This document shows, one piece after another, positions 1 through 64,000 of a stretch of DNA of 64,000 nt (its first letter is position 1; each line of letters opens with the position of its first letter). The stretch is taken from positions 1 to 64,000 of the forward strand of contig JACCQI010000007.1 of assembly GCA_015709315.1 (NCBI GenBank), given 5' to 3'. The DNA comes from Desulfovibrionaceae bacterium (GTDB taxonomy: Bacteria; Desulfobacterota; Desulfovibrionia; Desulfovibrionales; Desulfovibrionaceae). A program made the translations under genes and the position numbers. The notes under the pieces are model-generated. The model saw nothing but the letters and a program-made list of their open reading frames with translations, was not told the DNA's origin and ran no database searches.

Positions 1-978
1 GTCCTGGGAGGGCTGGATGAAGGTGCGGCCCACGTAGTGGTTGCGGATCATGGCCAGCTCCAGCGGCAGGCCGGACTCCTGGGAGTAGCCCACGGCCGCG
101 TAGTTGCCGGAATCCGGGAACGGCATGACCAGGTCCGCGTCCACCGGAGCCTCCCTGGCCAGTTGCGTGCCCATGGCCTTGCGCCGCTCGTAGACCACGT
201 CGCCGAACACATAGGAGTCGGGCCGGGCGAAATAGATGAGCTCGAAGATGCATTTGCTGAGCTTTTTCGGCTCGGCGAACTTCAGGCTGGTCAGCTTGCC
301 CTTGTGGATGGAGACGATCTCGCCCGGCTCCAGGGGGCGCAGGTATTCGGCCTCGATGAGGTCGAAGGCGCAGGTCTCGGACGCGAACACGTAGGAGGCC
401 CCCATGCGCCCCAGCGTCATGGGCCGGAAGCTGTTGGGGTCCTTGACCGCGATCATCTTGTCGTTGGCCAGGATGAGCATGGAGTACGCGCCGCGCACCT
501 TGTTGCACGCCTTGCCGATGGCCTCCTCGATGGAGTCGGACTCGTGCAGGTATTTGATGATCAGGTGGGCGAAGACCTCGGTGTCCATGGTGGTCTGAAA
601 GATGGACCCGTTGGCCTCCAATTCGGAGCGCAGCTCGTAGGTGTTGACCAGGTTGCCGTTGTGGGCCACGGCCAGGCGGAGGTCGCCATGCCGGACCAGA
701 AACGGTTGCGCGTTGCGGATGAGCGACGCGCCCGTGGTGGAGTAGCGGATGTGGCCGATGGAGATGTCGCCCTTGAGCTCCTTGCCCAGATGGCGCTCGT
801 TGAACACGTCGGCCACCAGGCCCATGCCCTTCTGCTCGCGAATCTTCTCGCCGTCCCAGGTGACGATGCCCGCGGACTCCTGCCCGCGATGCTGCAGGGC
901 GTAGAGACCGAAGTAGGTCATGCGCGCGGCTTCCTTGTTGCCGTAGATACCGAAAAGACCGCAGTATTCTTTCTTCAT
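1..978 (-). CDS. purF: Amidophosphoribosyltransferase PurF, N-terminal part (cut by window edge)
   Basis: First committed enzyme of purine synthesis: transfers ammonia from glutamine to PRPP in the cytoplasm. The reverse strand from the ATG at 978 reads MKKEYCGLFGIYG, with the N-terminal-nucleophile cysteine at residue 6, so a five-residue propeptide is probably removed. Downstream are typical glutaminase segments (LQHRGQESAG, GHIRYSTTG, the AHNGNLVN loop). The frame stays open to base 1, giving 326 codons of about 460-500 expected; the phosphoribosyltransferase C-terminus lies outside the window. It begins 22 bp after the carB stop, so the two are probably co-transcribed, linking purine and pyrimidine/arginine precursor synthesis. 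Identity is secure; only the missing C-terminus is unknown. Confidence 0.95.
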   Translation of the reverse strand, partial: MKKEYCGLFGIYGNKEAARMTYFGLYALQHRGQESAGIVTWDGEKIREQKGMGLVADVFNERHLGKELKGDISIGHIRYSTTGASLIRNAQPFLVRHGDLRLAVAHNGNLVNTYELRSELEANGSIFQTTMDTEVFAHLIIKYLHESDSIEEAIGKACNKVRGAYSMLILANDKMIAVKDPNSFRPMTLGRMGASYVFASETCAFDLIEAEYLRPLEPGEIVSIHKGKLTSLKFAEPKKLSKCIFELIYFARPDSYVFGDVVYERRKAMGTQLAREAPVDADLVMPFPDSGNYAAVGYSQESGLPLELAMIRNHYVGRTFIQPSQD

Positions 979-1000
979 TGACTCTCTCTGCCTACGGCGC

Positions 1001-4234
<3,234 letters not shown>

Positions 4235-4590
4235 TCTGCTCGAAAGAGTTGAAGTTACACCGTTTTTCGAGAAAGGAGGATCGGCGGCCCTCCCTCGCCC
4301 GCGCGGGCCACGTTGCCGCCCGCCGGACAAGCTCATTTAACTACCCCGTTGGACCTTGAAAGGCAATGGTTTTGTATGGGCTTCCCCATCACGGACATGC
4401 CCCTCTGCCGTGCCGCCGAGGAGGGTGAACGCCCCTTCTTCCGCCGCCCGGCGCGCCCGCCGCACCGGGCCGTCGGACGACCGCCGGCCCCGCCGTCTAA
4501 CACCCCTCACATTCGGCAAAAAACGCACTTTCCGATACCGAACGGACGACGGCGCCCAAAGGCGCAAAATGTCATTGACACCCCCTTAAT

Positions 4591-4611
4591 TGAGACTTAT
4601 TTTCACTCTCA
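4591..4611 (+). promoter_or_regulatory. Putative Fur box upstream of feoA
   Basis: A 21-bp imperfect palindrome with outer arms TGAGA and TCTCA and an inner ATTTTCA core. It matches the TGAGAAT-N-ATTCTCA style of the classical ferric-uptake-regulator operator at most positions. It ends 24 bp before the feoA ATG, and a TTGACA (4575-4580) lies just upstream as a possible -35 element, so a bound repressor would block the promoter. No other gene start is close enough to use it. The rest of the 400-bp gap between carB and feoA shows nothing I can name. Confidence 0.55.
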
Positions 4612-4635
4612 ACCAACTTTTGAGGGAATTCATTT

Positions 4636-4920
4636 ATGCAGAAGCCATTGACCGACTACCCCGCCGGAAGCATCGTCCGCATCGCCGGAATCAACGGAGG
4701 GCGTCAGGCGCGCGCCCGGATGCTGGCCATGGGCATGACCCCGGGCTGTCCTGTGGAAATCATGACCGGCGGCCCCACCGGGTGCCGGGTACGCGTGCGC
4801 GGCTCCGAAGTGGTGCTGTGCTGCGGGCTGGCCGGAAAGATCCTGGCCGTTGAAAACGATTCGAACGAGGGACCGCACTGTTCCTGCTGCCCCGGTCCCC
4901 GGCAAGCCAAAGTATCCTGA
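4636..4920 (+). CDS. feoA: FeoA-family ferrous iron transport protein
   Basis: Small cytoplasmic SH3-like protein (94 residues) of the FeoA family, thought to assist the FeoB ferrous iron permease. The core is recognisable: PAGSIVRIAGINGG, RARMLAMGMTPG, and a C-terminal strand RVRGSEVVLCCGLAGKI. Beyond the usual end there is a Cys-rich tail (CSCC at about residues 84-87) that could bind a metal. The gene stands alone: it has its own Fur-like operator and an intrinsic terminator immediately after, and no feoB is adjacent. GAGGG 9 nt upstream of the ATG serves as ribosome-binding site. Confidence 0.9.
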   Translation: MQKPLTDYPAGSIVRIAGINGGRQARARMLAMGMTPGCPVEIMTGGPTGCRVRVRGSEVVLCCGLAGKILAVENDSNEGPHCSCCPGPRQAKVS

Positions 4921-4943
4921 CAGCCCCCACCAGAAACAGCGAA

Positions 4944-4966
4944 GGCCGCCAATAGGCGGCCTTTTT
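4944..4966 (+). terminator. Intrinsic terminator after feoA
   Basis: GGCCGCC-AATA-GGCGGCC hairpin (7-bp perfect stem, 4-nt loop) followed by TTTTT, 24 bp after the feoA stop codon. Confidence 0.9.
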
Positions 4967-5049
4967 CGTGTGCGGCGCAATCCGCTGAAACTTGTGCCCG
5001 ACCGGCGAGAGATGGTATCGTCCCCGGAAACATGCCCGGAGGTTTACCC

Positions 5050-6006
5050 ATGCCGGAACCCATCAGCATCGGAATAAGCGCCTGCCTGCTCGGCGAAAAG
5101 GTCCGCTACGACGGCCAGGGAGCCAGGGCCGAACACCTTACCGGCGTCTTTGCCGACCACTTCGACTACCACCCCGTCTGCCCGGAGGTCGGATGCGGCA
5201 TGGGCGTGCCCCGTGAGGCCGTCCGGCTGGTGGGCGACGTGGGCAACCCGCGCCTGGTCGGGCAAAAGACCGGCAGGGACTGGACCGACGCCATGCGCGA
5301 CTGGTTCGAGACCTTCCGGCCCGAGATGGAAAACCAGCGATTGTGCGGCTTCATCTTCAAGCGGAAATCCCCCACCAGCGGCATCGCGCGGGTCAAGGTT
5401 TATCCCGAATCCGGGGGACGGCCGACAAGCTACGCGGGCGTGGGCCTGTTCGCCGCGCTGGTCATGGAACGCTTTCCGCTCCTGCCCGTAGAGGACGACG
5501 GGCGGCTGCACGACGCGGGCCTGCGGGCCAACTTCATCGAGCGCGTGTTTGTGGAGCATCGCTGGAACCGCATGCTCGACCGGGGTTACGCCATGAAGCA
5601 CCTCGTGGACTTCCACACCCGCCACAAGATGCTCATCCGCTCCCACGACGTGGCCGGTTACCGCGAGTTGGGCAAGATCGTGGCCCAAGGAACCGGGAAC
5701 GACCCGACCGGCCTGTTCGCGCGCTACCACCAACGGCTGCACGACGCGCTCGCGCTCAAGCCCACCATCAGGAAGAACGTGGACGTGCTCATGCACATCA
5801 TGGGCTTCTTCAAGAAAATGCTGACCCCGGACGAAAAGCGGGAATGCCTTGAAATAATAGAACACTACCGAAACAACTACACCCCGCTCATCGTGCCGGT
5901 CACGATCATGAACCACTATGCGCGCAAATACGACGTCGGGTACCTGCGGGACCAGTATTATCTGAATCCGCACCCCATGGACCTGAAGTCGCGCAACCAC
6001 GCGTGA
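5050..6006 (+). CDS. DUF523-DUF1722 fusion protein (TudS/YbgA-like)
   Basis: 318 residues. The N-terminal half is DUF523, the family of the [4Fe-4S] thiouracil desulfurase TudS (CLLGEKVRYDG at 12-22; CPEVGCGMG at 44-52). The C-terminal half, from about residue 160, is DUF1722, as in E. coli YbgA. The start at 5050 is chosen because GGAGG sits 7 nt upstream; a further ATG at 5032 lacks such a site. The segment usually written KSPSCG in this family reads KSPTSG (residues 106-111), so the third expected cluster cysteine is a serine here. A second cysteine in CPEVGC (C49) might compensate. Function is therefore uncertain. The gene is isolated from its neighbours in strand and operon. Confidence 0.8.
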   Translation: MPEPISIGISACLLGEKVRYDGQGARAEHLTGVFADHFDYHPVCPEVGCGMGVPREAVRLVGDVGNPRLVGQKTGRDWTDAMRDWFETFRPEMENQRLCGFIFKRKSPTSGIARVKVYPESGGRPTSYAGVGLFAALVMERFPLLPVEDDGRLHDAGLRANFIERVFVEHRWNRMLDRGYAMKHLVDFHTRHKMLIRSHDVAGYRELGKIVAQGTGNDPTGLFARYHQRLHDALALKPTIRKNVDVLMHIMGFFKKMLTPDEKRECLEIIEHYRNNYTPLIVPVTIMNHYARKYDVGYLRDQYYLNPHPMDLKSRNHA

Positions 6007-6019
6007 TGCAGACGGGAAA

Positions 6020-6802
6020 TTACGGGGAAACCGTGCCCGCGGGCTCCAGCTCCAGCCGGACGCCCTTGAGGTCGCCGCCGGATTCGAGCCAGGACTTGAG
6101 CAGTTCGCGGTTGCGGAAGACGACCGGATGCGGGCAGCCGTAGGACGCCTGGGCCAGGAGCCCGGCCGCCTGGCCGGGATAATGCTTGGCTGCGGACAGG
6201 CAGGCGAGCAGGTTCAGGCAAAGCTCGTTCAGGGGGAAGCCGAGCGTCATGGCCTTGCCCAGCGGCAGCATGACGTCGCGGTAGCGGCGGGCCTTGAAGT
6301 AGGCCACGGCCAGGTCGAACTGGGCAGCGTGCAGGCCGGGCAGCCGACCGGCGATCTCCTCGCGCTCGGCCACGGTATAGCCGATCCGCTCGGCCACGTA
6401 GGAAGCGCCCTCCCCATTGCCGAGGCCGACCTCGAAACCGTACCGGCGCGCCCAGAACAGCCCTTCGGCCGCCTCGTCCGGGTCGAGTGTCATGTCCACC
6501 TGCTGGCACCCGGCCATCCGCATGGCCTTGAGCAGCCCGCCGGTGGGAACGGTGTCGAGCCGGGCACTCCACAGCACGTTCATGTCCAGGACGCGCATGG
6601 ACTCGCACATGGCCACGGCCGAGGCGTGATCGCGGAACAGGACGGGGTCGTCAAAGGCCAATGCGGCCAGCCCCCGCTCCCCGACCTCGCGGGCCAGGGG
6701 CGCGACATCCCAATCCCCGTCGTGACGGACCACGCCGTGCGCGAACGGAAGGACATGCCCGTCTTTTGCCACGGGCCTGTCGGCTCTTGTTTCCAGATAC
6801 AT
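6020..6802 (-). CDS. Conserved protein resembling the C-terminal half of a radical SAM barrel, with helical repeats
   Basis: 260 residues, function not recognised. The stretch VLDMNVLWSARLDTVPTGGLLKAMRMAGCQQVDMTL (about 70-105) has the strand-helix pattern of the second half of a radical SAM TIM barrel (as in B12-binding methylthiotransferase-like enzymes). There is no CX3CX2C cluster motif, so it cannot be a normal radical SAM enzyme. The rest is helical and TPR-like (FDLAVAYFKARRYRDVMLPLGKAM). The start at 6802 is chosen for the upstream GGGGTGG; the longer frame to 6961 runs through the metG terminator and is not credible. It is transcribed in the same direction as metG but after that terminator. 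Confidence 0.6.
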   Translation of the reverse strand: MYLETRADRPVAKDGHVLPFAHGVVRHDGDWDVAPLAREVGERGLAALAFDDPVLFRDHASAVAMCESMRVLDMNVLWSARLDTVPTGGLLKAMRMAGCQQVDMTLDPDEAAEGLFWARRYGFEVGLGNGEGASYVAERIGYTVAEREEIAGRLPGLHAAQFDLAVAYFKARRYRDVMLPLGKAMTLGFPLNELCLNLLACLSAAKHYPGQAAGLLAQASYGCPHPVVFRNRELLKSWLESGGDLKGVRLELEPAGTVSP

Positions 6803-6872
6803 ATTCCACCCCGGCGCGCCCGCATTTTGACGCTTTGGGCGCGCTCGGGAGGGACATTGCAAGGATTTTGCC

Positions 6873-6905
6873 AAAGACAAAGGGACCCCCGTTGCCGGAG
6901 GTCCC
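6873..6905 (-). terminator. Intrinsic terminator after metG
   Basis: On the minus strand the arms GGGACC and GGTCCC enclose a 12-nt loop (6882-6905) and are followed by the T-rich TTTGTCTTT. It lies 25 bp beyond the metG stop. Confidence 0.75.
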
Positions 6906-6929
6906 TGAACAGCCTGGTTGCAAAAGGAC

Positions 6930-8870
6930 CTAGCTGACTTTGCTGCCCGCCGGGACTTCACCCGAAGCGGTCAGAAGCTGCATGCCGTCCTTGGTCTTCA
7001 CGGCCAGGATCATGCCCTGGGAAAGCTGCTTACGGAGCTTGCGCGGCTTGAGATTGACCACGACAACCACCTGCTTTCCAACGAGATCGTCTGGCGCGTA
7101 GAAATCGGCAAGCCCGGCCACGACCTGTCGCGGCTCATCGTCGCCGGTATCCACGCGGACCAGGAGCAGACGGTCGGCCTCGGGGTGCTTTTCCGCCTCC
7201 ATGACCGTGCCCACGCGCAGGTCGAGCTTTTGGAAGTCCTCGAACTCGATGGCGGCAACGGCGTCCGTCCTGTCGGCTTTTTCAGATTTTTTGGGCTTTT
7301 TTTCCATCTTTTTCGGACTCGCCTCTTCAGGCGGGTCAACGCGGGGGAAAAGATTGGAGCTTTGGGCCACGACCGAACCGGATTCCAAAAGCCCCCAGAC
7401 ATCCAGTTCCTTGGAGAGGTTGATCTTCTGGGCATCGAAGGCGATGCCGAGCTGTTCGAGCATCTGCTCGGACGCACCGGGCATGACCGGCCACAGGTGT
7501 ACCGCGATCTTCCGCATGTTCTCCAAAAGCACGTAGATGACCGTGGACAGGCGGGCGGTGTTCTTTTCCTTGTACAGGGTCCAGGGCGCGGTGGCGTCCA
7601 CGTACTTGTTCAGCCCGCGCACCAGTTCCCACAGCCCTTCCAGGCCGCGCGAAAACTTGAACTCCGCGTAGTTGCGCTGAAAGGACTTCATGGCCCCCTG
7701 GCCCACCTTCTTGATCTCGGCGTCCACGATCTCCTCCACGTCGGGCTGGGGGATGATGCCGTCGAAATACTTGTGGGTCATGGACAGGGTGCGGTTGAAC
7801 AGGTTGCCCAAATCATTGGCCAGGTCCGCGTTCAGGCGGCCGACCAGCGCCTTTTCCGAAAAGCTGGAATCCTGGCCGAACGACATCTCGCGCAGCAGGA
7901 AGTAGCGGAAGGCGTCCAGCCCGTAGGCGTCCTTCATGGCCAGCGGCTCGATCACGTTGCCGATGGACTTGGACATCTTGGTGTCCTCCACCAGCCAGTA
8001 GCCGTGGACGTTGAGGTGCTGATACGGCTCGATGCCCGCCGCCTTGAGCATGGTCGGCCAGAACACGGCGTGAGGCTTGAGGATGTCCTTGGCCACCAGA
8101 TGGTTGGCCGCGGGCCAGTATTTCTTGAACTTGTCGCCGTCGGGATAGCCCAGCGCGGCCACGTAGTTGATGAGCGCGTCGAACCACACGTAGGTGACGT
8201 AGTCGGCGTCAAAGGGCAGCTCGATGCCCCAGGTCAGGCGGGACTTGGGCCGCGAGATGCACAAATCCTCCAGCTCGCCGGATTCCAGCAGGCTGACCAC
8301 CTCGTTCTTGTACTGCTCGGGGCGGATGAAATCGGGATGCTTTTCGATGTGGTCCAGCAGCCAGTCCTTGTATTTGGACATCTTGAAGAAGTAGTTTTTC
8401 TCCGCGATGTACTCCGGCTTGGTCTGGTGATCCGGGCACAGCCCGTCGACCAGCTCCTTCTCGGTGTAGAACCGCTCGCAGCCGAAGCAGTAGTGGCCGC
8501 CGTACTCGCCGAAGTAGATGTCCCCGGCGTCGTAGACCTTCTGCAGGATTTCCTGCACCACCTTGACGTGCCTCGGCTCGGTGGTGCGGATGAAGTCGTC
8601 GTTGGAAATGTTCATGTCCGGCAGCAGGCCCTGGAAGAGCTTGGAGATGACGTCCACATACTCCTTCGGGGTCTGGCCGTTGCTCTCGGCGGCCTGGACG
8701 ATCTTGTCTCCGTGTTCGTCGGTGCCGGTCAGAAAGTAGGTGTCCGCGCCCATGAGCGTGTGGAACCGGGCCATGGTATCGGCCACGGTGGTGGTGTAGG
8801 CGTGCCCCAGATGGGGTTTCGCGTTGACGTAATAAATGGGCGTGGTGATATAAAATCGTTCCAAAATCAC
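6930..8870 (-). CDS. metG: Methionyl-tRNA synthetase MetG
   Basis: Charges tRNA-Met. 646 residues: class I catalytic core with the HIGH motif as PHLGHAY (about 19-25), a single zinc knuckle CFGCERF...CPDH, and the KMSKS signature. After the anticodon-binding helices comes a Lys/Glu-rich linker, then a C-terminal Trbp111/EMAP-like tRNA-binding domain (about 540-646, LRVGTVMEAEKHPEADRL) that promotes dimerisation and tRNA binding. The start is not certain. GTG at 8870 is only 3 nt from the AAGGAG site; the TTG two codons later (8864) gives the family-typical MERFYITTPIYY and a 9-nt spacing. The ricT-like gene lies 35 bp upstream on the same strand. Confidence 0.97.
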   Translation of the reverse strand: MILERFYITTPIYYVNAKPHLGHAYTTTVADTMARFHTLMGADTYFLTGTDEHGDKIVQAAESNGQTPKEYVDVISKLFQGLLPDMNISNDDFIRTTEPRHVKVVQEILQKVYDAGDIYFGEYGGHYCFGCERFYTEKELVDGLCPDHQTKPEYIAEKNYFFKMSKYKDWLLDHIEKHPDFIRPEQYKNEVVSLLESGELEDLCISRPKSRLTWGIELPFDADYVTYVWFDALINYVAALGYPDGDKFKKYWPAANHLVAKDILKPHAVFWPTMLKAAGIEPYQHLNVHGYWLVEDTKMSKSIGNVIEPLAMKDAYGLDAFRYFLLREMSFGQDSSFSEKALVGRLNADLANDLGNLFNRTLSMTHKYFDGIIPQPDVEEIVDAEIKKVGQGAMKSFQRNYAEFKFSRGLEGLWELVRGLNKYVDATAPWTLYKEKNTARLSTVIYVLLENMRKIAVHLWPVMPGASEQMLEQLGIAFDAQKINLSKELDVWGLLESGSVVAQSSNLFPRVDPPEEASPKKMEKKPKKSEKADRTDAVAAIEFEDFQKLDLRVGTVMEAEKHPEADRLLLVRVDTGDDEPRQVVAGLADFYAPDDLVGKQVVVVVNLKPRKLRKQLSQGMILAVKTKDGMQLLTASGEVPAGSKVS

Positions 8871-8905
8871 ATTCTCCTTGGGACGGCGAAACGCCGCCGC
8901 AATGG

Positions 8906-10012
8906 CTATTTCTTGGGGGGCCTGCGCCTGCGTCTGCGGGGGCGGCGGCTGCGCTTGTTCTTATCCTGATCAGCGCCATCGGGCTTCGCGGCCCTGTCCG
9001 ACCGTTCGGTGCGCGCCTTGGGAGGCCGCCTGGTACGCCCTCCGTCCGAGCCGCTCCCGTCATTACCGTCCTGTCCGCCGCCGGACGGCTCGCGGGGTCC
9101 GCTTCTCCGGTCCGCCGGGGCCGGAGCGACCGGACGTCTTCCGCCGCGCGGGCTGCGCTGGCGTCTGGCCTTGGCGTCGGCCACGGCCGCCTCGCTTGGC
9201 GGCTTGTCAACTATTTCATTCCATTCGTCAATGGAAAGTTCCCGCTCCTCGTAGTCCTCGTCCAGCACGGTCAGCGCCTTCTTGAAGAAATTGGTGCGGA
9301 GCACCTTCAACTGTCCCTGGGCCGTGGTGTACTTCTTGCCCACGCGGGGACACATGTGATGAAATTCCTCGTATCCCTTCTGTTCGAAGCTCAGACAGCA
9401 GAGAAGACGGCCGCAAATGCCCGATATCTTTGTCGGATTAAGAAAAAGGTTCTGCTCCTTGGCCATCTTGATGGTCACGGGAACGAACTTCCGCATGAAG
9501 CGGCGGCAGCAACATATCTGGCCGCAGTTGCCGATGGCACCGAGCATCTGGGTCTCGTGGCGAACGCCGATCTGCCGCAGTTCGATGCGGGTCCGGTACT
9601 CGCGGACCAAGTCCTTGATCAGCTCGCGGAAATCGATGCGGCCGGGCGCGGTGAAATAAAAGACCATCTTGGAGCGGTCGAAAAAGACCTCCACGTCCAC
9701 CAGCTTCATGCCCAGCTTGTGGTTCGCTATGCACCGGCGGCAGAACTGGAACGCCTCCCGCGACAATTGCTTGTTGTCCTCCACGGACTCCATGTCCTTG
9801 TCGTTGGCCAGCCGGTAAATGGCCTTGCAGCCTTCGGGATCGCCGTCCTCGTTCTCCTTGGGGGCCTGGCGGATGAGGATCACTTTCCCGAGTCCCATGC
9901 CCTGATCGGTCTTGACGATGACGTGCTGCCCTTCGCGGACTACGAACGGTCCTGATGCGAAATAATACACCTGCCCGTAATCGTTGAACTTAACACCAAG
10001 AATTTGGCTCAT
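8906..10012 (-). CDS. ricT: PSP1-domain protein RicT/YaaT family with basic C-terminal tail
   Basis: 368 residues. Residues 1-270 are a PSP1/YaaT domain: start MSQILGVKFNDYGQVYYF, then the hallmark cysteine groups CRRC (about 91-94), CGQICCCRRF and CGRLLCCLSFE. In Bacillus the RicT homologue belongs to the RicAFT complex, which binds Fe-S clusters and affects RNase Y-dependent RNA processing; whether that holds here is inference. The last 100 residues are low-complexity and strongly basic ([15 protein letters not shown] at the end), a likely nucleic-acid-binding tail not usual in Firmicutes homologues. It is directly upstream of metG, and the pair is probably co-transcribed. Confidence 0.85.
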   Translation of the reverse strand: MSQILGVKFNDYGQVYYFASGPFVVREGQHVIVKTDQGMGLGKVILIRQAPKENEDGDPEGCKAIYRLANDKDMESVEDNKQLSREAFQFCRRCIANHKLGMKLVDVEVFFDRSKMVFYFTAPGRIDFRELIKDLVREYRTRIELRQIGVRHETQMLGAIGNCGQICCCRRFMRKFVPVTIKMAKEQNLFLNPTKISGICGRLLCCLSFEQKGYEEFHHMCPRVGKKYTTAQGQLKVLRTNFFKKALTVLDEDYEERELSIDEWNEIVDKPPSEAAVADAKARRQRSPRGGRRPVAPAPADRRSGPREPSGGGQDGNDGSGSDGGRTRRPPKARTERSDRAAKPDGADQDKNKRSRRPRRRRRRPPKK

Positions 10013-10502
10013 TTATTGTTTCCTGTTATATGAACGCCCCGGTCGGGCCGGGGGAGTAGGTATCGCGCAAAAAATAGAAGTATATCAGAAAAAATTCTTC
10101 GACGTTCCATATGGAATTCATTCATTACCCTAGCCTGAATAGGAGCGACGATCAAGTGGACCATTGCGATGGGGGCCGCCGCGTTCCGGCAGCTTTCCGC
10201 ATTTGCCCTGGCGACTCGATACGACGGATCCGGGCATTCCGGGCAGACGTTGGCAGGTATGAAATGCCGCCGAACCGCAAAACCCCGCACACGGGGGCGC
10301 CTGGAAGACTCTTGAGTTCTATCCCGTTGGATTCCCTCAAACAAAAGCCTGGCCTGATTTCAAAAACCGTCGCCCCGTCCCCACCTCCGTAAAAAGCGAC
10401 CCGTTATAATCGTTAAGCAAAGACGAAAATATCCTTGCCACGCCCTTTTTTTAAGATACCGTCAAAGTGATATTCATAAACTTTTTTTAAGGAAGGTGTT
10501 CT
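10013..10502. other. Intergenic region upstream of the methionine-rich gene
   Basis: 490 bp between the divergent ricT-like and methionine-rich genes. A consensus TATAAT lies at 10405-10410 but no good -35 sits 16-18 bp before it. AT-rich DNA at 10045-10115 is the likely promoter zone for the minus-strand operon. AAGGAAGG at 10490-10497 is the ribosome-binding site of the next gene. I see no convincing coding region in it. Confidence 0.5.
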
Positions 10503-10946
10503 ATGAAAAAGGTTTCTCTGATCGTGACGGCCGCGTTGTTTGCCCTGGTGATCGTATCAAGCGTCGCCGTGGCTGCCTCCATGGACAAAAACATGCCTGC
10601 GGACCAGGGCCAGATGATGATGGACCAGGGCCAGATGATGATGGACAAGGGTATGATGATGATGGACAGCAGCAAGATGATGATGAACAACGGCAAAATG
10701 ATGATGGAAAACGGCAAGATGATGATGGACAACGGCAAAATGATGATGGAAAGCGGCAAGATGATGGATGACAACAAGAAAATGATGACGGACGCTCAAA
10801 TGATGATGGATAACGGCGAGATGATGATGGACAAGGGCCAAATGATGATGGACATGGCCGAAAAGGAAATGGACCAGTCAAAGATGATGATGGATAAGGG
10901 CCAAATGATGATGAAGGACGGCAAGATGGTGATGAAGAAAATGTAG
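10503..10946 (+). CDS. Exported methionine-rich heptad-repeat protein
   Basis: 147 residues, not a family I recognise. Residues 1-24 form a clear Sec signal peptide (MKKVSLIVTAALFALVIVSS...AVAA). The mature part is almost entirely a run of seven-residue units of the form MMM-D/E/N-x-G-K/Q (MMMDQGQ, MMMDKGM, MMMNNGK, MMMENGK, MMMDNGK and so on), about 15 copies with a short break near residues 114-127. By my count 49 of 147 residues are Met, and there is no Cys or His. Methionine clusters in the periplasm commonly bind Cu(I)/Ag(I) or scavenge oxidants, so a metal-binding or oxidant-sink role is a reasonable guess only. The gene is monocistronic, with a strong hairpin after it. Confidence 0.9.
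   Translation: MKKVSLIVTAALFALVIVSSVAVAASMDKNMPADQGQMMMDQGQMMMDKGMMMMDSSKMMMNNGKMMMENGKMMMDNGKMMMESGKMMDDNKKMMTDAQMMMDNGEMMMDKGQMMMDMAEKEMDQSKMMMDKGQMMMKDGKMVMKKM
10579..10944 (+). repeat. 21-bp tandem repeats encoding MMM-heptads
   Basis: The coding region of the exported Met-rich protein consists of imperfect direct repeats of 21 bp built on ATGATGATGGA-N-AACGGCAA or close variants. One degenerate shortened unit and one extended unit lie around 10770-10880. The period is exactly 7 codons in most copies, so units could be gained or lost by slippage without frameshift. Confidence 0.9.
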
Positions 10947-11253
10947 GAAACGGTCTATCAAGAGCCTGGCAGAACGCCGAAATGGGTCTGCCAGGCTCTT
11001 GTCAATCTTCAACTTTCCCCTCCCCCCTCAATTCGACCGCCGCCATCGGCACGCCGCTCTCCCGCACACTCGGCGGAAATGCCGACGTCAACCGATTGTA
11101 GCCCTCGCGCCATTTGGAAACACGCCGTAGCCTTCACGTACAACGCCAACGCCCCAAGAGCGTGTTGCCCCAAATCCGGCCCAACGCATCAAGCCGGACG
11201 CCGTCGAAAGGGCACGGCACCCGGCTTGCTGTTGAAATGATTACGGGAACGGT
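10947..11253. other. Intergenic region after the methionine-rich gene
   Basis: 307 bp between convergent genes. It contains the 14-bp inverted repeat described separately. The remainder (11001-11253) shows no supported gene, promoter or RNA. Confidence 0.5.
10960..11000 (+). terminator. Strong hairpin after the methionine-rich gene
   Basis: Perfect 14-bp inverted repeat AAGAGCCTGGCAGA / TCTGCCAGGCTCTT with a 13-nt loop, starting 14 bp after the stop codon. The tract that follows (GTCAATCTT) is not a clean run of T, so it may act as terminator or as a 3'-end stabiliser. Confidence 0.65.
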
Positions 11254-11649
11254 TCAGATCAGACCCAGGCTCCTGATCTCGTTCATAAGCTTTTCCTCGT
11301 CGATGGGCTTGACCAGGTAGGATGTGGCCCCGCCCAGGAAAAACGCGTCGTGCGTTTCCTTCTCGTCCGCGAGCATGGTGGTGACGATGACCTTGGCTTC
11401 CAACTGCGGACTCACGTTGTGCTCCTGCTCAAGGGAGCGCATTTCCCGCAGCGCCTGCTGGCCGTCCATCTCCGGCATGAGCAGGTCCAGACAGATCAGG
11501 TTGTAGGGGTCGCGGTCCGCCAACCCCCGCTTGAACGCCTCGATGGCTTCCTCGCCATTGACCGCGATGTCGCACCGCGCCACCTGGCGTAGAATTTCGT
11601 GAATCATGTTCCTGCTGTAAAAATCGTCATCCACGATAAGCGCTCTCAT
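11254..11649 (-). CDS. Single-domain CheY-like response regulator
   Basis: 131 residues, one receiver domain and no output domain. The acidic pocket is intact (VDDD near residue 6-9), the phosphoacceptor lies in LICLDLLMPEMDG, the switch Thr in VTTML and the conserved Lys in YLVKPID. The start at 11649 is chosen because AGGAG precedes it by 6 nt; an ATG five codons earlier has no such site. With no output domain it presumably acts by protein contact, as CheY or a phosphorelay intermediate does. The neighbouring MBL-HDOD pair on the same strand is separated by 95 bp, so linkage is uncertain. Confidence 0.92.
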   Translation of the reverse strand: MRALIVDDDFYSRNMIHEILRQVARCDIAVNGEEAIEAFKRGLADRDPYNLICLDLLMPEMDGQQALREMRSLEQEHNVSPQLEAKVIVTTMLADEKETHDAFFLGGATSYLVKPIDEEKLMNEIRSLGLI

Positions 11650-11744
11650 GCCTTTCTCCTGCATTGCTCATGAATAATGACAATTGATTCCATGGCATTG
11701 AACGAAAAAAAAAGCAACCCGCTTAGCCCGGACTTCCCAGCCGT

Positions 11745-12626
11745 TCAAACGGCCAGGGAATCCCCTTCTCCGGCCAGGCGGAAATCCACGCCCGAGTCCG
11801 CCCACTCCCGGCGCAGCCGCTCGCCTATGGCGTCCAGTTCGCCGTCGGTCCGCGCCACCTCGTGGTGGGTCAAACAGACCCGGCCCGCGCCCGCGTCGCG
11901 GGCCAGGGACAGTGCGTGTCCGAAGGTGGAATGACCCCATCCCCTCTTCCGGGCGTATTCCTCCCCGGTGTACTGGGCGTCGGCCACAAGCACGTCCACG
12001 CCGCGTAGCGCGGCCGCCAATTCCGCGTTGCGCGCCTGCACGATGCGCTCGTAGTCGTCGAAATCCGCGTCCCCCGGCTCGTAGATGTTGAAAAACGGCT
12101 CATGGTCCCCGGTGAAGAAAAGCGTCTTTCCGTCGCACGCCACCTTGAAGCCGTAATTCATGGCCGGGTGGTTCATCAGCAGGGTCGACACCTCGGCGAA
12201 CCCCAGGTCCACGGTCTGCCTGTCGGACAGGGTCTCGTAGGCGATGTCCGCCTTGAGTTCCGCCTCCCGGACCGGGAAATGGGGGTATTCCATCTGCCGG
12301 GTCAGGACCGGCTCGATGCCTGTCATGTTCAGCGGGTCCGGGGGGCCGTAAATGGTCACGCGGTTGCCCGGCATGAACAGCGGGACGAAGAACGGCAGTC
12401 CCTGGATGTGGTCCCAGTGGGTGTGGGAAATAAAGATATGGCAGGCCGGCGGCGGATCGGCCGCCAGTTCCAGGCCCAACGTGCGGATGCCGGTCCCGGC
12501 GTCCAGGATGATCAGGTCCCCGGCATCGGAGCGGACCTCGATGCAGGTGGTGTTGCCGCCGTAGCGCACGGTGTCCGGGCCGGGCGCGGGCAGCGAGCCG
12601 CGCGTGCCGCGAAAGGTGAGCCGCAT
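11745..12626 (-). CDS. Metallo-beta-lactamase-fold hydrolase
   Basis: 293 residues of the MBL superfamily (class related to RNase Z, PhnP and class II phosphodiesterases). The metal-binding motif HTHWDH is near residue 75-80. Further ligands are visible as NHPAMNYG, FTGDHEP and VADAQYTGEEY, with a final conserved GHSTFGHALSLA/CLTHHE part. The N-terminus MRLTFRGTRGSLPAPGPDTVRYGGNT is typical of this group. The ATG overlaps the stop of the HDOD gene (TAATG), so the two are translationally coupled, which suggests a signalling role such as cyclic-nucleotide or phosphodiester hydrolysis. The substrate cannot be read from the sequence. Confidence 0.85.
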   Translation of the reverse strand: MRLTFRGTRGSLPAPGPDTVRYGGNTTCIEVRSDAGDLIILDAGTGIRTLGLELAADPPPACHIFISHTHWDHIQGLPFFVPLFMPGNRVTIYGPPDPLNMTGIEPVLTRQMEYPHFPVREAELKADIAYETLSDRQTVDLGFAEVSTLLMNHPAMNYGFKVACDGKTLFFTGDHEPFFNIYEPGDADFDDYERIVQARNAELAAALRGVDVLVADAQYTGEEYARKRGWGHSTFGHALSLARDAGAGRVCLTHHEVARTDGELDAIGERLRREWADSGVDFRLAGEGDSLAV

Positions 12627-13483
12627 TACCGAGCCTCCCCGAGCTTGATGAAAATACGGGCGTTCTCCACTTCCTCGTCCAGGGTTGGCAGGTCGTTCGC
12701 AAGCCCGTCCACGTCCATGCCGAACAGGTCCCGGATGCGCTCGGGAACGGATTCGATCTCGAAATTCCCGGCCGACCCGAAGGCGAGCCGCTTGGTGATC
12801 TGGTTGGCCATGTACAGGCAGTCGAGCAACTTTGAGGACGCCCCGCCGAGGTCGTGGTGAAAGGCGATGGCGTCGCGCAGATGCGTCGGCAGGTTCCACT
12901 TGTCGGCCAGCATGGCCCCGATGTCCGCATGGGTGGCCCCGAGGACCTCCCGCTCGCAACGGACGAGCGAGGCCCCCGGCTCCAGGGCCATTCCCGCCGC
13001 CTCCTCGAACTCCCCGGGCATGTACAGGGCGAAGACCACCTTGCCGATGTCGTGCAGCAGTCCGGCGGCGAAATAGTCGGCCGCGCCGTCGCGGCCCACG
13101 CCGAGCCTGAGGCCGAGCATGTTGGTGCAGGCGGCCACGGCCAGGGAATGGAGCCAGAAGCCGCCCATGTCCAGTCGCCTGGACGCGGTCTCGGGAATGA
13201 CGCCCACGGCGGCCAGGCTCAGGGCCGCGTTCTTGAGGGTGTTGAGGCCGAGATAGACCGAGGCGTGATTGATGGAGGTGATTTCCCTGGACAACCCGAA
13301 ATAGGCGGAATTGACCAGCCGCAGGATCTTGAGCGTGAAGACCGGGTCCCGCTTGATGACTTCCACGAGATCCTTCTGGGAACAGTCGATCTCCCCGGCA
13401 AGCGCCAGGACCTTGCTCACGCTCTGGGGAAAGGCCGGCATCTTCTCGACGGCGGCCAACAACCGATCATTGACGTCACTCAT
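12626..13483 (-). CDS. HDOD domain signalling protein
   Basis: 285 residues covering a single HDOD domain (PAFPQSVSKVLALAGEIDCSQKDLVEVIKRDP at the start, then LKILRLVNSAYFGL). An HD-like LLHDIGK motif is near residue 143. HDOD proteins are non-enzymatic or weakly enzymatic signalling modules often tied to chemotaxis, motility and second messengers. Its stop overlaps the start of the MBL hydrolase, so the two form an operon. No receiver or GGDEF domain is fused. Confidence 0.9.
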   Translation of the reverse strand: MSDVNDRLLAAVEKMPAFPQSVSKVLALAGEIDCSQKDLVEVIKRDPVFTLKILRLVNSAYFGLSREITSINHASVYLGLNTLKNAALSLAAVGVIPETASRRLDMGGFWLHSLAVAACTNMLGLRLGVGRDGAADYFAAGLLHDIGKVVFALYMPGEFEEAAGMALEPGASLVRCEREVLGATHADIGAMLADKWNLPTHLRDAIAFHHDLGGASSKLLDCLYMANQITKRLAFGSAGNFEIESVPERIRDLFGMDVDGLANDLPTLDEEVENARIFIKLGEAR

Positions 13484-13602
13484 GGGGCCTCACGCTGCCG
13501 GGCACTTGTTCCCGCCTCCCCGGACAACGCCGCGTCCGGGCCGCAACCATGCGGAATTCTCGTCCAACCCCTAGCCCAGTAACGAAATCGTGGCAAGCGC
13601 GT

Positions 13603-16011
13603 TCACGGAATGAAGACGCGGACCGCCCGGCCGCCGCCCCGGTCCCAGGCCACGTCCACCCGGCCGTGCCGGGACGTGGACAGGACCGACGCGCCCACGG
13701 CCTCCGCCACCTCGGGATGCGGAAATCCGTAACGGTTCAGGTAGCCGTTGGAACACAGCGCCGCCCTCGGGGCGACGGCGGCGTACAGCCCGGGCGAAAG
13801 GCTCGACCGGCTGCCGTGATGGGGCAGGACCAGGACCTCGGCCCGAAGGTCCGCGCCGGAGGCCAGAAGTGCGTCGATGCCGCGCGCCTCGACATCGCCC
13901 GTCAGCAGCGCGAGGGGAACGCCGGACCGCACCAGGCGCAGGACCAGGGACCGCTCGTTGCCCCGACGGCTCGAAAAATCCGCCGGCGGATGCAGGACTT
14001 CCAGAACCGTGTCCCGATCCAGGCGGACGGATTCCCCGGCATGCAGTCCCACCGGCTCCGCGCCCTTCCGGGCCAGCGCCTCGCGCAGCCGCTCGCCGGT
14101 CCGGCCGCGCGGCATCATGGAATTGGTGTAAAACGGCCCGCAGTCGAACCGGGCCAAAAGATGCGGCAACCCGTGACTGTGGTCCACGTCCGGGTGGGTC
14201 ATGAACACCCCGTCCACACGCGGCGGCCTGCCGTGGGACAGGGACGGAGCCACCACGGCCTCGCCCAGGTCGAAATGTTTGTAGCCTCCGCCCCCGTCGA
14301 TGACGTAGCGATGCCCGCCGGGCACGGAAACGACCAGCGACTGCCCCAGCCCCACGTCGAGCATGGACAGCCGCACGATGTCCCGACTGTCCGCGCCCAG
14401 GACATACAAATGAGGCGCGGCCAGAAGCGCAAAACCCGCGCAGGCCAGGAAGACCGGCACGGCGCGCAAGCTGTGGAGCACGGCCGCAACGGCCGTCAGC
14501 AAAAGCCCGAAGCCGAGCATCTCGGGCCACAACGGGCGCAGGACCGCGAAAACCGGGATCAGGCCGGAAGCGGCCGTCAGATCGAGCAGGGACAGAAGCC
14601 CGTCCGCGCACCAGGCGGCCCAGCCCAGGAGCACCCCGGCCAGGGGCGCGGTCCAGGCAAAACAGCTCAAGGCCATGCCCAGCAACCCCAGGGGCATGAT
14701 CGCGAAACCGAGGACCGGAAGCCATGCCAGATTGAGGACGATGTTCGGACTCAGGGTGCCGAAATACCAGGATACGAGCGGCATGAGCGCAACGTTGGCC
14801 GACACGCTGACCGCGAGCAGGCCGAGCGCCCATCCGAGCAGGCGGCCGGGCAGCGACCCGATGGGGGCGAACAGGGAGCGCAGATGGGGCAGCACGACCG
14901 CGATGCCCGCCACGGCGGTCACGGACATTTGCAGGCTCAAATCGAACACGGACAGCGGCGAGGCGAACACGATGGCCAAAAGCGCGAAAAACAGCCCGTC
15001 CAGCAACACCCGGCCCCGCCCCTGGAGGAGCAGGAATCCCCATGCCCCGTACATGACCGCCGCCCGGACCAGAGACGCGGACGGCTGGCCGAGCCAGGCA
15101 TAGACGAGCACCAGCGGCGCGGCCAGGATCACGGCCAGCTTGGGCCTCGGCACGGACAGAAGCAGGGGCGGATACGCCCGGCCCGCAAGCCAGGCCAGCG
15201 CCAGCCCCAGGGCGGCCACGAAACCGACATGCAGGCCGGACAGGGCCAGGGTATGGGCCAGCCCGGCGCCGCGGGTGGCCTCCATGGTGGCGTGATCGAG
15301 CCGGGACTTGTCGCCCGTGGTCAGGGCCAGGACCATGGCCCCGCCCCGCGTGTCGGGCGCCAGATCGGCCACGGACCGGCGCAGGGCGCGCTTCACGGAC
15401 CACGGGAAAACGTCGGTTTCCCCGCTCCACTCCGGCGCGCCCCTGCCCACGGCCCACGCCCGCCAAAACACGTCCTGCCGCTGCCAGTACCAGCCGTAAT
15501 CCCACGAGCCGGGGTTGCCGAACCCGCGCGCCGGGACCACACGCAGCACCGCCCGGACGGTCTGGCCGGGCACGGGCCGGTAATCGGGATGGCGCAGGCT
15601 CCAGACCGCCTTGCCGGGCAGGATGACCTCCCCGCCCTCGACCAGGCAGCGGACGTCGCGCAGCACCAGACGCAGCCGGTCGTCGGACCGGGGTTCCACC
15701 CTGTCCACACGGGCCACGACCTCCACGGGCGTGCGCTCCGTCACCCAGCCCGGCACGGATGCGGGCGGCTCAACCGTGCGCTGGAACCCGTAGCCGAAGC
15801 CGAAGGCCGCGCAGCAGACAAGGGCCAGCACGGGCAACCGGCAATCCCCGGCGCGCAGGGAGCGGTCGGCCAGCCAGAGCACGGCCAGGGCCGCCGCAGC
15901 CGGGACCGGAAAGCGGACCCCGAACACGCCGATGACGAACGCCAGCCCGTAGGACTGCCACGGCAGCAGTCCGGGAACGGCCGGGGAAAGGATATGGCAC
16001 GCGTCTTTCAC
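13603..16011 (-). CDS. comEC: ComEC/Rec2-family DNA uptake channel
   Basis: About 802 residues. N-terminal DUF4131/OB-like region, a central multi-helix competence domain (LALTTGDKSRL, HTLALSGLHVGFVAALGLALAWL, PLVLVYAWLGQPSASLVRAAVM), and a C-terminal metallo-beta-lactamase domain (MLDVGLGQSLVV, FMTHPDVDHSHG, LPHHGSRSSLSP, HPEV). The family forms the inner-membrane channel for single-stranded DNA in natural transformation; the MBL part may be a nuclease. Start: a TTG at 16068 lies right behind the murA terminator, so I prefer GTG at 16011 with AAGGCAG just upstream, but this is not certain. Other competence genes are not in the window. Confidence 0.9.
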   Translation of the reverse strand: MKDACHILSPAVPGLLPWQSYGLAFVIGVFGVRFPVPAAAALAVLWLADRSLRAGDCRLPVLALVCCAAFGFGYGFQRTVEPPASVPGWVTERTPVEVVARVDRVEPRSDDRLRLVLRDVRCLVEGGEVILPGKAVWSLRHPDYRPVPGQTVRAVLRVVPARGFGNPGSWDYGWYWQRQDVFWRAWAVGRGAPEWSGETDVFPWSVKRALRRSVADLAPDTRGGAMVLALTTGDKSRLDHATMEATRGAGLAHTLALSGLHVGFVAALGLALAWLAGRAYPPLLLSVPRPKLAVILAAPLVLVYAWLGQPSASLVRAAVMYGAWGFLLLQGRGRVLLDGLFFALLAIVFASPLSVFDLSLQMSVTAVAGIAVVLPHLRSLFAPIGSLPGRLLGWALGLLAVSVSANVALMPLVSWYFGTLSPNIVLNLAWLPVLGFAIMPLGLLGMALSCFAWTAPLAGVLLGWAAWCADGLLSLLDLTAASGLIPVFAVLRPLWPEMLGFGLLLTAVAAVLHSLRAVPVFLACAGFALLAAPHLYVLGADSRDIVRLSMLDVGLGQSLVVSVPGGHRYVIDGGGGYKHFDLGEAVVAPSLSHGRPPRVDGVFMTHPDVDHSHGLPHLLARFDCGPFYTNSMMPRGRTGERLREALARKGAEPVGLHAGESVRLDRDTVLEVLHPPADFSSRRGNERSLVLRLVRSGVPLALLTGDVEARGIDALLASGADLRAEVLVLPHHGSRSSLSPGLYAAVAPRAALCSNGYLNRYGFPHPEVAEAVGASVLSTSRHGRVDVAWDRGGGRAVRVFIP

Positions 16012-16070
16012 GCCTGCCTTACTAGCAGGATACCGGCGGGTTATCCAGCCGGACGGCAGCCCCCGCAACG

Positions 16071-16105
16071 AAAACGGCCGAAGTCCCCACGGGACCCCGG
16101 CCGAT
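16071..16105 (-). terminator. Intrinsic terminator after murA
   Basis: On the minus strand, CGGCCG-gg-GTCCC-gtg-GGGAC-tt-CGGCCG forms a long stem with one symmetric internal mismatch, followed by TTTT. It sits between murA and comEC, so comEC probably has its own promoter or depends on readthrough. Confidence 0.8.
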
Positions 16106-16126
16106 GGATGTCGGACGAAAGTCCGG

Positions 16127-17383
<1,257 letters not shown>

Positions 17384-17408
17384 GTGTTCCCTTTTTTTAT
17401 TATTTTGC

Positions 17409-17437
17409 TTGACCGTGTAGGGTAAGCTTGGTTAAAA
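17409..17437 (+). promoter_or_regulatory. Sigma-70 promoter of tRNA-His
   Basis: TTGACC (-35, 17409-17414), 17-bp spacer, TTAAAA (-10, 17432-17437), predicting a transcript start around 17444, a few bases before the tRNA at 17453. Confidence 0.6.
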
Positions 17438-17452
17438 ACTGCCCCTCACGTG

Positions 17453-17528
17453 GTGGGTGTAGCTCAGTTGGTAGAGCACCTGGTTGTGGCCCAGGTGGCC
17501 GAGGGTTCAAGTCCCTTCACTCACCCCA
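17453..17528 (+). tRNA. tRNA-His (GTG anticodon)
   Basis: 76-nt cloverleaf: acceptor GTGGGTG paired with CACTCAC, D-arm GCTCAGTTGGTAGAGC, anticodon stem-loop CTGGTTGTGGCCCAG with GTG, T-arm GAGGGTTCAAGTCCCTT, C at the discriminator position and an encoded CCA end. A G at 17452 can serve as the histidine-specific G-1. Confidence 0.97.
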
Positions 17529-17535
17529 GACGACA

Positions 17536-18288
17536 TCATTGGGACGGCGCTTCGGTGCCGTCCTTTTCTTTTTCCGGCGCCCCGAACAGGGCCGCGTTGC
17601 CGATCAGTCCGCGCAGACGGGCCGCCGCCTCGGGCCGGGCCTTGGCCTTGTAGAGCACGGTCTCGGGATCGCCCCCGGCAACGCCGGTGAACGCCGCGTT
17701 CAGGCCGGGCCTGTTCGAGTAGCCGCCCGTGTCGATGGACACGCCCGCGAACAGGCCGGTCCTGCTCACGATGAAATACACGTCGCCCTCGTTCCTGAAC
17801 TCGGGCGACCGGCCGTATTCCTCGTCGGCGGAAAACACGACCAGCCGGGCCTGGCCCTGAAAGATGAAGCCCGTTTCCAGAACGTAGCGGACGTCCTTCT
17901 CATGCATGAACAGCACGATGCCGGACTGGCTGTAGCCGCCGGCCTGCCAACCCCAGCCAAGGGCGCCCCGGCCCATGAAGACCGGGCCGGTCCAGCCGTC
18001 GTCGGTGTTGGCCAGGAGCACCCCGCTCCCGCCGCCCAGAGTGACAAGAAAACCGAACTCGCCCGCCGAGGGGATGAGCAGCATGCCCTCGGCGCGCCGG
18101 ATGAGCCGCCGGAGTTCGTCGCCGCCCCTGGCGGCCAGATGGCGCTCGAGCAACTGCTCGGCGTCGGCCGTCATGGCGCGGGCCGTGGCCGCATCGCGCT
18201 TCGGGACGCCGGTGGTCCCGGCGGCGCATCCGGCCGTCAGAAAAAGGATGAGCAAAGCAGCCCAGGCATGCCGATGACGCATATCCAT
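17536..18288 (-). CDS. SYLF-domain (Ysc84-type) lipoprotein
   Basis: 250 residues. A lipoprotein signal peptide ends in the lipobox LTAGC (Cys21), so it is likely anchored in a membrane facing the periplasm. The rest is a SYLF/Ysc84 lipid-binding domain (RRAEGMLLIPSAGEFGFLVTLGGGSGVLLA, the glycine-rich GWGWQAGGYSQSGIVLFMH, then SRTGLFAGVSIDTGG). SYLF domains bind phosphoinositides in eukaryotes; the bacterial role is unclear. The C-terminal 20 residues are charged. The 3' end runs to within 7 bp of the tRNA-His end, convergently. Confidence 0.88.
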   Translation of the reverse strand: MDMRHRHAWAALLILFLTAGCAAGTTGVPKRDAATARAMTADAEQLLERHLAARGGDELRRLIRRAEGMLLIPSAGEFGFLVTLGGGSGVLLANTDDGWTGPVFMGRGALGWGWQAGGYSQSGIVLFMHEKDVRYVLETGFIFQGQARLVVFSADEEYGRSPEFRNEGDVYFIVSRTGLFAGVSIDTGGYSNRPGLNAAFTGVAGGDPETVLYKAKARPEAAARLRGLIGNAALFGAPEKEKDGTEAPSQ

Positions 18289-18319
18289 GGGTATGGCCTA
18301 AAGGGAGTGAACCGCCCTG

Positions 18320-20227
18320 TCAAGACCGTTTGCGGAGGCGGCGGGCGTCGCCCACCCGGACGGTCAGCTTCTCCTTGTCGAAGTATTCCAGGACAGGGAT
18401 GAGGTACTTGCGCGACAGGCCGGTCAAATCCTTGAAATCCGGCGCGGTCATCTCCTCGTTCTGCCCGAAGAAGCCGATCATCTTGTCCTTGATCGCGTCC
18501 AGGGCCGCGCAATGATAATACATGTCGCCCGATACGCGCACGATCTCCCCCTGGTCCTGCAACAGGCGGAACACGCCGGCCGCCTGCTTGAAGTCCATGC
18601 CCAGCGGTTCGAGCACGTCCTTGAGGTTGGGCGGCGTGGCCCCGCCGTCCCGGTAGGCGGCCAGGACGGACTCCCGGACCTTGGCCTGGTCCGAGGCCAG
18701 GGAGACCTTGTGGCCCTTGAGCCGGATCACCTCCTGCTCGGCCACCACGTCGCCCTTCTTGAGCAGCTTTTCAAGGATGTAATGGAAGAGCTTGGGGGGC
18801 AGCCCGCGTCCCCAGGACGAGGCCAACTCGCCCCGCTGCGCGCCGGGCTTCATGGATTCCCTCTTGTGGAAATCGGCCAGAAAGGCGACCAGCCCGTCCG
18901 CCAGGGAGTCGGCCAGTTCGCCGCCCGCGTAGCGCCGGGTTTCCTTGTCGAACAGCACGGCCTTCCGTTGGCCGCCCAGCACGCCGAGCGTCTTTTCCAG
19001 CCCCTTGGACTCCAGGTTGGTCATGGTCAGCAACTCGGCGAAATCCACGCCCTCCGGCCCGGCCAGCTCCAGTTGGGTGGCGGCCACGACCTCCGGCCGG
19101 TCGTCGGTCAGGCGCTGCAACAGCCCCACCTTGTCCGAGAACCGCTTCACCTTGTGCCCGGTGGGGCCGATGACCCGCCCGCCCGCAAAGGCCCGCAGCG
19201 GGGAAAAGGAACGCAGCACCACGCGGTCGCCGTAGACCCCGGCCAGGGGTTCGGCGAACCGGGCCTGGCAGACGGCGGTTTCGCCGGGCGCAAGCTCGTC
19301 GCGGTCCAACAGGTGGATGCGCGCCAGGACCTCCCGCGCCCCATGATGGAAATGGATCTCCTTGCGGTGCTTGAGCGGCAGGCGGGAGGATTCGAGCACG
19401 GTCAGCTCGATGTCCCAGACCTGGGACGGAAACAGGGTTCCGGGCCGGGCCAGCACGTCGCCGCGCCGGATGTCGTCCACCTCGAGCCCGGCCAGGTTCA
19501 CGGCGGTCCGCCGTCCGGCCTGGGCCGTTTCAACGGTCTCGCCGTGGGATTGCAGGCCGCGCACCTTGGTCCCCGTGCCGTCGGGATAGAGGGTGATGTC
19601 CTCGCCCAGCGAGATGGAGCCGGAGATCATGGTCCCGGTGACCACGGTGCCGTGCCCCTTCATGGTGAACACCCGGTCCACGGGCAGCCGGAAGAGATCG
19701 GACCGCCGACGGGGCTTGAACTCGGCCACCAGTCCCCTGAGCGCCTCCTTGAGCGCTTCCAGCCCCTCGCCCGTGTGGGCGGAGACCGGGATGACCGGCG
19801 CGCCGGAAAGGAAGGTCGGCTCCAGGTAGGCGGCCACCTCCTCCTCGACCATCTCCAGCCACTCGGCGTCCACCATGTCGGTCTTGGTGAGGGCCACCAG
19901 GCCGGTGGTCACGCCGAGCAGCTGGCAGATTTCCAGGTGCTCGCGGGTCTGGGGCATGATCCCCTCGTCGGCCGCGATGACCAAAATGACGAAGTCCACG
20001 CCCGCGGCCCCGGCCACCATGTTCTTGACGAATTTTTCGTGGCCAGGCACGTCCACGATGCCGAGCCGGTCGCCCTCCCCGAGGTCGAGAAAGGCGAAGC
20101 CGAGCTCAATGGTGATGCCCCGCTTCTTTTCCTCGGACAACCTGTCGCAGTCGATGCCGGTGAGCGCCTTGATGAGCGTGGTCTTGCCATGGTCGATGTG
20201 TCCGGCGGTTCCCATGATGACGGGCAT
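18320..20227 (-). CDS. selB: Selenocysteine-specific elongation factor SelB
   Basis: GTPase that delivers Sec-tRNA to UGA codons carrying a SECIS hairpin. 635 residues. G1 loop [12 protein letters not shown] at the N-terminus, DVPGHEKF as G3 and TKTDMVD as G4. Then come EF-Tu-like domains 2 and 3 and a C-terminal array of winged-helix domains (about 380-635) that bind the SECIS RNA. The first ATG of MPVIMGT (20227) is preferred over the upstream GTG (20245) because GGAGG falls 10 nt before it. It stands alone here; selA is 3 kb away in another transcript. Its presence makes in-frame UGA decoding in this genome credible. Confidence 0.97.
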
Positions 20228-20324
20228 ATCTATGTGTCCTCCCACCTTGCGGTAGAATTCGGGTTTTCAAGAATGTCCCATGGTAGAGAAAAAAAGACCG
20301 GGTAACAAGCCGTCGCATCATTTC

Positions 20325-20349
20325 CCGGCCCGGCATCGTACCGGGCCGG
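20325..20349. repeat. 9-bp inverted repeat in the selB/FecR-gene divergent region
   Basis: CCGGCCCGG-CATCGTA-CCGGGCCGG, perfect arms with a 7-nt spacer, 17 bp before the -35 element of the FecR-domain gene. It could be an operator for either divergent gene or a terminator-like stem; no T tract follows on either strand. Confidence 0.5.
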
Positions 20350-20365
20350 ATCGGGGGAGTATTCA

Positions 20366-20394
20366 TTGATACTGTTGTACGGATATGATATTCT
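20366..20394 (+). promoter_or_regulatory. Sigma-70 promoter of the FecR-domain gene
   Basis: TTGATA (20366-20371), 17-bp spacer, TATTCT (20389-20394), about 40 bp before the start codon at 20434. Both boxes match consensus in most positions. Confidence 0.6.
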
Positions 20395-20433
20395 ATGTAA
20401 GGTCTTATACCAAACAATCCGGAGGGGATAGTG

Positions 20434-21321
20434 ATGACGCGACCGAAACGATTCATCCTTTTACTGCTGGCGGCGGCGCTGCTGGCCTGCCTTGTTCCCG
20501 TTGCAGCCTTGGGCGCGGAGCGGCCGGGGGCCATCGGCGAGGTCGTGTACCTGGTCGGCACGGTCACGGCGGAGCGGCCGGGCGGCGCGGTCCGCGACCT
20601 GGACCTGAAAAAGCCGGTCATGGCCGGGGACGTCGTCGTCACCGGATCGAAAAGCAACGTGGAGATCGTGTTCCAGGACGACTCCGTCTTTTCCCAAGGG
20701 CCGGACGCCCGCATCAGCATGGACGAATTCGTCTACACCGGCCAAAAATCCGCCTCAAAGCTGCTCTTCAGGATGGGCCAGGGCACGTTCCGCTACGTGA
20801 CCGGCCAGATCGTCAGGCAGAACCCCGACGCCTTCGCTCTCCAGACCCCGACCGCCACCATCGGCATCCGGGGCACCGAGGTGTTCGCCACGGTCACGCC
20901 CGGGCTGGAGCGGATCGGCAACCTGGAACTCACCGCCGGGCACACCATGACCGTGGGGTCGCAGCGGATCGACAAACCCATGTACGCGGTCTCGGTCGAC
21001 CCGAAGACCGGCGAAGTCTCCGCGCCGGGGCCGGTTTCCGCCGACGAGGCGCGCGCGGTCATCAATGCCGCCCCGCAGACCACCCAGGGCGAATCGGGCA
21101 CCTCCAGCGAGGACGTGAGCGACATGTCCCGCCGGGCCGACGCCCTCGGCAACAACATCGACCGGACCAAGGAGAACCTGAGCACGGGCAAGCCGCACTA
21201 CCCTCACCTGCACATCCTCACGCTGCAGCAACAAAGCCGAAAGACGGCCGGACGCGACACCTCGAAAGCCGAAAAAGCCGGCAAGTCCAGCGAAGGCGGC
21301 GGTGACGGCGGCCATCCCTGA
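20434..21321 (+). CDS. FecR-domain exported protein
   Basis: 295 residues. Signal peptide about 1-28 (LLLLAAALLACLVPVAALGA), then a FecR domain (about 30-175): IGEVVYLVGTVTAERPGG, GDVVVTGSKSNVEIVFQDDSVFSQGPDARISMDEFVY, and TPTATIGIRGTEVFATV. Unlike true FecR there is no N-terminal cytoplasmic region or TonB receptor next door; in many deltaproteobacteria such free FecR domains are periplasmic or surface modules of unknown role. The tail after 200 is polar and low-complexity with a basic end. ATG at 20434 follows GGAGGGG by 6 nt. A Sel1-repeat lipoprotein gene follows after 42 bp. Confidence 0.85.
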   Translation: MTRPKRFILLLLAAALLACLVPVAALGAERPGAIGEVVYLVGTVTAERPGGAVRDLDLKKPVMAGDVVVTGSKSNVEIVFQDDSVFSQGPDARISMDEFVYTGQKSASKLLFRMGQGTFRYVTGQIVRQNPDAFALQTPTATIGIRGTEVFATVTPGLERIGNLELTAGHTMTVGSQRIDKPMYAVSVDPKTGEVSAPGPVSADEARAVINAAPQTTQGESGTSSEDVSDMSRRADALGNNIDRTKENLSTGKPHYPHLHILTLQQQSRKTAGRDTSKAEKAGKSSEGGGDGGHP

Positions 21322-21363
21322 GCCATTGCGGCGTAACCGGAATCAAGCCTAAAGGATGAAACC

Positions 21364-21906
21364 ATGACCATACGATTCGTGAAACACGTTCTGCTCCTGC
21401 TCGCGGCCGCGACGCTCTGCGCGGGCTGCATCATGAGCGCCATCGCCGAGAAACAAGGAAGAACGGCCTACATGGACAAGGACTACGCCACGGCCAAGGT
21501 GAAATTCGAGGAAGCGGCCGCGCAGGGCAACGCCGACGCCATGTATCACCTGGCCAACATGTACGTGGAGGGCAAGGGGGTTCCCCAGGACTACGCCAAG
21601 GCGGCCGGGCTGCTCGAACAGGCCGCGGCCCAGGACCACGACGACGCCCGGCTCATGCTCGGCCTTTTCTACCTTTACGGCGACGGCGTTGCGCCGGACC
21701 CGGTCCGGGGCGCGCAGCTCATCAAGACGTCCGCCGAGAACGGCAACGACGTGGCCATGTACTATCTCGGCAACCTCTACGCCTCCGGCACGGGCGTGAC
21801 CCGGCACTACCCTTCGGCCCTGTACTGGCTGCAACAGGCCAAGAGCGCCGGATTCCCGGTCAAGGACGAACTGCTGGCCGACACCGCGCGCAAGGCCGGG
21901 AAATAG
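21364..21906 (+). CDS. Sel1-repeat lipoprotein
   Basis: 180 residues. Lipobox CAGC with Cys22 predicts a lipoprotein (LLLLAAATLCAGC). The mature part holds about three Sel1-like TPR repeats (AAQGNADAMYHLANMYVEGKGVPQDYAKAAGLLEQAA, QDHDDARLMLGLFYLYGDGV, NGNDVAMYYLGNLYASGTGV). Sel1 proteins are protein-protein adaptors. It shares a transcript with the FecR-domain gene (42-bp gap) and is closed by a strong bidirectional terminator, so the two may form a small envelope unit. Confidence 0.88.
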   Translation: MTIRFVKHVLLLLAAATLCAGCIMSAIAEKQGRTAYMDKDYATAKVKFEEAAAQGNADAMYHLANMYVEGKGVPQDYAKAAGLLEQAAAQDHDDARLMLGLFYLYGDGVAPDPVRGAQLIKTSAENGNDVAMYYLGNLYASGTGVTRHYPSALYWLQQAKSAGFPVKDELLADTARKAGK

Positions 21907-21922
21907 GCAGCGCATCGAAAAC

Positions 21923-21956
21923 AAAAAGGCTGCGGGATTCCTCCCGCAGCCTTTTT
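21923..21956. terminator. Bidirectional terminator between convergent genes
   Basis: AAAAAGGCTGCGGGA-TTCC-TCCCGCAGCCTTTTT: 15-bp perfect arms with A and T tracts on either side, serving both the Sel1 gene (+) and the aminopeptidase gene (-). Confidence 0.95.
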
Positions 21957-21976
21957 GTTGGTTCTCAGTTTGGCGC

Positions 21977-23359
21977 CTACCGCTTCAAAAACTCGCGGAA
22001 GGCCAGGATGCAGGCATAGATGTCCGCCTTGCTGGCGAGTTCGAAGGGGGAATGCATGGACAACACGGGCACGCCCACGTCGATGACGTCCATGCCGTAC
22101 ACGGCCAGGAACTTGGCCACCGTGCCGCCGCCCCCGACGTCCACCTTGCCCAACTCGGACATGTGCCAGGGAACGCCCGCGTCGTCGAAGATGCGGCGCA
22201 GCCAGCCGATGAAGTCCGGGTGGGCGTCGTTGGCCCCCACCTTGCCCCTATGGCCGGTAAACTTGTTGAAGCACGGGCCGTAGCCGAGCCGGGCCGCGTT
22301 GAGCGGCTCGTACACGTCCTTGAAATCCGGGTCCATGGCAGCGGACACGTCGGCGGACAGGGCCGAACCGTTCATGAAGATCGTGGACAGCCGCGCGCCC
22401 GGCTCCCACGCCTCGGCCAGCTCTTCCATGCAGTACTCGAAGAAATAGGACTTGGCGCCCGTGGCCCCGTCCGAACCGATCTCCTCCTTGTCCCAGAAGA
22501 GCACGATCTGGGAGTATTCGGGATCGTCCTCGGCCAGCAGGGCCTCCAGGGCGCAGAACACGCTGGATCGGTCGTCCTGGCCGTAGCCGCCGATAAGCGA
22601 CTCGTCCAATCCCACGTACCGGGCCGGACCGGCCGGAACGGCCTGCATCTCGGCGCTGAAGAAGTCGGACTCGTCGATGCCGTAGCGTTTGTTCAGGATT
22701 TCGAGCACCCGCCGCTTGACCGGCTCCTTGACCTCGTCGTCGCCCTTGCCCTTGTCCGCCGGGGACTGGCCCAGGACCACGTTCAGCTTCTCGGCCTCGA
22801 ACGCCTCCTCCACCTTCTTGACCACTTCCTTGTACGCCAGGTGGGGCAGCAGGTCGGTGATGGTGAAGACCGGGTCCGCCGGGTCCTCGCCGATGCACAC
22901 GGTCACTTCCTCGCCGGACTTCTTGACCACCGTGCCGTGCAGGGCCAGGGGAATGGTCAGCCACTGGTACTTGCGGATGCCGCCGTAGTAGTGGGTCTTG
23001 GCCAGGCAGATGTCCGTGTCCTCGTAGAGCGGGCGCTGCTTGAGGTCCAGGCGGGGGCAGTCGGCGTGCGCCCCGACGAGCCGGAACCCCTCGGACAGCG
23101 GACGCCTGCCCTTGCGCGCCAGAAAGCAGGTCTTGTTGCGGTTGAAGCGATATGCCAGCGGCCCCTTGAGGCCATCCTTGAAGCCCGCCTTTTCCACGCG
23201 GCCGCGCACGTAGTCCATGACCAGGCGCTCGGTCTTGCAGCCGCTCAAAAACTGCACATAGGCGGCGGCCGCCTTGTCCATGGCCTTGCGGTCCTTGGCG
23301 GAGGCGTATGCCTCCCACGCGGACCTCGGCTCGTATTCGAGATTCGTCTTCTTGCTCAT
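21977..23359 (-). CDS. M18-family aminopeptidase
   Basis: 460 residues, zinc metallopeptidase of family M18 (aspartyl aminopeptidase type, cytoplasmic). Metal-site segments are visible: VGAHADCPRLDLK (first His), YGQDDRSSVFCALEALL (bridging Asp), FWDKEEIGSDGATGAKS (Glu pair and Asp) and PVLSMHSPFELASKAD (last His). The length fits the family. It is the third gene of a folC-selA-M18 operon, its ATG lying 9 bp after the selA stop. A functional tie to selenium is not evident. Confidence 0.92.
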   Translation of the reverse strand: MSKKTNLEYEPRSAWEAYASAKDRKAMDKAAAAYVQFLSGCKTERLVMDYVRGRVEKAGFKDGLKGPLAYRFNRNKTCFLARKGRRPLSEGFRLVGAHADCPRLDLKQRPLYEDTDICLAKTHYYGGIRKYQWLTIPLALHGTVVKKSGEEVTVCIGEDPADPVFTITDLLPHLAYKEVVKKVEEAFEAEKLNVVLGQSPADKGKGDDEVKEPVKRRVLEILNKRYGIDESDFFSAEMQAVPAGPARYVGLDESLIGGYGQDDRSSVFCALEALLAEDDPEYSQIVLFWDKEEIGSDGATGAKSYFFEYCMEELAEAWEPGARLSTIFMNGSALSADVSAAMDPDFKDVYEPLNAARLGYGPCFNKFTGHRGKVGANDAHPDFIGWLRRIFDDAGVPWHMSELGKVDVGGGGTVAKFLAVYGMDVIDVGVPVLSMHSPFELASKADIYACILAFREFLKR

Positions 23360-23368
23360 ATGTCTTCC

Positions 23369-24778
23369 TTATTTTCGCGCCAGGGCGGACACGGCCTGGG
23401 CCAGGGAGTCCGCCGCCAGCTTGAGTTCCGTTGAATTGAGGGTGCGCGGGTCCAGGAGAAACACGCCGTCCTCGATACGCGCCACCAGAGGCGGGTCGGT
23501 CTTGAGCAGCGCGTCGCGCAGGTCGTCGGCGGCGATGGACTCGACCGCCACGGTGACCACGGTGCCGGGCAGGTCGTATTCGGGAAAGGCGCCGCCGCCC
23601 ACGCGGGACACGCCCTTGTGCATGGCCACCGCCGCCTTGCCGCCCAGCCGGACGCGGATGGCGTCGGCCAGCCTGCGGGCCTTGGACTTGAGCGCCTCCT
23701 GGGAGGCGGTGACCATCTTGAGCGTGGGCACCTGCTGCCGGGCCTCGTCCATGTCGAGGTACAGGCGCAGGGTCGCCTCCAGGGCGGCCAGGGTCATCTT
23801 GTCGATGCGCATGGCCCGGTTGACCGGATTCTTCTTGATGCGGTCGATATATTCCCGGCGGCCAACGATGACGCCCGCCTGGGGTCCGCCGAGCACCTTG
23901 TCGCCGGAAAAGGAAACCACGTCCGCGCCCTGGGCCACCACCTGCTGGACCGTGGGTTCGCCGAGCAGCCCCTCTCCCTCCAAAGCGTAGAGGGTGCCGC
24001 TGCCCAGGTCCTCGATGACCGGCAGGCCGTATTTGTCGCCCAAGGCGCGCATCTGGGCCAGGGTGACCTCGCTGGTGAAGCCGACCACCCGGAAATTCGA
24101 GGTATGGACCCGCATGAGCGCGCCCGTATCGTCGCCGATGGCGTTTTCAAAGTCGTGGATGTGGGTCCGATTGGTGGCCCCGACCTCGCGCAGCACGGCC
24201 CCGGACTTGGCCATGACGTCCGGGATGCGGAAGGAGCCGCCTATCTCCACCAACTGGCCGCGCGAGACAATGACCTCGCGTCCCCTGGCCAGGGTTTCGA
24301 GCATGATGAACACGGCGGCCGCGTTGTTGTTGACCACCATGGCCGCCTCGGCCCCGGTGATCTCGCAAAGGATGCCCTCCACGTGGGAGTAACGGCTGCC
24401 CCGCTTGCCCGTCTTGAGGTCGAACTCGCAGTTGGAATAATGGCCGCACGCCTCGGCCACGGCCTCGATGGCGGACTTGGCCAGCAGCGAGCGCCCCAGA
24501 TTGGTGTGGATGACCACGCCGGTGGCGTTGAGCACCCGCCGGAAATGGGGACGCGCACCGGCCCGGACAAAGGCGGCCAGACGCGGCAGAAGCGCGGCGA
24601 GCTCAAGCTGGGCGGGTTCGGTCAGGAGTCCGGACCGGACCTCCTCGCGGCAGACGTCGAGAAAATCGTTGACCAGCCCCTTGACCAGCGGCCGGGGCAG
24701 GGAATCGAACTCCCCGGCCGCCGCCAGGGAGGACAGCACGGAATCCACGGAAGGAAGATGCCTGAATAATGCGCTCAT
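23369..24778 (-). CDS. selA: L-seryl-tRNA(Sec) selenium transferase SelA
   Basis: PLP enzyme that converts Ser-tRNA(Sec) to Sec-tRNA(Sec) using selenophosphate. 469 residues, normal length. Motifs: RRVLNATGVVIHTNLGRS (about 80-97), AAMVVNNNAAAV, and the PLP lysine in VSFSGDKVLGGPQAG. The start at 24778 (MSALFRHLPSVDSV) follows GGGGAAC. It lies 13 bp after the folC stop and 9 bp before the aminopeptidase. selD and selC are not seen in this window. Confidence 0.97.
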   Translation of the reverse strand: MSALFRHLPSVDSVLSSLAAAGEFDSLPRPLVKGLVNDFLDVCREEVRSGLLTEPAQLELAALLPRLAAFVRAGARPHFRRVLNATGVVIHTNLGRSLLAKSAIEAVAEACGHYSNCEFDLKTGKRGSRYSHVEGILCEITGAEAAMVVNNNAAAVFIMLETLARGREVIVSRGQLVEIGGSFRIPDVMAKSGAVLREVGATNRTHIHDFENAIGDDTGALMRVHTSNFRVVGFTSEVTLAQMRALGDKYGLPVIEDLGSGTLYALEGEGLLGEPTVQQVVAQGADVVSFSGDKVLGGPQAGVIVGRREYIDRIKKNPVNRAMRIDKMTLAALEATLRLYLDMDEARQQVPTLKMVTASQEALKSKARRLADAIRVRLGGKAAVAMHKGVSRVGGGAFPEYDLPGTVVTVAVESIAADDLRDALLKTDPPLVARIEDGVFLLDPRTLNSTELKLAADSLAQAVSALARK

Positions 24779-24791
24779 GATGTTCCCCGTA

Positions 24792-26009
24792 TCAGATGGT
24801 GAGAAAATGCGGATACAAGGTATAGAAGTCCGCCAGCAAATACAAGGACCCGCAGACAAGTGTCGGAGATGGATGGTTCGACCCCGCCTCCAAAGCCGCT
24901 TCGAGGGAATCCAGCACGACGGTTCGCTCGCCCAGGACGGCGGCCAGGGTCCCGGTCGGACAGGCCCGGTCGTACTCCATGGGAACCGCCAGGATCGGGC
25001 CGTCGGTCAGCTCGCGGACCAGCGGGGCCATGGTGTCCAGGTCCTTGTCAGCCATGCAGGAAAAAATCACGCAGCCCGGCCTGATGTCCGAGTCCCGCAG
25101 GGCGGCGGCCAGGGCCGTGAGCGCATGCGGGTTGTGCGCCCCGTCCAGGATGACCTCGCGCCCGCCGATGCATGTCCGCTGGAATCGGCCGGGAAGAAAG
25201 GCGCTTTCCAGCCCGAATATCTCGGTCTCGACCTGGCTGCGGATGCCGTGCCCGGCCGCGAACCAATGCCAGCCCGCCAGGGCGAGCCGGGCGTTGACCG
25301 CCTGGTGGATGCCCGAAAGCCCCAGCCGGGCGGCCGAAACCGGCTCGGCCATGTCCACGGAATACATGAGCCGCGCGCCCACGGCCTCGGCCCTGTCCTG
25401 CAGCTCGATCAGGGCGGCCGGGTCCTGGGGGCCGGTCACGCCGCAGCCGCCGGTGTGCAGCGCACCGGCCTTGTCGCGGGCGATGGCGGACAGGGTGCGT
25501 CCCAGGTGCGCCTCGTGGTCCATGCCGATGGGCGTGAACAGGGTCAGCTCCGGGGCGAAGACGTTGGTGGCGTCGAACCGCCCGCCCAGCCCGGCCTCCA
25601 TGACGGCCACGTCCACGCGCGCCCGCCCGAAGGCCAGCATGGCCAGGCAGGTCTGGAACTCGAAATAGGTCAGCGCCTCGCTGCCGGGCACGGACAGGAT
25701 GTCGTTGGCCAGCGCGAGCCACTCCCGTTCGGAGAGCATGGCCCGGTTGACCTGCACGCGTTCCCGCATGGTCAGGAAATGGGGCGAGCCGAACAGCCCG
25801 ACCTTGAGTCCATGAGCGCGGGCCAGGGAGGCGAAAAACGCGGCGGTGGACCCCTTGCCGTTGGTGCCGACGACGTGGACCACGGGCAGGTCCGGGATGG
25901 CGCGCCTTTCCCAGAACCGTTCCATGCGCCCGAGGTTCAAATCCATATGAAAAAGGCCCAACCCGTCCAGGTAGGCCGATACTTGCTCGAATCGCTTCAT
26001 CGGTTTCAT
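24792..26009 (-). CDS. folC: Folylpolyglutamate/dihydrofolate synthase FolC
   Basis: Mur-ligase-like ATP enzyme that joins glutamate to dihydropteroate or folates. 405 residues. P-loop VVGTNGKGSTAAFF at about 44-57, then SPHFLTMRERVQVN, the Mg/ATP segment EAGLGGRFDATN, and LDGAHNPHALTALAAAL in the C-terminal domain. First gene of the folC-selA-M18 operon; its promoter must lie in 26010-26200, which it shares divergently with the FapA-like gene. Confidence 0.95.
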   Translation of the reverse strand: MKPMKRFEQVSAYLDGLGLFHMDLNLGRMERFWERRAIPDLPVVHVVGTNGKGSTAAFFASLARAHGLKVGLFGSPHFLTMRERVQVNRAMLSEREWLALANDILSVPGSEALTYFEFQTCLAMLAFGRARVDVAVMEAGLGGRFDATNVFAPELTLFTPIGMDHEAHLGRTLSAIARDKAGALHTGGCGVTGPQDPAALIELQDRAEAVGARLMYSVDMAEPVSAARLGLSGIHQAVNARLALAGWHWFAAGHGIRSQVETEIFGLESAFLPGRFQRTCIGGREVILDGAHNPHALTALAAALRDSDIRPGCVIFSCMADKDLDTMAPLVRELTDGPILAVPMEYDRACPTGTLAAVLGERTVVLDSLEAALEAGSNHPSPTLVCGSLYLLADFYTLYPHFLTI

Positions 26010-26201
26010 CCCGACATTCTATCAGGAAACCCGGACGGATGAAACACCCGGCAGACGGTCCCGGCCGCCCATCCGGGCACTCCGCAACAAGCCGCCATGA
26101 AAGGAATATTCGGATATCATTGACCAAAATACGATTATCTGACAACAATCGCGGAAAAGATATTTCCGGTGCCCCGCAGACAACGCCAAGGAGACCTCAG
26201 G

Positions 26202-27839
26202 ATGCCCTCCGCACGCGACGAAACCCGCTGCCCCCTGACCGCAGACAACATCACCCTCATTGGTGACATTACGCTCCCCGCCGCTCCCGGAACGCCCTTC
26301 GCCAATCTCAACAAGGACGGACTGCCCGCCGACGTGGCCCCCGGCATGGGGTCGGAAATCGAGTATCCCGGTTCGTTCCTGGTCTGCGACGCGGAAGCGG
26401 GCACCGTTACCGCCACCACCGTGGGCATGGTCTCGGCCACGGACAAGGGGCTGGACATCGTCCCGCTCTGGACCGTGTCCGAGGACCGCATGTCCATGAC
26501 CATGACCTTTTATCCCAAGGACTGCTTCGGCAATCCCATCTCCGACGACAAATACCGCAGCTGGCTGCCCGAGGGCAGCCGGGGCGTGGACAACGACGCC
26601 CTGGACGCGGCCGTGGCCAAGGCCAAGAAGACCGACGCGCCGGTCGAGGACGTCCTCATCGCCCAGGGCGTCCCGCCCGTGAACGGACGGGACGGCAGAG
26701 TCAAACTCAGCTTCGACGGCGGCGACGGCGTCGGCACCAGGCTGGAGAACGGCAGCATCAACTTTCGGGAGCGGGGCAACATGTCCTGCGTGGCCGAGGG
26801 CGACCATGTGGCCTCCCTGATCCCGCCCACGTCCGGCAGGCCGGGCTTCGACGTCCTGGGCGGGGAACTGCCCGCCAAGGACGGCAAGCCCAAGGAACTC
26901 AAAAGCGGAAGCGGCGTGACCTCGACGGGCCTGAAGGGAAGCACCATCGTCTACAAGGCCACCATGACCGGCATGATCGTCTACAAGGAGAATTCCCTTT
27001 CCGTGTCCGACGTGCTGGAAATCGATTCGGACGTGGACCTGTCCTCGGGCAACGTGCATGTGGAAAAGGGGTCCATCATCATCAAGGGCACGGTGACCAC
27101 GGGCGCGGAGGTCACGGCCGAGGACAACGTCCAGGTGGACGTGGTAGTGGAAAACGCCACCATCCGGGCCGGCAACGACGTCAATGTGGGCGGCGGCGTG
27201 CTCATGGACGAGGGCGGCCTGATCGAGGCGGGCGGCACGGTGGCGGCCAAATTCTTCCGCAACGCCACCATCCGCGCCGGTGGCGACGTGATCGCCGAGG
27301 TGGACTTCGTCAACTGCGACATCGTGGCCGGGGGCCAGATCGTGGCCGAGTCCAGCAAGGGCGTCGTCAACGGCGGCGACTACGTCTGCCGCGGAATGAA
27401 CGCCTACGAGGTGGGCACCGACGTGGGGTCCAAGACGAACGTCACCCTGACCATCCCCGGCGAGGCGGACGACGATCTCGACGGCAAGAGGCAGGCGCTC
27501 AAGAACCGGAGAATCGAGCTGGAAAAGTACATCGGCACCGACGACGTGGCCGCGACCCTGCTCATGGCCCCCAAGGAGGACCGGGCCATCCTGGCGGAAC
27601 TCTTCAAGGTCAAGGCCCTGCTCGGCTCCAGGATGCGGGCCATCGACGAGGAAAAGGCCGCCCGGCTCGTCGCTCGCGGCAAAAAACTGGCCAGGATCAA
27701 CATCACGGCGCGGAAGACGGCCCACGCGGGCGTGACGATCAGGATCGGGGACCGGACCACCACGCTCAAGAAGCCCGTGCAGGCTTCCAAATTTCACTGG
27801 GACCCGGAACAAGGCGACATCACCACTTCCGGCCTCTAG
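26202..27839 (+). CDS. FapA-family (DUF342) protein
   Basis: 545 residues. N-terminal FapA segment (about 100-270, with IAQGVPPVNGRDG and YKATMTGMIVYKENSLSV), then a right-handed beta-helix of repeated V-x-G-N/G motifs (about 265-410: GSIIIKGTVTTGAEVTAEDNVQVDVVVENATIRAGNDVNVGG), then a coiled coil (about 430-510). The family was named for flagellar assembly in Vibrio and is also linked to polar or cell-envelope organisation; no flagellar genes are nearby. ATG at 26202 has AAGGAG 8 nt upstream. The REC/HD-like gene follows after 12 bp, so they are co-transcribed. Confidence 0.88.
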   Translation: MPSARDETRCPLTADNITLIGDITLPAAPGTPFANLNKDGLPADVAPGMGSEIEYPGSFLVCDAEAGTVTATTVGMVSATDKGLDIVPLWTVSEDRMSMTMTFYPKDCFGNPISDDKYRSWLPEGSRGVDNDALDAAVAKAKKTDAPVEDVLIAQGVPPVNGRDGRVKLSFDGGDGVGTRLENGSINFRERGNMSCVAEGDHVASLIPPTSGRPGFDVLGGELPAKDGKPKELKSGSGVTSTGLKGSTIVYKATMTGMIVYKENSLSVSDVLEIDSDVDLSSGNVHVEKGSIIIKGTVTTGAEVTAEDNVQVDVVVENATIRAGNDVNVGGGVLMDEGGLIEAGGTVAAKFFRNATIRAGGDVIAEVDFVNCDIVAGGQIVAESSKGVVNGGDYVCRGMNAYEVGTDVGSKTNVTLTIPGEADDDLDGKRQALKNRRIELEKYIGTDDVAATLLMAPKEDRAILAELFKVKALLGSRMRAIDEEKAARLVARGKKLARINITARKTAHAGVTIRIGDRTTTLKKPVQASKFHWDPEQGDITTSGL

Positions 27840-27851
27840 GCAAGGAATATT

Positions 27852-28994
27852 ATGGCGCTTCCGAGAATCATACTGACCACCACGGACAAGGCATTCGCCA
27901 AGACGGCCAAGAACGCCCTGGGCGGGGCCGTCGTCCTGAGCATGACCGACAGCGGCGAAAAGGCGCTCAAGGCCCTGGACGGAAACCACGCCTTCACGAC
28001 GGTCATCTCCGACATGGCCCTCTCGGGCATGGACGGCCGCGCATTCCTGGCCGCCGTCAAGGAGAAGCACCCCCGGATCGCGCGCATCGCCGTCATCGAC
28101 GCCCCCGAATTCGAGCAGGCCGCGGAGCTGATAAACGCCGCAGGCATTTCCCGGCTGCTTACCAAGCCCTGCGATCCCCAAAAGCTGGTCGCGGCCGTGG
28201 CCGACTCGATCTCCCGGCACAGGCGGGAAAAGGCCGAGTCCAAGGCCATGAAAAGCATGCTCATCGGCTGCGTGAAGATGCTGGTGGACCTCATGGAGCT
28301 GACCCACCCCGAAGCCGTGAGCCGCAGCAAGCGCATCCTCCGCCAAGCCCAGGATATCAACCGGGAACTCAAGGCCATGTCCCCCCAATATCTGGACATG
28401 GCCGTCCTCCTCTCCCACATCGGCTGCATGGGACTGCCCAAGGACCTGCTCCATAAGGTGGAAAAAGGCAGCAACGTCACCAGGGAGGAGATGAAGCTCT
28501 TCCGCTCCCACCCGGAAATCGCCTCCCGGCTCCTGGGCAACATCCCGCGTATGGGCAAGATGGCCGAGATCGTCCGCCACCAGAACACGCCCTTCTCGCA
28601 AAAGCCGCCGCTGGGGGCGCGCATCCTCAAGGTCTGCATCGACGTGGACCAGATCAGGACGAGAAAGGGCAGCGCCGCAAAGGCCCTGGCGCAGATGCGG
28701 AAACGGCCCGACATCTACGACCCGGCCGTGGTCAAGGCCATGGCCTTTCACCTGGAGGAAAACCAAAAGGCCCAGTGCGCCCCGATCACCGTGGCCGACC
28801 TGAAGCCGGGCATGGTCATGCGGCAGGACATGGTCACCCGTGACGGCGCCATCCTCCTGCACAAGGGCGAACCCCTCAGCGAGGCGTCGTGCATCCGGCT
28901 CCAGACATTCCACGACCTGTTGCAGATCAGGGCCCCCCTCTACGCAGTCCTGCCCGGCGGCAAGACCTGCACGCTCCCGTCAAAGGAAGAATGA
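27852..28994 (+). CDS. Response regulator with degenerate HD-GYP-like output
   Basis: 380 residues. The N-terminal receiver domain (about 1-125) has the phosphoacceptor region TVISDMALSGMDG and a KPCD switch segment but a poor acidic pocket (LTTTD). Residues 150-300 are alignable in pattern to an HD-GYP domain, yet the metal motif HDIGKxxIP reads SHIGCMGLP and the later HH reads HQN, so phosphodiesterase activity is unlikely. A C-terminal stretch (ITVADLKPGMVMRQDMVTRDGAILLHKGEPLS) is typical of HD/HDOD regulators. Encoded directly behind the FapA-like gene; perhaps an allosteric partner of it. Confidence 0.8.
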   Translation: MALPRIILTTTDKAFAKTAKNALGGAVVLSMTDSGEKALKALDGNHAFTTVISDMALSGMDGRAFLAAVKEKHPRIARIAVIDAPEFEQAAELINAAGISRLLTKPCDPQKLVAAVADSISRHRREKAESKAMKSMLIGCVKMLVDLMELTHPEAVSRSKRILRQAQDINRELKAMSPQYLDMAVLLSHIGCMGLPKDLLHKVEKGSNVTREEMKLFRSHPEIASRLLGNIPRMGKMAEIVRHQNTPFSQKPPLGARILKVCIDVDQIRTRKGSAAKALAQMRKRPDIYDPAVVKAMAFHLEENQKAQCAPITVADLKPGMVMRQDMVTRDGAILLHKGEPLSEASCIRLQTFHDLLQIRAPLYAVLPGGKTCTLPSKEE

Positions 28995-29001
28995 CGGCGC
29001 G

Positions 29002-29910
29002 CTAGAAGACCGTCAGCAACCTGTGCCACACGGGCAAAGTCAGGAAGGACAACGGAATCCCCACCCCGAGCATGGCCGCGGCCAGGGACGGACGCGTCCC
29101 GTAGGCCATGGCGATGATGCCCCCGGTGACCATGGGTCCCATGGCGGACTCGAAGACCGTCACGCGGGCCGCCATGTCCGTGGCCCCCAGCACGTGCAGG
29201 TAGAGCGCGTATATGACGAGCGGGGCCAGGACGAGCTTGAAGCCGATCCCCAGAAGCAGGTCCCGGGCATGGGACCGGATGGCCCCGAAGCGCAGGGTCA
29301 GCCCCACCGACAGCAACGCCAGCGGGCTGAGGGTCCCGCCCATGCGCTGCAGGACGGAAACGAACCAGCCCGGATAATCCACGGGCTGGAGGGCGAACCC
29401 GACGACGATGGAAACGAGCGGCGGAAACAGGAGCACCCTGCGGGCCAGGGTCCCGGCCCCAACCCTTTCGCCGGACGCCCAGGCCGCCAGGATGATGCCG
29501 GGCACGGCCAGGGCCATGAACGTCCCGGCCGTGTCGCAGAGCATGCCCACGCCCAGGTACTCGGGGCCGAAAAAAGCCTCGATCATGGGCAGGCCCACAA
29601 AAGAGGTGTTGCCCAGCCCGGCGGTCAGCACCAGGCAGACGCGGGTCTTGCGGTCCATGCCGGGTAGCCGCCTGAGCAGGACGAGAAAAAGTAGGCAGCC
29701 GAGCCCGAAGACGATCCAGGCCATGGCGGCGGGCAGGATCAGCTCCGGCCCGACGGGCAGGTCGTGGGCGTAGAGAATGGCCAGGGCGGGCAGGGACATA
29801 TGAATGATGACCGCATTGATGGCCGCCGGGGCCTTTTCATCGACCGCGCCGCCAAGCCGCAGGCCGATGCCCAGCAGGAAACAGACGATCAACAACAAAA
29901 AATTATCCAT
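29002..29910 (-). CDS. AEC-family (auxin efflux carrier-like) transporter
   Basis: 302 residues, about ten membrane helices. The N-terminal half FLLGIGLRLGGAVDEKAPAAINAVIIHMSLPALAILY and the central TAGLGNTSFVGLPMIEAFFG are hallmarks of the AEC (PF03547) family, which exports or imports organic acids and other small molecules by secondary transport. The start at 29910 follows GGAGGGGG. It converges on the REC/HD-like gene with only 7 bp between the stops. The substrate cannot be told from the sequence. Confidence 0.9.
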   Translation of the reverse strand: MDNFLLLIVCFLLGIGLRLGGAVDEKAPAAINAVIIHMSLPALAILYAHDLPVGPELILPAAMAWIVFGLGCLLFLVLLRRLPGMDRKTRVCLVLTAGLGNTSFVGLPMIEAFFGPEYLGVGMLCDTAGTFMALAVPGIILAAWASGERVGAGTLARRVLLFPPLVSIVVGFALQPVDYPGWFVSVLQRMGGTLSPLALLSVGLTLRFGAIRSHARDLLLGIGFKLVLAPLVIYALYLHVLGATDMAARVTVFESAMGPMVTGGIIAMAYGTRPSLAAAMLGVGIPLSFLTLPVWHRLLTVF

Positions 29911-30166
29911 ATTCCCCCTCCGTTGGAGCGGAAACAACATAGTGTTTTTCCACGACAATCTCAAGCCGCCCGGGCCTTGGCGGCGACCTCGACCCATGAA
30001 TGTGAAAATAATGGGAAAAAATGCTTGCCAACGACCTTTGGCATCTATATAACTCTTTCTCGCCTGAACGTGCCGAGGCGGAGGCGAATTATCGTTCCCA
30101 AAAAACGATGGACATTCTCTCCTTAAGATGGCATAATTACTTGAGTTCATTAAAAGAATTTTAAAT

Positions 30167-30253
30167 GCCCGAATGGCGGAACTGGTAGACGCGCATGGTT
30201 CAGGACCATGTTCCCTCACGGGAGTGGAGGTTCGATTCCTCTTTCGGGCACCA
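30167..30253 (+). tRNA. tRNA-Leu (CAG anticodon)
   Basis: 87-nt class II tRNA: acceptor GCCCGAA with TTCGGGC, anticodon loop TTCAGGA (CAG), long variable arm TGTTCCCTCACGGGAGT, T-arm GGAGGTTCGATTCCTC, encoded CCA. Directly followed by a long palindrome that serves as terminator. Confidence 0.97.
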
Positions 30254-30255
30254 CG

Positions 30256-30297
30256 AATGAAAAAGCCCCCATCCATATGGATGGGGGCTTTTTCATT
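30256..30297 (+). terminator. 42-bp perfect palindrome after tRNA-Leu
   Basis: Arms of 21 bp (AATGAAAAAGCCCCCATCCAT and its exact reverse complement) with no spacer, beginning 3 bp after the tRNA. The transcript would fold into a GC-rich stem followed by TTTTTCATT. The symmetric design would also terminate minus-strand transcription. Confidence 0.85.
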
Positions 30298-30462
30298 GAT
30301 TTCCCGCTTAGATGCACGAATACGCGCCCGTCCGGCCGCTCCAGGTGCGAAGGACTTGCCCATAAAGCCCCAAAAAGGGTATGTTGCCGGTCGGGAGAGG
30401 CTCTCGGCCGCCAGGGGGGATTTTGTCCGGCCGGCCTTCTCCCCCAAACCGGGGAGGTTGTT

Positions 30463-31242
30463 TTGGGACCGAGCTTTAAGGCGGGACCGACCGCCAAGCC
30501 CGTCATACTGATTCTTGCGCTCCTTTTTCTGGTTTGCCCTCCGGCCCTTGCCGGGGACATCCTGCTGCGCATCAGCACGTCCTACGATTCCCCCCTGTCC
30601 ACGCCCAGCCAGTCGGGGATGCTGGACCGGATCATCAAGGAGGCATGCTGCCGGGTCGACGTCGGGTGCGAGATCGTCCACACCTCGACCGAACGGTCGC
30701 TGGTGGTCGTCAACCAGGGCCTCCTGGACGGCGAAATCAACCGCATCGAGGGAATGGAAAACAGCTTTCCCAATCTGGTCCGGGTCCCCGAACCCAACAT
30801 GCGGATGCATTTCGTCGCCTTTGCCACCCGGGACATCCCGATCTCCGGCTGGGACAGCATCCGGAAACTCAGGGTCGGCCTGGTCAGCGGGTGGAAGATC
30901 CTGGAGCGCAACACCGAGGGCTTTCCCCGGCTCACCAAGCTGACCAAGATCGGCAACCTGTTCCGCATGCTCGAACTGGGACGCCTGGACGTTGTCCTGT
31001 ACTCGAAGCTGAGCGGCTACGAGCAGATCCGCAACCTGGGCTACCGAGACATCCGCCACCTGTCCCCGCCGCTGTGCAGCAAGGACATGTTCCTCTATCT
31101 GCACAAGAATCATGCGGAACTGGCCGTCCCCCTGGCCGCGGCGTTGCGGGAAATGAAGCGGGACGGAACCTGGGACGCCATCGTCAAGGAAACGAGGGGT
31201 TCCCCCCACCGGGACCTCCCGCGCCCCCTTCCCGGACTCTAA
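30463..31242 (+). CDS. Periplasmic substrate-binding-like protein
   Basis: 259 residues. I place the start at TTG 30463 because GGGGAGG lies 5 nt upstream and the next residues form a signal peptide (AKPVILILALLFLVCPPALAG). The mature part resembles family-3 solute-binding domains (SBP_bac_3): DSPLSTPSQSGMLDRIIKEACCRVDVGCEIVHTSTERSL, EINRIEGMENSF, and the late YLHKNHAELAVPLAAALREMKRDGTWDAIVKE. There are no transporter genes, so it may be a sensor-type or orphan binding protein. Its stop overlaps the stop of the convergent Crp/Fnr gene by 2 bp. Confidence 0.8.
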   Translation: MGPSFKAGPTAKPVILILALLFLVCPPALAGDILLRISTSYDSPLSTPSQSGMLDRIIKEACCRVDVGCEIVHTSTERSLVVVNQGLLDGEINRIEGMENSFPNLVRVPEPNMRMHFVAFATRDIPISGWDSIRKLRVGLVSGWKILERNTEGFPRLTKLTKIGNLFRMLELGRLDVVLYSKLSGYEQIRNLGYRDIRHLSPPLCSKDMFLYLHKNHAELAVPLAAALREMKRDGTWDAIVKETRGSPHRDLPRPLPGL

Positions 31243-31928
31243 TCCGCCGTTTCCGGCTCGTCCGTGCCCGCGAGGGCTTCGCGGTCGAGTATGCGGATGG
31301 TCTTGCCGCTCGACTCTATCTGCTTTTCGCGATTGAACTTCTGGATGGTCCTGGACAGGGTTTCCGGGGTCACGCCGAGTATCTTGGCCAGCTCGCGGTG
31401 ATGGATGGGCAGGGTGAAGGGCTCGCCGGGCCGCGACGGCGCGCAGGATTCCGCATGGAGCAGAAAGGCCGCGATCCGCTGCCGCGTGTCCTGCAGGGCC
31501 AGGGACTCCACCATGTTCATGGCCTCCAGCAGCCTACTGGCCAGGACCTGCATGATCTTGAGCAGGAGCAGCGGTTCCCGGCGGGCCAGGTCCTCCATGG
31601 CCGAGGCCGGGATGTCGGCCACGCAGCTCGGCTCCAAGGCCGTGACGCTGACCGGATACGGCTGGTCCGTGAAGGCCGTGCAGAAACAGAAGGGCTGCCC
31701 TTCCTCGATGAGGTAGAGGGTCTGCTCCTTCCCCTCGGAATTGCTTCGAAAAATCTTCACCCGGCCGGACAGGATGATGTAGAACGCCTGGATCTTTTCG
31801 GACTGGCTGACGATGCGTTCGCCCGCCTTGTACTCGGCAATCCGGGCGCGGTCCGCCAGCGCCTGGACCGCGTCCTCGTCCAGCCCCGAAAACAGGGGCA
31901 CCCGGCGGAGCAACCGTACGTTATCCAT
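31239..31928 (-). CDS. Crp/Fnr-family transcriptional regulator
   Basis: 229 residues: N-terminal cyclic-nucleotide-binding-like beta roll (about 10-120), long dimer helix, and C-terminal winged HTH (HRELAKILGVTPETLSRTIQKF at about 180-200). The recognition helix has E-x-x-S-R as in FNR, which reads TTGA half-sites; such a site (TTGAC-N4-ATCAA) lies 22 bp upstream of its own start, in the divergent promoter of the cytochrome operon. It lacks the N-terminal cysteine set of true FNR, so the signal is not an Fe-S cluster of the FNR type; haem or another ligand is possible. Likely controls the divergent operon and itself. Confidence 0.9.
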   Translation of the reverse strand: MDNVRLLRRVPLFSGLDEDAVQALADRARIAEYKAGERIVSQSEKIQAFYIILSGRVKIFRSNSEGKEQTLYLIEEGQPFCFCTAFTDQPYPVSVTALEPSCVADIPASAMEDLARREPLLLLKIMQVLASRLLEAMNMVESLALQDTRQRIAAFLLHAESCAPSRPGEPFTLPIHHRELAKILGVTPETLSRTIQKFNREKQIESSGKTIRILDREALAGTDEPETAD

Positions 31929-31949
31929 GTATTAATTTTCCCACAAAAA

Positions 31950-31963
31950 TTGACGCCCATCAA
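31950..31963. promoter_or_regulatory. FNR-type operator TTGAC-N4-ATCAA in the divergent promoter
   Basis: TTGACGCCCATCAA, one mismatch from the FNR consensus TTGAT-N4-ATCAA. Its centre (31956.5) is 41.5 bp before a start predicted 7 bp after the TATAGT box at 31986-31991. That is the standard position for a class II activator, directed at the cytochrome operon on the + strand. It is also 22 bp from the regulator start codon, so self-repression is possible. Confidence 0.65.
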
Positions 31964-31985
31964 TGCATTATTTTAATAATCTAAG

Positions 31986-31991
31986 TATAGT
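31986..31991 (+). promoter_or_regulatory. -10 box of the cytochrome operon
   Basis: TATAGT in AT-rich DNA with no good -35 hexamer, as expected for an activator-dependent promoter; the FNR-type site occupies the -35 zone. Confidence 0.5.
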
Positions 31992-32036
31992 TTATATGTG
32001 AATATTCTCTAACTGCTTATAAAAACTGGAGGAACC

Positions 32037-32936
32037 ATGAAACTGACACGCCGAGGCTTTTTGGGCGCGGTCGGGGCCGCGGGGGTGGCCGCCGCAGCGC
32101 CGAATAACGCGCAGGCATGGCAATCCAAGGCGCCGCCGGACCCTTACGGCTGCCTGGTGGACCTGACCCGCTGCATCGGCTGCCGCAAGTGCGAGCAGGC
32201 GTGCAACGAGGTGAACCGACTGCCGGAACCCGCCGTCCGCTTTGACGACCTGACGGTCCTGGACGCCAAGCGCCGCCCGGACCACGACACGTTCACCGTC
32301 ATCAACCGATACTACCCCGGCCGGCTGGACGACCGGGCCAAGCCCGCCCCCACCTTCGTCAAGGTGCAATGCATGCACTGCCAGGACCCTGCCTGCGTAT
32401 CCGCCTGCATCACCGGCGCCCTGACCAAGGAGGACAACGGCGCGGTCCACTACGACGTCGGCAAGTGCATCGGCTGCCGGTACTGCATGGCCGCCTGTCC
32501 CTTCGAAATTCCGGCCTACGAGTACCATGACCCGATCACGCCGAGGGTCCGCAAATGCACCTTCTGCTTCGAGCGCATCTCCAAGGAGGGCGGCAAGCCG
32601 GGCTGCGCCTCCATCTGTCCGGTGGAGGCCATCACCTTCGGCAGGCGCAACGAGCTGCTGCTTCTGGCCAAGAAGCGCATCGAGAACGACCCCGGCAAAT
32701 ACGTGGACCGCGTCTACGGCGAAAAGGAAGTGGGCGGCACGAGCTGGCTCTACGTTTCAAACGTGGATTTCGAGAAGGTCGGCTTCCAGAAGCTGCCCGA
32801 ACAGCCCATGCCCGGCATCACCGAGACCATTCAAAGCTCGCTGTTCAGCTACCTCTGGTCCCCGCTGGCCCTGTTCGGCGTGCTCGGAGCCGTCATGGGG
32901 CTGACCGGACGGAAGGAGGAAAACCATGACGCATAA
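32037..32936 (+). CDS. Tat-exported 4x[4Fe-4S] ferredoxin subunit (HybA/DmsB-like)
   Basis: 299 residues. Twin-arginine signal [18 protein letters not shown] at the N-terminus, so it is folded before export. Four cysteine groups: [36 protein letters not shown], and [21 protein letters not shown]-terminal hydrophobic helix (about 272-292, [17 protein letters not shown]) anchors it in the membrane as in HybA. It should pass electrons between the HybB-like quinone-binding protein and the multihaem cytochrome encoded next. GGAGG lies upstream of the ATG. Its stop overlaps the next start region. Confidence 0.95.
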
Positions 32937-34089
32937 GCCAACTCCGGTGGACAGGCCCTTCTGGACGCCCGGCACCCTGGTCATGCTGGCCCTCATGATC
33001 GCGGCGGCAGTGACCCTGGTGATCCGCTACACCTACGGGCTTTCCGCCGTCAGCAACCTGAACAACCACTACCCCTGGGGCATCTGGATCGGCCTGGACG
33101 TGGCCTCCGGCGTGGCCCTGGCCGCGGGCGGCTTCACCACCGCCTTCCTGGCCCACATCATGGGCCGCCACTACTACGAGGCGGTCACCCGGCCCGCCCT
33201 GCTGACCGCCGCGCTGGGCTACACCTTCGTGGCCCTCGCGGTGAGCATCGACATCGGCCGGACCTGGGCCATCTGGAAGCCCGTGTTCTACCAGAACCAC
33301 AACTCCGCGCTGTTCGAGGTGGCCATGTGCGTCATGGTCTACGTCACGGTGCTCTGGATCGAGTTCATTCCCGTGCTGGCCGAACGCCTTGGAAAGAAAA
33401 TTCCCCTGCTGGCGTTCCTCGACCGCACGCTGGACAAGACCATGTGGGTCTTCATCATCCTCGGGGTGGTGCTCTCCTGCATGCACCAGTCCAGCCTGGG
33501 AACCCTGCTGGTCATCGCCCCGACCAAGGTGTCGCCCCTGTGGTACACCCCGTTCCTGCCGCTGCTCTTCCTGACGTCGGCGTTCGCCGTGGGCTATCCC
33601 ATGGTCGTCGTGGAAACGACCATCGCCACGTCGTCGCTCAAGCTGGAGTCGGAAATGAACGTCCTGACCCCGCTGTCCAAAATCACCGTCCTGCTGCTGG
33701 GCATCTACATGGTCCTCAAGATCGGGGACCTCGTCCTGCGCGGGGCGTACGTCACCCTGCTGGACGGCTCGGCGCAGTCCACCGCCTTCCTGGTGGAGGT
33801 GGGACTGGGCGTGGTCATTCCCTGGATCATGCTGCTGTTCAAGGCGGTCCGCCAATCCAGGCGGCTGCTCTTCACGACGGCGCTGATGATCGTCCTGGGC
33901 GTCATGCTCAACCGATTCAACGTGTTCGTGGTCTCGTTCAAGGCACCCTACGCCACGCATCCGTACTACCCGGCCATCGGCGAGATTCTCGTCACCGTCG
34001 GGGCCGTGGCCACGATCTTCTTCCTCTACCGGGTATTCGTCACACACTTCCCGGTGCTCTCCGCACAACGACAGGAGGTTTCCCGATGA
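32926..34089 (+). CDS. NrfD/HybB-family integral membrane subunit
   Basis: 387 residues, about ten transmembrane helices. [25 protein letters not shown] near residue 45 and [31 protein letters not shown] near 185-215 are signatures of HybB-type NrfD proteins, which exchange electrons and protons with menaquinone. It overlaps the ferredoxin gene by 11 bp and the cytochrome gene by 4 bp (ATGA), so the three products are made together and presumably form one complex. Quinol oxidation is the more likely direction if the cytochrome is a reductase. Confidence 0.94.
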
Positions 34090-36245
34090 GAACCAACGTG
34101 ATCCGGGTCCTGGCCACCGCGGTCCTTATGGCGGTCCTGGGAGCGTCGGCCGCCCTGGCCGCCACGCCCCCTCCGGCCGGGGACGCCAAGCCCGTTGAGA
34201 AGTCCCGCAAGGACCTGACGCCCATGCCCGAGGGCTGGACGGCCCTGCGCCAGGAGGAGGCCATAAAGCAGGCCCACAAGCAGTACCCCTTCGTCGAGGA
34301 CGTGCTCATGGAGGACCTGCCGCTCCGGCAGCAGCGCCTGCGCAACATGGGCATCGGGTACAAGGACATCAAGCAGAGCTACATCCTGCTGGACAGCCCG
34401 TACGTGGACACCTACGAAAAGCAGTACGATCCCGTCCGGTTCATGCATTCAAAGCACGCGGCATCGCTGGACGGCGACTGCGCCGCCTGCCACCACTACC
34501 GGCCCGCCGATCCCAACGCGCCCGAAACCGTGTCCTGCCGGTCCTGCCACCAGGACACGCGCACCGACGCGAACACCGAGCGCATCGGGCTGAAGGCCGC
34601 CTATCACATGCAATGCATGAACTGCCATGAGCAGATGAAGAAGGGACCCGTCAACTGCGTGGGCTGCCACACCAAGCGCAGCGTGGACCACAAGGAGCTG
34701 GTCAGGCTGCCCGAGAACCCGAAGCCGCAGGAAGTGACGGCGGAATGCCTCCGCTGCCACCAGGAAGCGGGCGACGACATGCTGGCCACGGCCCACTGGC
34801 TGTGGCGCGGGCCGTCCCCCTACACGACCGAACACAGAAAGAGCGTCATGTCGGGCAAGGGGACAACGACGCTCAACAACTTCTGAATATCCCCCATCAG
34901 CAACGAGGCTCGTTGCACATCATGCCATGCGGGATACGGTTGGAAGGACGCTTCCTTCGACTTCACCAACAAGGAAAACATCGACTGCCTGGTCTGCCAC
35001 GACACCACCGGCAGCTACAAGAAGGCCCCGCCCAAGGCCGGCATGCCCGACCCCAAGGTGGACCTGACCTACGTGGCGAAGAACGTCGGCCCCACGAGCC
35101 GCAAGACCTGCGGGACGTGCCACTTCAGCGGCGGCGGCGGCGACGCCGTCAAGCACGCGGACATGAGCGCCGACCTGTACTGGCCGAGCCAGACCTGCGA
35201 CGTCCACATGGGAGGCTACGACTTCTCCTGCGTGGAATGCCACCAGACCCGAAACCACAAGATATCGGGCCGGTCCACCTCCGCGCCCGTGGCCGAGGGT
35301 TCGCGGGCCTGCGAAGACTGCCACACGGCCAAGCCCCACTACGGCGACACCCTGCTCGATCATCACCTGAACAAGCACTGCGCCACCGTGGCCTGCAACA
35401 CCTGCCATTCACCCGTGTATTCCAAGTGCGCCCCCACCAAGACCTGGTGGGACTGGTCCACCGCCGGAAACAAGAAGCGCGAAGTGAAGAAGGACAAGTA
35501 CGGCAAGGTCGACTACGACTGGAAGAAGGGCGACTTCCTCTGGAAGGAGTCCGCCAAGCCGGAATACGCCTGGTACAACGGGTTCACCAAGCGGCTGCTG
35601 CTCGGCGATCCCATCGACCCCGAGGCCAAGGGCTTCGGGCCCGGCGAGGATCTGACCTATGAACAGAAGCGGCAGCTCGTGCAGACCCGCATCACCGAGC
35701 CGGTGGGTTCCATGCGGGACCCGCACTCGCGGATCACGCCGTTCAAGATCATGTCCGGCATCCAGCCCGCCGACGCCCAGCACAGGTACCTGCTGATCCC
35801 CCACCTGTACCCGTACGACAAGGAGGACACCACAGCGTACTGGAAGCACGCCGACTGGCAAAAGGCGTTCACCGAAGGCATGCAAAAGGCCGGGCTGCCC
35901 TACAGCGGCGAATACATGTGGGTGGCCACCACCATGTACTGGCGCATCGAGCACGAGGTCATGCCCAGGGAAAACGCCCTCTCCTGCGTACACTGCCACG
36001 AGAGCCTGAAGGGCGAGCAGGGCTGCGACCGCTGCCACCAGGATTCGCGCGGATCCAAGTTCCGCCAACTGGCGGAACAGGGCACGGACTTCCAGCTGTT
36101 GCAGATGATGGGCCGGGACGTGGGCGACCTGATCGGCTCCACCGACTACATCGACTTCAAGAAGCTGGGCTACAAGGGCGATCCCATCATCCACGGCGGG
36201 CGCTTCAAGAAGCTCCCCCTGGGATTCGGGACCGCGAACAAGTAG
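34086..36245 (+). CDS. Selenocysteine-containing 13-haem cytochrome c, OTR-like (UGA at 34884-34886)
   Basis: 719 residues if TGA 34884-34886 is read as selenocysteine (residue 267); otherwise two broken frames, 266 residues and the rest. Signal peptide 1-26. Thirteen CXXCH motifs, starting at residues 132, 151, 177, 191, 221, 277, 301, 342, 382, 409, 437, 634 and 647. Residues 112-200 look like a tetrahaem c3-type domain; from 221 on (CLRCH, HWLW, GKGTTTLNNF-U, CTSCHAGYGWKD, KTWWDW) it resembles octahaem tetrathionate reductases, which also reduce nitrite and hydroxylamine in vitro. The Sec falls between the first and second OTR haem motifs, where I expect the active-site Cys. A SECIS-like hairpin follows the TGA, and the only ATG after it with a long frame (35043) has no ribosome-binding site. 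Substrate unknown. A nonsense mutation is the alternative. Confidence 0.85.
34884..34916 (+). promoter_or_regulatory. UGA Sec codon with bacterial SECIS hairpin
   Basis: TGA (34884-34886), 13 nt, then GCAACGA-GGC-TCGTTGC (34900-34916): 7-bp perfect stem, 3-nt loop beginning with GG, loop start 21 nt after the TGA. Bacterial SECIS elements lie within the reading frame just downstream of UGA and carry a G early in the apical loop, as here. selA and selB are in the same window. Confidence 0.75.
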
Positions 36246-36263
36246 CCGCCAACCCGATAACCG

Positions 36264-36299
36264 AACGGCCCCGGAACATCTGTTCCGGGGCCGTTTTCT
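36264..36299 (+). terminator. Terminator of the cytochrome operon
   Basis: AACGGCCCCGGAACA-TC-TGTTCCGGGGCCGTT, 15-bp perfect stem followed by TT and CTTTT, 19 bp after the cytochrome stop. Confidence 0.92.
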
Positions 36300-36353
36300 T
36301 TTCGGTAAGGCCGGGCTGCGGCCGTGGCGGGCATGCCGCCCGGCGCACAACGG

Positions 36354-36914
36354 TTATTTGGGAGCGGACCCCTTGATCTCGATCCGCCGGGCCGCGGGTT
36401 CGACGGTGCCGGTCCTCGGCATGGTGATGCGCAAAACCCCCTTGTCGAGCTTGGCCGCGATCTTTTCCCTGTCCGCGTCCTCCGGGATGTTCAGGACCCG
36501 ACGGAAGGAGCCGTAGGAGCGCTCGAGCCGGTAGTAGCCCTTGTCCTCGGTCTTGGTCTCGCGCTCCTTTTCGGCGGACAGGATCAGAACGTCGTCCCGG
36601 ATTTCCAGGGTCAGATCCTTTTCCTCCATGCCCGGCAATTCCGCCTCGACCACATACTCGTCTTCGGTGCCGTACACGTCGACCCTCGGCTTGAAGGCCG
36701 CCTGCATGAAGGGTCCGTCCCCCTTTTTCGGCGTGCCGCCCGGCCGGGCGAGGCCGAATTCGGGGAACATGGAACCGACCAGACGATCGAATTCCGCGTG
36801 GAACCGATCGAGCGGCGACGCGCCGTCCCGTTCCGTCCGTTCGACAGGGAGCGTCTTTTCCTGTTCGTCTTCCTTCTTGAACCAATTCCATGGATTCAGC
36901 TTGGTAGCATTCAT
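36354..36914 (-). CDS. Hsp20/alpha-crystallin small heat-shock protein
   Basis: 186 residues, ATP-independent holdase chaperone in the cytoplasm. Polar N-terminal arm (about 1-75, with PLDRFHAEFDRLVGSMFPEFG), alpha-crystallin domain (about 77-175: PRVDVYGTEDEYVVEAELPGMEEKDLTLEIRDDVLILSAEKE, then YGSFRRVLNIPEDAD), and the A-x-x-x-NGVL-like strand as AKLDKGVLRITMPR. GGAGG lies 6 nt before the ATG. A TTGACA/TATTGG promoter is visible upstream. It converges on the cytochrome operon, separated by that operon's terminator. Confidence 0.95.
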   Translation of the reverse strand: MNATKLNPWNWFKKEDEQEKTLPVERTERDGASPLDRFHAEFDRLVGSMFPEFGLARPGGTPKKGDGPFMQAAFKPRVDVYGTEDEYVVEAELPGMEEKDLTLEIRDDVLILSAEKERETKTEDKGYYRLERSYGSFRRVLNIPEDADREKIAAKLDKGVLRITMPRTGTVEPAARRIEIKGSAPK

Positions 36915-36954
36915 AGCATCCTCCTAGATGATTGAAGTGTTCCGAATCAAGATT

Positions 36955-36982
36955 CCAATAATCCCGGCCTGCCTCTTGTCAA
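36955..36982 (-). promoter_or_regulatory. Putative promoter of the Hsp20 gene
   Basis: On the minus strand TTGACA (36977-36982), a 16-bp spacer and TATTGG (36955-36960), about 40 bp before the start codon. No CIRCE element or clear sigma-32 box was found. Confidence 0.4.
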
Positions 36983-37176
36983 CGGTTCCATCGAGCTTTT
37001 TTCCCGTCCCCAACAGCACCGGCAGGCCTAGGACGCCGGCTGCGGAAGCCTCGGAAAAATGCAACTGTTATATTAATTAATACAATCAATTACACCCACT
37101 CAAACCACGGCATGTTCCGCACGTCCGCGCCCAGTCTTCCCTTTACAATCGTTTCCACTCTTTGATAGGAAGCCCC

Positions 37177-38322
37177 ATGCCGAAAATGACGTTCGCCATC
37201 CCCTGCTACAATATGGAACCGTGGCTGCCGGTCTGCATCGAATCCTGCCTGCGCCAGACCGAACCGGACATCGAGGTCCTGGTGGTCGACGACGGATCGA
37301 CGGACGGGTCCGCGGCCATCGCCGACCACTACGCGGCCGGGGACGCCCGCGTCCGGGTCATCCATCAGGACAACCAGGGGCACGGCAAGGCCCGCCAGGT
37401 GGCCCAGGACAACGCAACGGGCGAATTCGTCCTGTTCCTGGACGCGGACGACTTCATCGACAAGAACACGGTCAGGGACATGGTGGGCGTGGCCGAGCGG
37501 GACGGCGTGGACGCGGTCTGCGGCAATGCCGTGGTCTTCTCGGACAAAACCTTCAACTCGCGCAAATACTTTTATCATCCCCCGGCCTCCGGGCTGACCT
37601 TCGACGATCCCCGGTACTGGAGGTCCAAGGTGGCCTGGCGGTGGATCATCCGCCGGGACGTGCTCGTGCGGCACGCCCTGAAGCACCCGCCCTACAAGTC
37701 CGGCCAGGACTTCTGCTTCATGCTCGAAGTGCTTACGCGCATCGACGGCTTTTCCCAGTGCGGCAGCTTCTTCTACTTCTTCCGCCAGGAGCACAAACCC
37801 AACCACATGTCCCTGGACACGCTGATCAACCACCAGTTCGCCAGCTTCCGCACCGCCAAGGACATCCTGCTGGATGCCGGACGCGTCAAGCCCGTGATCA
37901 AGTTTCTCCAGGAAATGTACTTCCGGGACACCAGGAAGATCGCCGTTCGACTGCCCGACGAGGGCGCGCAATGGGGCATCAAATGGCTGGACGTGAGCCT
38001 GCGCATATTCAAGGGACTGAAGCCGGAATACTTCACCGCCGAATACCTGCGCCCCGAAGTGAAGTGCGACCGGGACTTCGTCCCCCTGGCCCTGGCCCTG
38101 TGCCGCCAGGACAAGCAGGCCGCCCTGTCGCTCCTGAACAGCTACACGCCGGCGCCCAACGCCATCGGCCACATCATGGCCTCGGACAAGGAACGCAGCC
38201 GCTTCCACACCTGGCGGCGGCGGCTCAAGGCGCAGCTCAAGCCCCTGTCCCTCAGGACGCGGCTCGCTCAGCGCCAACTGGAAAAACTGGCCGAAGACAG
38301 GCTGCGAACCCTGCGCCGATAA
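37177..38322 (+). CDS. Family 2 glycosyltransferase
   Basis: 381 residues. GT-A fold of family GT2 at the N-terminus: MTFAIPCYNMEPWLPVCIESCL, VVDDGSTDGSA, and the DXD-type LDADDFID at about 93-100. The C-terminal half (about 230-381) is helical with a basic end (RRRLKAQLKPLSLRTRLAQRQL) that may contact the membrane. The acceptor cannot be predicted. ATG 37177 has AGGAAG upstream. It precedes an SGNH-like protein and an MBOAT acyltransferase on the same strand (80-bp gap), which suggests building and O-acylating a surface polysaccharide or glycan. Confidence 0.9.
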   Translation: MPKMTFAIPCYNMEPWLPVCIESCLRQTEPDIEVLVVDDGSTDGSAAIADHYAAGDARVRVIHQDNQGHGKARQVAQDNATGEFVLFLDADDFIDKNTVRDMVGVAERDGVDAVCGNAVVFSDKTFNSRKYFYHPPASGLTFDDPRYWRSKVAWRWIIRRDVLVRHALKHPPYKSGQDFCFMLEVLTRIDGFSQCGSFFYFFRQEHKPNHMSLDTLINHQFASFRTAKDILLDAGRVKPVIKFLQEMYFRDTRKIAVRLPDEGAQWGIKWLDVSLRIFKGLKPEYFTAEYLRPEVKCDRDFVPLALALCRQDKQAALSLLNSYTPAPNAIGHIMASDKERSRFHTWRRRLKAQLKPLSLRTRLAQRQLEKLAEDRLRTLRR

Positions 38323-38402
38323 GGCGGGGACCATTGAAAGCCGACACCAATGCATATAACCAGCCACTCCGCCAGGCCCCAAAGCGGCCCGTTTGAGAAA
38401 CG

Positions 38403-39554
38403 ATGAAACCGATCAAGACATACCTCAAGAATTTCGGGATCTTCCTGATAAGCTTCATCGTGTTCATCGAGATCGGCTGCCTTTTCTACATCCGCTACAT
38501 CAACCAGGCCATCCCCCTGCCCACATATCGGATCGTGGACGCCAACAACAACTTCTGGGCCAACCTGAACGAACACTTCGGCACTTGGCACGCGCCCAAT
38601 TCCTCGTACCTGCACAACAAGTCCTGCTTCGTGGTCGAGTACCGGGCCAACTCGCTGGGCATGCGCGACCGGGAACGGACCCGCCGAAACGAGAGCGGCA
38701 AACCCAGGGCCGTGGTCATGGGCGACTCCTTCGTGGAAGGCTGGGGCAACGACCTCGGCGACCGGCTGACCGACCACCTGGAGGCGGACCTCGACAGGGA
38801 GTTTCTCAACTTCGCCACCTCCGGCTACTTCGGGACCATCCAGGAGTGGCTGCAATACAAGTACATGATCAAGCAGTTCGACCATGACGTGGTGCTCATC
38901 GGCGTCCTGCCGCACAACGACTTCCAGGACAATCACGTCAGCCGGTCCGACACCCTGAAGCGCCGCCCCTACCTGCGCGGCACCTACCCGAACTACGAAC
39001 TCTTCTATTCCCGGGATAAGCTCTATATCCGCGACAAGACGCCGGATTTCTTCAAGAGCTTCGACTTCACCCTGCGTGAATGGTCCAGCTTCTATCGGGT
39101 CATGCGCTACCTCGGCTCCTACCGCGTCCGCAACTTCGAGCTGCAGCCGCGCTGGGTCGCCGAGTACGACGACCATCCGGGCCGCGACCGCTCGGCCTAT
39201 TACGACTTCAAGCCCGCCGACTGGGACATCATGCGCTACTGCCTGGAACAGCTCGCCAAGGAAGTGGGCGACAAACCCCTGGTGGTCTTTTCCATTGCCA
39301 CCCACTCCGATTACGTGGCGCGCGAACAGCATGGCGGCCAAACCGCGCCCCTGACCAAGGAATTCCGCAAGCTGTCGAACGAACTCGGCTTCATATACTG
39401 CGACCTGCTCGAAGAGATGGCCACCCGGGGCTATGACGCCCAGGACGTCTTCTTCGTCTGCGACGACCACTGGAGCCCGGCGGGCAACCGGATCGCCGCC
39501 GACCTGCTCGAACCCTACGTGACGAAAGCGTTCAAACGGGCGGAGGCGAAGTAG
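38403..39554 (+). CDS. Membrane-anchored SGNH/GDSL-type protein (AlgJ/AlgX-like partner of MBOAT)
   Basis: 383 residues. One N-terminal transmembrane helix (about 9-31) places the rest in the periplasm. An SGNH-like fold is indicated by GDSFVEGWGND (nucleophile Ser near residue 108) and the late DDHWSPAGN (Asp-x-x-His type, about 353-361). Such proteins take acyl groups from an MBOAT protein and move them to a polysaccharide. The MBOAT gene follows after 2 bp, in keeping with this. Start at 38403; the neighbouring glycosyltransferase is upstream. Confidence 0.82.
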   Translation: MKPIKTYLKNFGIFLISFIVFIEIGCLFYIRYINQAIPLPTYRIVDANNNFWANLNEHFGTWHAPNSSYLHNKSCFVVEYRANSLGMRDRERTRRNESGKPRAVVMGDSFVEGWGNDLGDRLTDHLEADLDREFLNFATSGYFGTIQEWLQYKYMIKQFDHDVVLIGVLPHNDFQDNHVSRSDTLKRRPYLRGTYPNYELFYSRDKLYIRDKTPDFFKSFDFTLREWSSFYRVMRYLGSYRVRNFELQPRWVAEYDDHPGRDRSAYYDFKPADWDIMRYCLEQLAKEVGDKPLVVFSIATHSDYVAREQHGGQTAPLTKEFRKLSNELGFIYCDLLEEMATRGYDAQDVFFVCDDHWSPAGNRIAADLLEPYVTKAFKRAEAK

Positions 39555-39556
39555 CC

Positions 39557-40966
39557 GTGCTGTTCAACTCCATCCAGTACCTGTTCGTCTTCCTGCCCCT
39601 GGTCTTCGTGGGGTTCCACCTGCTCCGCCTGGCCGGGAACGGGCGCGTCCTGAACGTCTTCCTCGCCCTGGCCTCGCTGGTCTTCTACGGCTCCTGGGCG
39701 CCCGAGTACCTGCTGCTCATCGGCTTCTCGGTCTGCGCCAACTTCCTCATCGGCCGCGCCATGCCCCGGTCGCGCAACCCGCGCCCCCTGCTCCTGCTCG
39801 GATTCGCGGTGAACCTCGGGCTGCTCGGCTACTTCAAGTACGCCCAGTTCGTGCTGAACAACGTCATGCACGTCTTCGGCTCGGCCGCCCCGGCGCTGGA
39901 CATCATCCTGCCCATCGGCATCAGCTTCTTCACCTTCCAGCAGATATCCTTCCTGGTGGACGCCTACCGCGACCGGGACATGCCCTACGATTTCCCGGAC
40001 TACCTGCTCTTCGTCACCTTCTTCCCCCAGCTCATCGCCGGACCCATCGTCTACCACCGGGAGATGATGCCCCAGTTCCGCGAACTGCCGGACCGGCGCA
40101 CGGACTGGTCCGCCGTGAACACCGGGCTGCTGCTCATCGCCATCGGGCTGATCAAGAAAGTGATCGTCGCGGACAAGCTCGGCGTCTGGGCGGCCGACGG
40201 CTATGCCGACGTGGGGGCGCTGACCGTCTGGGGGGCCTGGAAGACCAGCCTGGCCTACACCTTCCAGCTCTACTACGACTTCTCCGGGTACATGGACATC
40301 GCCCTGGGCTCGGCCAAGCTCTTCGGCATCGACCTGCCGTGGAACTTCAACTCGCCCTACCTGTCCATGAACATCCAGGAATTCTGGCAGCGGTGGCACA
40401 TCACCCTGGGGCGCTTCCTGCGCAACTACGTCTATTTCCCGCTCGGCGGCAACCGGGGCGGACTCGTCCCCACCTGCGTCAACCTGTTTTTGACCTTCCT
40501 GATCGGCGGCATCTGGCACGGCGCGGGCTGGACCTTCGTGGCCTGGGGCGCCATGCACGGCGCGGGCATGGTGATCCACCGCTGGTACCGGCAGGGCAGC
40601 TTCCGCCTGCCCCGCCCGGCGGCCTGGCTGCTGACCTTCCTGTTCGTCAACGCGGCCTGGGTCTATTTCCGCTCGCCGGACTTCGCCACGGCCAACGCGC
40701 TGCTGGCGCGCATGACCGATTTCGGCGCGGACGCCCGGCTTGCCGCAGGCAACGCCCTGTCCGGCGGCCTGGAATGGTCCGGCTATCTGGTAGCCATCGT
40801 CCTGTTCACCGTCCAGGACCACTTCTACCGCGATTCCCACAGGTGGGCCGCTCTCTGCCGCCCCTCCCCGGTATGCGCGGCCTTCTACGCGGCGACCTTC
40901 GCCACCGTGGCGCTGGTGCTCATGTCCGCCAACCTGCCGAGCGAATTTCTCTACTTCCAATTCTGA
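39557..40966 (+). CDS. MBOAT-family O-acyltransferase (AlgI/DltB-like)
   Basis: 469 residues, polytopic membrane protein. MLFNSIQYLFVFLPLVFVGFHLL at the start, IIIP-like ISFFTFQQISFLVD, then NFNSPYLSMNIQEFWQRWHITLGRFLRNYVYFPLGG, and the catalytic histidine in GGIWHGAGWTFVAWGAMHG. This is the AlgI type that passes acetyl groups across the membrane. Start is GTG 39557, with GGAGG 11 nt upstream, inside the end of the SGNH gene. Together with the SGNH and GT2 genes it makes a three-gene glycan-decoration cassette. Confidence 0.95.
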   Translation: MLFNSIQYLFVFLPLVFVGFHLLRLAGNGRVLNVFLALASLVFYGSWAPEYLLLIGFSVCANFLIGRAMPRSRNPRPLLLLGFAVNLGLLGYFKYAQFVLNNVMHVFGSAAPALDIILPIGISFFTFQQISFLVDAYRDRDMPYDFPDYLLFVTFFPQLIAGPIVYHREMMPQFRELPDRRTDWSAVNTGLLLIAIGLIKKVIVADKLGVWAADGYADVGALTVWGAWKTSLAYTFQLYYDFSGYMDIALGSAKLFGIDLPWNFNSPYLSMNIQEFWQRWHITLGRFLRNYVYFPLGGNRGGLVPTCVNLFLTFLIGGIWHGAGWTFVAWGAMHGAGMVIHRWYRQGSFRLPRPAAWLLTFLFVNAAWVYFRSPDFATANALLARMTDFGADARLAAGNALSGGLEWSGYLVAIVLFTVQDHFYRDSHRWAALCRPSPVCAAFYAATFATVALVLMSANLPSEFLYFQF

Positions 40967-41093
40967 CGCACATCGTGGTCCGGCATTCCGCCCATGCAAA
41001 ATATCGTCACCATCCCCCTAAATCTTTGGATATTTTCAACCGATAGGACTTAGAGGTCCAATCCCCCCCTTCAACCCCAAGACAGGGAATGAC

Positions 41094-42896
41094 ATGCTCG
41101 CAAATCTCAGCTTGAAATGGAAAGTCCTGGCCCTGGCCCTAGCCGGGCCGGCCATCGTGGCCCTCGTGCTCTCCGCCCACCAGATATCTCAACTCAAGAT
41201 CGACGCCGAAGAAGGGCTGGTCGAGCAAAGCCGGGCCATCGTCTACATGGCGGAATCCGCCAGGGAGGAAATGGCCAAGAAGATCGAAATGGGATTGACC
41301 ATCCCCTTCGACCGGATCGACACGCCCGAAAAACTCCTCGAGGCCATCCCGGTCATCACGGCCATCAACATGGCCAAGCGCAAGGCGGGCGAACTGGACT
41401 ACAAGTTCCGGGTGCCCAAGGTGGCCCCGCGCAACCCGGCCAACAAGCCCACTCCCCTGGAAAAAGAGGTGCTCGACGAATTCAAGGCCGGAAACCTGAC
41501 CGAAAAGATCATCACCGAGCATCACCAGATCCGGTATTTCCGGCCCATCCGCCTGACCAGGGAGTGCCTGTACTGCCACGGCGACAACAAGGGCGACCTC
41601 GATCCCACCGGCGGCGTCAAGGAGGGCTGGAAGGAAGGGGAAATCCACGGGGCATTCGAAATCATCACATCCCTGGATTCCGCCAAGGAAAGCATACGCC
41701 GGGCGGAATTGTACTCCGCGGCCGAAACCGTGGCCGTGCTGCTGGTCCTGGGCGTGGCCGTCTGGTTCGTGGCCCGCAAGGCCATCGTGAACCCCCTCCA
41801 CCGCATCCGCGACTTTGCCGGCACCGTGGCCGACGGCGACCTCAACGCCCGCCCGGAAGGCAATTTCGCGGGCGAACTGGGCGCGGTGAAAAACTCCATC
41901 TCCACCATGGTCGACAATCTCAAGGCCAAGATGGTCGAGGCCGCCGACAAGCGGCGCGAGGCCGAGGCGGCCAAGGGCGAAGCCGAGACCGCCATGGAAG
42001 AGGCCAGGGCGCAGGAGGCCAGGGGGGCCGAGCTGCTGGCCAAGATGCGGCGCATCGCCGGAGAGTCGGCGGTCATCGCCGAAAAGGTGACCTCAGCGGC
42101 CGACGACCTCTCGGCCCTGGTCGACCAGGTCAGCGCGGGCGCGGACATCCAGCGCGACCGGACCACCCAGACCGCCACGGCCATGGAGGAGATGAACGCC
42201 ACCGTCCTGGAGGTCGCCCGCAACTCCGCCAGCTCGGCGGAATCGGCCGACAACGCCCGTTCGCAGGCCCAGGAAGGCTCGACCGTGGTCGAGGAAGTCA
42301 TCACCTCCATCCAGGAAGTGTTCGAGCTGACCACCACCCTCAAGCGGTCCATGGACCAACTGGGCGGGCAGGCCACGGACATCGGCCGGATCCTGACCGT
42401 CATCGAGGACATCGCGGACCAGACCAACCTCCTGGCGCTCAACGCCGCCATCGAGGCGGCCCGCGCGGGCGAGGCGGGGCGCGGATTCGCCGTGGTCGCC
42501 GACGAGGTCCGCAAGCTGGCCGAAAAGACCATGGACGCCACCAAGGAAGTGGGCACGGCCATCCAGGTCATCCAGGACGCGGCCGCCGAAAACATCAAGA
42601 GCGTGGACACCGCCGCCCACGCCGTGCAGGAAGCCACCACCCTGGCCAACCGCTCCGGCGAGGCCCTGGAATCCATCGTGACCTTTGCCGACGATACGTC
42701 GGGCCAGGTCCAGTCCATCGCCACCGCCGCGGAACAGCAGTCCGCCGCCAGCGAGGAGATCAACCAGGCCGTGGACGACATCAACCGAATCGCCTCGGAA
42801 GCCGCCGAGGGCATGAATCGGTCGGTGGAGGCCATCAACGACCTGGCCAGGCTGTCCAACGAGCTGCGCGGCCTCATCGACGAGATGAACGAGTAG
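41094..42896 (+). CDS. Methyl-accepting chemotaxis protein with haem-binding Tll0287-like sensor domain
   Basis: 600 residues. N-terminal helix (about 8-27), periplasmic domain of about 170 residues of the DUF3365/Tll0287 type with a single covalent haem motif CLYCH (about 161-165), second transmembrane helix (about 208-226), HAMP domain (about 228-280), and a cytoplasmic signalling region with the hairpin tip [40 protein letters not shown]. The haem suggests sensing of redox state or a small gas or ligand. No cheA or cheW is adjacent. A terminator follows, so it is monocistronic. Confidence 0.93.
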
Positions 42897-42919
42897 CCGC
42901 CCGCACACAACACGCATTC

Positions 42920-42947
42920 AAGGCCCCGGTCCGCCGGGGCCTTTTTT
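42920..42947 (+). terminator. Terminator after the chemoreceptor gene
   Basis: AAGGCCCCGG-TCCG-CCGGGGCCTT followed by TTTT, 24 bp after the stop codon. Confidence 0.92.
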
Positions 42948-42987
42948 CGGGCGGCGCCCGGTGCGCCGGGCTTGTCTTTGCCGGTAT

Positions 42988-43002
42988 GTTTCATTACGAT
43001 TC
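42988..43002 (+). repeat. GTTTCATTA motif upstream of the PAS/AAA+ regulator
   Basis: GTTTCATTACGATTC matches the first eleven bases of the palindrome at 44800-44814 with one change. It lies 36 bp before the regulator start codon, suggesting a shared binding site (autoregulation). Confidence 0.45.
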
Positions 43003-43037
43003 AGCATGACACGGATTGAACCACCAGGACCAGCGCC

Positions 43038-44432
<1,395 letters not shown>

Positions 44433-44441
44433 GCGGACCGC

Positions 44442-44780
44442 ATGGAAAAAATCCTCATACCCCTCCACGACAACGACGTGGCCCCCCGCTTCGACCTGGC
44501 CACCGACGTGCTGGTGGTCTCCGTGACCAGGGAGACCAGCGTCATGGGCAAGATCCACGAGCGGGTCGTCGTCCTGGACGACACCTCGGGGGAGGCCATG
44601 TACCGGCTGATCATGTCCGAAGACGTGCGGACCGTCATCTGCGCGGGAATGGAAAAGGAAATCTTCGACTTCCTCCGGCGCAAGGGCCTCGACGTCATCG
44701 ACGACGTCTGCGGACCGGCCGACGCCGTTCTCGAATCCTACCTCATGGGCAAACTCGGCCCCGGCCAGAACCTCTATTGA
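44442..44780 (+). CDS. NifX/NifB C-terminal-like molybdenum-iron cluster-binding family protein
   Basis: 112 residues, single Nitro_FeMo-Co domain (MEKILIPLHDNDVAPRFDLATDVLVVSV, then EDVRTVICAGMEKEIFDFLRRKGLDVIDDVCGPADAVLESYLMGKL). Such small proteins bind Fe-S or Fe-Mo cofactor intermediates, but outside nitrogenase loci their role is unclear. No nif genes are near. Co-transcribed with the altered sigma-54 activator homologue, which carries a Cys cluster; a shared redox or metal signal is possible but not shown. Confidence 0.85.
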   Translation: MEKILIPLHDNDVAPRFDLATDVLVVSVTRETSVMGKIHERVVVLDDTSGEAMYRLIMSEDVRTVICAGMEKEIFDFLRRKGLDVIDDVCGPADAVLESYLMGKLGPGQNLY

Positions 44781-44799
44781 CCGACACGCGTTTTAAAAC

Positions 44800-44814
44800 G
44801 TTTCATTATGAAAC
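44800..44814. promoter_or_regulatory. Perfect palindrome GTTTCATTATGAAAC
   Basis: 15-bp palindrome with a single central base, 19 bp after the NifX-like stop and 290 bp before the CBS-domain gene. Two partial copies follow (GTCTCATTATG at 44834, GTTTCATTTTG at 44844) and one lies before the PAS/AAA+ gene at 42988. The cluster looks like an operator or enhancer array. Confidence 0.6.
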
Positions 44815-44833
44815 AAACTAGGGTGTCCATTTT

Positions 44834-44857
44834 GTCTCATTATGTTTCATTTTGCTC
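44834..44857 (+). repeat. Two partial direct copies of the GTTTCATT motif
   Basis: GTCTCATTATG (44834-44844) and GTTTCATTTTG (44844-44854), 10 bp apart, one helical turn, next to the palindrome at 44800. A weak sigma-70-like TTGACG lies at 44883-44888. The rest of this 310-bp gap shows no gene. Confidence 0.45.
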
Positions 44858-45090
44858 TTGTTCTTTTTTTCACGCGAGAGGCTTGACGCCGGCAACCGAT
44901 TGCTATGTATAGGCACCTGGGCCTCTGAAAGGTCGTTCCGACGAAGGGGACACCCCCCTCTCCAAACGGGGTGTCGTCGGGATGCCGCTATCCGGCCCGC
45001 CATCATATGACGACACGTGACCGCCATCCCATAGAGGGGGGAGAGGCGTTCATGCTTGTGGAAACGACACTTCTTGGGAGGAAGTATTTC

Positions 45091-45612
45091 ATGAAAGTCA
45101 AAGAGTTGATGATTCCGGTGGCCGATTACCAGACGCTTGGCGAAGACGCCAGCCTCGGTGACGTGGCCGCCGCGTTGAACGCCAGCAAACACAGGGACAT
45201 CCTGGTCGTGGACAAGGACGGCTCGTTCGTCGGCGTGCTGACCATGGGAGATTTCATTCTCGCGCTCGAACCGAACTACAGGAAACTCAACAAGAAAAAC
45301 CTGGACACGGACATCCTTTCCAACCGCCTCGTGGCCGAACAGTTCAAGGAGTTCAACCTGTGGGGCGACAGCCTTTCCAACATCTGCTCCAAGGCGGTGC
45401 GCATCAAGGTCACCGACGCCATGCACGTGCCCGAAGAGGGCCACTACATTGATGGAGACAGCGACATCCAGCACGGTGTGCACATGTACATGGTCGGCAC
45501 CCCGCAGCCTCTGATCGTCCGCGGCAACGGCAACGTCATCGGCGTCCTCCGGATGTCCGACGTGTTCGCCGAGATCGTCAAACGCATGAACGCCTGCGCC
45601 CTGGACGACTAG
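45091..45612 (+). CDS. CBS-domain pair protein
   Basis: 173 residues with two CBS motifs (first about 1-65: MKVKELMIPVADYQTLGEDASLGDVAAALNASKHRDILVVDKDGSFVGVLTMGDF; second about 105-170). CBS pairs bind adenine nucleotides or other ligands and regulate partner proteins. ATG 45091 has GGGAGG 9 nt upstream; earlier ATGs lack one. It precedes an SLC13-type permease by 24 bp, so gating or regulating that transport system is a fair inference. Confidence 0.9.
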   Translation: MKVKELMIPVADYQTLGEDASLGDVAAALNASKHRDILVVDKDGSFVGVLTMGDFILALEPNYRKLNKKNLDTDILSNRLVAEQFKEFNLWGDSLSNICSKAVRIKVTDAMHVPEEGHYIDGDSDIQHGVHMYMVGTPQPLIVRGNGNVIGVLRMSDVFAEIVKRMNACALDD

Positions 45613-45636
45613 GCCCAGCCGCACGAGGAGATACCC

Positions 45637-47100
45637 ATGGAAGCAGCACAAGTCGCCAAACCCGCCTTTGACTGGAAACGCCTGGTCTTCATGCTGACCG
45701 GCGTCGTCCTGTTCGCCATCGTCAATTTCTGTTCCCAATGGCCCGACGCCATCGACCCCAACGGAGAGCACTTCATCCTCTCCGCCGAAGGCAAGGGCGC
45801 CATCGCCGTGTTCCTGCTGGCAGGCACATGGTGGGTCTTCGAGGTCGTGCCCATCGGCGTGACCTCGCTCATGATCGGCATCCTGCAGGTCATGTTCCTG
45901 ATCCGCCCGGCCAAGGTCGCCTTCAAGGACTTCATGGACCCGTCCGTCCTCTTCATCTTCGCCTCCATCATGATCGGCCTGGTCTTCACCAAGACCGGCC
46001 TGACCAAGCGACTGGCGTACAAGATGCTGGACATCGTGGGCGAGCGGACCTCCATGATCTACCTGGGCGTGTTCGTGGTCACGGCCGCCCTCACCCACAT
46101 CATGGCCCACACCGCCGTGGCCGCCACCATCTACCCGCTGCTGCTCGCCATCTATGCGCTCTACGGCGAGGGCGACAAGCCCACCAAGTTCGGCAAGGGG
46201 CTTTTCATCGGCATGGCCTACGTGGCCGGCGCGGGTTCCATCGTCACCCTGCTCGGCGCGGCGCGCGGCGCGGTGGCCATCGGCTTCTACAAGGAAATCG
46301 TCAACGTCGACATCGGCTTCTTCGAACTGACCTACTACATGGCTCCCATCGGATGGGGCATGACCTTCCTGCTCTGGGCCTTCTTCATGATCTGCATGAA
46401 GCCCGAAAAGGACCGCATCCCAGGCCTGCGCGAAAAGGCCCGCGAACTCAACGCCAAGATGGGCGGGCTGACCCGCGACGAAATCTTCGCCGCCATCATC
46501 GTGGCCACCGTCATCGTCATCATGAGCCTGCGCGCCTTCGTGCCCGCGCTCAAGGCCGTGGACAAGACCGCCATCATCCTCTGTTCCTCGGTGCTCTTCT
46601 TCGTCTTCAAGATCCTCGACCTCAAGGACCTGGAAGACATCCCCTGGAACATCATCCTGCTCTTCGCGGGCGCCATGTCCATCGGCTTCTGCCTCTGGGA
46701 GACCGGCGCGGCCAAGTGGATGGCCGTCAACTGGCTGGCCATGTTCGCCGAAGCCAACTGGTTCATCTTCGTCATGTCCATCGCCTTTTTCGTGATGATC
46801 ATGACCAACTTCATCATGAACGTGGCGGCCATCGCCATCTCGCTGCCCGTGGCGCTCGTCATCGCGCCCTATCTCGGCGTGGCCCCGGAGGTCATCCTGT
46901 ACGCGTCCCTGGTCATGGCCGGCATGCCGTTCCTGCTGCTGGTGGGCGCGGCGCCCAACGCCATCGCCTACGACTCCGGCCAGTTCACCACCGGCGAGTT
47001 CTTCGGTTGGGGCATTCCCGCCTCCCTGCTGCTCATGGTCATGGTCGCCCTGGCCGTGCTGGTCATCTGGCCGCTCATGGGCATGCCCATCACCCTTTAA
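45637..47100 (+). CDS. SLC13/DASS-family anion permease
   Basis: 487 residues, 11-13 membrane helices. Typical DASS segments: VFLLAGTWWVFEVVPIGVTSLMIGILQVMF, GAGSIVTLLGAARGAV (substrate and sodium hairpin), IPWNIILLFAGAMSIGFCLWETGAAKWMA, and FIMNVAAIAISLPVALVIAPYLGV. The family moves di- or tricarboxylates, or sulfate, with sodium. For a sulfate reducer either substrate would make sense and the sequence does not decide. It sits between a CBS protein and a beta-helix protein, with an NhaB antiporter downstream that could supply the sodium gradient. Confidence 0.92.
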   Translation: MEAAQVAKPAFDWKRLVFMLTGVVLFAIVNFCSQWPDAIDPNGEHFILSAEGKGAIAVFLLAGTWWVFEVVPIGVTSLMIGILQVMFLIRPAKVAFKDFMDPSVLFIFASIMIGLVFTKTGLTKRLAYKMLDIVGERTSMIYLGVFVVTAALTHIMAHTAVAATIYPLLLAIYALYGEGDKPTKFGKGLFIGMAYVAGAGSIVTLLGAARGAVAIGFYKEIVNVDIGFFELTYYMAPIGWGMTFLLWAFFMICMKPEKDRIPGLREKARELNAKMGGLTRDEIFAAIIVATVIVIMSLRAFVPALKAVDKTAIILCSSVLFFVFKILDLKDLEDIPWNIILLFAGAMSIGFCLWETGAAKWMAVNWLAMFAEANWFIFVMSIAFFVMIMTNFIMNVAAIAISLPVALVIAPYLGVAPEVILYASLVMAGMPFLLLVGAAPNAIAYDSGQFTTGEFFGWGIPASLLLMVMVALAVLVIWPLMGMPITL

Positions 47101-47209
47101 AAAACGGACGGAACGCGAGACAGACAACCGATACAACGAACAATGGGGACGGCCGTCGTCCATGGTACGACGGCCGCCCCCATAAAACGAAAGCCGACAC
47201 GGTAGCACA

Positions 47210-48631
47210 ATGAAAAAACTCGAAGCCTTGTTTGATCATATTGCGGCCCGGGTAAACGTCAACCTCAGACCGATGGGCATGGATGTCCGCTCAATCCTCA
47301 AGAATTCGATTCCCCGGGAGCGGCACCTGCTCTACTACGCGTTCTACGCGCTGACCGAGGACCATCCGATCAGCTTCAAGTTCACCAACTCCAATCTCGG
47401 CGGAACCTATTTCCTGGGCAAGACCCAGGTGGACAGGTCGGTGCTCTACAAGTCCGACGTGCGCGGCGACGAACTCAAGCGCCGGGGCGACGTGGTGGAA
47501 TTCAACGGCGTCAAAACCAAGCTCTTCTACGACGAGGTCATCCGCATCATCAATTCCTTCCTGGTCAAGACCCTGGTTCACAACCAGTCCAAGAACCCGC
47601 AGACCCCCGAGGTCTTCCGCATCCTGAACACCGTGGCCATGCACTACTCCAACATCCACGGCACCACCACGGAAGGCGTCTATCTCGGGGCGTTCGCCAC
47701 CGCCGACCTGTCGATCCTGCACAACTGCGTCCTGGGCGATTTCTCCTACGTCCAGGCGGGCGACATGGCCAGGCAGACCATCGAACCGGGCCGCGTCTGG
47801 ATCAAGACCAAGAACCTGTTCGAGTTCAACTACGTCTACCCCAAAGGGGTGGTGGAGCAATACGTCAAGCTCGACGAGAACGGCAAGCTGTCGGGGAAAT
47901 TCATCGACTACGTGGACGACCTCAAGGAAGACTTCGTCCCCATCTATTCCACGGCCGCCCCGGAATCGCTCATCGACGTGCCCGAATCCGCCTATGTCTC
48001 CCCCTACGCGGTCATCAAGGGCGACTGTGAGATCGGCGAAAACGCCCTGGTCGTGCAGCGCGCCCACATCGAGAATTCCATCATCGGCAAAGGCTCCAAC
48101 GCGCAGGAAAACTGCTACATCGCCAACTCGGTCTTCGACGGCAACAACGTCACCGCCCACGGCGGCAAGGTCATCTGGGCCAAAAACGGCAAAAACGTGT
48201 TCGTGGGCTTCAACTCATTCCTCCACGGCACCAAGGAATGCCCCATCACCATCGGCCGGGACTCCATCGTCATGCCGCACACCATCATAGACGCGACCGA
48301 GCCCATTCAAATTCCGAATAATTCAGCTATCTGGGGATATATCACCAAACAGGCCGACCTGGCCACGCAATGCGTGGACCTGGACGAACTGGCCCAGGCC
48401 ACCGACCTCACCCTGGGCAACGCCATCTTCCAGGGCGACGGCAAGGCGTTCGTTAAGGCTTTTCGGCACCGCATAGATCATATAAGAGAAGAAAACGGGG
48501 CCTACTTCGACGGCTCGGACAACACGCGGGGCCACGCCCAGAAGACACGGGACGCATGCTTCAACATCCTCCAGCCCTTCCAGGCCGGGCCGGATGCGGG
48601 CATGTATCCGACCATGATCATCAGCAACTGA
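47210..48631 (+). CDS. Left-handed beta-helix (hexapeptide) protein of unknown function
   Basis: 473 residues. The C-terminal half (about 255-370) has hexapeptide periodicity (PESAYVSPYAVIKGDCEIGENALVVQRAHIENSIIGKGSNAQENCYIANSVFDGNNVTAHGGKV) of the acyltransferase or nucleotidyltransferase type. The N-terminal half (1-250) shows no nucleotidyltransferase signature that I can identify. It may be an acyltransferase or a structural binding protein. 109 bp separate it from the permease and 52 bp from nhaB, all on one strand, so it is likely part of the same transport operon. The function is unassigned. Confidence 0.8.
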   Translation: MKKLEALFDHIAARVNVNLRPMGMDVRSILKNSIPRERHLLYYAFYALTEDHPISFKFTNSNLGGTYFLGKTQVDRSVLYKSDVRGDELKRRGDVVEFNGVKTKLFYDEVIRIINSFLVKTLVHNQSKNPQTPEVFRILNTVAMHYSNIHGTTTEGVYLGAFATADLSILHNCVLGDFSYVQAGDMARQTIEPGRVWIKTKNLFEFNYVYPKGVVEQYVKLDENGKLSGKFIDYVDDLKEDFVPIYSTAAPESLIDVPESAYVSPYAVIKGDCEIGENALVVQRAHIENSIIGKGSNAQENCYIANSVFDGNNVTAHGGKVIWAKNGKNVFVGFNSFLHGTKECPITIGRDSIVMPHTIIDATEPIQIPNNSAIWGYITKQADLATQCVDLDELAQATDLTLGNAIFQGDGKAFVKAFRHRIDHIREENGAYFDGSDNTRGHAQKTRDACFNILQPFQAGPDAGMYPTMIISN

Positions 48632-48683
48632 TTCAGGCAAGACCACCTGTCAAACGCATATACTTATGTAGGAGAAACCAAAC

Positions 48684-50303
48684 ATGGCCCGATCCCTTAC
48701 ACAAGCCTTCGGCAAGAACTTCCTCGGCAATGCGCCAGGCTGGTACAAGATGTCCATCCTCGCATTTCTCATCATCAACCCCATCCTCGTGATCACCGTC
48801 GGCCCGTTCATCGCAGGCTGGGTGCTGATCGGAGAATTCATCTTCACCCTGGCCATGGCCCTCAAATGCTACCCCCTGCCCGCAGGCGGTCTGCTCGCCA
48901 TCGAGGCCGTGATCCTCAACATGACGTCGCCCTACACGGTCTACCATGAAGCGCTGAACAACTTCCCGGTCATCCTGCTCCTGATCTTCATGGTCGCGGG
49001 CATCTACTTCATGAAGGACTTCCTGCAATACACCTTCACCCGCATCCTGACACGGGTCCAATCCAAGATCGCCATCTCGCTGATGTTCTGCTTCGCGGGC
49101 GCTTTCCTGTCCGCATTTCTGGACGCCCTGACCGTGACCGCGGTCATCATCGCCGTGGCCTACGGCTTCTACAACGTCTACCACCGATTCGCCTCCGGCA
49201 AGAACATGACCTGTACCCACGACCTCTGTTCCGACGAAACCGTCAAGGAGCAGAACCGCAAGGAACTTCAGGAGTTCCGCGCCTTCCTGCGCAACCTGAT
49301 GATGCACGGCGCGGTCGGCACCGCCCTGGGCGGCGTCTGCACCCTGGTGGGCGAACCCCAGAACCTGCTCATCAGCGCGGAAATGGGCTGGCACTTCATG
49401 GACTTCTTCTTCGAGGTGGCTCCGGTCTCCATGCCGGTCCTGGCCGTCGGCCTGCTGACCTGCATCCTGGTCGAAAAGCTCCACATCTTCGGCTACGGCG
49501 CGCAACTGCCGGGCAACATCCGTTCCCACCTGCTGGAAACCGCCATCGAAATGGAAGAAAAGCGCGGCACCCTCGGAAAGGCCAAACTGATCGTCCAAGG
49601 GCTGATCGGCGTCTGGCTGATCCTGGCCCTGGGCTTCCACCTGGCCGAGGTCGGCATCATCGGCCTGTCGGTCATCATCCTGCTCACCGCGCTCAACGGC
49701 ATCACCGACGAGCACCAGTTCGGCCCGGCCTTTGAAGAGGCCCTGCCCTTCACCGCACTGCTCGTGGTCTTCTTCGCCATCGTCGGCGTCATCCACGACC
49801 AGCACCTGTTCAAGCCGGTCATGCACTTCGTGCTCTCCCTGGAGGGCCACACCCAGGCGGCCGCCTACTACATCGCCAACGGCCTGCTCTCCATGATCTC
49901 GGACAACGTCTTCGTGGCCACCGTGTACATCTCGGAGACCAAGATGCACTTCGTCCAGGAACTGGCCGCCATCCCCGGCGTGGAAAACGCCCAGGCGCTC
50001 ATGGCCAAGCTGACGGACGCGCACCTGTACAGGTCCGAAACCATCGCCGGCCTGCCCGCCGCCATCCAGGAGCCTGTCCGGGCCACCATGCATCACTTCG
50101 ACAAGCTGGCGGTTTCCATCAACACGGGTACGAACATCCCGTCCGTGGCCACCCCCAACGGCCAGGCCGCCTTCCTGTTCCTGCTGACCTCGGCGCTGGC
50201 CCCGGTCATCAGGCTGTCCTACGGCCGCATGGTCATCCTGGCGCTGCCCTATACCATCACCATGTCCATCATGGGCCTCGCCGCCACCTACTTCTTCCTG
50301 TAG
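48684..50303 (+). CDS. nhaB: Sodium/proton antiporter NhaB
   Basis: 539 residues, near the usual NhaB length. N-terminal [28 protein letters not shown] and [22 protein letters not shown] are typical of NhaB; later [25 protein letters not shown]-like and VGEPQNLLI segments carry the ion-translocation helices. Exchanges cytoplasmic sodium for protons. Last gene of the CBS-SLC13-beta-helix-NhaB run and closed by a terminator; it probably recycles sodium taken up by the permease. Confidence 0.95.
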
Positions 50304-50323
50304 GTCAACGCGCAAAACCAACA

Positions 50324-50352
50324 AAAGAGCTCCGCTTCGGCGGGGCTCTTTC
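50324..50352 (+). terminator. Terminator after nhaB
   Basis: AAAGAGCTCCGC-TTCG-GCGGGGCTCTTT, 12-bp stem (one G-T pair) with a UUCG tetraloop. The rest of the gap to 50535 shows no gene. Confidence 0.9.
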
Positions 50353-50534
50353 CGTTTTCGTCACATGCCGGACGGCCGGCGGGCCCGGGCGGCCATGGCG
50401 CACGCCCTGCACGCGCCCCTTTGGCGGCACTAAAAAAATAACATGCCGCCGCATTCGCGGCCCGGATAAAGACCGAAACGGACAATGCCGCCCCGAAAAT
50501 CGCGGAAAGAATGCGCAATTCTCGAAACGGCAAG

Positions 50535-50572
50535 TGCAAAAAAAGCGCAGCGTACCCGGCACGCTGCGCTTT
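50535..50572 (-). terminator. Terminator for the minus-strand small genes
   Basis: Perfect 12-bp arms AAAGCGCAGCGT / ACGCTGCGCTTT with a 7-nt loop; on the minus strand a run of T follows. It lies 62 bp beyond the stop of the Cys-rich small protein. Confidence 0.85.
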
Positions 50573-50633
50573 GAATGTCCTCCGGCCACGGAAACGGTCT
50601 CCGTCCCCGCCGGGGAAAATGACGGCTGAAGGT

Positions 50634-51008
50634 CTAGTCTCCCAGCTTGGGGGATTCGCCCAGATGGCTCTTGCAAAGCCAAATGATGGAATGATGCCGG
50701 GAGTCGTAGTGGGGCTGAACGCCATGGTTCGTGCCGCAGACGGCACACACGTGCTCGGCTTCCCACTCACACTGGGGGTAGCAATCCATGTTGTTGAGCA
50801 TCTGGTTGAAACGGTTGATGATCGGAAACATGGGGTGCTCCGCGTGCCGCTTCCGGTCCTTGCTGTTCAACTTGCCGTTGTCGTTGACCTTGACCGTGAT
50901 CATGCGGGAGCGGTTGATGTACCCCTCCTTCTTGTTCATCACGATTTTGGTCGGCTCTTCCCACCGGCAGATGATTCGTTTTCGTTCCTGGTCAAAACGC
51001 ATGGACAT
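50634..51008 (-). CDS. Small Cys/His-rich protein of unknown function
   Basis: 124 residues, cytoplasmic, not recognised. The first 75 residues are charged (KRIICRWEEPTKIVMNKKEGYINRSRMITVKVNDNGKLNSKDRKRH). The C-terminal third holds a possible zinc site: CYPQCEWEAEHVCAVCG followed by HYDSRHHSIIWLCKSHLG. ATG 51008 is preceded by GGAGG. It lies 92 bp after the stop of the upstream Dabb gene and before its own terminator. Confidence 0.75.
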   Translation of the reverse strand: MSMRFDQERKRIICRWEEPTKIVMNKKEGYINRSRMITVKVNDNGKLNSKDRKRHAEHPMFPIINRFNQMLNNMDCYPQCEWEAEHVCAVCGTNHGVQPHYDSRHHSIIWLCKSHLGESPKLGD

Positions 51009-51099
51009 GGCGTCCTCCTTAACGCGACGAACTACTCCGTACCGACTATCGCCGCGTGTTTTTGGATTCACCTCGCACTCCCTCAATTCGTTCCCCCGC

Positions 51100-51405
51100 C
51101 TACCTGACAATATAATCCAGAACCCTTCGCGTCGCCGCGACCTTCTTCACGAAGGCCACGCACGCCTGGTGCTCCGGATGCGCCTGGTAATGATCAAGCG
51201 CGTTCTCGTCGTCGTGCTCGGAGCATAGCGCCACATGGCACTCCGGGTCCGCCGCGACGATTTCTGTGCCGACTTCCAAATTTCTGAGTCCATCAATGCG
51301 CCCGTTGAGCGCTTCCAACCTTTTTTTCATCTCGGCCGCGTTCTCCGCGGCTGAGGCGCCTTCCGCCTCATTCTTCAGCGTCCACATGACGATGTGTCTG
51401 ACCAC
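51100..51405 (-). CDS. Dabb (stress-responsive A/B barrel) family protein
   Basis: 101 residues. VVRHIVMWTLKNEAEGASAAENAAEMKKRLEALNGRIDGLRNLEVGTEI is characteristic of the Dabb ferredoxin-like barrel; the later HYQAHPEHQACVAFVKKVAATRRVLDYI completes it. These dimeric proteins are of diverse, often unknown role. GTG 51405 has AAGGAG 6 nt upstream and gives the usual N-terminus. Same strand as the downstream Cys-rich small protein. Confidence 0.85.
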   Translation of the reverse strand: MVRHIVMWTLKNEAEGASAAENAAEMKKRLEALNGRIDGLRNLEVGTEIVAADPECHVALCSEHDDENALDHYQAHPEHQACVAFVKKVAATRRVLDYIVR

Positions 51406-51577
51406 TGCTTGCTCCTTGAACAAATTCCGCTTTAATTTCGAGACGTTGACAAAAAAAGTGCCACCAGGCCGCATTTCCGGCTTATGTTACAATAAGCACA
51501 AAATACTTTTTTGTCACCCTGTCGCAATGATAAACGGACCCGTTACGGTTTTATATCCATTATTTTTTCACCCGCCG

Positions 51578-51593
51578 GTCCGAAATTTCGGAC
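51578..51593. promoter_or_regulatory. 16-bp palindrome upstream of the lactate sensor kinase gene
   Basis: GTCCGAAATTTCGGAC, a perfect palindrome with no spacer, 141 bp before the kinase start and 172 bp before the divergent Dabb start. Candidate operator. The remaining gap (51406-51734) is AT-rich in places and has a TTGACA at 51446-51451, but no further feature I can support. Confidence 0.5.
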
Positions 51594-51734
51594 TGGACAA
51601 CGAATTTCTTATATGGTCAATCGACACTTTGCACTTGCCGTGCCATTTTTTCACGGCCACGCGCAAAAGGTGTGCCTTTTGCATGCACCAGGGAAACGCA
51701 CCGCAACCCCGGCCGACCGCCGGCCCCGAGAAAC

Positions 51735-54368
51735 ATGAAACGAAACGCCATCCTGTCCGCCGCCTGCCTGCTCCTCTGCCTGTGGGCCGTTCCGGCCCTT
51801 GCCGAAAAGCCGAGCAAGAGCGTGCTCTACCTGAACTCCTACCACCACGGCTACCAGTGGTCCGACTCCATCATGGACGGCGTCCGCTCCGTGCTGGCGG
51901 GCAGCCAGTACAAGATCGACCTCCAGATCGAATACATGGACGCCAAGCGGTACAACTACAAGGATGTCACAGGCATGCTCCTCCGGCTGTACAAGGAGAA
52001 ATTCGTCCACGAGCGTTTCGACATCATCATCACCTCGGACAACGACGCCTTTTCCTTCGCCTCCCAGTACAGGGAGATTCTGTTTCCCGGAGTCCCGCTG
52101 GTCTTCTGCGGGGTCAACGACCTCAATCCCCGGGCCATGACCCAGGGAAATATGACCGGCGTGGTCGAGCAGTTCGACCTGAGCCGCACGCTGGACGTTG
52201 TCATGCGGCTGCACCCCGGCAAGAACCACATGATCGTGGTCGGCGACTCGTCCACCGCAGGCAACGCCATCCGGCACCAGATCGAAACCATCGTCCCGCA
52301 GTACAACAAGCCCCTGACCGTGGAATACTGGATCAACCTGTCCCTGGACACGGTCCTCGCCCGGGTGGAGACCCTGCCGGACAACTCCTTCCTCTTCTTC
52401 ATCCCCTACTATCAGGTCATCGACGGCCGGTTCCTGACCTCCGAGGAGGTCATGGAGTCCATCTACGCCCGGTCAAGCGTCCCGATCTACACCACCTGGG
52501 CGTTCCTGCTCGGCCACGGGGCCGTGGGCGGCAAGATGCTCTCCGGCTTCAAGCACGGCCAGACCGCGGCCAGCCTGGCCCTCGAAGTGCTGGACGGCAA
52601 GCGGCCCGACGACATCCCCGTGTACATGGAGACCACCGGAGAATACCGGTTCGACTACGCGGTGATGGAACGCCTTCACCTGGACATGGACCGTCTGCCG
52701 GAAGGAAGCACGATCATCAACGCCCCCAAGGCGTTCTACGAATTGCCCAAGGAACTGTTCTGGACCATCATCGTCAGCTTGGCCCTGCTCTGCATGGTGG
52801 TGGTGTTCCTGATCTTGACCATCGTCGAACGTCGCCGGGTGGAACAAAAGGTCAAGGACCAACTCGCCTTTCAGGAGATTCTCATGGACACCGTGCCCCA
52901 ACTCGTGTCCTGGAAGGACCGCAGGGGGCGGTACCTGGGGTCCAACCACGCCTTCGCCGAATTCTTCGGCTGTGAACGCGCCGAGGCCGTCATGGGCAAG
53001 ACCGCGCGCGAGGTCATGCGCGACCCGGACTACGTGGCCTGGTCCATGGATGCGGACCAGTCGGTCCTCTACCAGCACAAGGCCGTGCGGAAGGTCCGGC
53101 GCGAACTGGCCGACGCCCAGGGCGAACCCGCCTGGGTGGAAGTCAACAAGGTGCCCATCTCCGACAGGTCGGGACAGGTGGTCGGCGTGCTCAGCACGGC
53201 GGAGAACATCACCAAGGAGCGCAATCTGGAAAAACAGCTCCTCCAGTCCCAGAAAATGGAGGCCATCGGCACGCTGGCCGGCGGCATCGCCCATGATTTC
53301 AACAACATCCTGACCTCGATAATCAACTCCACCGAACTGGCCGTGAGCGACATCGACCCGGAATCCATGACCAACAAGGACCTCGAACGTGTGCTCAAGG
53401 CGGCCCGCAGGGGCGGCCGCGTGGTCAAGCAGATCCTCGCCTTCAGCCGCCCCTCCACCGAGGGATTCCGCCCCACGGACGTGGGCGCGGTGGTGAGCGA
53501 GGCCCTGGCACTCATGGAGTCGTCCATGCCCGGCAACATCGAGGTCCGCTCCCGCATCGCGGACAACATTCCCTGCGTGCTGGCCGACCCCACCCAGATT
53601 CACCAGACGGCCATGAACCTCTGCACCAACTCCTTCCACGCCCTGCGCTCCACCGGCGGAATCATCGAAGTGGGCGTGGATGTCGCCGAGCTGGAAAAGG
53701 ACGACGCCGACCTGCTCGGCCTGGCGCCCGGCGAATACGTCCACCTGGTCTTCGAGGACAACGGCCCCGGCATCCAGGCGGACATACTCGACAAGATATT
53801 CGACCCGTTCTTCACCACCAAGGACAAGACCGAGGGAACCGGGCTGGGACTGGCCGTGGTCCACGGCATCGTCCGCAGCCACAAGGGCGGCCTGCGCGTG
53901 ACGCCCCGTCCCGGCGGCGGCACGGTCTTCACCATCTACCTGCCGAAAAGCGCGGGGCTTTCCTTCGACTGCGCCGCAAACACCGGCGACACCCCGGCGT
54001 TCGGCATCCATGTCCTGTTCGTGGAGGACGACGCGGACCAGCTCGCCACCACCCCGCGCCTGCTCGAAGCCATGGGCTGCCGCGTCACGCCCCTCGGCGT
54101 GCCCGAGGAGGCCCTGGAGCTGACGGCCGACAACGGGGGCACCTTCGACCTGGTCATCACCGACTACGACATGCCGGGCCTTTCCGGCACCCAGCTCGCC
54201 GAACGCTTGGCGCGCTTCGCCCCGGACCTGCCCATCATCCTGATTTCCGGACGCGAGGACGCGGCCGGGGCCGCCGCGCACTTGCCGAACATCCGCCGCG
54301 TGATTATCAAGCCTTACGACAAGCACGACCTGTCCGAAGCCATCCGCTCGGTGCTCCCGAACGCATGA
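51735..54368 (+). CDS. lurS: Hybrid sensor histidine kinase with periplasmic ABC-substrate-binding-like domain (LurS-like)
   Basis: 877 residues. Signal or anchor helix 1-24, a periplasmic domain (about 25-330) of the ABC_sub_bind type (VLYLNSYHHGYQWSDSIMDGV, SDNDAFSFASQYREILFPGVPLVFCGVND), membrane helix (about 341-365), PAS domain (about 380-500), HisKA with His520 in GGIAHDFNNIL, HATPase (NLCTNSFHALRS, EDNGPGI, GTGLGLAVVHGIV), and a C-terminal receiver with Asp810. The position and partners match LurS of Desulfovibrio, which with LurR controls lactate oxidation genes; the symbol is assigned by context. The response regulator begins 10 bp later. Confidence 0.88.
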   Translation: MKRNAILSAACLLLCLWAVPALAEKPSKSVLYLNSYHHGYQWSDSIMDGVRSVLAGSQYKIDLQIEYMDAKRYNYKDVTGMLLRLYKEKFVHERFDIIITSDNDAFSFASQYREILFPGVPLVFCGVNDLNPRAMTQGNMTGVVEQFDLSRTLDVVMRLHPGKNHMIVVGDSSTAGNAIRHQIETIVPQYNKPLTVEYWINLSLDTVLARVETLPDNSFLFFIPYYQVIDGRFLTSEEVMESIYARSSVPIYTTWAFLLGHGAVGGKMLSGFKHGQTAASLALEVLDGKRPDDIPVYMETTGEYRFDYAVMERLHLDMDRLPEGSTIINAPKAFYELPKELFWTIIVSLALLCMVVVFLILTIVERRRVEQKVKDQLAFQEILMDTVPQLVSWKDRRGRYLGSNHAFAEFFGCERAEAVMGKTAREVMRDPDYVAWSMDADQSVLYQHKAVRKVRRELADAQGEPAWVEVNKVPISDRSGQVVGVLSTAENITKERNLEKQLLQSQKMEAIGTLAGGIAHDFNNILTSIINSTELAVSDIDPESMTNKDLERVLKAARRGGRVVKQILAFSRPSTEGFRPTDVGAVVSEALALMESSMPGNIEVRSRIADNIPCVLADPTQIHQTAMNLCTNSFHALRSTGGIIEVGVDVAELEKDDADLLGLAPGEYVHLVFEDNGPGIQADILDKIFDPFFTTKDKTEGTGLGLAVVHGIVRSHKGGLRVTPRPGGGTVFTIYLPKSAGLSFDCAANTGDTPAFGIHVLFVEDDADQLATTPRLLEAMGCRVTPLGVPEEALELTADNGGTFDLVITDYDMPGLSGTQLAERLARFAPDLPIILISGREDAAGAAAHLPNIRRVIIKPYDKHDLSEAIRSVLPNA

Positions 54369-54378
54369 GGAATTGCCT

Positions 54379-55821
54379 GTGGCACGTATACTGATTATCG
54401 ACGACGACCATGAAATCTGCGAAACCATGGAAAGCCTGATCACCAGGCTCTCCCACGAATGCGCGGCGGCCCACACCCTGGACCAGGGACTCCGGCTGGC
54501 CCGTGGGGGGGAGTTCGACGTGATCTTCCTGGACGTCCGCCTGCCCGACGGCAACGGCCTGGACGTCCTGCCCCAGATCATGGACATCCCCAATCCGCCC
54601 GAGGTCATCATCCTCACCGGCAGGGGCGATCCCGACGGCGCGGAACTGGCCATCCGGGGCGGCGTCTGGGACTACCTGCTCAAGCCGTCCAGCGTGCGCG
54701 AGATATCCCTGACCCTGGGCCGCGCCCTGAAATATCACGACGAAAAAGCCGGGCGCGGCGGCGAGGGCGCGCTCGACCTGTCCGGCGTGGTGGGCGACAG
54801 CCCGTCCATCAAGGCCCGCTTCAACCTGCTGGCCCAGGCGGCCCGGTCCGACTCCAACGTCCTCATCACCGGACAGACCGGCACGGGCAAGGAGCTGTTC
54901 GCCGCCACCATCCACCAGAACTCCAAGCGGAAATCCAGCGACTTCGTGGTCGTGGACTGCGCGGGCCTTACCGAGACCCTGCTGGAGTCCACCCTCTACG
55001 GCCACCGCAAAGGCTCGTTCACCGGCGCGCAGGCGGACCGCATCGGCCTGATAAAGACCGCCGACGGCGGCACCCTGTTCCTGGACGAGGTGGGCGAAAT
55101 GCCGCTGTCCATGCAGAAAGCCTTTCTGCGCGTGCTTCAGGAACGCACCTTCCGGCCCGTGGGCGACACACGGGAGCAGACCTCGGACTTCCGGCTCATA
55201 GCCGCCACCAACCGCGACCTGGACGACATGGTCGCAAAGGGCGAATTCCGCAAGGACCTGCTCTACCGGCTGAAGACCATGCACATCCACCTGCCGCCGC
55301 TCGTCGAGCGGCCCGAGGACATCCGGTCCCTGAGCGTGTTCCGGGTTCGCCGGCTCTGCAAGCAGTACGGCATGTCGCCCAAGAATTTCGGCTCTGACTT
55401 TCACGCGGCGCTCATGAGCTACGACTGGCCCGGCAACGTGCGGGAACTGTTCAACGTCCTGGAGCGTGCCGTGGTGGCCTCGGAAGATGAAAAAACCCTG
55501 TACGCCATGCACCTGCCGCGCGAATTCCGCATCCAGCTGGCCAAGGCGCAGATCGCCCGGCTGACCACGCCCGAAAGCGACCAGGGGGACCTGGACAAGC
55601 TGGACAACGAACCCGCGGGCCGCATCGGGCAGGACATCTTCGAAGACATCTTCGAGAAGGAACTGCCCACCCTCAGGGACTTCAAGTCCATGGCGGAAAA
55701 GGTCTACCTGACCGAGTTGATCCGCCAATGCGGCGGCGATCTCCCCCGCATCCTGGAGGCGTCCAAGCTGTCCCGGTCCCACTTCTACAGCCTGCTCAAG
55801 AAATACGGCCTGTCCCTGTAA
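54379..55821 (+). CDS. lurR: Sigma-54-dependent response regulator (LurR-like)
   Basis: 480 residues: receiver domain (about 1-120, [21 protein letters not shown]), AAA+ domain with Walker A GQTGTGKE, the sigma-54 loop GSFTGA, and an intact Walker [10 protein letters not shown], then a C-terminal Fis-type HTH ([24 protein letters not shown]). Start GTG 54379, with GAGGA 7 nt upstream; a TTG two codons earlier is also open. Activates sigma-54 promoters; the obvious target is por, whose promoter has a TGGCAC-N5-TTGAG element. The lactate-regulon role is inferred from synteny. Confidence 0.9.
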
Positions 55822-55830
55822 GGAAGCCGC

Positions 55831-56394
55831 ATGCCCGAATTCAGCTCCTACTGCGATTTCTGCCTGAACCGCGCCCCGGACGACCTGGACCGCGCCTACC
55901 ACGACACCCAGTACGGCTTTCCCCTGGACGACGACAACGAGCTGTTCGGCCGCCTGCTCCTGGAGATCAACCAGGCGGGTTTGAGCTGGCGGACCATCCT
56001 CGCCAAGCAGGACGATTTCCGGCGCGCCTACTCCGGGTTCGACATCGACGCCGTGGCCGCATACGGCGACACGGACCGGGAGCGGCTGCTCGCCGACGCC
56101 GGGATCATCCGCAACAAGCTCAAGGTGGGCGCGGCCATTCACAACGCCCAGGTTATCCGGGAGCTGCGGAACGGCTTCGGCTCCTTCAAAGGCTGGCTCG
56201 ACGCCCACCACCCGCTGTCCAAAGCGGAGTGGACCAAACTCTTCAAGCGCCATTTCAAATTCGTGGGCGGCGAGATCGTGGGCGAATTCCTCATGTCCAC
56301 CGGCTACCTCAGGGGCGCGCACGTCGAGTCCTGCCCCGTGTTCCGGCGCATCCTGGAAACCGGCCCGGCCTGGGCCGCCGCAGAAAGGCCGTAG
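55831..56394 (+). CDS. tag: DNA-3-methyladenine glycosylase I
   Basis: 187 residues, Tag family: removes 3-methyladenine from alkylated DNA. RAYHDTQYGFPLDDDNELFGRLLLEINQAGLSWRTILAKQDDFRRAYSGFD is characteristic, and the zinc-site residues at both ends are present (YCDFC near the N-terminus, GAHVESCPVF near the C-terminus). It starts 9 bp after lurR and so is probably transcribed with the two-component genes, an unexpected partner for them. Confidence 0.93.
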   Translation: MPEFSSYCDFCLNRAPDDLDRAYHDTQYGFPLDDDNELFGRLLLEINQAGLSWRTILAKQDDFRRAYSGFDIDAVAAYGDTDRERLLADAGIIRNKLKVGAAIHNAQVIRELRNGFGSFKGWLDAHHPLSKAEWTKLFKRHFKFVGGEIVGEFLMSTGYLRGAHVESCPVFRRILETGPAWAAAERP

Positions 56395-56558
56395 ACGCCG
56401 TCCTTTTTTTCGGACTGGCGTTCAACGGCATTTCTCCCCTTCCACTCCGCAATAGCCCGTAAGCCGGGCACTTTTCACCCGTCGCGCGACCTCGGGCAGT
56501 CTTCTTTTTCAGACTGCCTCCCCGCGCGCCCGACCGGAAAAACAACCACCAATTGCAA

Positions 56559-56572
56559 TTCAAGCATTTGAA
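56559..56572. promoter_or_regulatory. Inverted repeat TTCAA-GCAT-TTGAA upstream of por
   Basis: Perfect 5-bp arms in AT-rich DNA, about 45 bp upstream of the sigma-54 promoter element. Well placed as an activator (LurR-type) site; the same strand carries neighbouring AATT-rich half repeats. Confidence 0.5.
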
Positions 56573-56584
56573 ATTCATTAATAA

Positions 56585-60286
<3,702 letters not shown>

Positions 60287-60299
60287 ACGCCTGATGTTC

Positions 60300-60349
60300 G
60301 TGCGGGGCGGAGCCTTTTGTGGAGGCTTTGCCTGGGTTCCGCCCCGCAC
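60300..60349 (+). repeat. Long intercistronic hairpin between por and the lactate permease gene
   Basis: GTGCGGGGCGGA and TCCGCCCCGCAC (12-bp perfect arms) with an inner stem (GCC...GGC). No long T tract follows. It may set differential expression of por and the permease by partial termination or by protecting the por mRNA 3' end. Confidence 0.6.
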
Positions 60350-60398
60350 CGTTTAAACTTTGTGAACCACCGCGTTCACTGCTATGGAGGTCTGTCTA

Positions 60399-62108
60399 AT
60401 GTCATTGGAAGTTCTTGCACTCGTAGCCTTGCTGCCCATCCTGGTGGCGCTCGTTCTCATGGTGGGCATGCGCTGGCCCGCCACCAAAGCCATGCCGCTG
60501 GCGTGGCTGACCGCCGCGGCCGGAGCCGTTCTCGTCTGGGGACTGCCCGCCACGTATGTGGCCGCCCTGACCCTTCAGGGATTCGTCACCGCCATCGGCA
60601 TCCTGATCATCGTCTTCGGCGCCATCCTGATCCTGCGCACGCTGCAACAATCCGGCGGAATGGAAACCATTCAGTACGGCATGCAGAACATCACCCCCGA
60701 CCGCCGCATCCAGGCGATCATCATCGGATACATGTTCGCCGCCTTCCTGGAAGGCGCCGCGGGCTTCGGCACCCCGGCCGCACTGGCCGCGCCGCTGCTC
60801 CTGTCCCTGGGCTTCCCGCCCCTGGCCGCCGCCATCATCTGTCTGGTCTTCAACTCCTTCCCGGTCACCTTCGGCGCGGTCGGCACCCCCGTGGTCCTAG
60901 GCCTGAAGTTCCTGGCTCCCGGCGTCGAGCAGGCTGTGGCCACCGGCGCGGCGGGCGTCAACTTCTCCAACATGGGCGAATTCATCGGCGTGGTCGGCCA
61001 GTGGGCCACCCTCATGCACCTGGGCATGATCTTCATCCTGCCCATCTTCATGCTCGGCTTCATCACCCGCTTCTTCGGCCCCGAACGGAGCTGGAAGCCC
61101 GGCCTGGCCGCCTGGAAATTCTGCGTATTCGCCGCCGTGGCCTTCACCATCCCCTACCTGATCTTCGCCTGGAAAGTCGGTCCCGAATTCCCCGCCCTCA
61201 TCGGCGGCCTGGTGGGCCTCGGCATCATCATCGCCGGCGCCAAGATGGGCTTCTGCATGCCCAAGACCACCTGGAACTTCGGCGATCCCGCCAAGTGGGA
61301 CAAGGAATGGACCGGCTCGGTCTCCTGTGACTGCGCCGACTTCAAGCCGCACATGAGCCAGTTCAAGGCATGGCTGCCGTACATCCTGATCGGCCTCATC
61401 CTGGTCGTGACCCGCATTCCCGAACTCGGCCTCAAGGGCATGCTCTCCTCCCAGGCCATCAAGTTCTCCGCCATTCTCGGATTCAAGTCCGTCAACGCCT
61501 CCATTGCGTACCTGTACCTGCCCGGCACCATTCCCTTCACCCTGGTCGCCCTGCTGACCGTATTCATCCACGGCATCCCCGGCGCCAAGGTGAAGACCGC
61601 CTGGACCCAGGCCATCGTGACCATGAAGAACCCCACCATCGCCCTGTTCGCGGCGGTCGCCCTGGTGTCCATCTTCCGCGGCTCCGGCATCGCCGACGCC
61701 GCCCTGAACCCCCACAACTACCCGTCCATGCCGCTGGCCATGGCCAAGGCCGTCGCCGGCATCACCGGCAACGCCTGGCCCATGTTCGCCTCGTTCGTGG
61801 GCGGCCTGGGCGCGTTCATCACCGGCTCGAACACCGTGTCCGACCTCCTGTTCGCCGAATTCCAGTGGGGCGTCGCCGCCCAGCTCGAACTGCCCCGCCA
61901 GATCATCGTGGCCGCCCAGGCCGTCGGCGGCGGCATGGGCAACATGGTCTGCATCCACAACATCGTCGCCGCCTGCGCCGTGGTCGGCCTGTCCGGCATG
62001 GAAGGCCAGATCCTCAAGCGGACCATATGGCCCTTCCTGCTGTACGGCACCGTGGTCGGCATCGTGGCCACGCTGATGTGCTTCGTGTTCCTGCCCGGCC
62101 TGTTCTAG
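60399..62108 (+). CDS. lctP: L-lactate permease LctP/LldP family
   Basis: 569 residues, about 13 membrane helices. [32 protein letters not shown] and [17 protein letters not shown] are the family hallmark; late [28 protein letters not shown] closes the domain. Imports lactate (and possibly glycolate) with protons. Start ATG 60399 with GGAGG 8 nt upstream; an ATG 15 bp earlier overlaps the ribosome-binding site. Between por and the FAD lactate dehydrogenase, so substrate entry and oxidation are encoded together. Confidence 0.96.
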
Positions 62109-62118
62109 AAATAAACCC

Positions 62119-62144
62119 GGGAGAGGCGGAAAACCGCCTCTCCC
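62119..62144 (+). repeat. Intercistronic hairpin after the lactate permease gene
   Basis: GGGAGAGGCGG-AAAA-CCGCCTCTCCC, perfect 11-bp stem, 10 bp after the stop. Not followed by T residues; probably an RNA-stability element within the operon. Confidence 0.6.
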
Positions 62145-62251
62145 GTTGCCTCGGGAACCAAATGTGATATTGATCGGGAAAACCCGTCGCCGCAACAACA
62201 ACCCCGCCGGGCGACAAACTCCGGCGAATGATATTTTTCAAGGAGCATCTT

Positions 62252-63637
62252 ATGAGCAATGACGCCCTCGCAAAGGAATTCAAGGCCGTGGTCGGCGCCG
62301 AAAACGTCATGACCAGCGAAACCGACCGCCATTCCTATTCCTATGACGCCGCGGTCCTGGACTCGGTCATGCCCGCATTGGTGGTCCGCCCCGAAACCAG
62401 CGAGGCCTTGGGCGCGGTCACCAAGCTGTGCAACGACAACGGCCTGCCGCTGACCGTGCGCGGTTCCGGCACCAACCTCTCCGGGGGCACCATCCCCCAT
62501 CCCGGCGGCGTCGTGGTCCTGACCAACGGACTGAACCGCATCCTGGAGATCAACGAGGCGGACATGTACGCCGTGGTCGAACCCGGCGTGATCACCGCCA
62601 CCTTCGCCGCCGAAGTGGCCAAGCGCGGCCTGTTCTATCCCCCGGACCCGGGCTCCCAGACCGTTTCCACGCTGGGCGGCAACGTGGCCGAGAACGCGGG
62701 CGGCCTGCGCGGCCTCAAGTACGGCGTGACCAAGGACTACGTCATGGGCGTGGACTTCTGGGACGTCAACGGCGAGCTGATCAAGTCCGGCTCCCGCACG
62801 GTCAAGTGCGTCACCGGCTACAACCTGGCCGGTCTCATGGTCGCCAGCGAAGGCACGCTGGGCGTGTTCGACAAGATCATCCTCAAGCTCGTTCCCCCGG
62901 CGCAGGCCGCCAAGTCCATGATGGCCGTGTTCCCGTCCATGAAGGCCGCCTCCGAGACCGTGGCCGCCATCATCGCCAACAAGATCGTGCCCGCCACGCT
63001 CGAAATGATGGACAACTTCACCATCCGCACCGTCGAGAACTTCCGCGGCGCGGGCCTGCCCACCGACGCGGCCGCCCTGCTGCTCATCGAGGTGGACGGC
63101 CACCCCGCCCAGGTGGAGGACGAGGCCGCCGTGGTCGAGAGGATCTGCAAGGAGAACGGGGCCACCGAGCTGAAGGTCGCCAAGGACGCCGCCGAGCGCA
63201 ACGCCGTGTGGCAGGCCCGCCGCGACGCCCTGCCCGCCCTGGCCAAGCTCAGGCCCACCTGCGTGCTGGAAGACGCCACCGTGCCGCGCTCCAAGATCCC
63301 GGCCATGATCGAGGCCCTGGAAGACATCGCCCAAAAGCTCGATCTGACCATCGGCACCTTCGGCCACGCGGGCGACGGCAACCTGCACCCCACCATCCTG
63401 ACCGACAAGCGGAACAAGGCCGAGTGGGAACGCGTGGAAAAGGGCATCGACATGATCTTCGACCGCGCCTTGGCCCTGGGCGGCACCCTGTCCGGCGAAC
63501 ACGGCATCGGCCTGGCCAAGGCCAAATACCTGGAGCAGGAAACCTCCAGGGGCACCCTGGCCTACTCCCGCCGCATGAAGTCCGTGCTCGACCCCAAGGG
63601 CATCCTCAATCCCGGCAAGATCGTCACTGGGGAGTAG
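62252..63637 (+). CDS. FAD-binding lactate/glycolate dehydrogenase (GlcD/Dld type)
   Basis: 461 residues. FAD_binding_4 domain (about 35-215: VRGSGTNLSGGTIPHPGGVV, then the PGSQTVSTLGGNVAENAGG flavin loop) and a FAD-linked oxidase C-terminal domain with FGHAGDGNLHPT and LSGEHGIG. In Desulfovibrio the gene in this position is taken to be D-lactate dehydrogenase, feeding electrons through the Fe-S subunit encoded next. ATG 62252 has AAGGAG 6 nt upstream. 4 bp to the Fe-S gene. Confidence 0.93.
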   Translation: MSNDALAKEFKAVVGAENVMTSETDRHSYSYDAAVLDSVMPALVVRPETSEALGAVTKLCNDNGLPLTVRGSGTNLSGGTIPHPGGVVVLTNGLNRILEINEADMYAVVEPGVITATFAAEVAKRGLFYPPDPGSQTVSTLGGNVAENAGGLRGLKYGVTKDYVMGVDFWDVNGELIKSGSRTVKCVTGYNLAGLMVASEGTLGVFDKIILKLVPPAQAAKSMMAVFPSMKAASETVAAIIANKIVPATLEMMDNFTIRTVENFRGAGLPTDAAALLLIEVDGHPAQVEDEAAVVERICKENGATELKVAKDAAERNAVWQARRDALPALAKLRPTCVLEDATVPRSKIPAMIEALEDIAQKLDLTIGTFGHAGDGNLHPTILTDKRNKAEWERVEKGIDMIFDRALALGGTLSGEHGIGLAKAKYLEQETSRGTLAYSRRMKSVLDPKGILNPGKIVTGE

Positions 63638-63641
63638 CGCC

Positions 63642-64000
63642 ATGGCCGATATCCACAAACTCGCACAGATGTTCCAGGAGTTGGACGACCAGCTGGTCAA
63701 CTGCATGAAGTGCGGCATGTGCCAGGCCGTGTGCCCGGTATTCGGCAGAACCGGCCGCGAGGCGGACGTGACGCGCGGCAAGATCGCCCTGCTGGAAGGT
63801 CTCGCCCATGAGATGCTGACCGACCCCGAAGGCGTCAACGACAAGCTCAACCGATGCCTGCTCTGCGGCACCTGCCAGGCCAACTGCCCTTCCGGCGTGT
63901 CCGTCATGGACATCTTCCTCAAGGCGCGGGCCATTATGACCGGCTACTTCGGTCTGTCTCCCGTCAAGAAGGCCATCTTCCGGGGCATGCTCAAGAACCC
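63642..64000 (+). CDS. Fe-S subunit of lactate/glycolate dehydrogenase (GlcF-like), N-terminal part
   Basis: The first 119 codons are seen and the frame is open at the window end. Two ferredoxin motifs, CMKCGMCQAVCP (about residues 21-32) and CLLCGTCQANCP (about 72-83), identify the 2x[4Fe-4S] domain that precedes CCG domains in GlcF/LutA proteins. The rest, presumably the CCG domains, lies outside. Translation is probably coupled to the FAD subunit, whose stop is 4 bp upstream. Confidence 0.93.
   Translation, partial: MADIHKLAQMFQELDDQLVNCMKCGMCQAVCPVFGRTGREADVTRGKIALLEGLAHEMLTDPEGVNDKLNRCLLCGTCQANCPSGVSVMDIFLKARAIMTGYFGLSPVKKAIFRGMLKN

Follow-up and report, generated by a model that had tools for sequence, protein, structure and literature searches.

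Within a 64-kb window of DNA from a Desulfovibrionaceae bacterium (the window being the whole stretch that was analyzed) lies a gene for a small and apparently exported protein in which short runs of methionine recur at seven-residue steps. The gene content of the window suggests a sulfate-reducing species. On balance this protein is probably a Sec-exported periplasmic sponge for Cu(I) and Ag(I) that binds these ions through clusters of thioethers. We infer this function from association: look-alike proteins are often encoded beside copper or silver pumps, so the window protein probably soaks up Cu(I)/Ag(I) outside the cytoplasm. Such a reading would give a hypothesis for unannotated genes within Cus-type operons and bears on copper handling by sulfide-producing anaerobes. 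Copper is more toxic in the absence of oxygen, where it is present as Cu(I) (PMC9302797).

The gene and its repeat array

The open reading frame (10503..10946, + strand) encodes 147 amino acids followed by a stop codon and is intact in the host genome (G000:C57). Its translation agrees with the preliminary description of the locus, which counted 49 Met among 147 residues with no Cys and no His. Direct reading places a purine-rich, Shine-Dalgarno-like sequence, AAGGAAGG (10489..10496, + strand), 6 nt 5' of the ATG. Residues 1-24 (MKKVSLIVTAALFALVIVSSVAVA; 10503..10574, + strand) read as a predicted Sec-type signal peptide, with KK, a hydrophobic core and AVA at residues 22-24; this segment has no Cys and thus no lipobox. 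A perfect 15-bp inverted repeat lies 3' of the stop codon (10959..11001, + strand; folding z = -5.56) and would form a terminator-like hairpin without a clear T run. Consensus scans of the stretch returned no sigma-70 promoter and no canonical terminator, the hairpin at 10959..11001 being left unflagged.

The array of Met runs spans residues 38-141 (10614..10925, + strand). Its 14 runs start at residues 38, 45, 51, 59, 66, 73, 80, 87, 94, 100, 107, 114, 128 and 135; 12 of them contain three or more Met and two contain two. The distance from one run to the next is exactly 7 in 9 of 13 cases, the other four being 6, 8, 6 and 14. Among the units the form MMM-[DEN]-[NKQS]-G-[KQE] is the most frequent, and Gly occupies unit position 6 in 10 of 12. 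The heptad repeat that had been described as about 15 copies of one unit, MMM plus four polar residues, is therefore real as a heptad, but the runs number 14 and are not identical, and one of the four supposedly polar residues is usually Gly. Counted from residue 25, the estimated cleavage site, the mature part holds 48 Met in 123 residues. It is devoid of Cys, His, Trp, Tyr, Phe, Arg, Leu and Ile, consists otherwise of Lys, Asp, Gly, Gln, Asn, Glu, Ser and a few others, and has a single Val that lies outside the array.

Against composition-preserving shuffles, the autocorrelation of Met reaches z = 7.7 at lag 7 and z = 6.6 at lag 14, values that rule out a chance origin of the heptads. A microsatellite artefact is also unlikely, as different codons are used in 28 of 91 same-residue comparisons between units; these synonymous differences argue against a young expansion at the DNA level.

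Extra DNA at a conserved locus

The gene is located in a spacer of ~1.24 kb (10013..11253) between a RicT/YaaT-family PSP1 protein gene on the left (8906..10012, - strand), present in 35 of 36 genus genomes, and a single-domain response regulator gene on the right (11254..11664, - strand) that adjoins RicT in congeneric loci. A RicT search gave 30 loci, one of which was the window's own. In all of the other 29 the matches to the flanking genes are 170-197 bp apart (~180 bp), as compared with 1245 bp in the window. Since the same two flanks are this close in 29 of 29 congeneric loci, the Met gene sits in ~1.06 kb of extra DNA.

None of the 29 congeneric loci has an ORF of at least 50 aa above 12% Met, and BLAST with the window protein found no match in the other 35 genus genomes. 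A strict MMM-x4-MMM DNA pattern matched 1 of 36 genus genomes, the window alone, and for this reason a looser pattern of MM at three heptad steps was adopted. A profile of the window protein plus 14 relatives recovered the host and G004 alone at E <= 0.01 (2 of 36 genus genomes, both of them in the profile).

Look-alikes in the family and phylum

Counting the host each time, the looser pattern was found in 35 of the 288 genomes of the family and in 26 of the 395 of the phylum. Many of these matches are signal-bearing proteins of ~110-210 aa with 14-31% Met and lag-7 periodicity; lag 7 is partly built into the search pattern, yet G182 and G184, found with the same pattern, show lag 10. Conservation in relatives, which the preliminary description had named as a check, is thus patchy within the genus and takes the form of looser Met-heptad look-alikes across the family and phylum. 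Unnamed Met-heptad proteins from these genomes include those of G050, G057, G172, G178, G199, G265 and G368, and the L085 protein is identical to that of G050. They are like the window protein in their signal-like N-terminus, seven-residue Met runs, D/E-G-K-rich spacers and similar length, and unlike it in that many contain His and that their Gly is mostly at unit position 5.

No Met-heptad relative that was scanned reaches a Pfam or NCBIfam cut-off. The window protein itself has no Pfam match for CusF_Ec, DUF305 or DUF6799 at E<=1, and its five NCBIfam matches at E<=10 are all under their cut-offs, with none of the Met-rich-peptide kind. The initial impression that it belongs to no named family is therefore borne out for Pfam and NCBIfam. 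BLAST against genome contigs returned 105 stretches with the pattern, none of which was confirmed (a pattern scan of these contigs served just to view other kinds of Met-rich ORF), while plasmids gave nothing and the best PDB sequence match, at E 0.37, is not credible. Among the matches listed for viral contigs there was no exported MMM-[DE]-x-G-K protein, these being low-complexity or differently patterned ORFs. Titles and abstract openings from the openly accessible literature, with most subscription papers outside the search, yielded no description of exported MMM-heptad proteins and nothing on copper resistance of Desulfovibrio by way of a methionine-rich protein.

Homology of the window protein to family relatives beyond Met spacing is weak, being possible but not established. 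A profile of 17 Met-heptad relatives scores the window protein at 18.8 bits, a score reached by 0 of 500 full shuffles but by 174 of 500 shuffles in which Met positions were fixed. Met spacing thus accounts for most of the profile score, and for this reason we claim no orthology with these proteins. In pairwise alignments with Met fixed, the window protein beats all 500 shuffles against 3 of 20 relatives (G057a, G172a and G368). The G368 protein, encoded at locus L367, has the highest raw alignment score among the 20. It also has Gly at unit position 6 in 9 of 10 units, whereas among 91 units pooled from 18 family relatives 63 have it at position 5. G368 comes from another bacterial family than the host, and this, together with the extra DNA at the window locus, suggests that the window gene was gained horizontally.

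Several other Met-rich genes were observed along the way. The exported-looking proteins of L210:5605-6102 and L211:5595-6095, with a period of ~10 (PMMMKDG...), exceed even the window protein in Met content, at 37-42%; inspection of their neighbors by eye revealed no copper gene, and both are outside the loci kept for the E. coli query scan described below. A Met-heptad gene at L193:5742-6128 is possibly carried by a prophage, with genes for a phage minor-tail protein and DNA_circ_N lying ~2 kb away. At L190:6577-8271 and L212:1122-2693, respectively, the Met-heptad genes of G050 and G200 have a neighbor whose C-terminus is similar, the neighbor in G050 matching a cytochrome b domain. Exported-looking proteins with 14% Met at L198:8748-9140 (- strand) and L218:1980-2462 (- strand) have heptads of the form hydrophobic-Met-E-x-G-x-x, which suggests a wider helical repeat family with Met-only forms as its extreme.

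Copper genes beside Met-heptad loci

We searched the surroundings of Met-heptad loci with E. coli K-12 CusA, CusB, CusC, CusF, CueO and CopA, using flanks of ~6 kb where contigs allowed. A locus was scored as positive when it had CusA at >=37% identity, or a CueO, CopA or CusF match. The controls were 40 fixed-grid 12-kb stretches from G004, G007, G058, G062, G178, G186 and G644. Wide flanks were taken for 24 of the 34 genomes that the family pattern search found besides the host, leaving G034, G063, G087, G088, G109, G131, G132, G207, G227 and G253 along with the second places of G058 and G062. They were also taken for 7 of the 25 genomes besides the host from the phylum search, picked from the matched letters before neighbors were listed. 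Thirty loci entered and 24 were kept; L207, L209, L371 and L372 were dropped as having no passing ORF and L210 and L211 by the lag-7 filter, and L213-L215 and L216 were outside the test.

Ten of the 24 loci were positive (L199, L200, L201, L203, L204, L206, L208, L367, L369 and L370), as compared with 0 of 40 controls (Fisher p = 1.3e-5). Host-family loci alone gave 7 of 19 (p = 1.5e-4), and collapsing near-orthologues by our own grouping, the sole correction for kinship, gave 8 of 19 (p = 3.4e-5). Generic RND matches of 22-25% identity occur in 3 of 40 controls, and one of these stretches also matches CusB weakly; counting the three as control hits leaves 10 of 24 vs 3 of 40 (p = 1.6e-3). The CusA homologues at Met-heptad loci are 38-55% identical to E. 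coli CusA. No copper gene was matched in the flanks of the remaining 14 of 24 loci, several of which are on short contigs, and some of these adjoin unrelated genes, among them those for FolD and a flagellar hook protein and, at a distance of ~2 kb, those for phage tail proteins. The proposal that the protein buffers Cu(I)/Ag(I) thus has the support of association at the look-alike loci. In the 64-kb window itself, no match to the six E. coli queries was found at E <= 1e-5.

The arrangement of these genes is informative. L199, L200 and L201 share one gene order, in which an outer-membrane channel is followed by the Met protein, a YHS protein, CusB and CusA. The E. coli order is cusC-cusF-cusB-cusA, so that the Met gene holds the place of cusF. 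For L199 this order is supported by Pfam matches to OEP, YHS (just under its cut-off at 29.3 vs 30.3 bits), HlyD_D23 with a heavy-metal-binding domain, and ACR_tran; for L200 and L201 it was read from matching gene order and sequence plus the CusB and CusA query matches. At L208 the channel, CusB and CusA are immediately upstream of the Met gene, and at L369 CusB and CusA are just downstream. A multicopper oxidase is present at L203 and L204. At L206, from the host's own genus, the 6 kb around the Met gene include a multicopper oxidase, CopB and a P-ATPase that shares 45% identity with E. coli CopA. L367, the closest match to the window in its units, has the Met protein followed by a CusF_Ec-domain protein, an OEP channel, a multicopper oxidase and a cytochrome c. 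L370 was counted from E. coli query scores, its neighbors not being listed gene by gene.

Other metals too can be substrates of such RND pumps, and we therefore examined the Met triad of CusA, which we take to be positions 573, 623 and 672. The triad is complete in all four full-length pumps tested at Met-heptad loci (L199, L201, L208 and L370; the L200 pump is cut off before the triad and the L369 pump was left out). The G172 pump (L216) also has the complete triad, as do all 40 RND loci used for the reverse test described below, whereas none of the three generic RND proteins from control stretches has it. Judged by these residues, the pumps at Met-heptad loci resemble exporters of Cu(I) and Ag(I). 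A site of three methionines in the periplasmic cleft is mentioned in PMC10092412.

Met-rich proteins at RND loci

The association was also approached from the pump side. Forty heavy-metal RND loci were chosen from the list of those over the cut-off, 20 plain and 20 'with neighbours', and loci already known for a Met gene (G172, G178, G181, G186 and G265) were kept outside the 40. Nineteen of the 40 passed the filter, and seven of these (L431, L443, L444, L445, L448, L449 and L452) were dropped since their sole candidate was antisense in the cusA region; the one passing control (L403) was retained as a hit. A small exported-looking Met-rich protein is consequently present in 12 of 40 RND loci vs 1 of 40 controls (p = 7e-4), the 12 positive loci not being independent because they come from four genera.

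In one genus (L434, L435, L437, L439 and also L216 of G172) an exported-looking MTPEQMKQ octad protein is encoded just upstream of CusB. Two of these, at L216:9174-9635 (- strand) and L434:6799-7266 (- strand), match Pfam ALTTAQ_rpt (PF20080) over the cut-off, and the gene before the octad gene at L216 resembles a channel by look alone. In the host's genus, Met-rich helical-type proteins are encoded directly downstream of CusA at L441, L442, L447, L450 and L451. L432 and L440 have other Met-rich proteins directly downstream of CusA, and that of L456 is elsewhere in the locus. The exported-looking proteins of L441 (12863-13366), L442 (12911-13372), L447, L450, L451 and L456 have 149-156 aa with 22-27% Met after the signal; those of L442 and L450 have no Pfam match, and that of L442 has no NCBIfam match.

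CusF matches occur in 10 of the 40 RND loci and in 0 of the 12 with a Met-rich protein (p = 0.015), an exclusion that is confounded by phylogeny because the ten loci with CusF are from other genera and match CusA with high scores. At L367 a CusF domain and a Met protein occur together.

Proposed role and alternatives

In the host genome a single protein matches the heavy-metal P-ATPase family. It is a copper-translocating ATPase (TIGR01511, 600 bits over a cut-off of 397) that contains a CPC motif and two HMA domains. There is no Cu-oxidase_3 match in this genome and no RND protein over the TIGR00914 (CusA/CzcA-family) cut-off among the 2 of 10 candidates that were scored. This inventory fits a stand-alone periplasmic Met sponge acting after CopA, though nothing in G000 ties the gene to copper directly. 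Each MMM triplet would be a thioether cluster that supplies both MM and MxM ligand pairs, and the 14 Met runs together would make a sponge of high capacity and probably moderate affinity. Several Cu(I) or Ag(I) ions might be bound per chain, perhaps inducing a helix. The sponge would hold Cu(I) delivered by a CopA-type ATPase away from envelope proteins, or else pass it on. Where relatives have a multicopper oxidase or a Cus-type pump, a comparable protein in some cases adjoins the oxidase or takes the position of CusF; in the host genome the window copy stands alone. A sulfide-producing host would keep free Cu(I) very low, which counts against a sponge. The Met-only motif MxMxxM binds Cu(I) and Ag(I) selectively and independently of pH (PMC9117721).

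A wider reading is more tentative, and we place it somewhat short of an even chance. It holds that bacteria of this phylum repeatedly use Met-repeat helices poor in His and Cys as Cu(I)/Ag(I) stores or donors of Cus-type RND pumps, often without a detectable CusF. These helices would include the MMM heptads, the MTPEQMKQ octads and the other Met-rich helical proteins at pump loci, and the window protein would be a free-standing, horizontally gained, Met-only copy, with a chemistry that would make its metal binding insensitive to pH and strictly limited to monovalent ions.

An oxidant sink like MrpX and BcrX is unlikely. In such a sink, periplasmic oxidants (hypochlorous acid, peroxide or species derived from oxygen) would consume the Met residues, which would then be repaired by MsrP or lost. 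MsrP is the enzyme that pairs with known Met-rich sink proteins and repairs them in the periplasm. In the host genome MsrP (NF003767) has no match at E <= 1e-20, and of the 288 family genomes just two, G065 and G284, have a match over the cut-off, neither of them being matched by the Met-heptad pattern. Twenty-five more family genomes have matches below the cut-off, including the Met-heptad carriers G193, G200, G201, G261, G265 and G268. These weaker matches lie on other contigs (as in G193, G200, G201 and G265) or away from the Met genes, and they are probably other molybdo-oxidoreductases. No molybdopterin reductase was found among the neighbor proteins scanned, the window protein has no NCBIfam match over a cut-off, and the copper association is not predicted by such a role. 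However, a protein that is one-third Met, with a signal peptide and no Cys, is what a sink might look like, and an oxidant-sink role has been proposed for existing Met-rich peptides, namely Brucella BcrXQP and the MrpX of Azospira suillum (PMC8315932). The earlier suggestion of oxidant scavenging is thus weakened by the rarity of MsrP, with the sub-cut-off matches left in its favor.

It is quite unlikely that the protein binds other soft metals (e.g. Hg, Au, Pd, Pt) or is a general metal-nucleating scaffold for which copper genes are merely the commonest neighbors. Thioethers do bind many soft metals, and 14 of the 24 loci are away from the copper genes queried, but the neighbors that were recognized are of the copper/silver type: multicopper oxidases, CopB, a CusF-domain protein and pumps with the Met triad.

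We also assign little probability to a structural or self-assembling helical protein of the envelope, unrelated to metals, in which Met is just a flexible hydrophobic residue. AlphaFold, run on the single sequence, returns a separate signal helix (3-25) and one continuous helix (33-146) with mean pLDDT 83.6, in keeping with such a protein, but at a pTM of 0.36 this single-sequence model indicates only that the window protein is helix-prone. The preliminary description had envisaged Met stripes on one face of a helix. Because three consecutive Met spread round the helix axis, covering ~200 degrees, the sequence does not give a single Met face; the Met moment is just 0.18-0.22 of 1, which rules out a Met-stripe coiled coil and is too low for a simple coiled-coil face. 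In addition, a structural role leaves the choice of Met unexplained in a mature protein without Leu or Ile and with its one Val outside the array.

Finally, a recently gained or decaying repeat ORF without a selected function would accord with the extra DNA and the lack of BLAST matches in the other 35 genus genomes, but is very unlikely given the intact signal peptide, the ribosome-binding site, the codon-diverged units, the 3' hairpin and a same-register protein inside the copper gene cluster of a distant genome (L367).

Comparison with known systems

The Cu(I)/Ag(I) sponge that we favor can be set beside several known periplasmic proteins. CusF is alike in position, as comparable Met proteins take its place between the channel and CusB in three operons. 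The fold of CusF is a small barrel. In contrast, the window protein is a repeat protein and, having no CusF_Ec (PF11604) match at E<=1 in the Pfam scan, is not a member of that family. MrpX and BcrX, which are found with MsrPQ, are alike in being exported and Met-rich. The MXKDX pentapeptide is both their family name and their unit. The window protein instead has MMM heptads, and membership is rejected given that G000 has no match to the MsrP partner and that no NCBIfam model of this kind matches over its cut-off. DUF6799 (PF20606) was similarly rejected, with no match of the window protein at E<=1 and 15.4 bits for the relative at L367 vs a cut-off of 26.8.

CopM of Synechocystis is a periplasmic protein with 23 Met that binds Cu(I) and is co-regulated with an HME-RND pump, but it has two DUF305 domains and 8 His (PMC4335983), and the window protein has no DUF305 match. 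SilE is described as a disordered periplasmic molecular sponge for Ag that uses Met and His and folds on binding Ag(I) (PMC5008109). SilE and PcoE are, like the window protein, small exported repeat proteins containing Met, and they belong to the sil and pco metal-resistance operons (PMC5008109). However, each has ten His, with motifs such as MxxH..., and 10-15 Met, as compared with 49 Met and 0 His in the window protein, and the window locus is not a sil/pco operon. With no His and no sil/pco/cus cluster in the window, membership in the SilE/PcoE group was rejected. SilE, PcoE and CopM all mix His with Met, which leaves ambiguous the oxidation state that they serve. A natural repeat as regular as this one, and with Met only, would consequently provide a clean test of thioether-only storage of Cu(I) and Ag(I).
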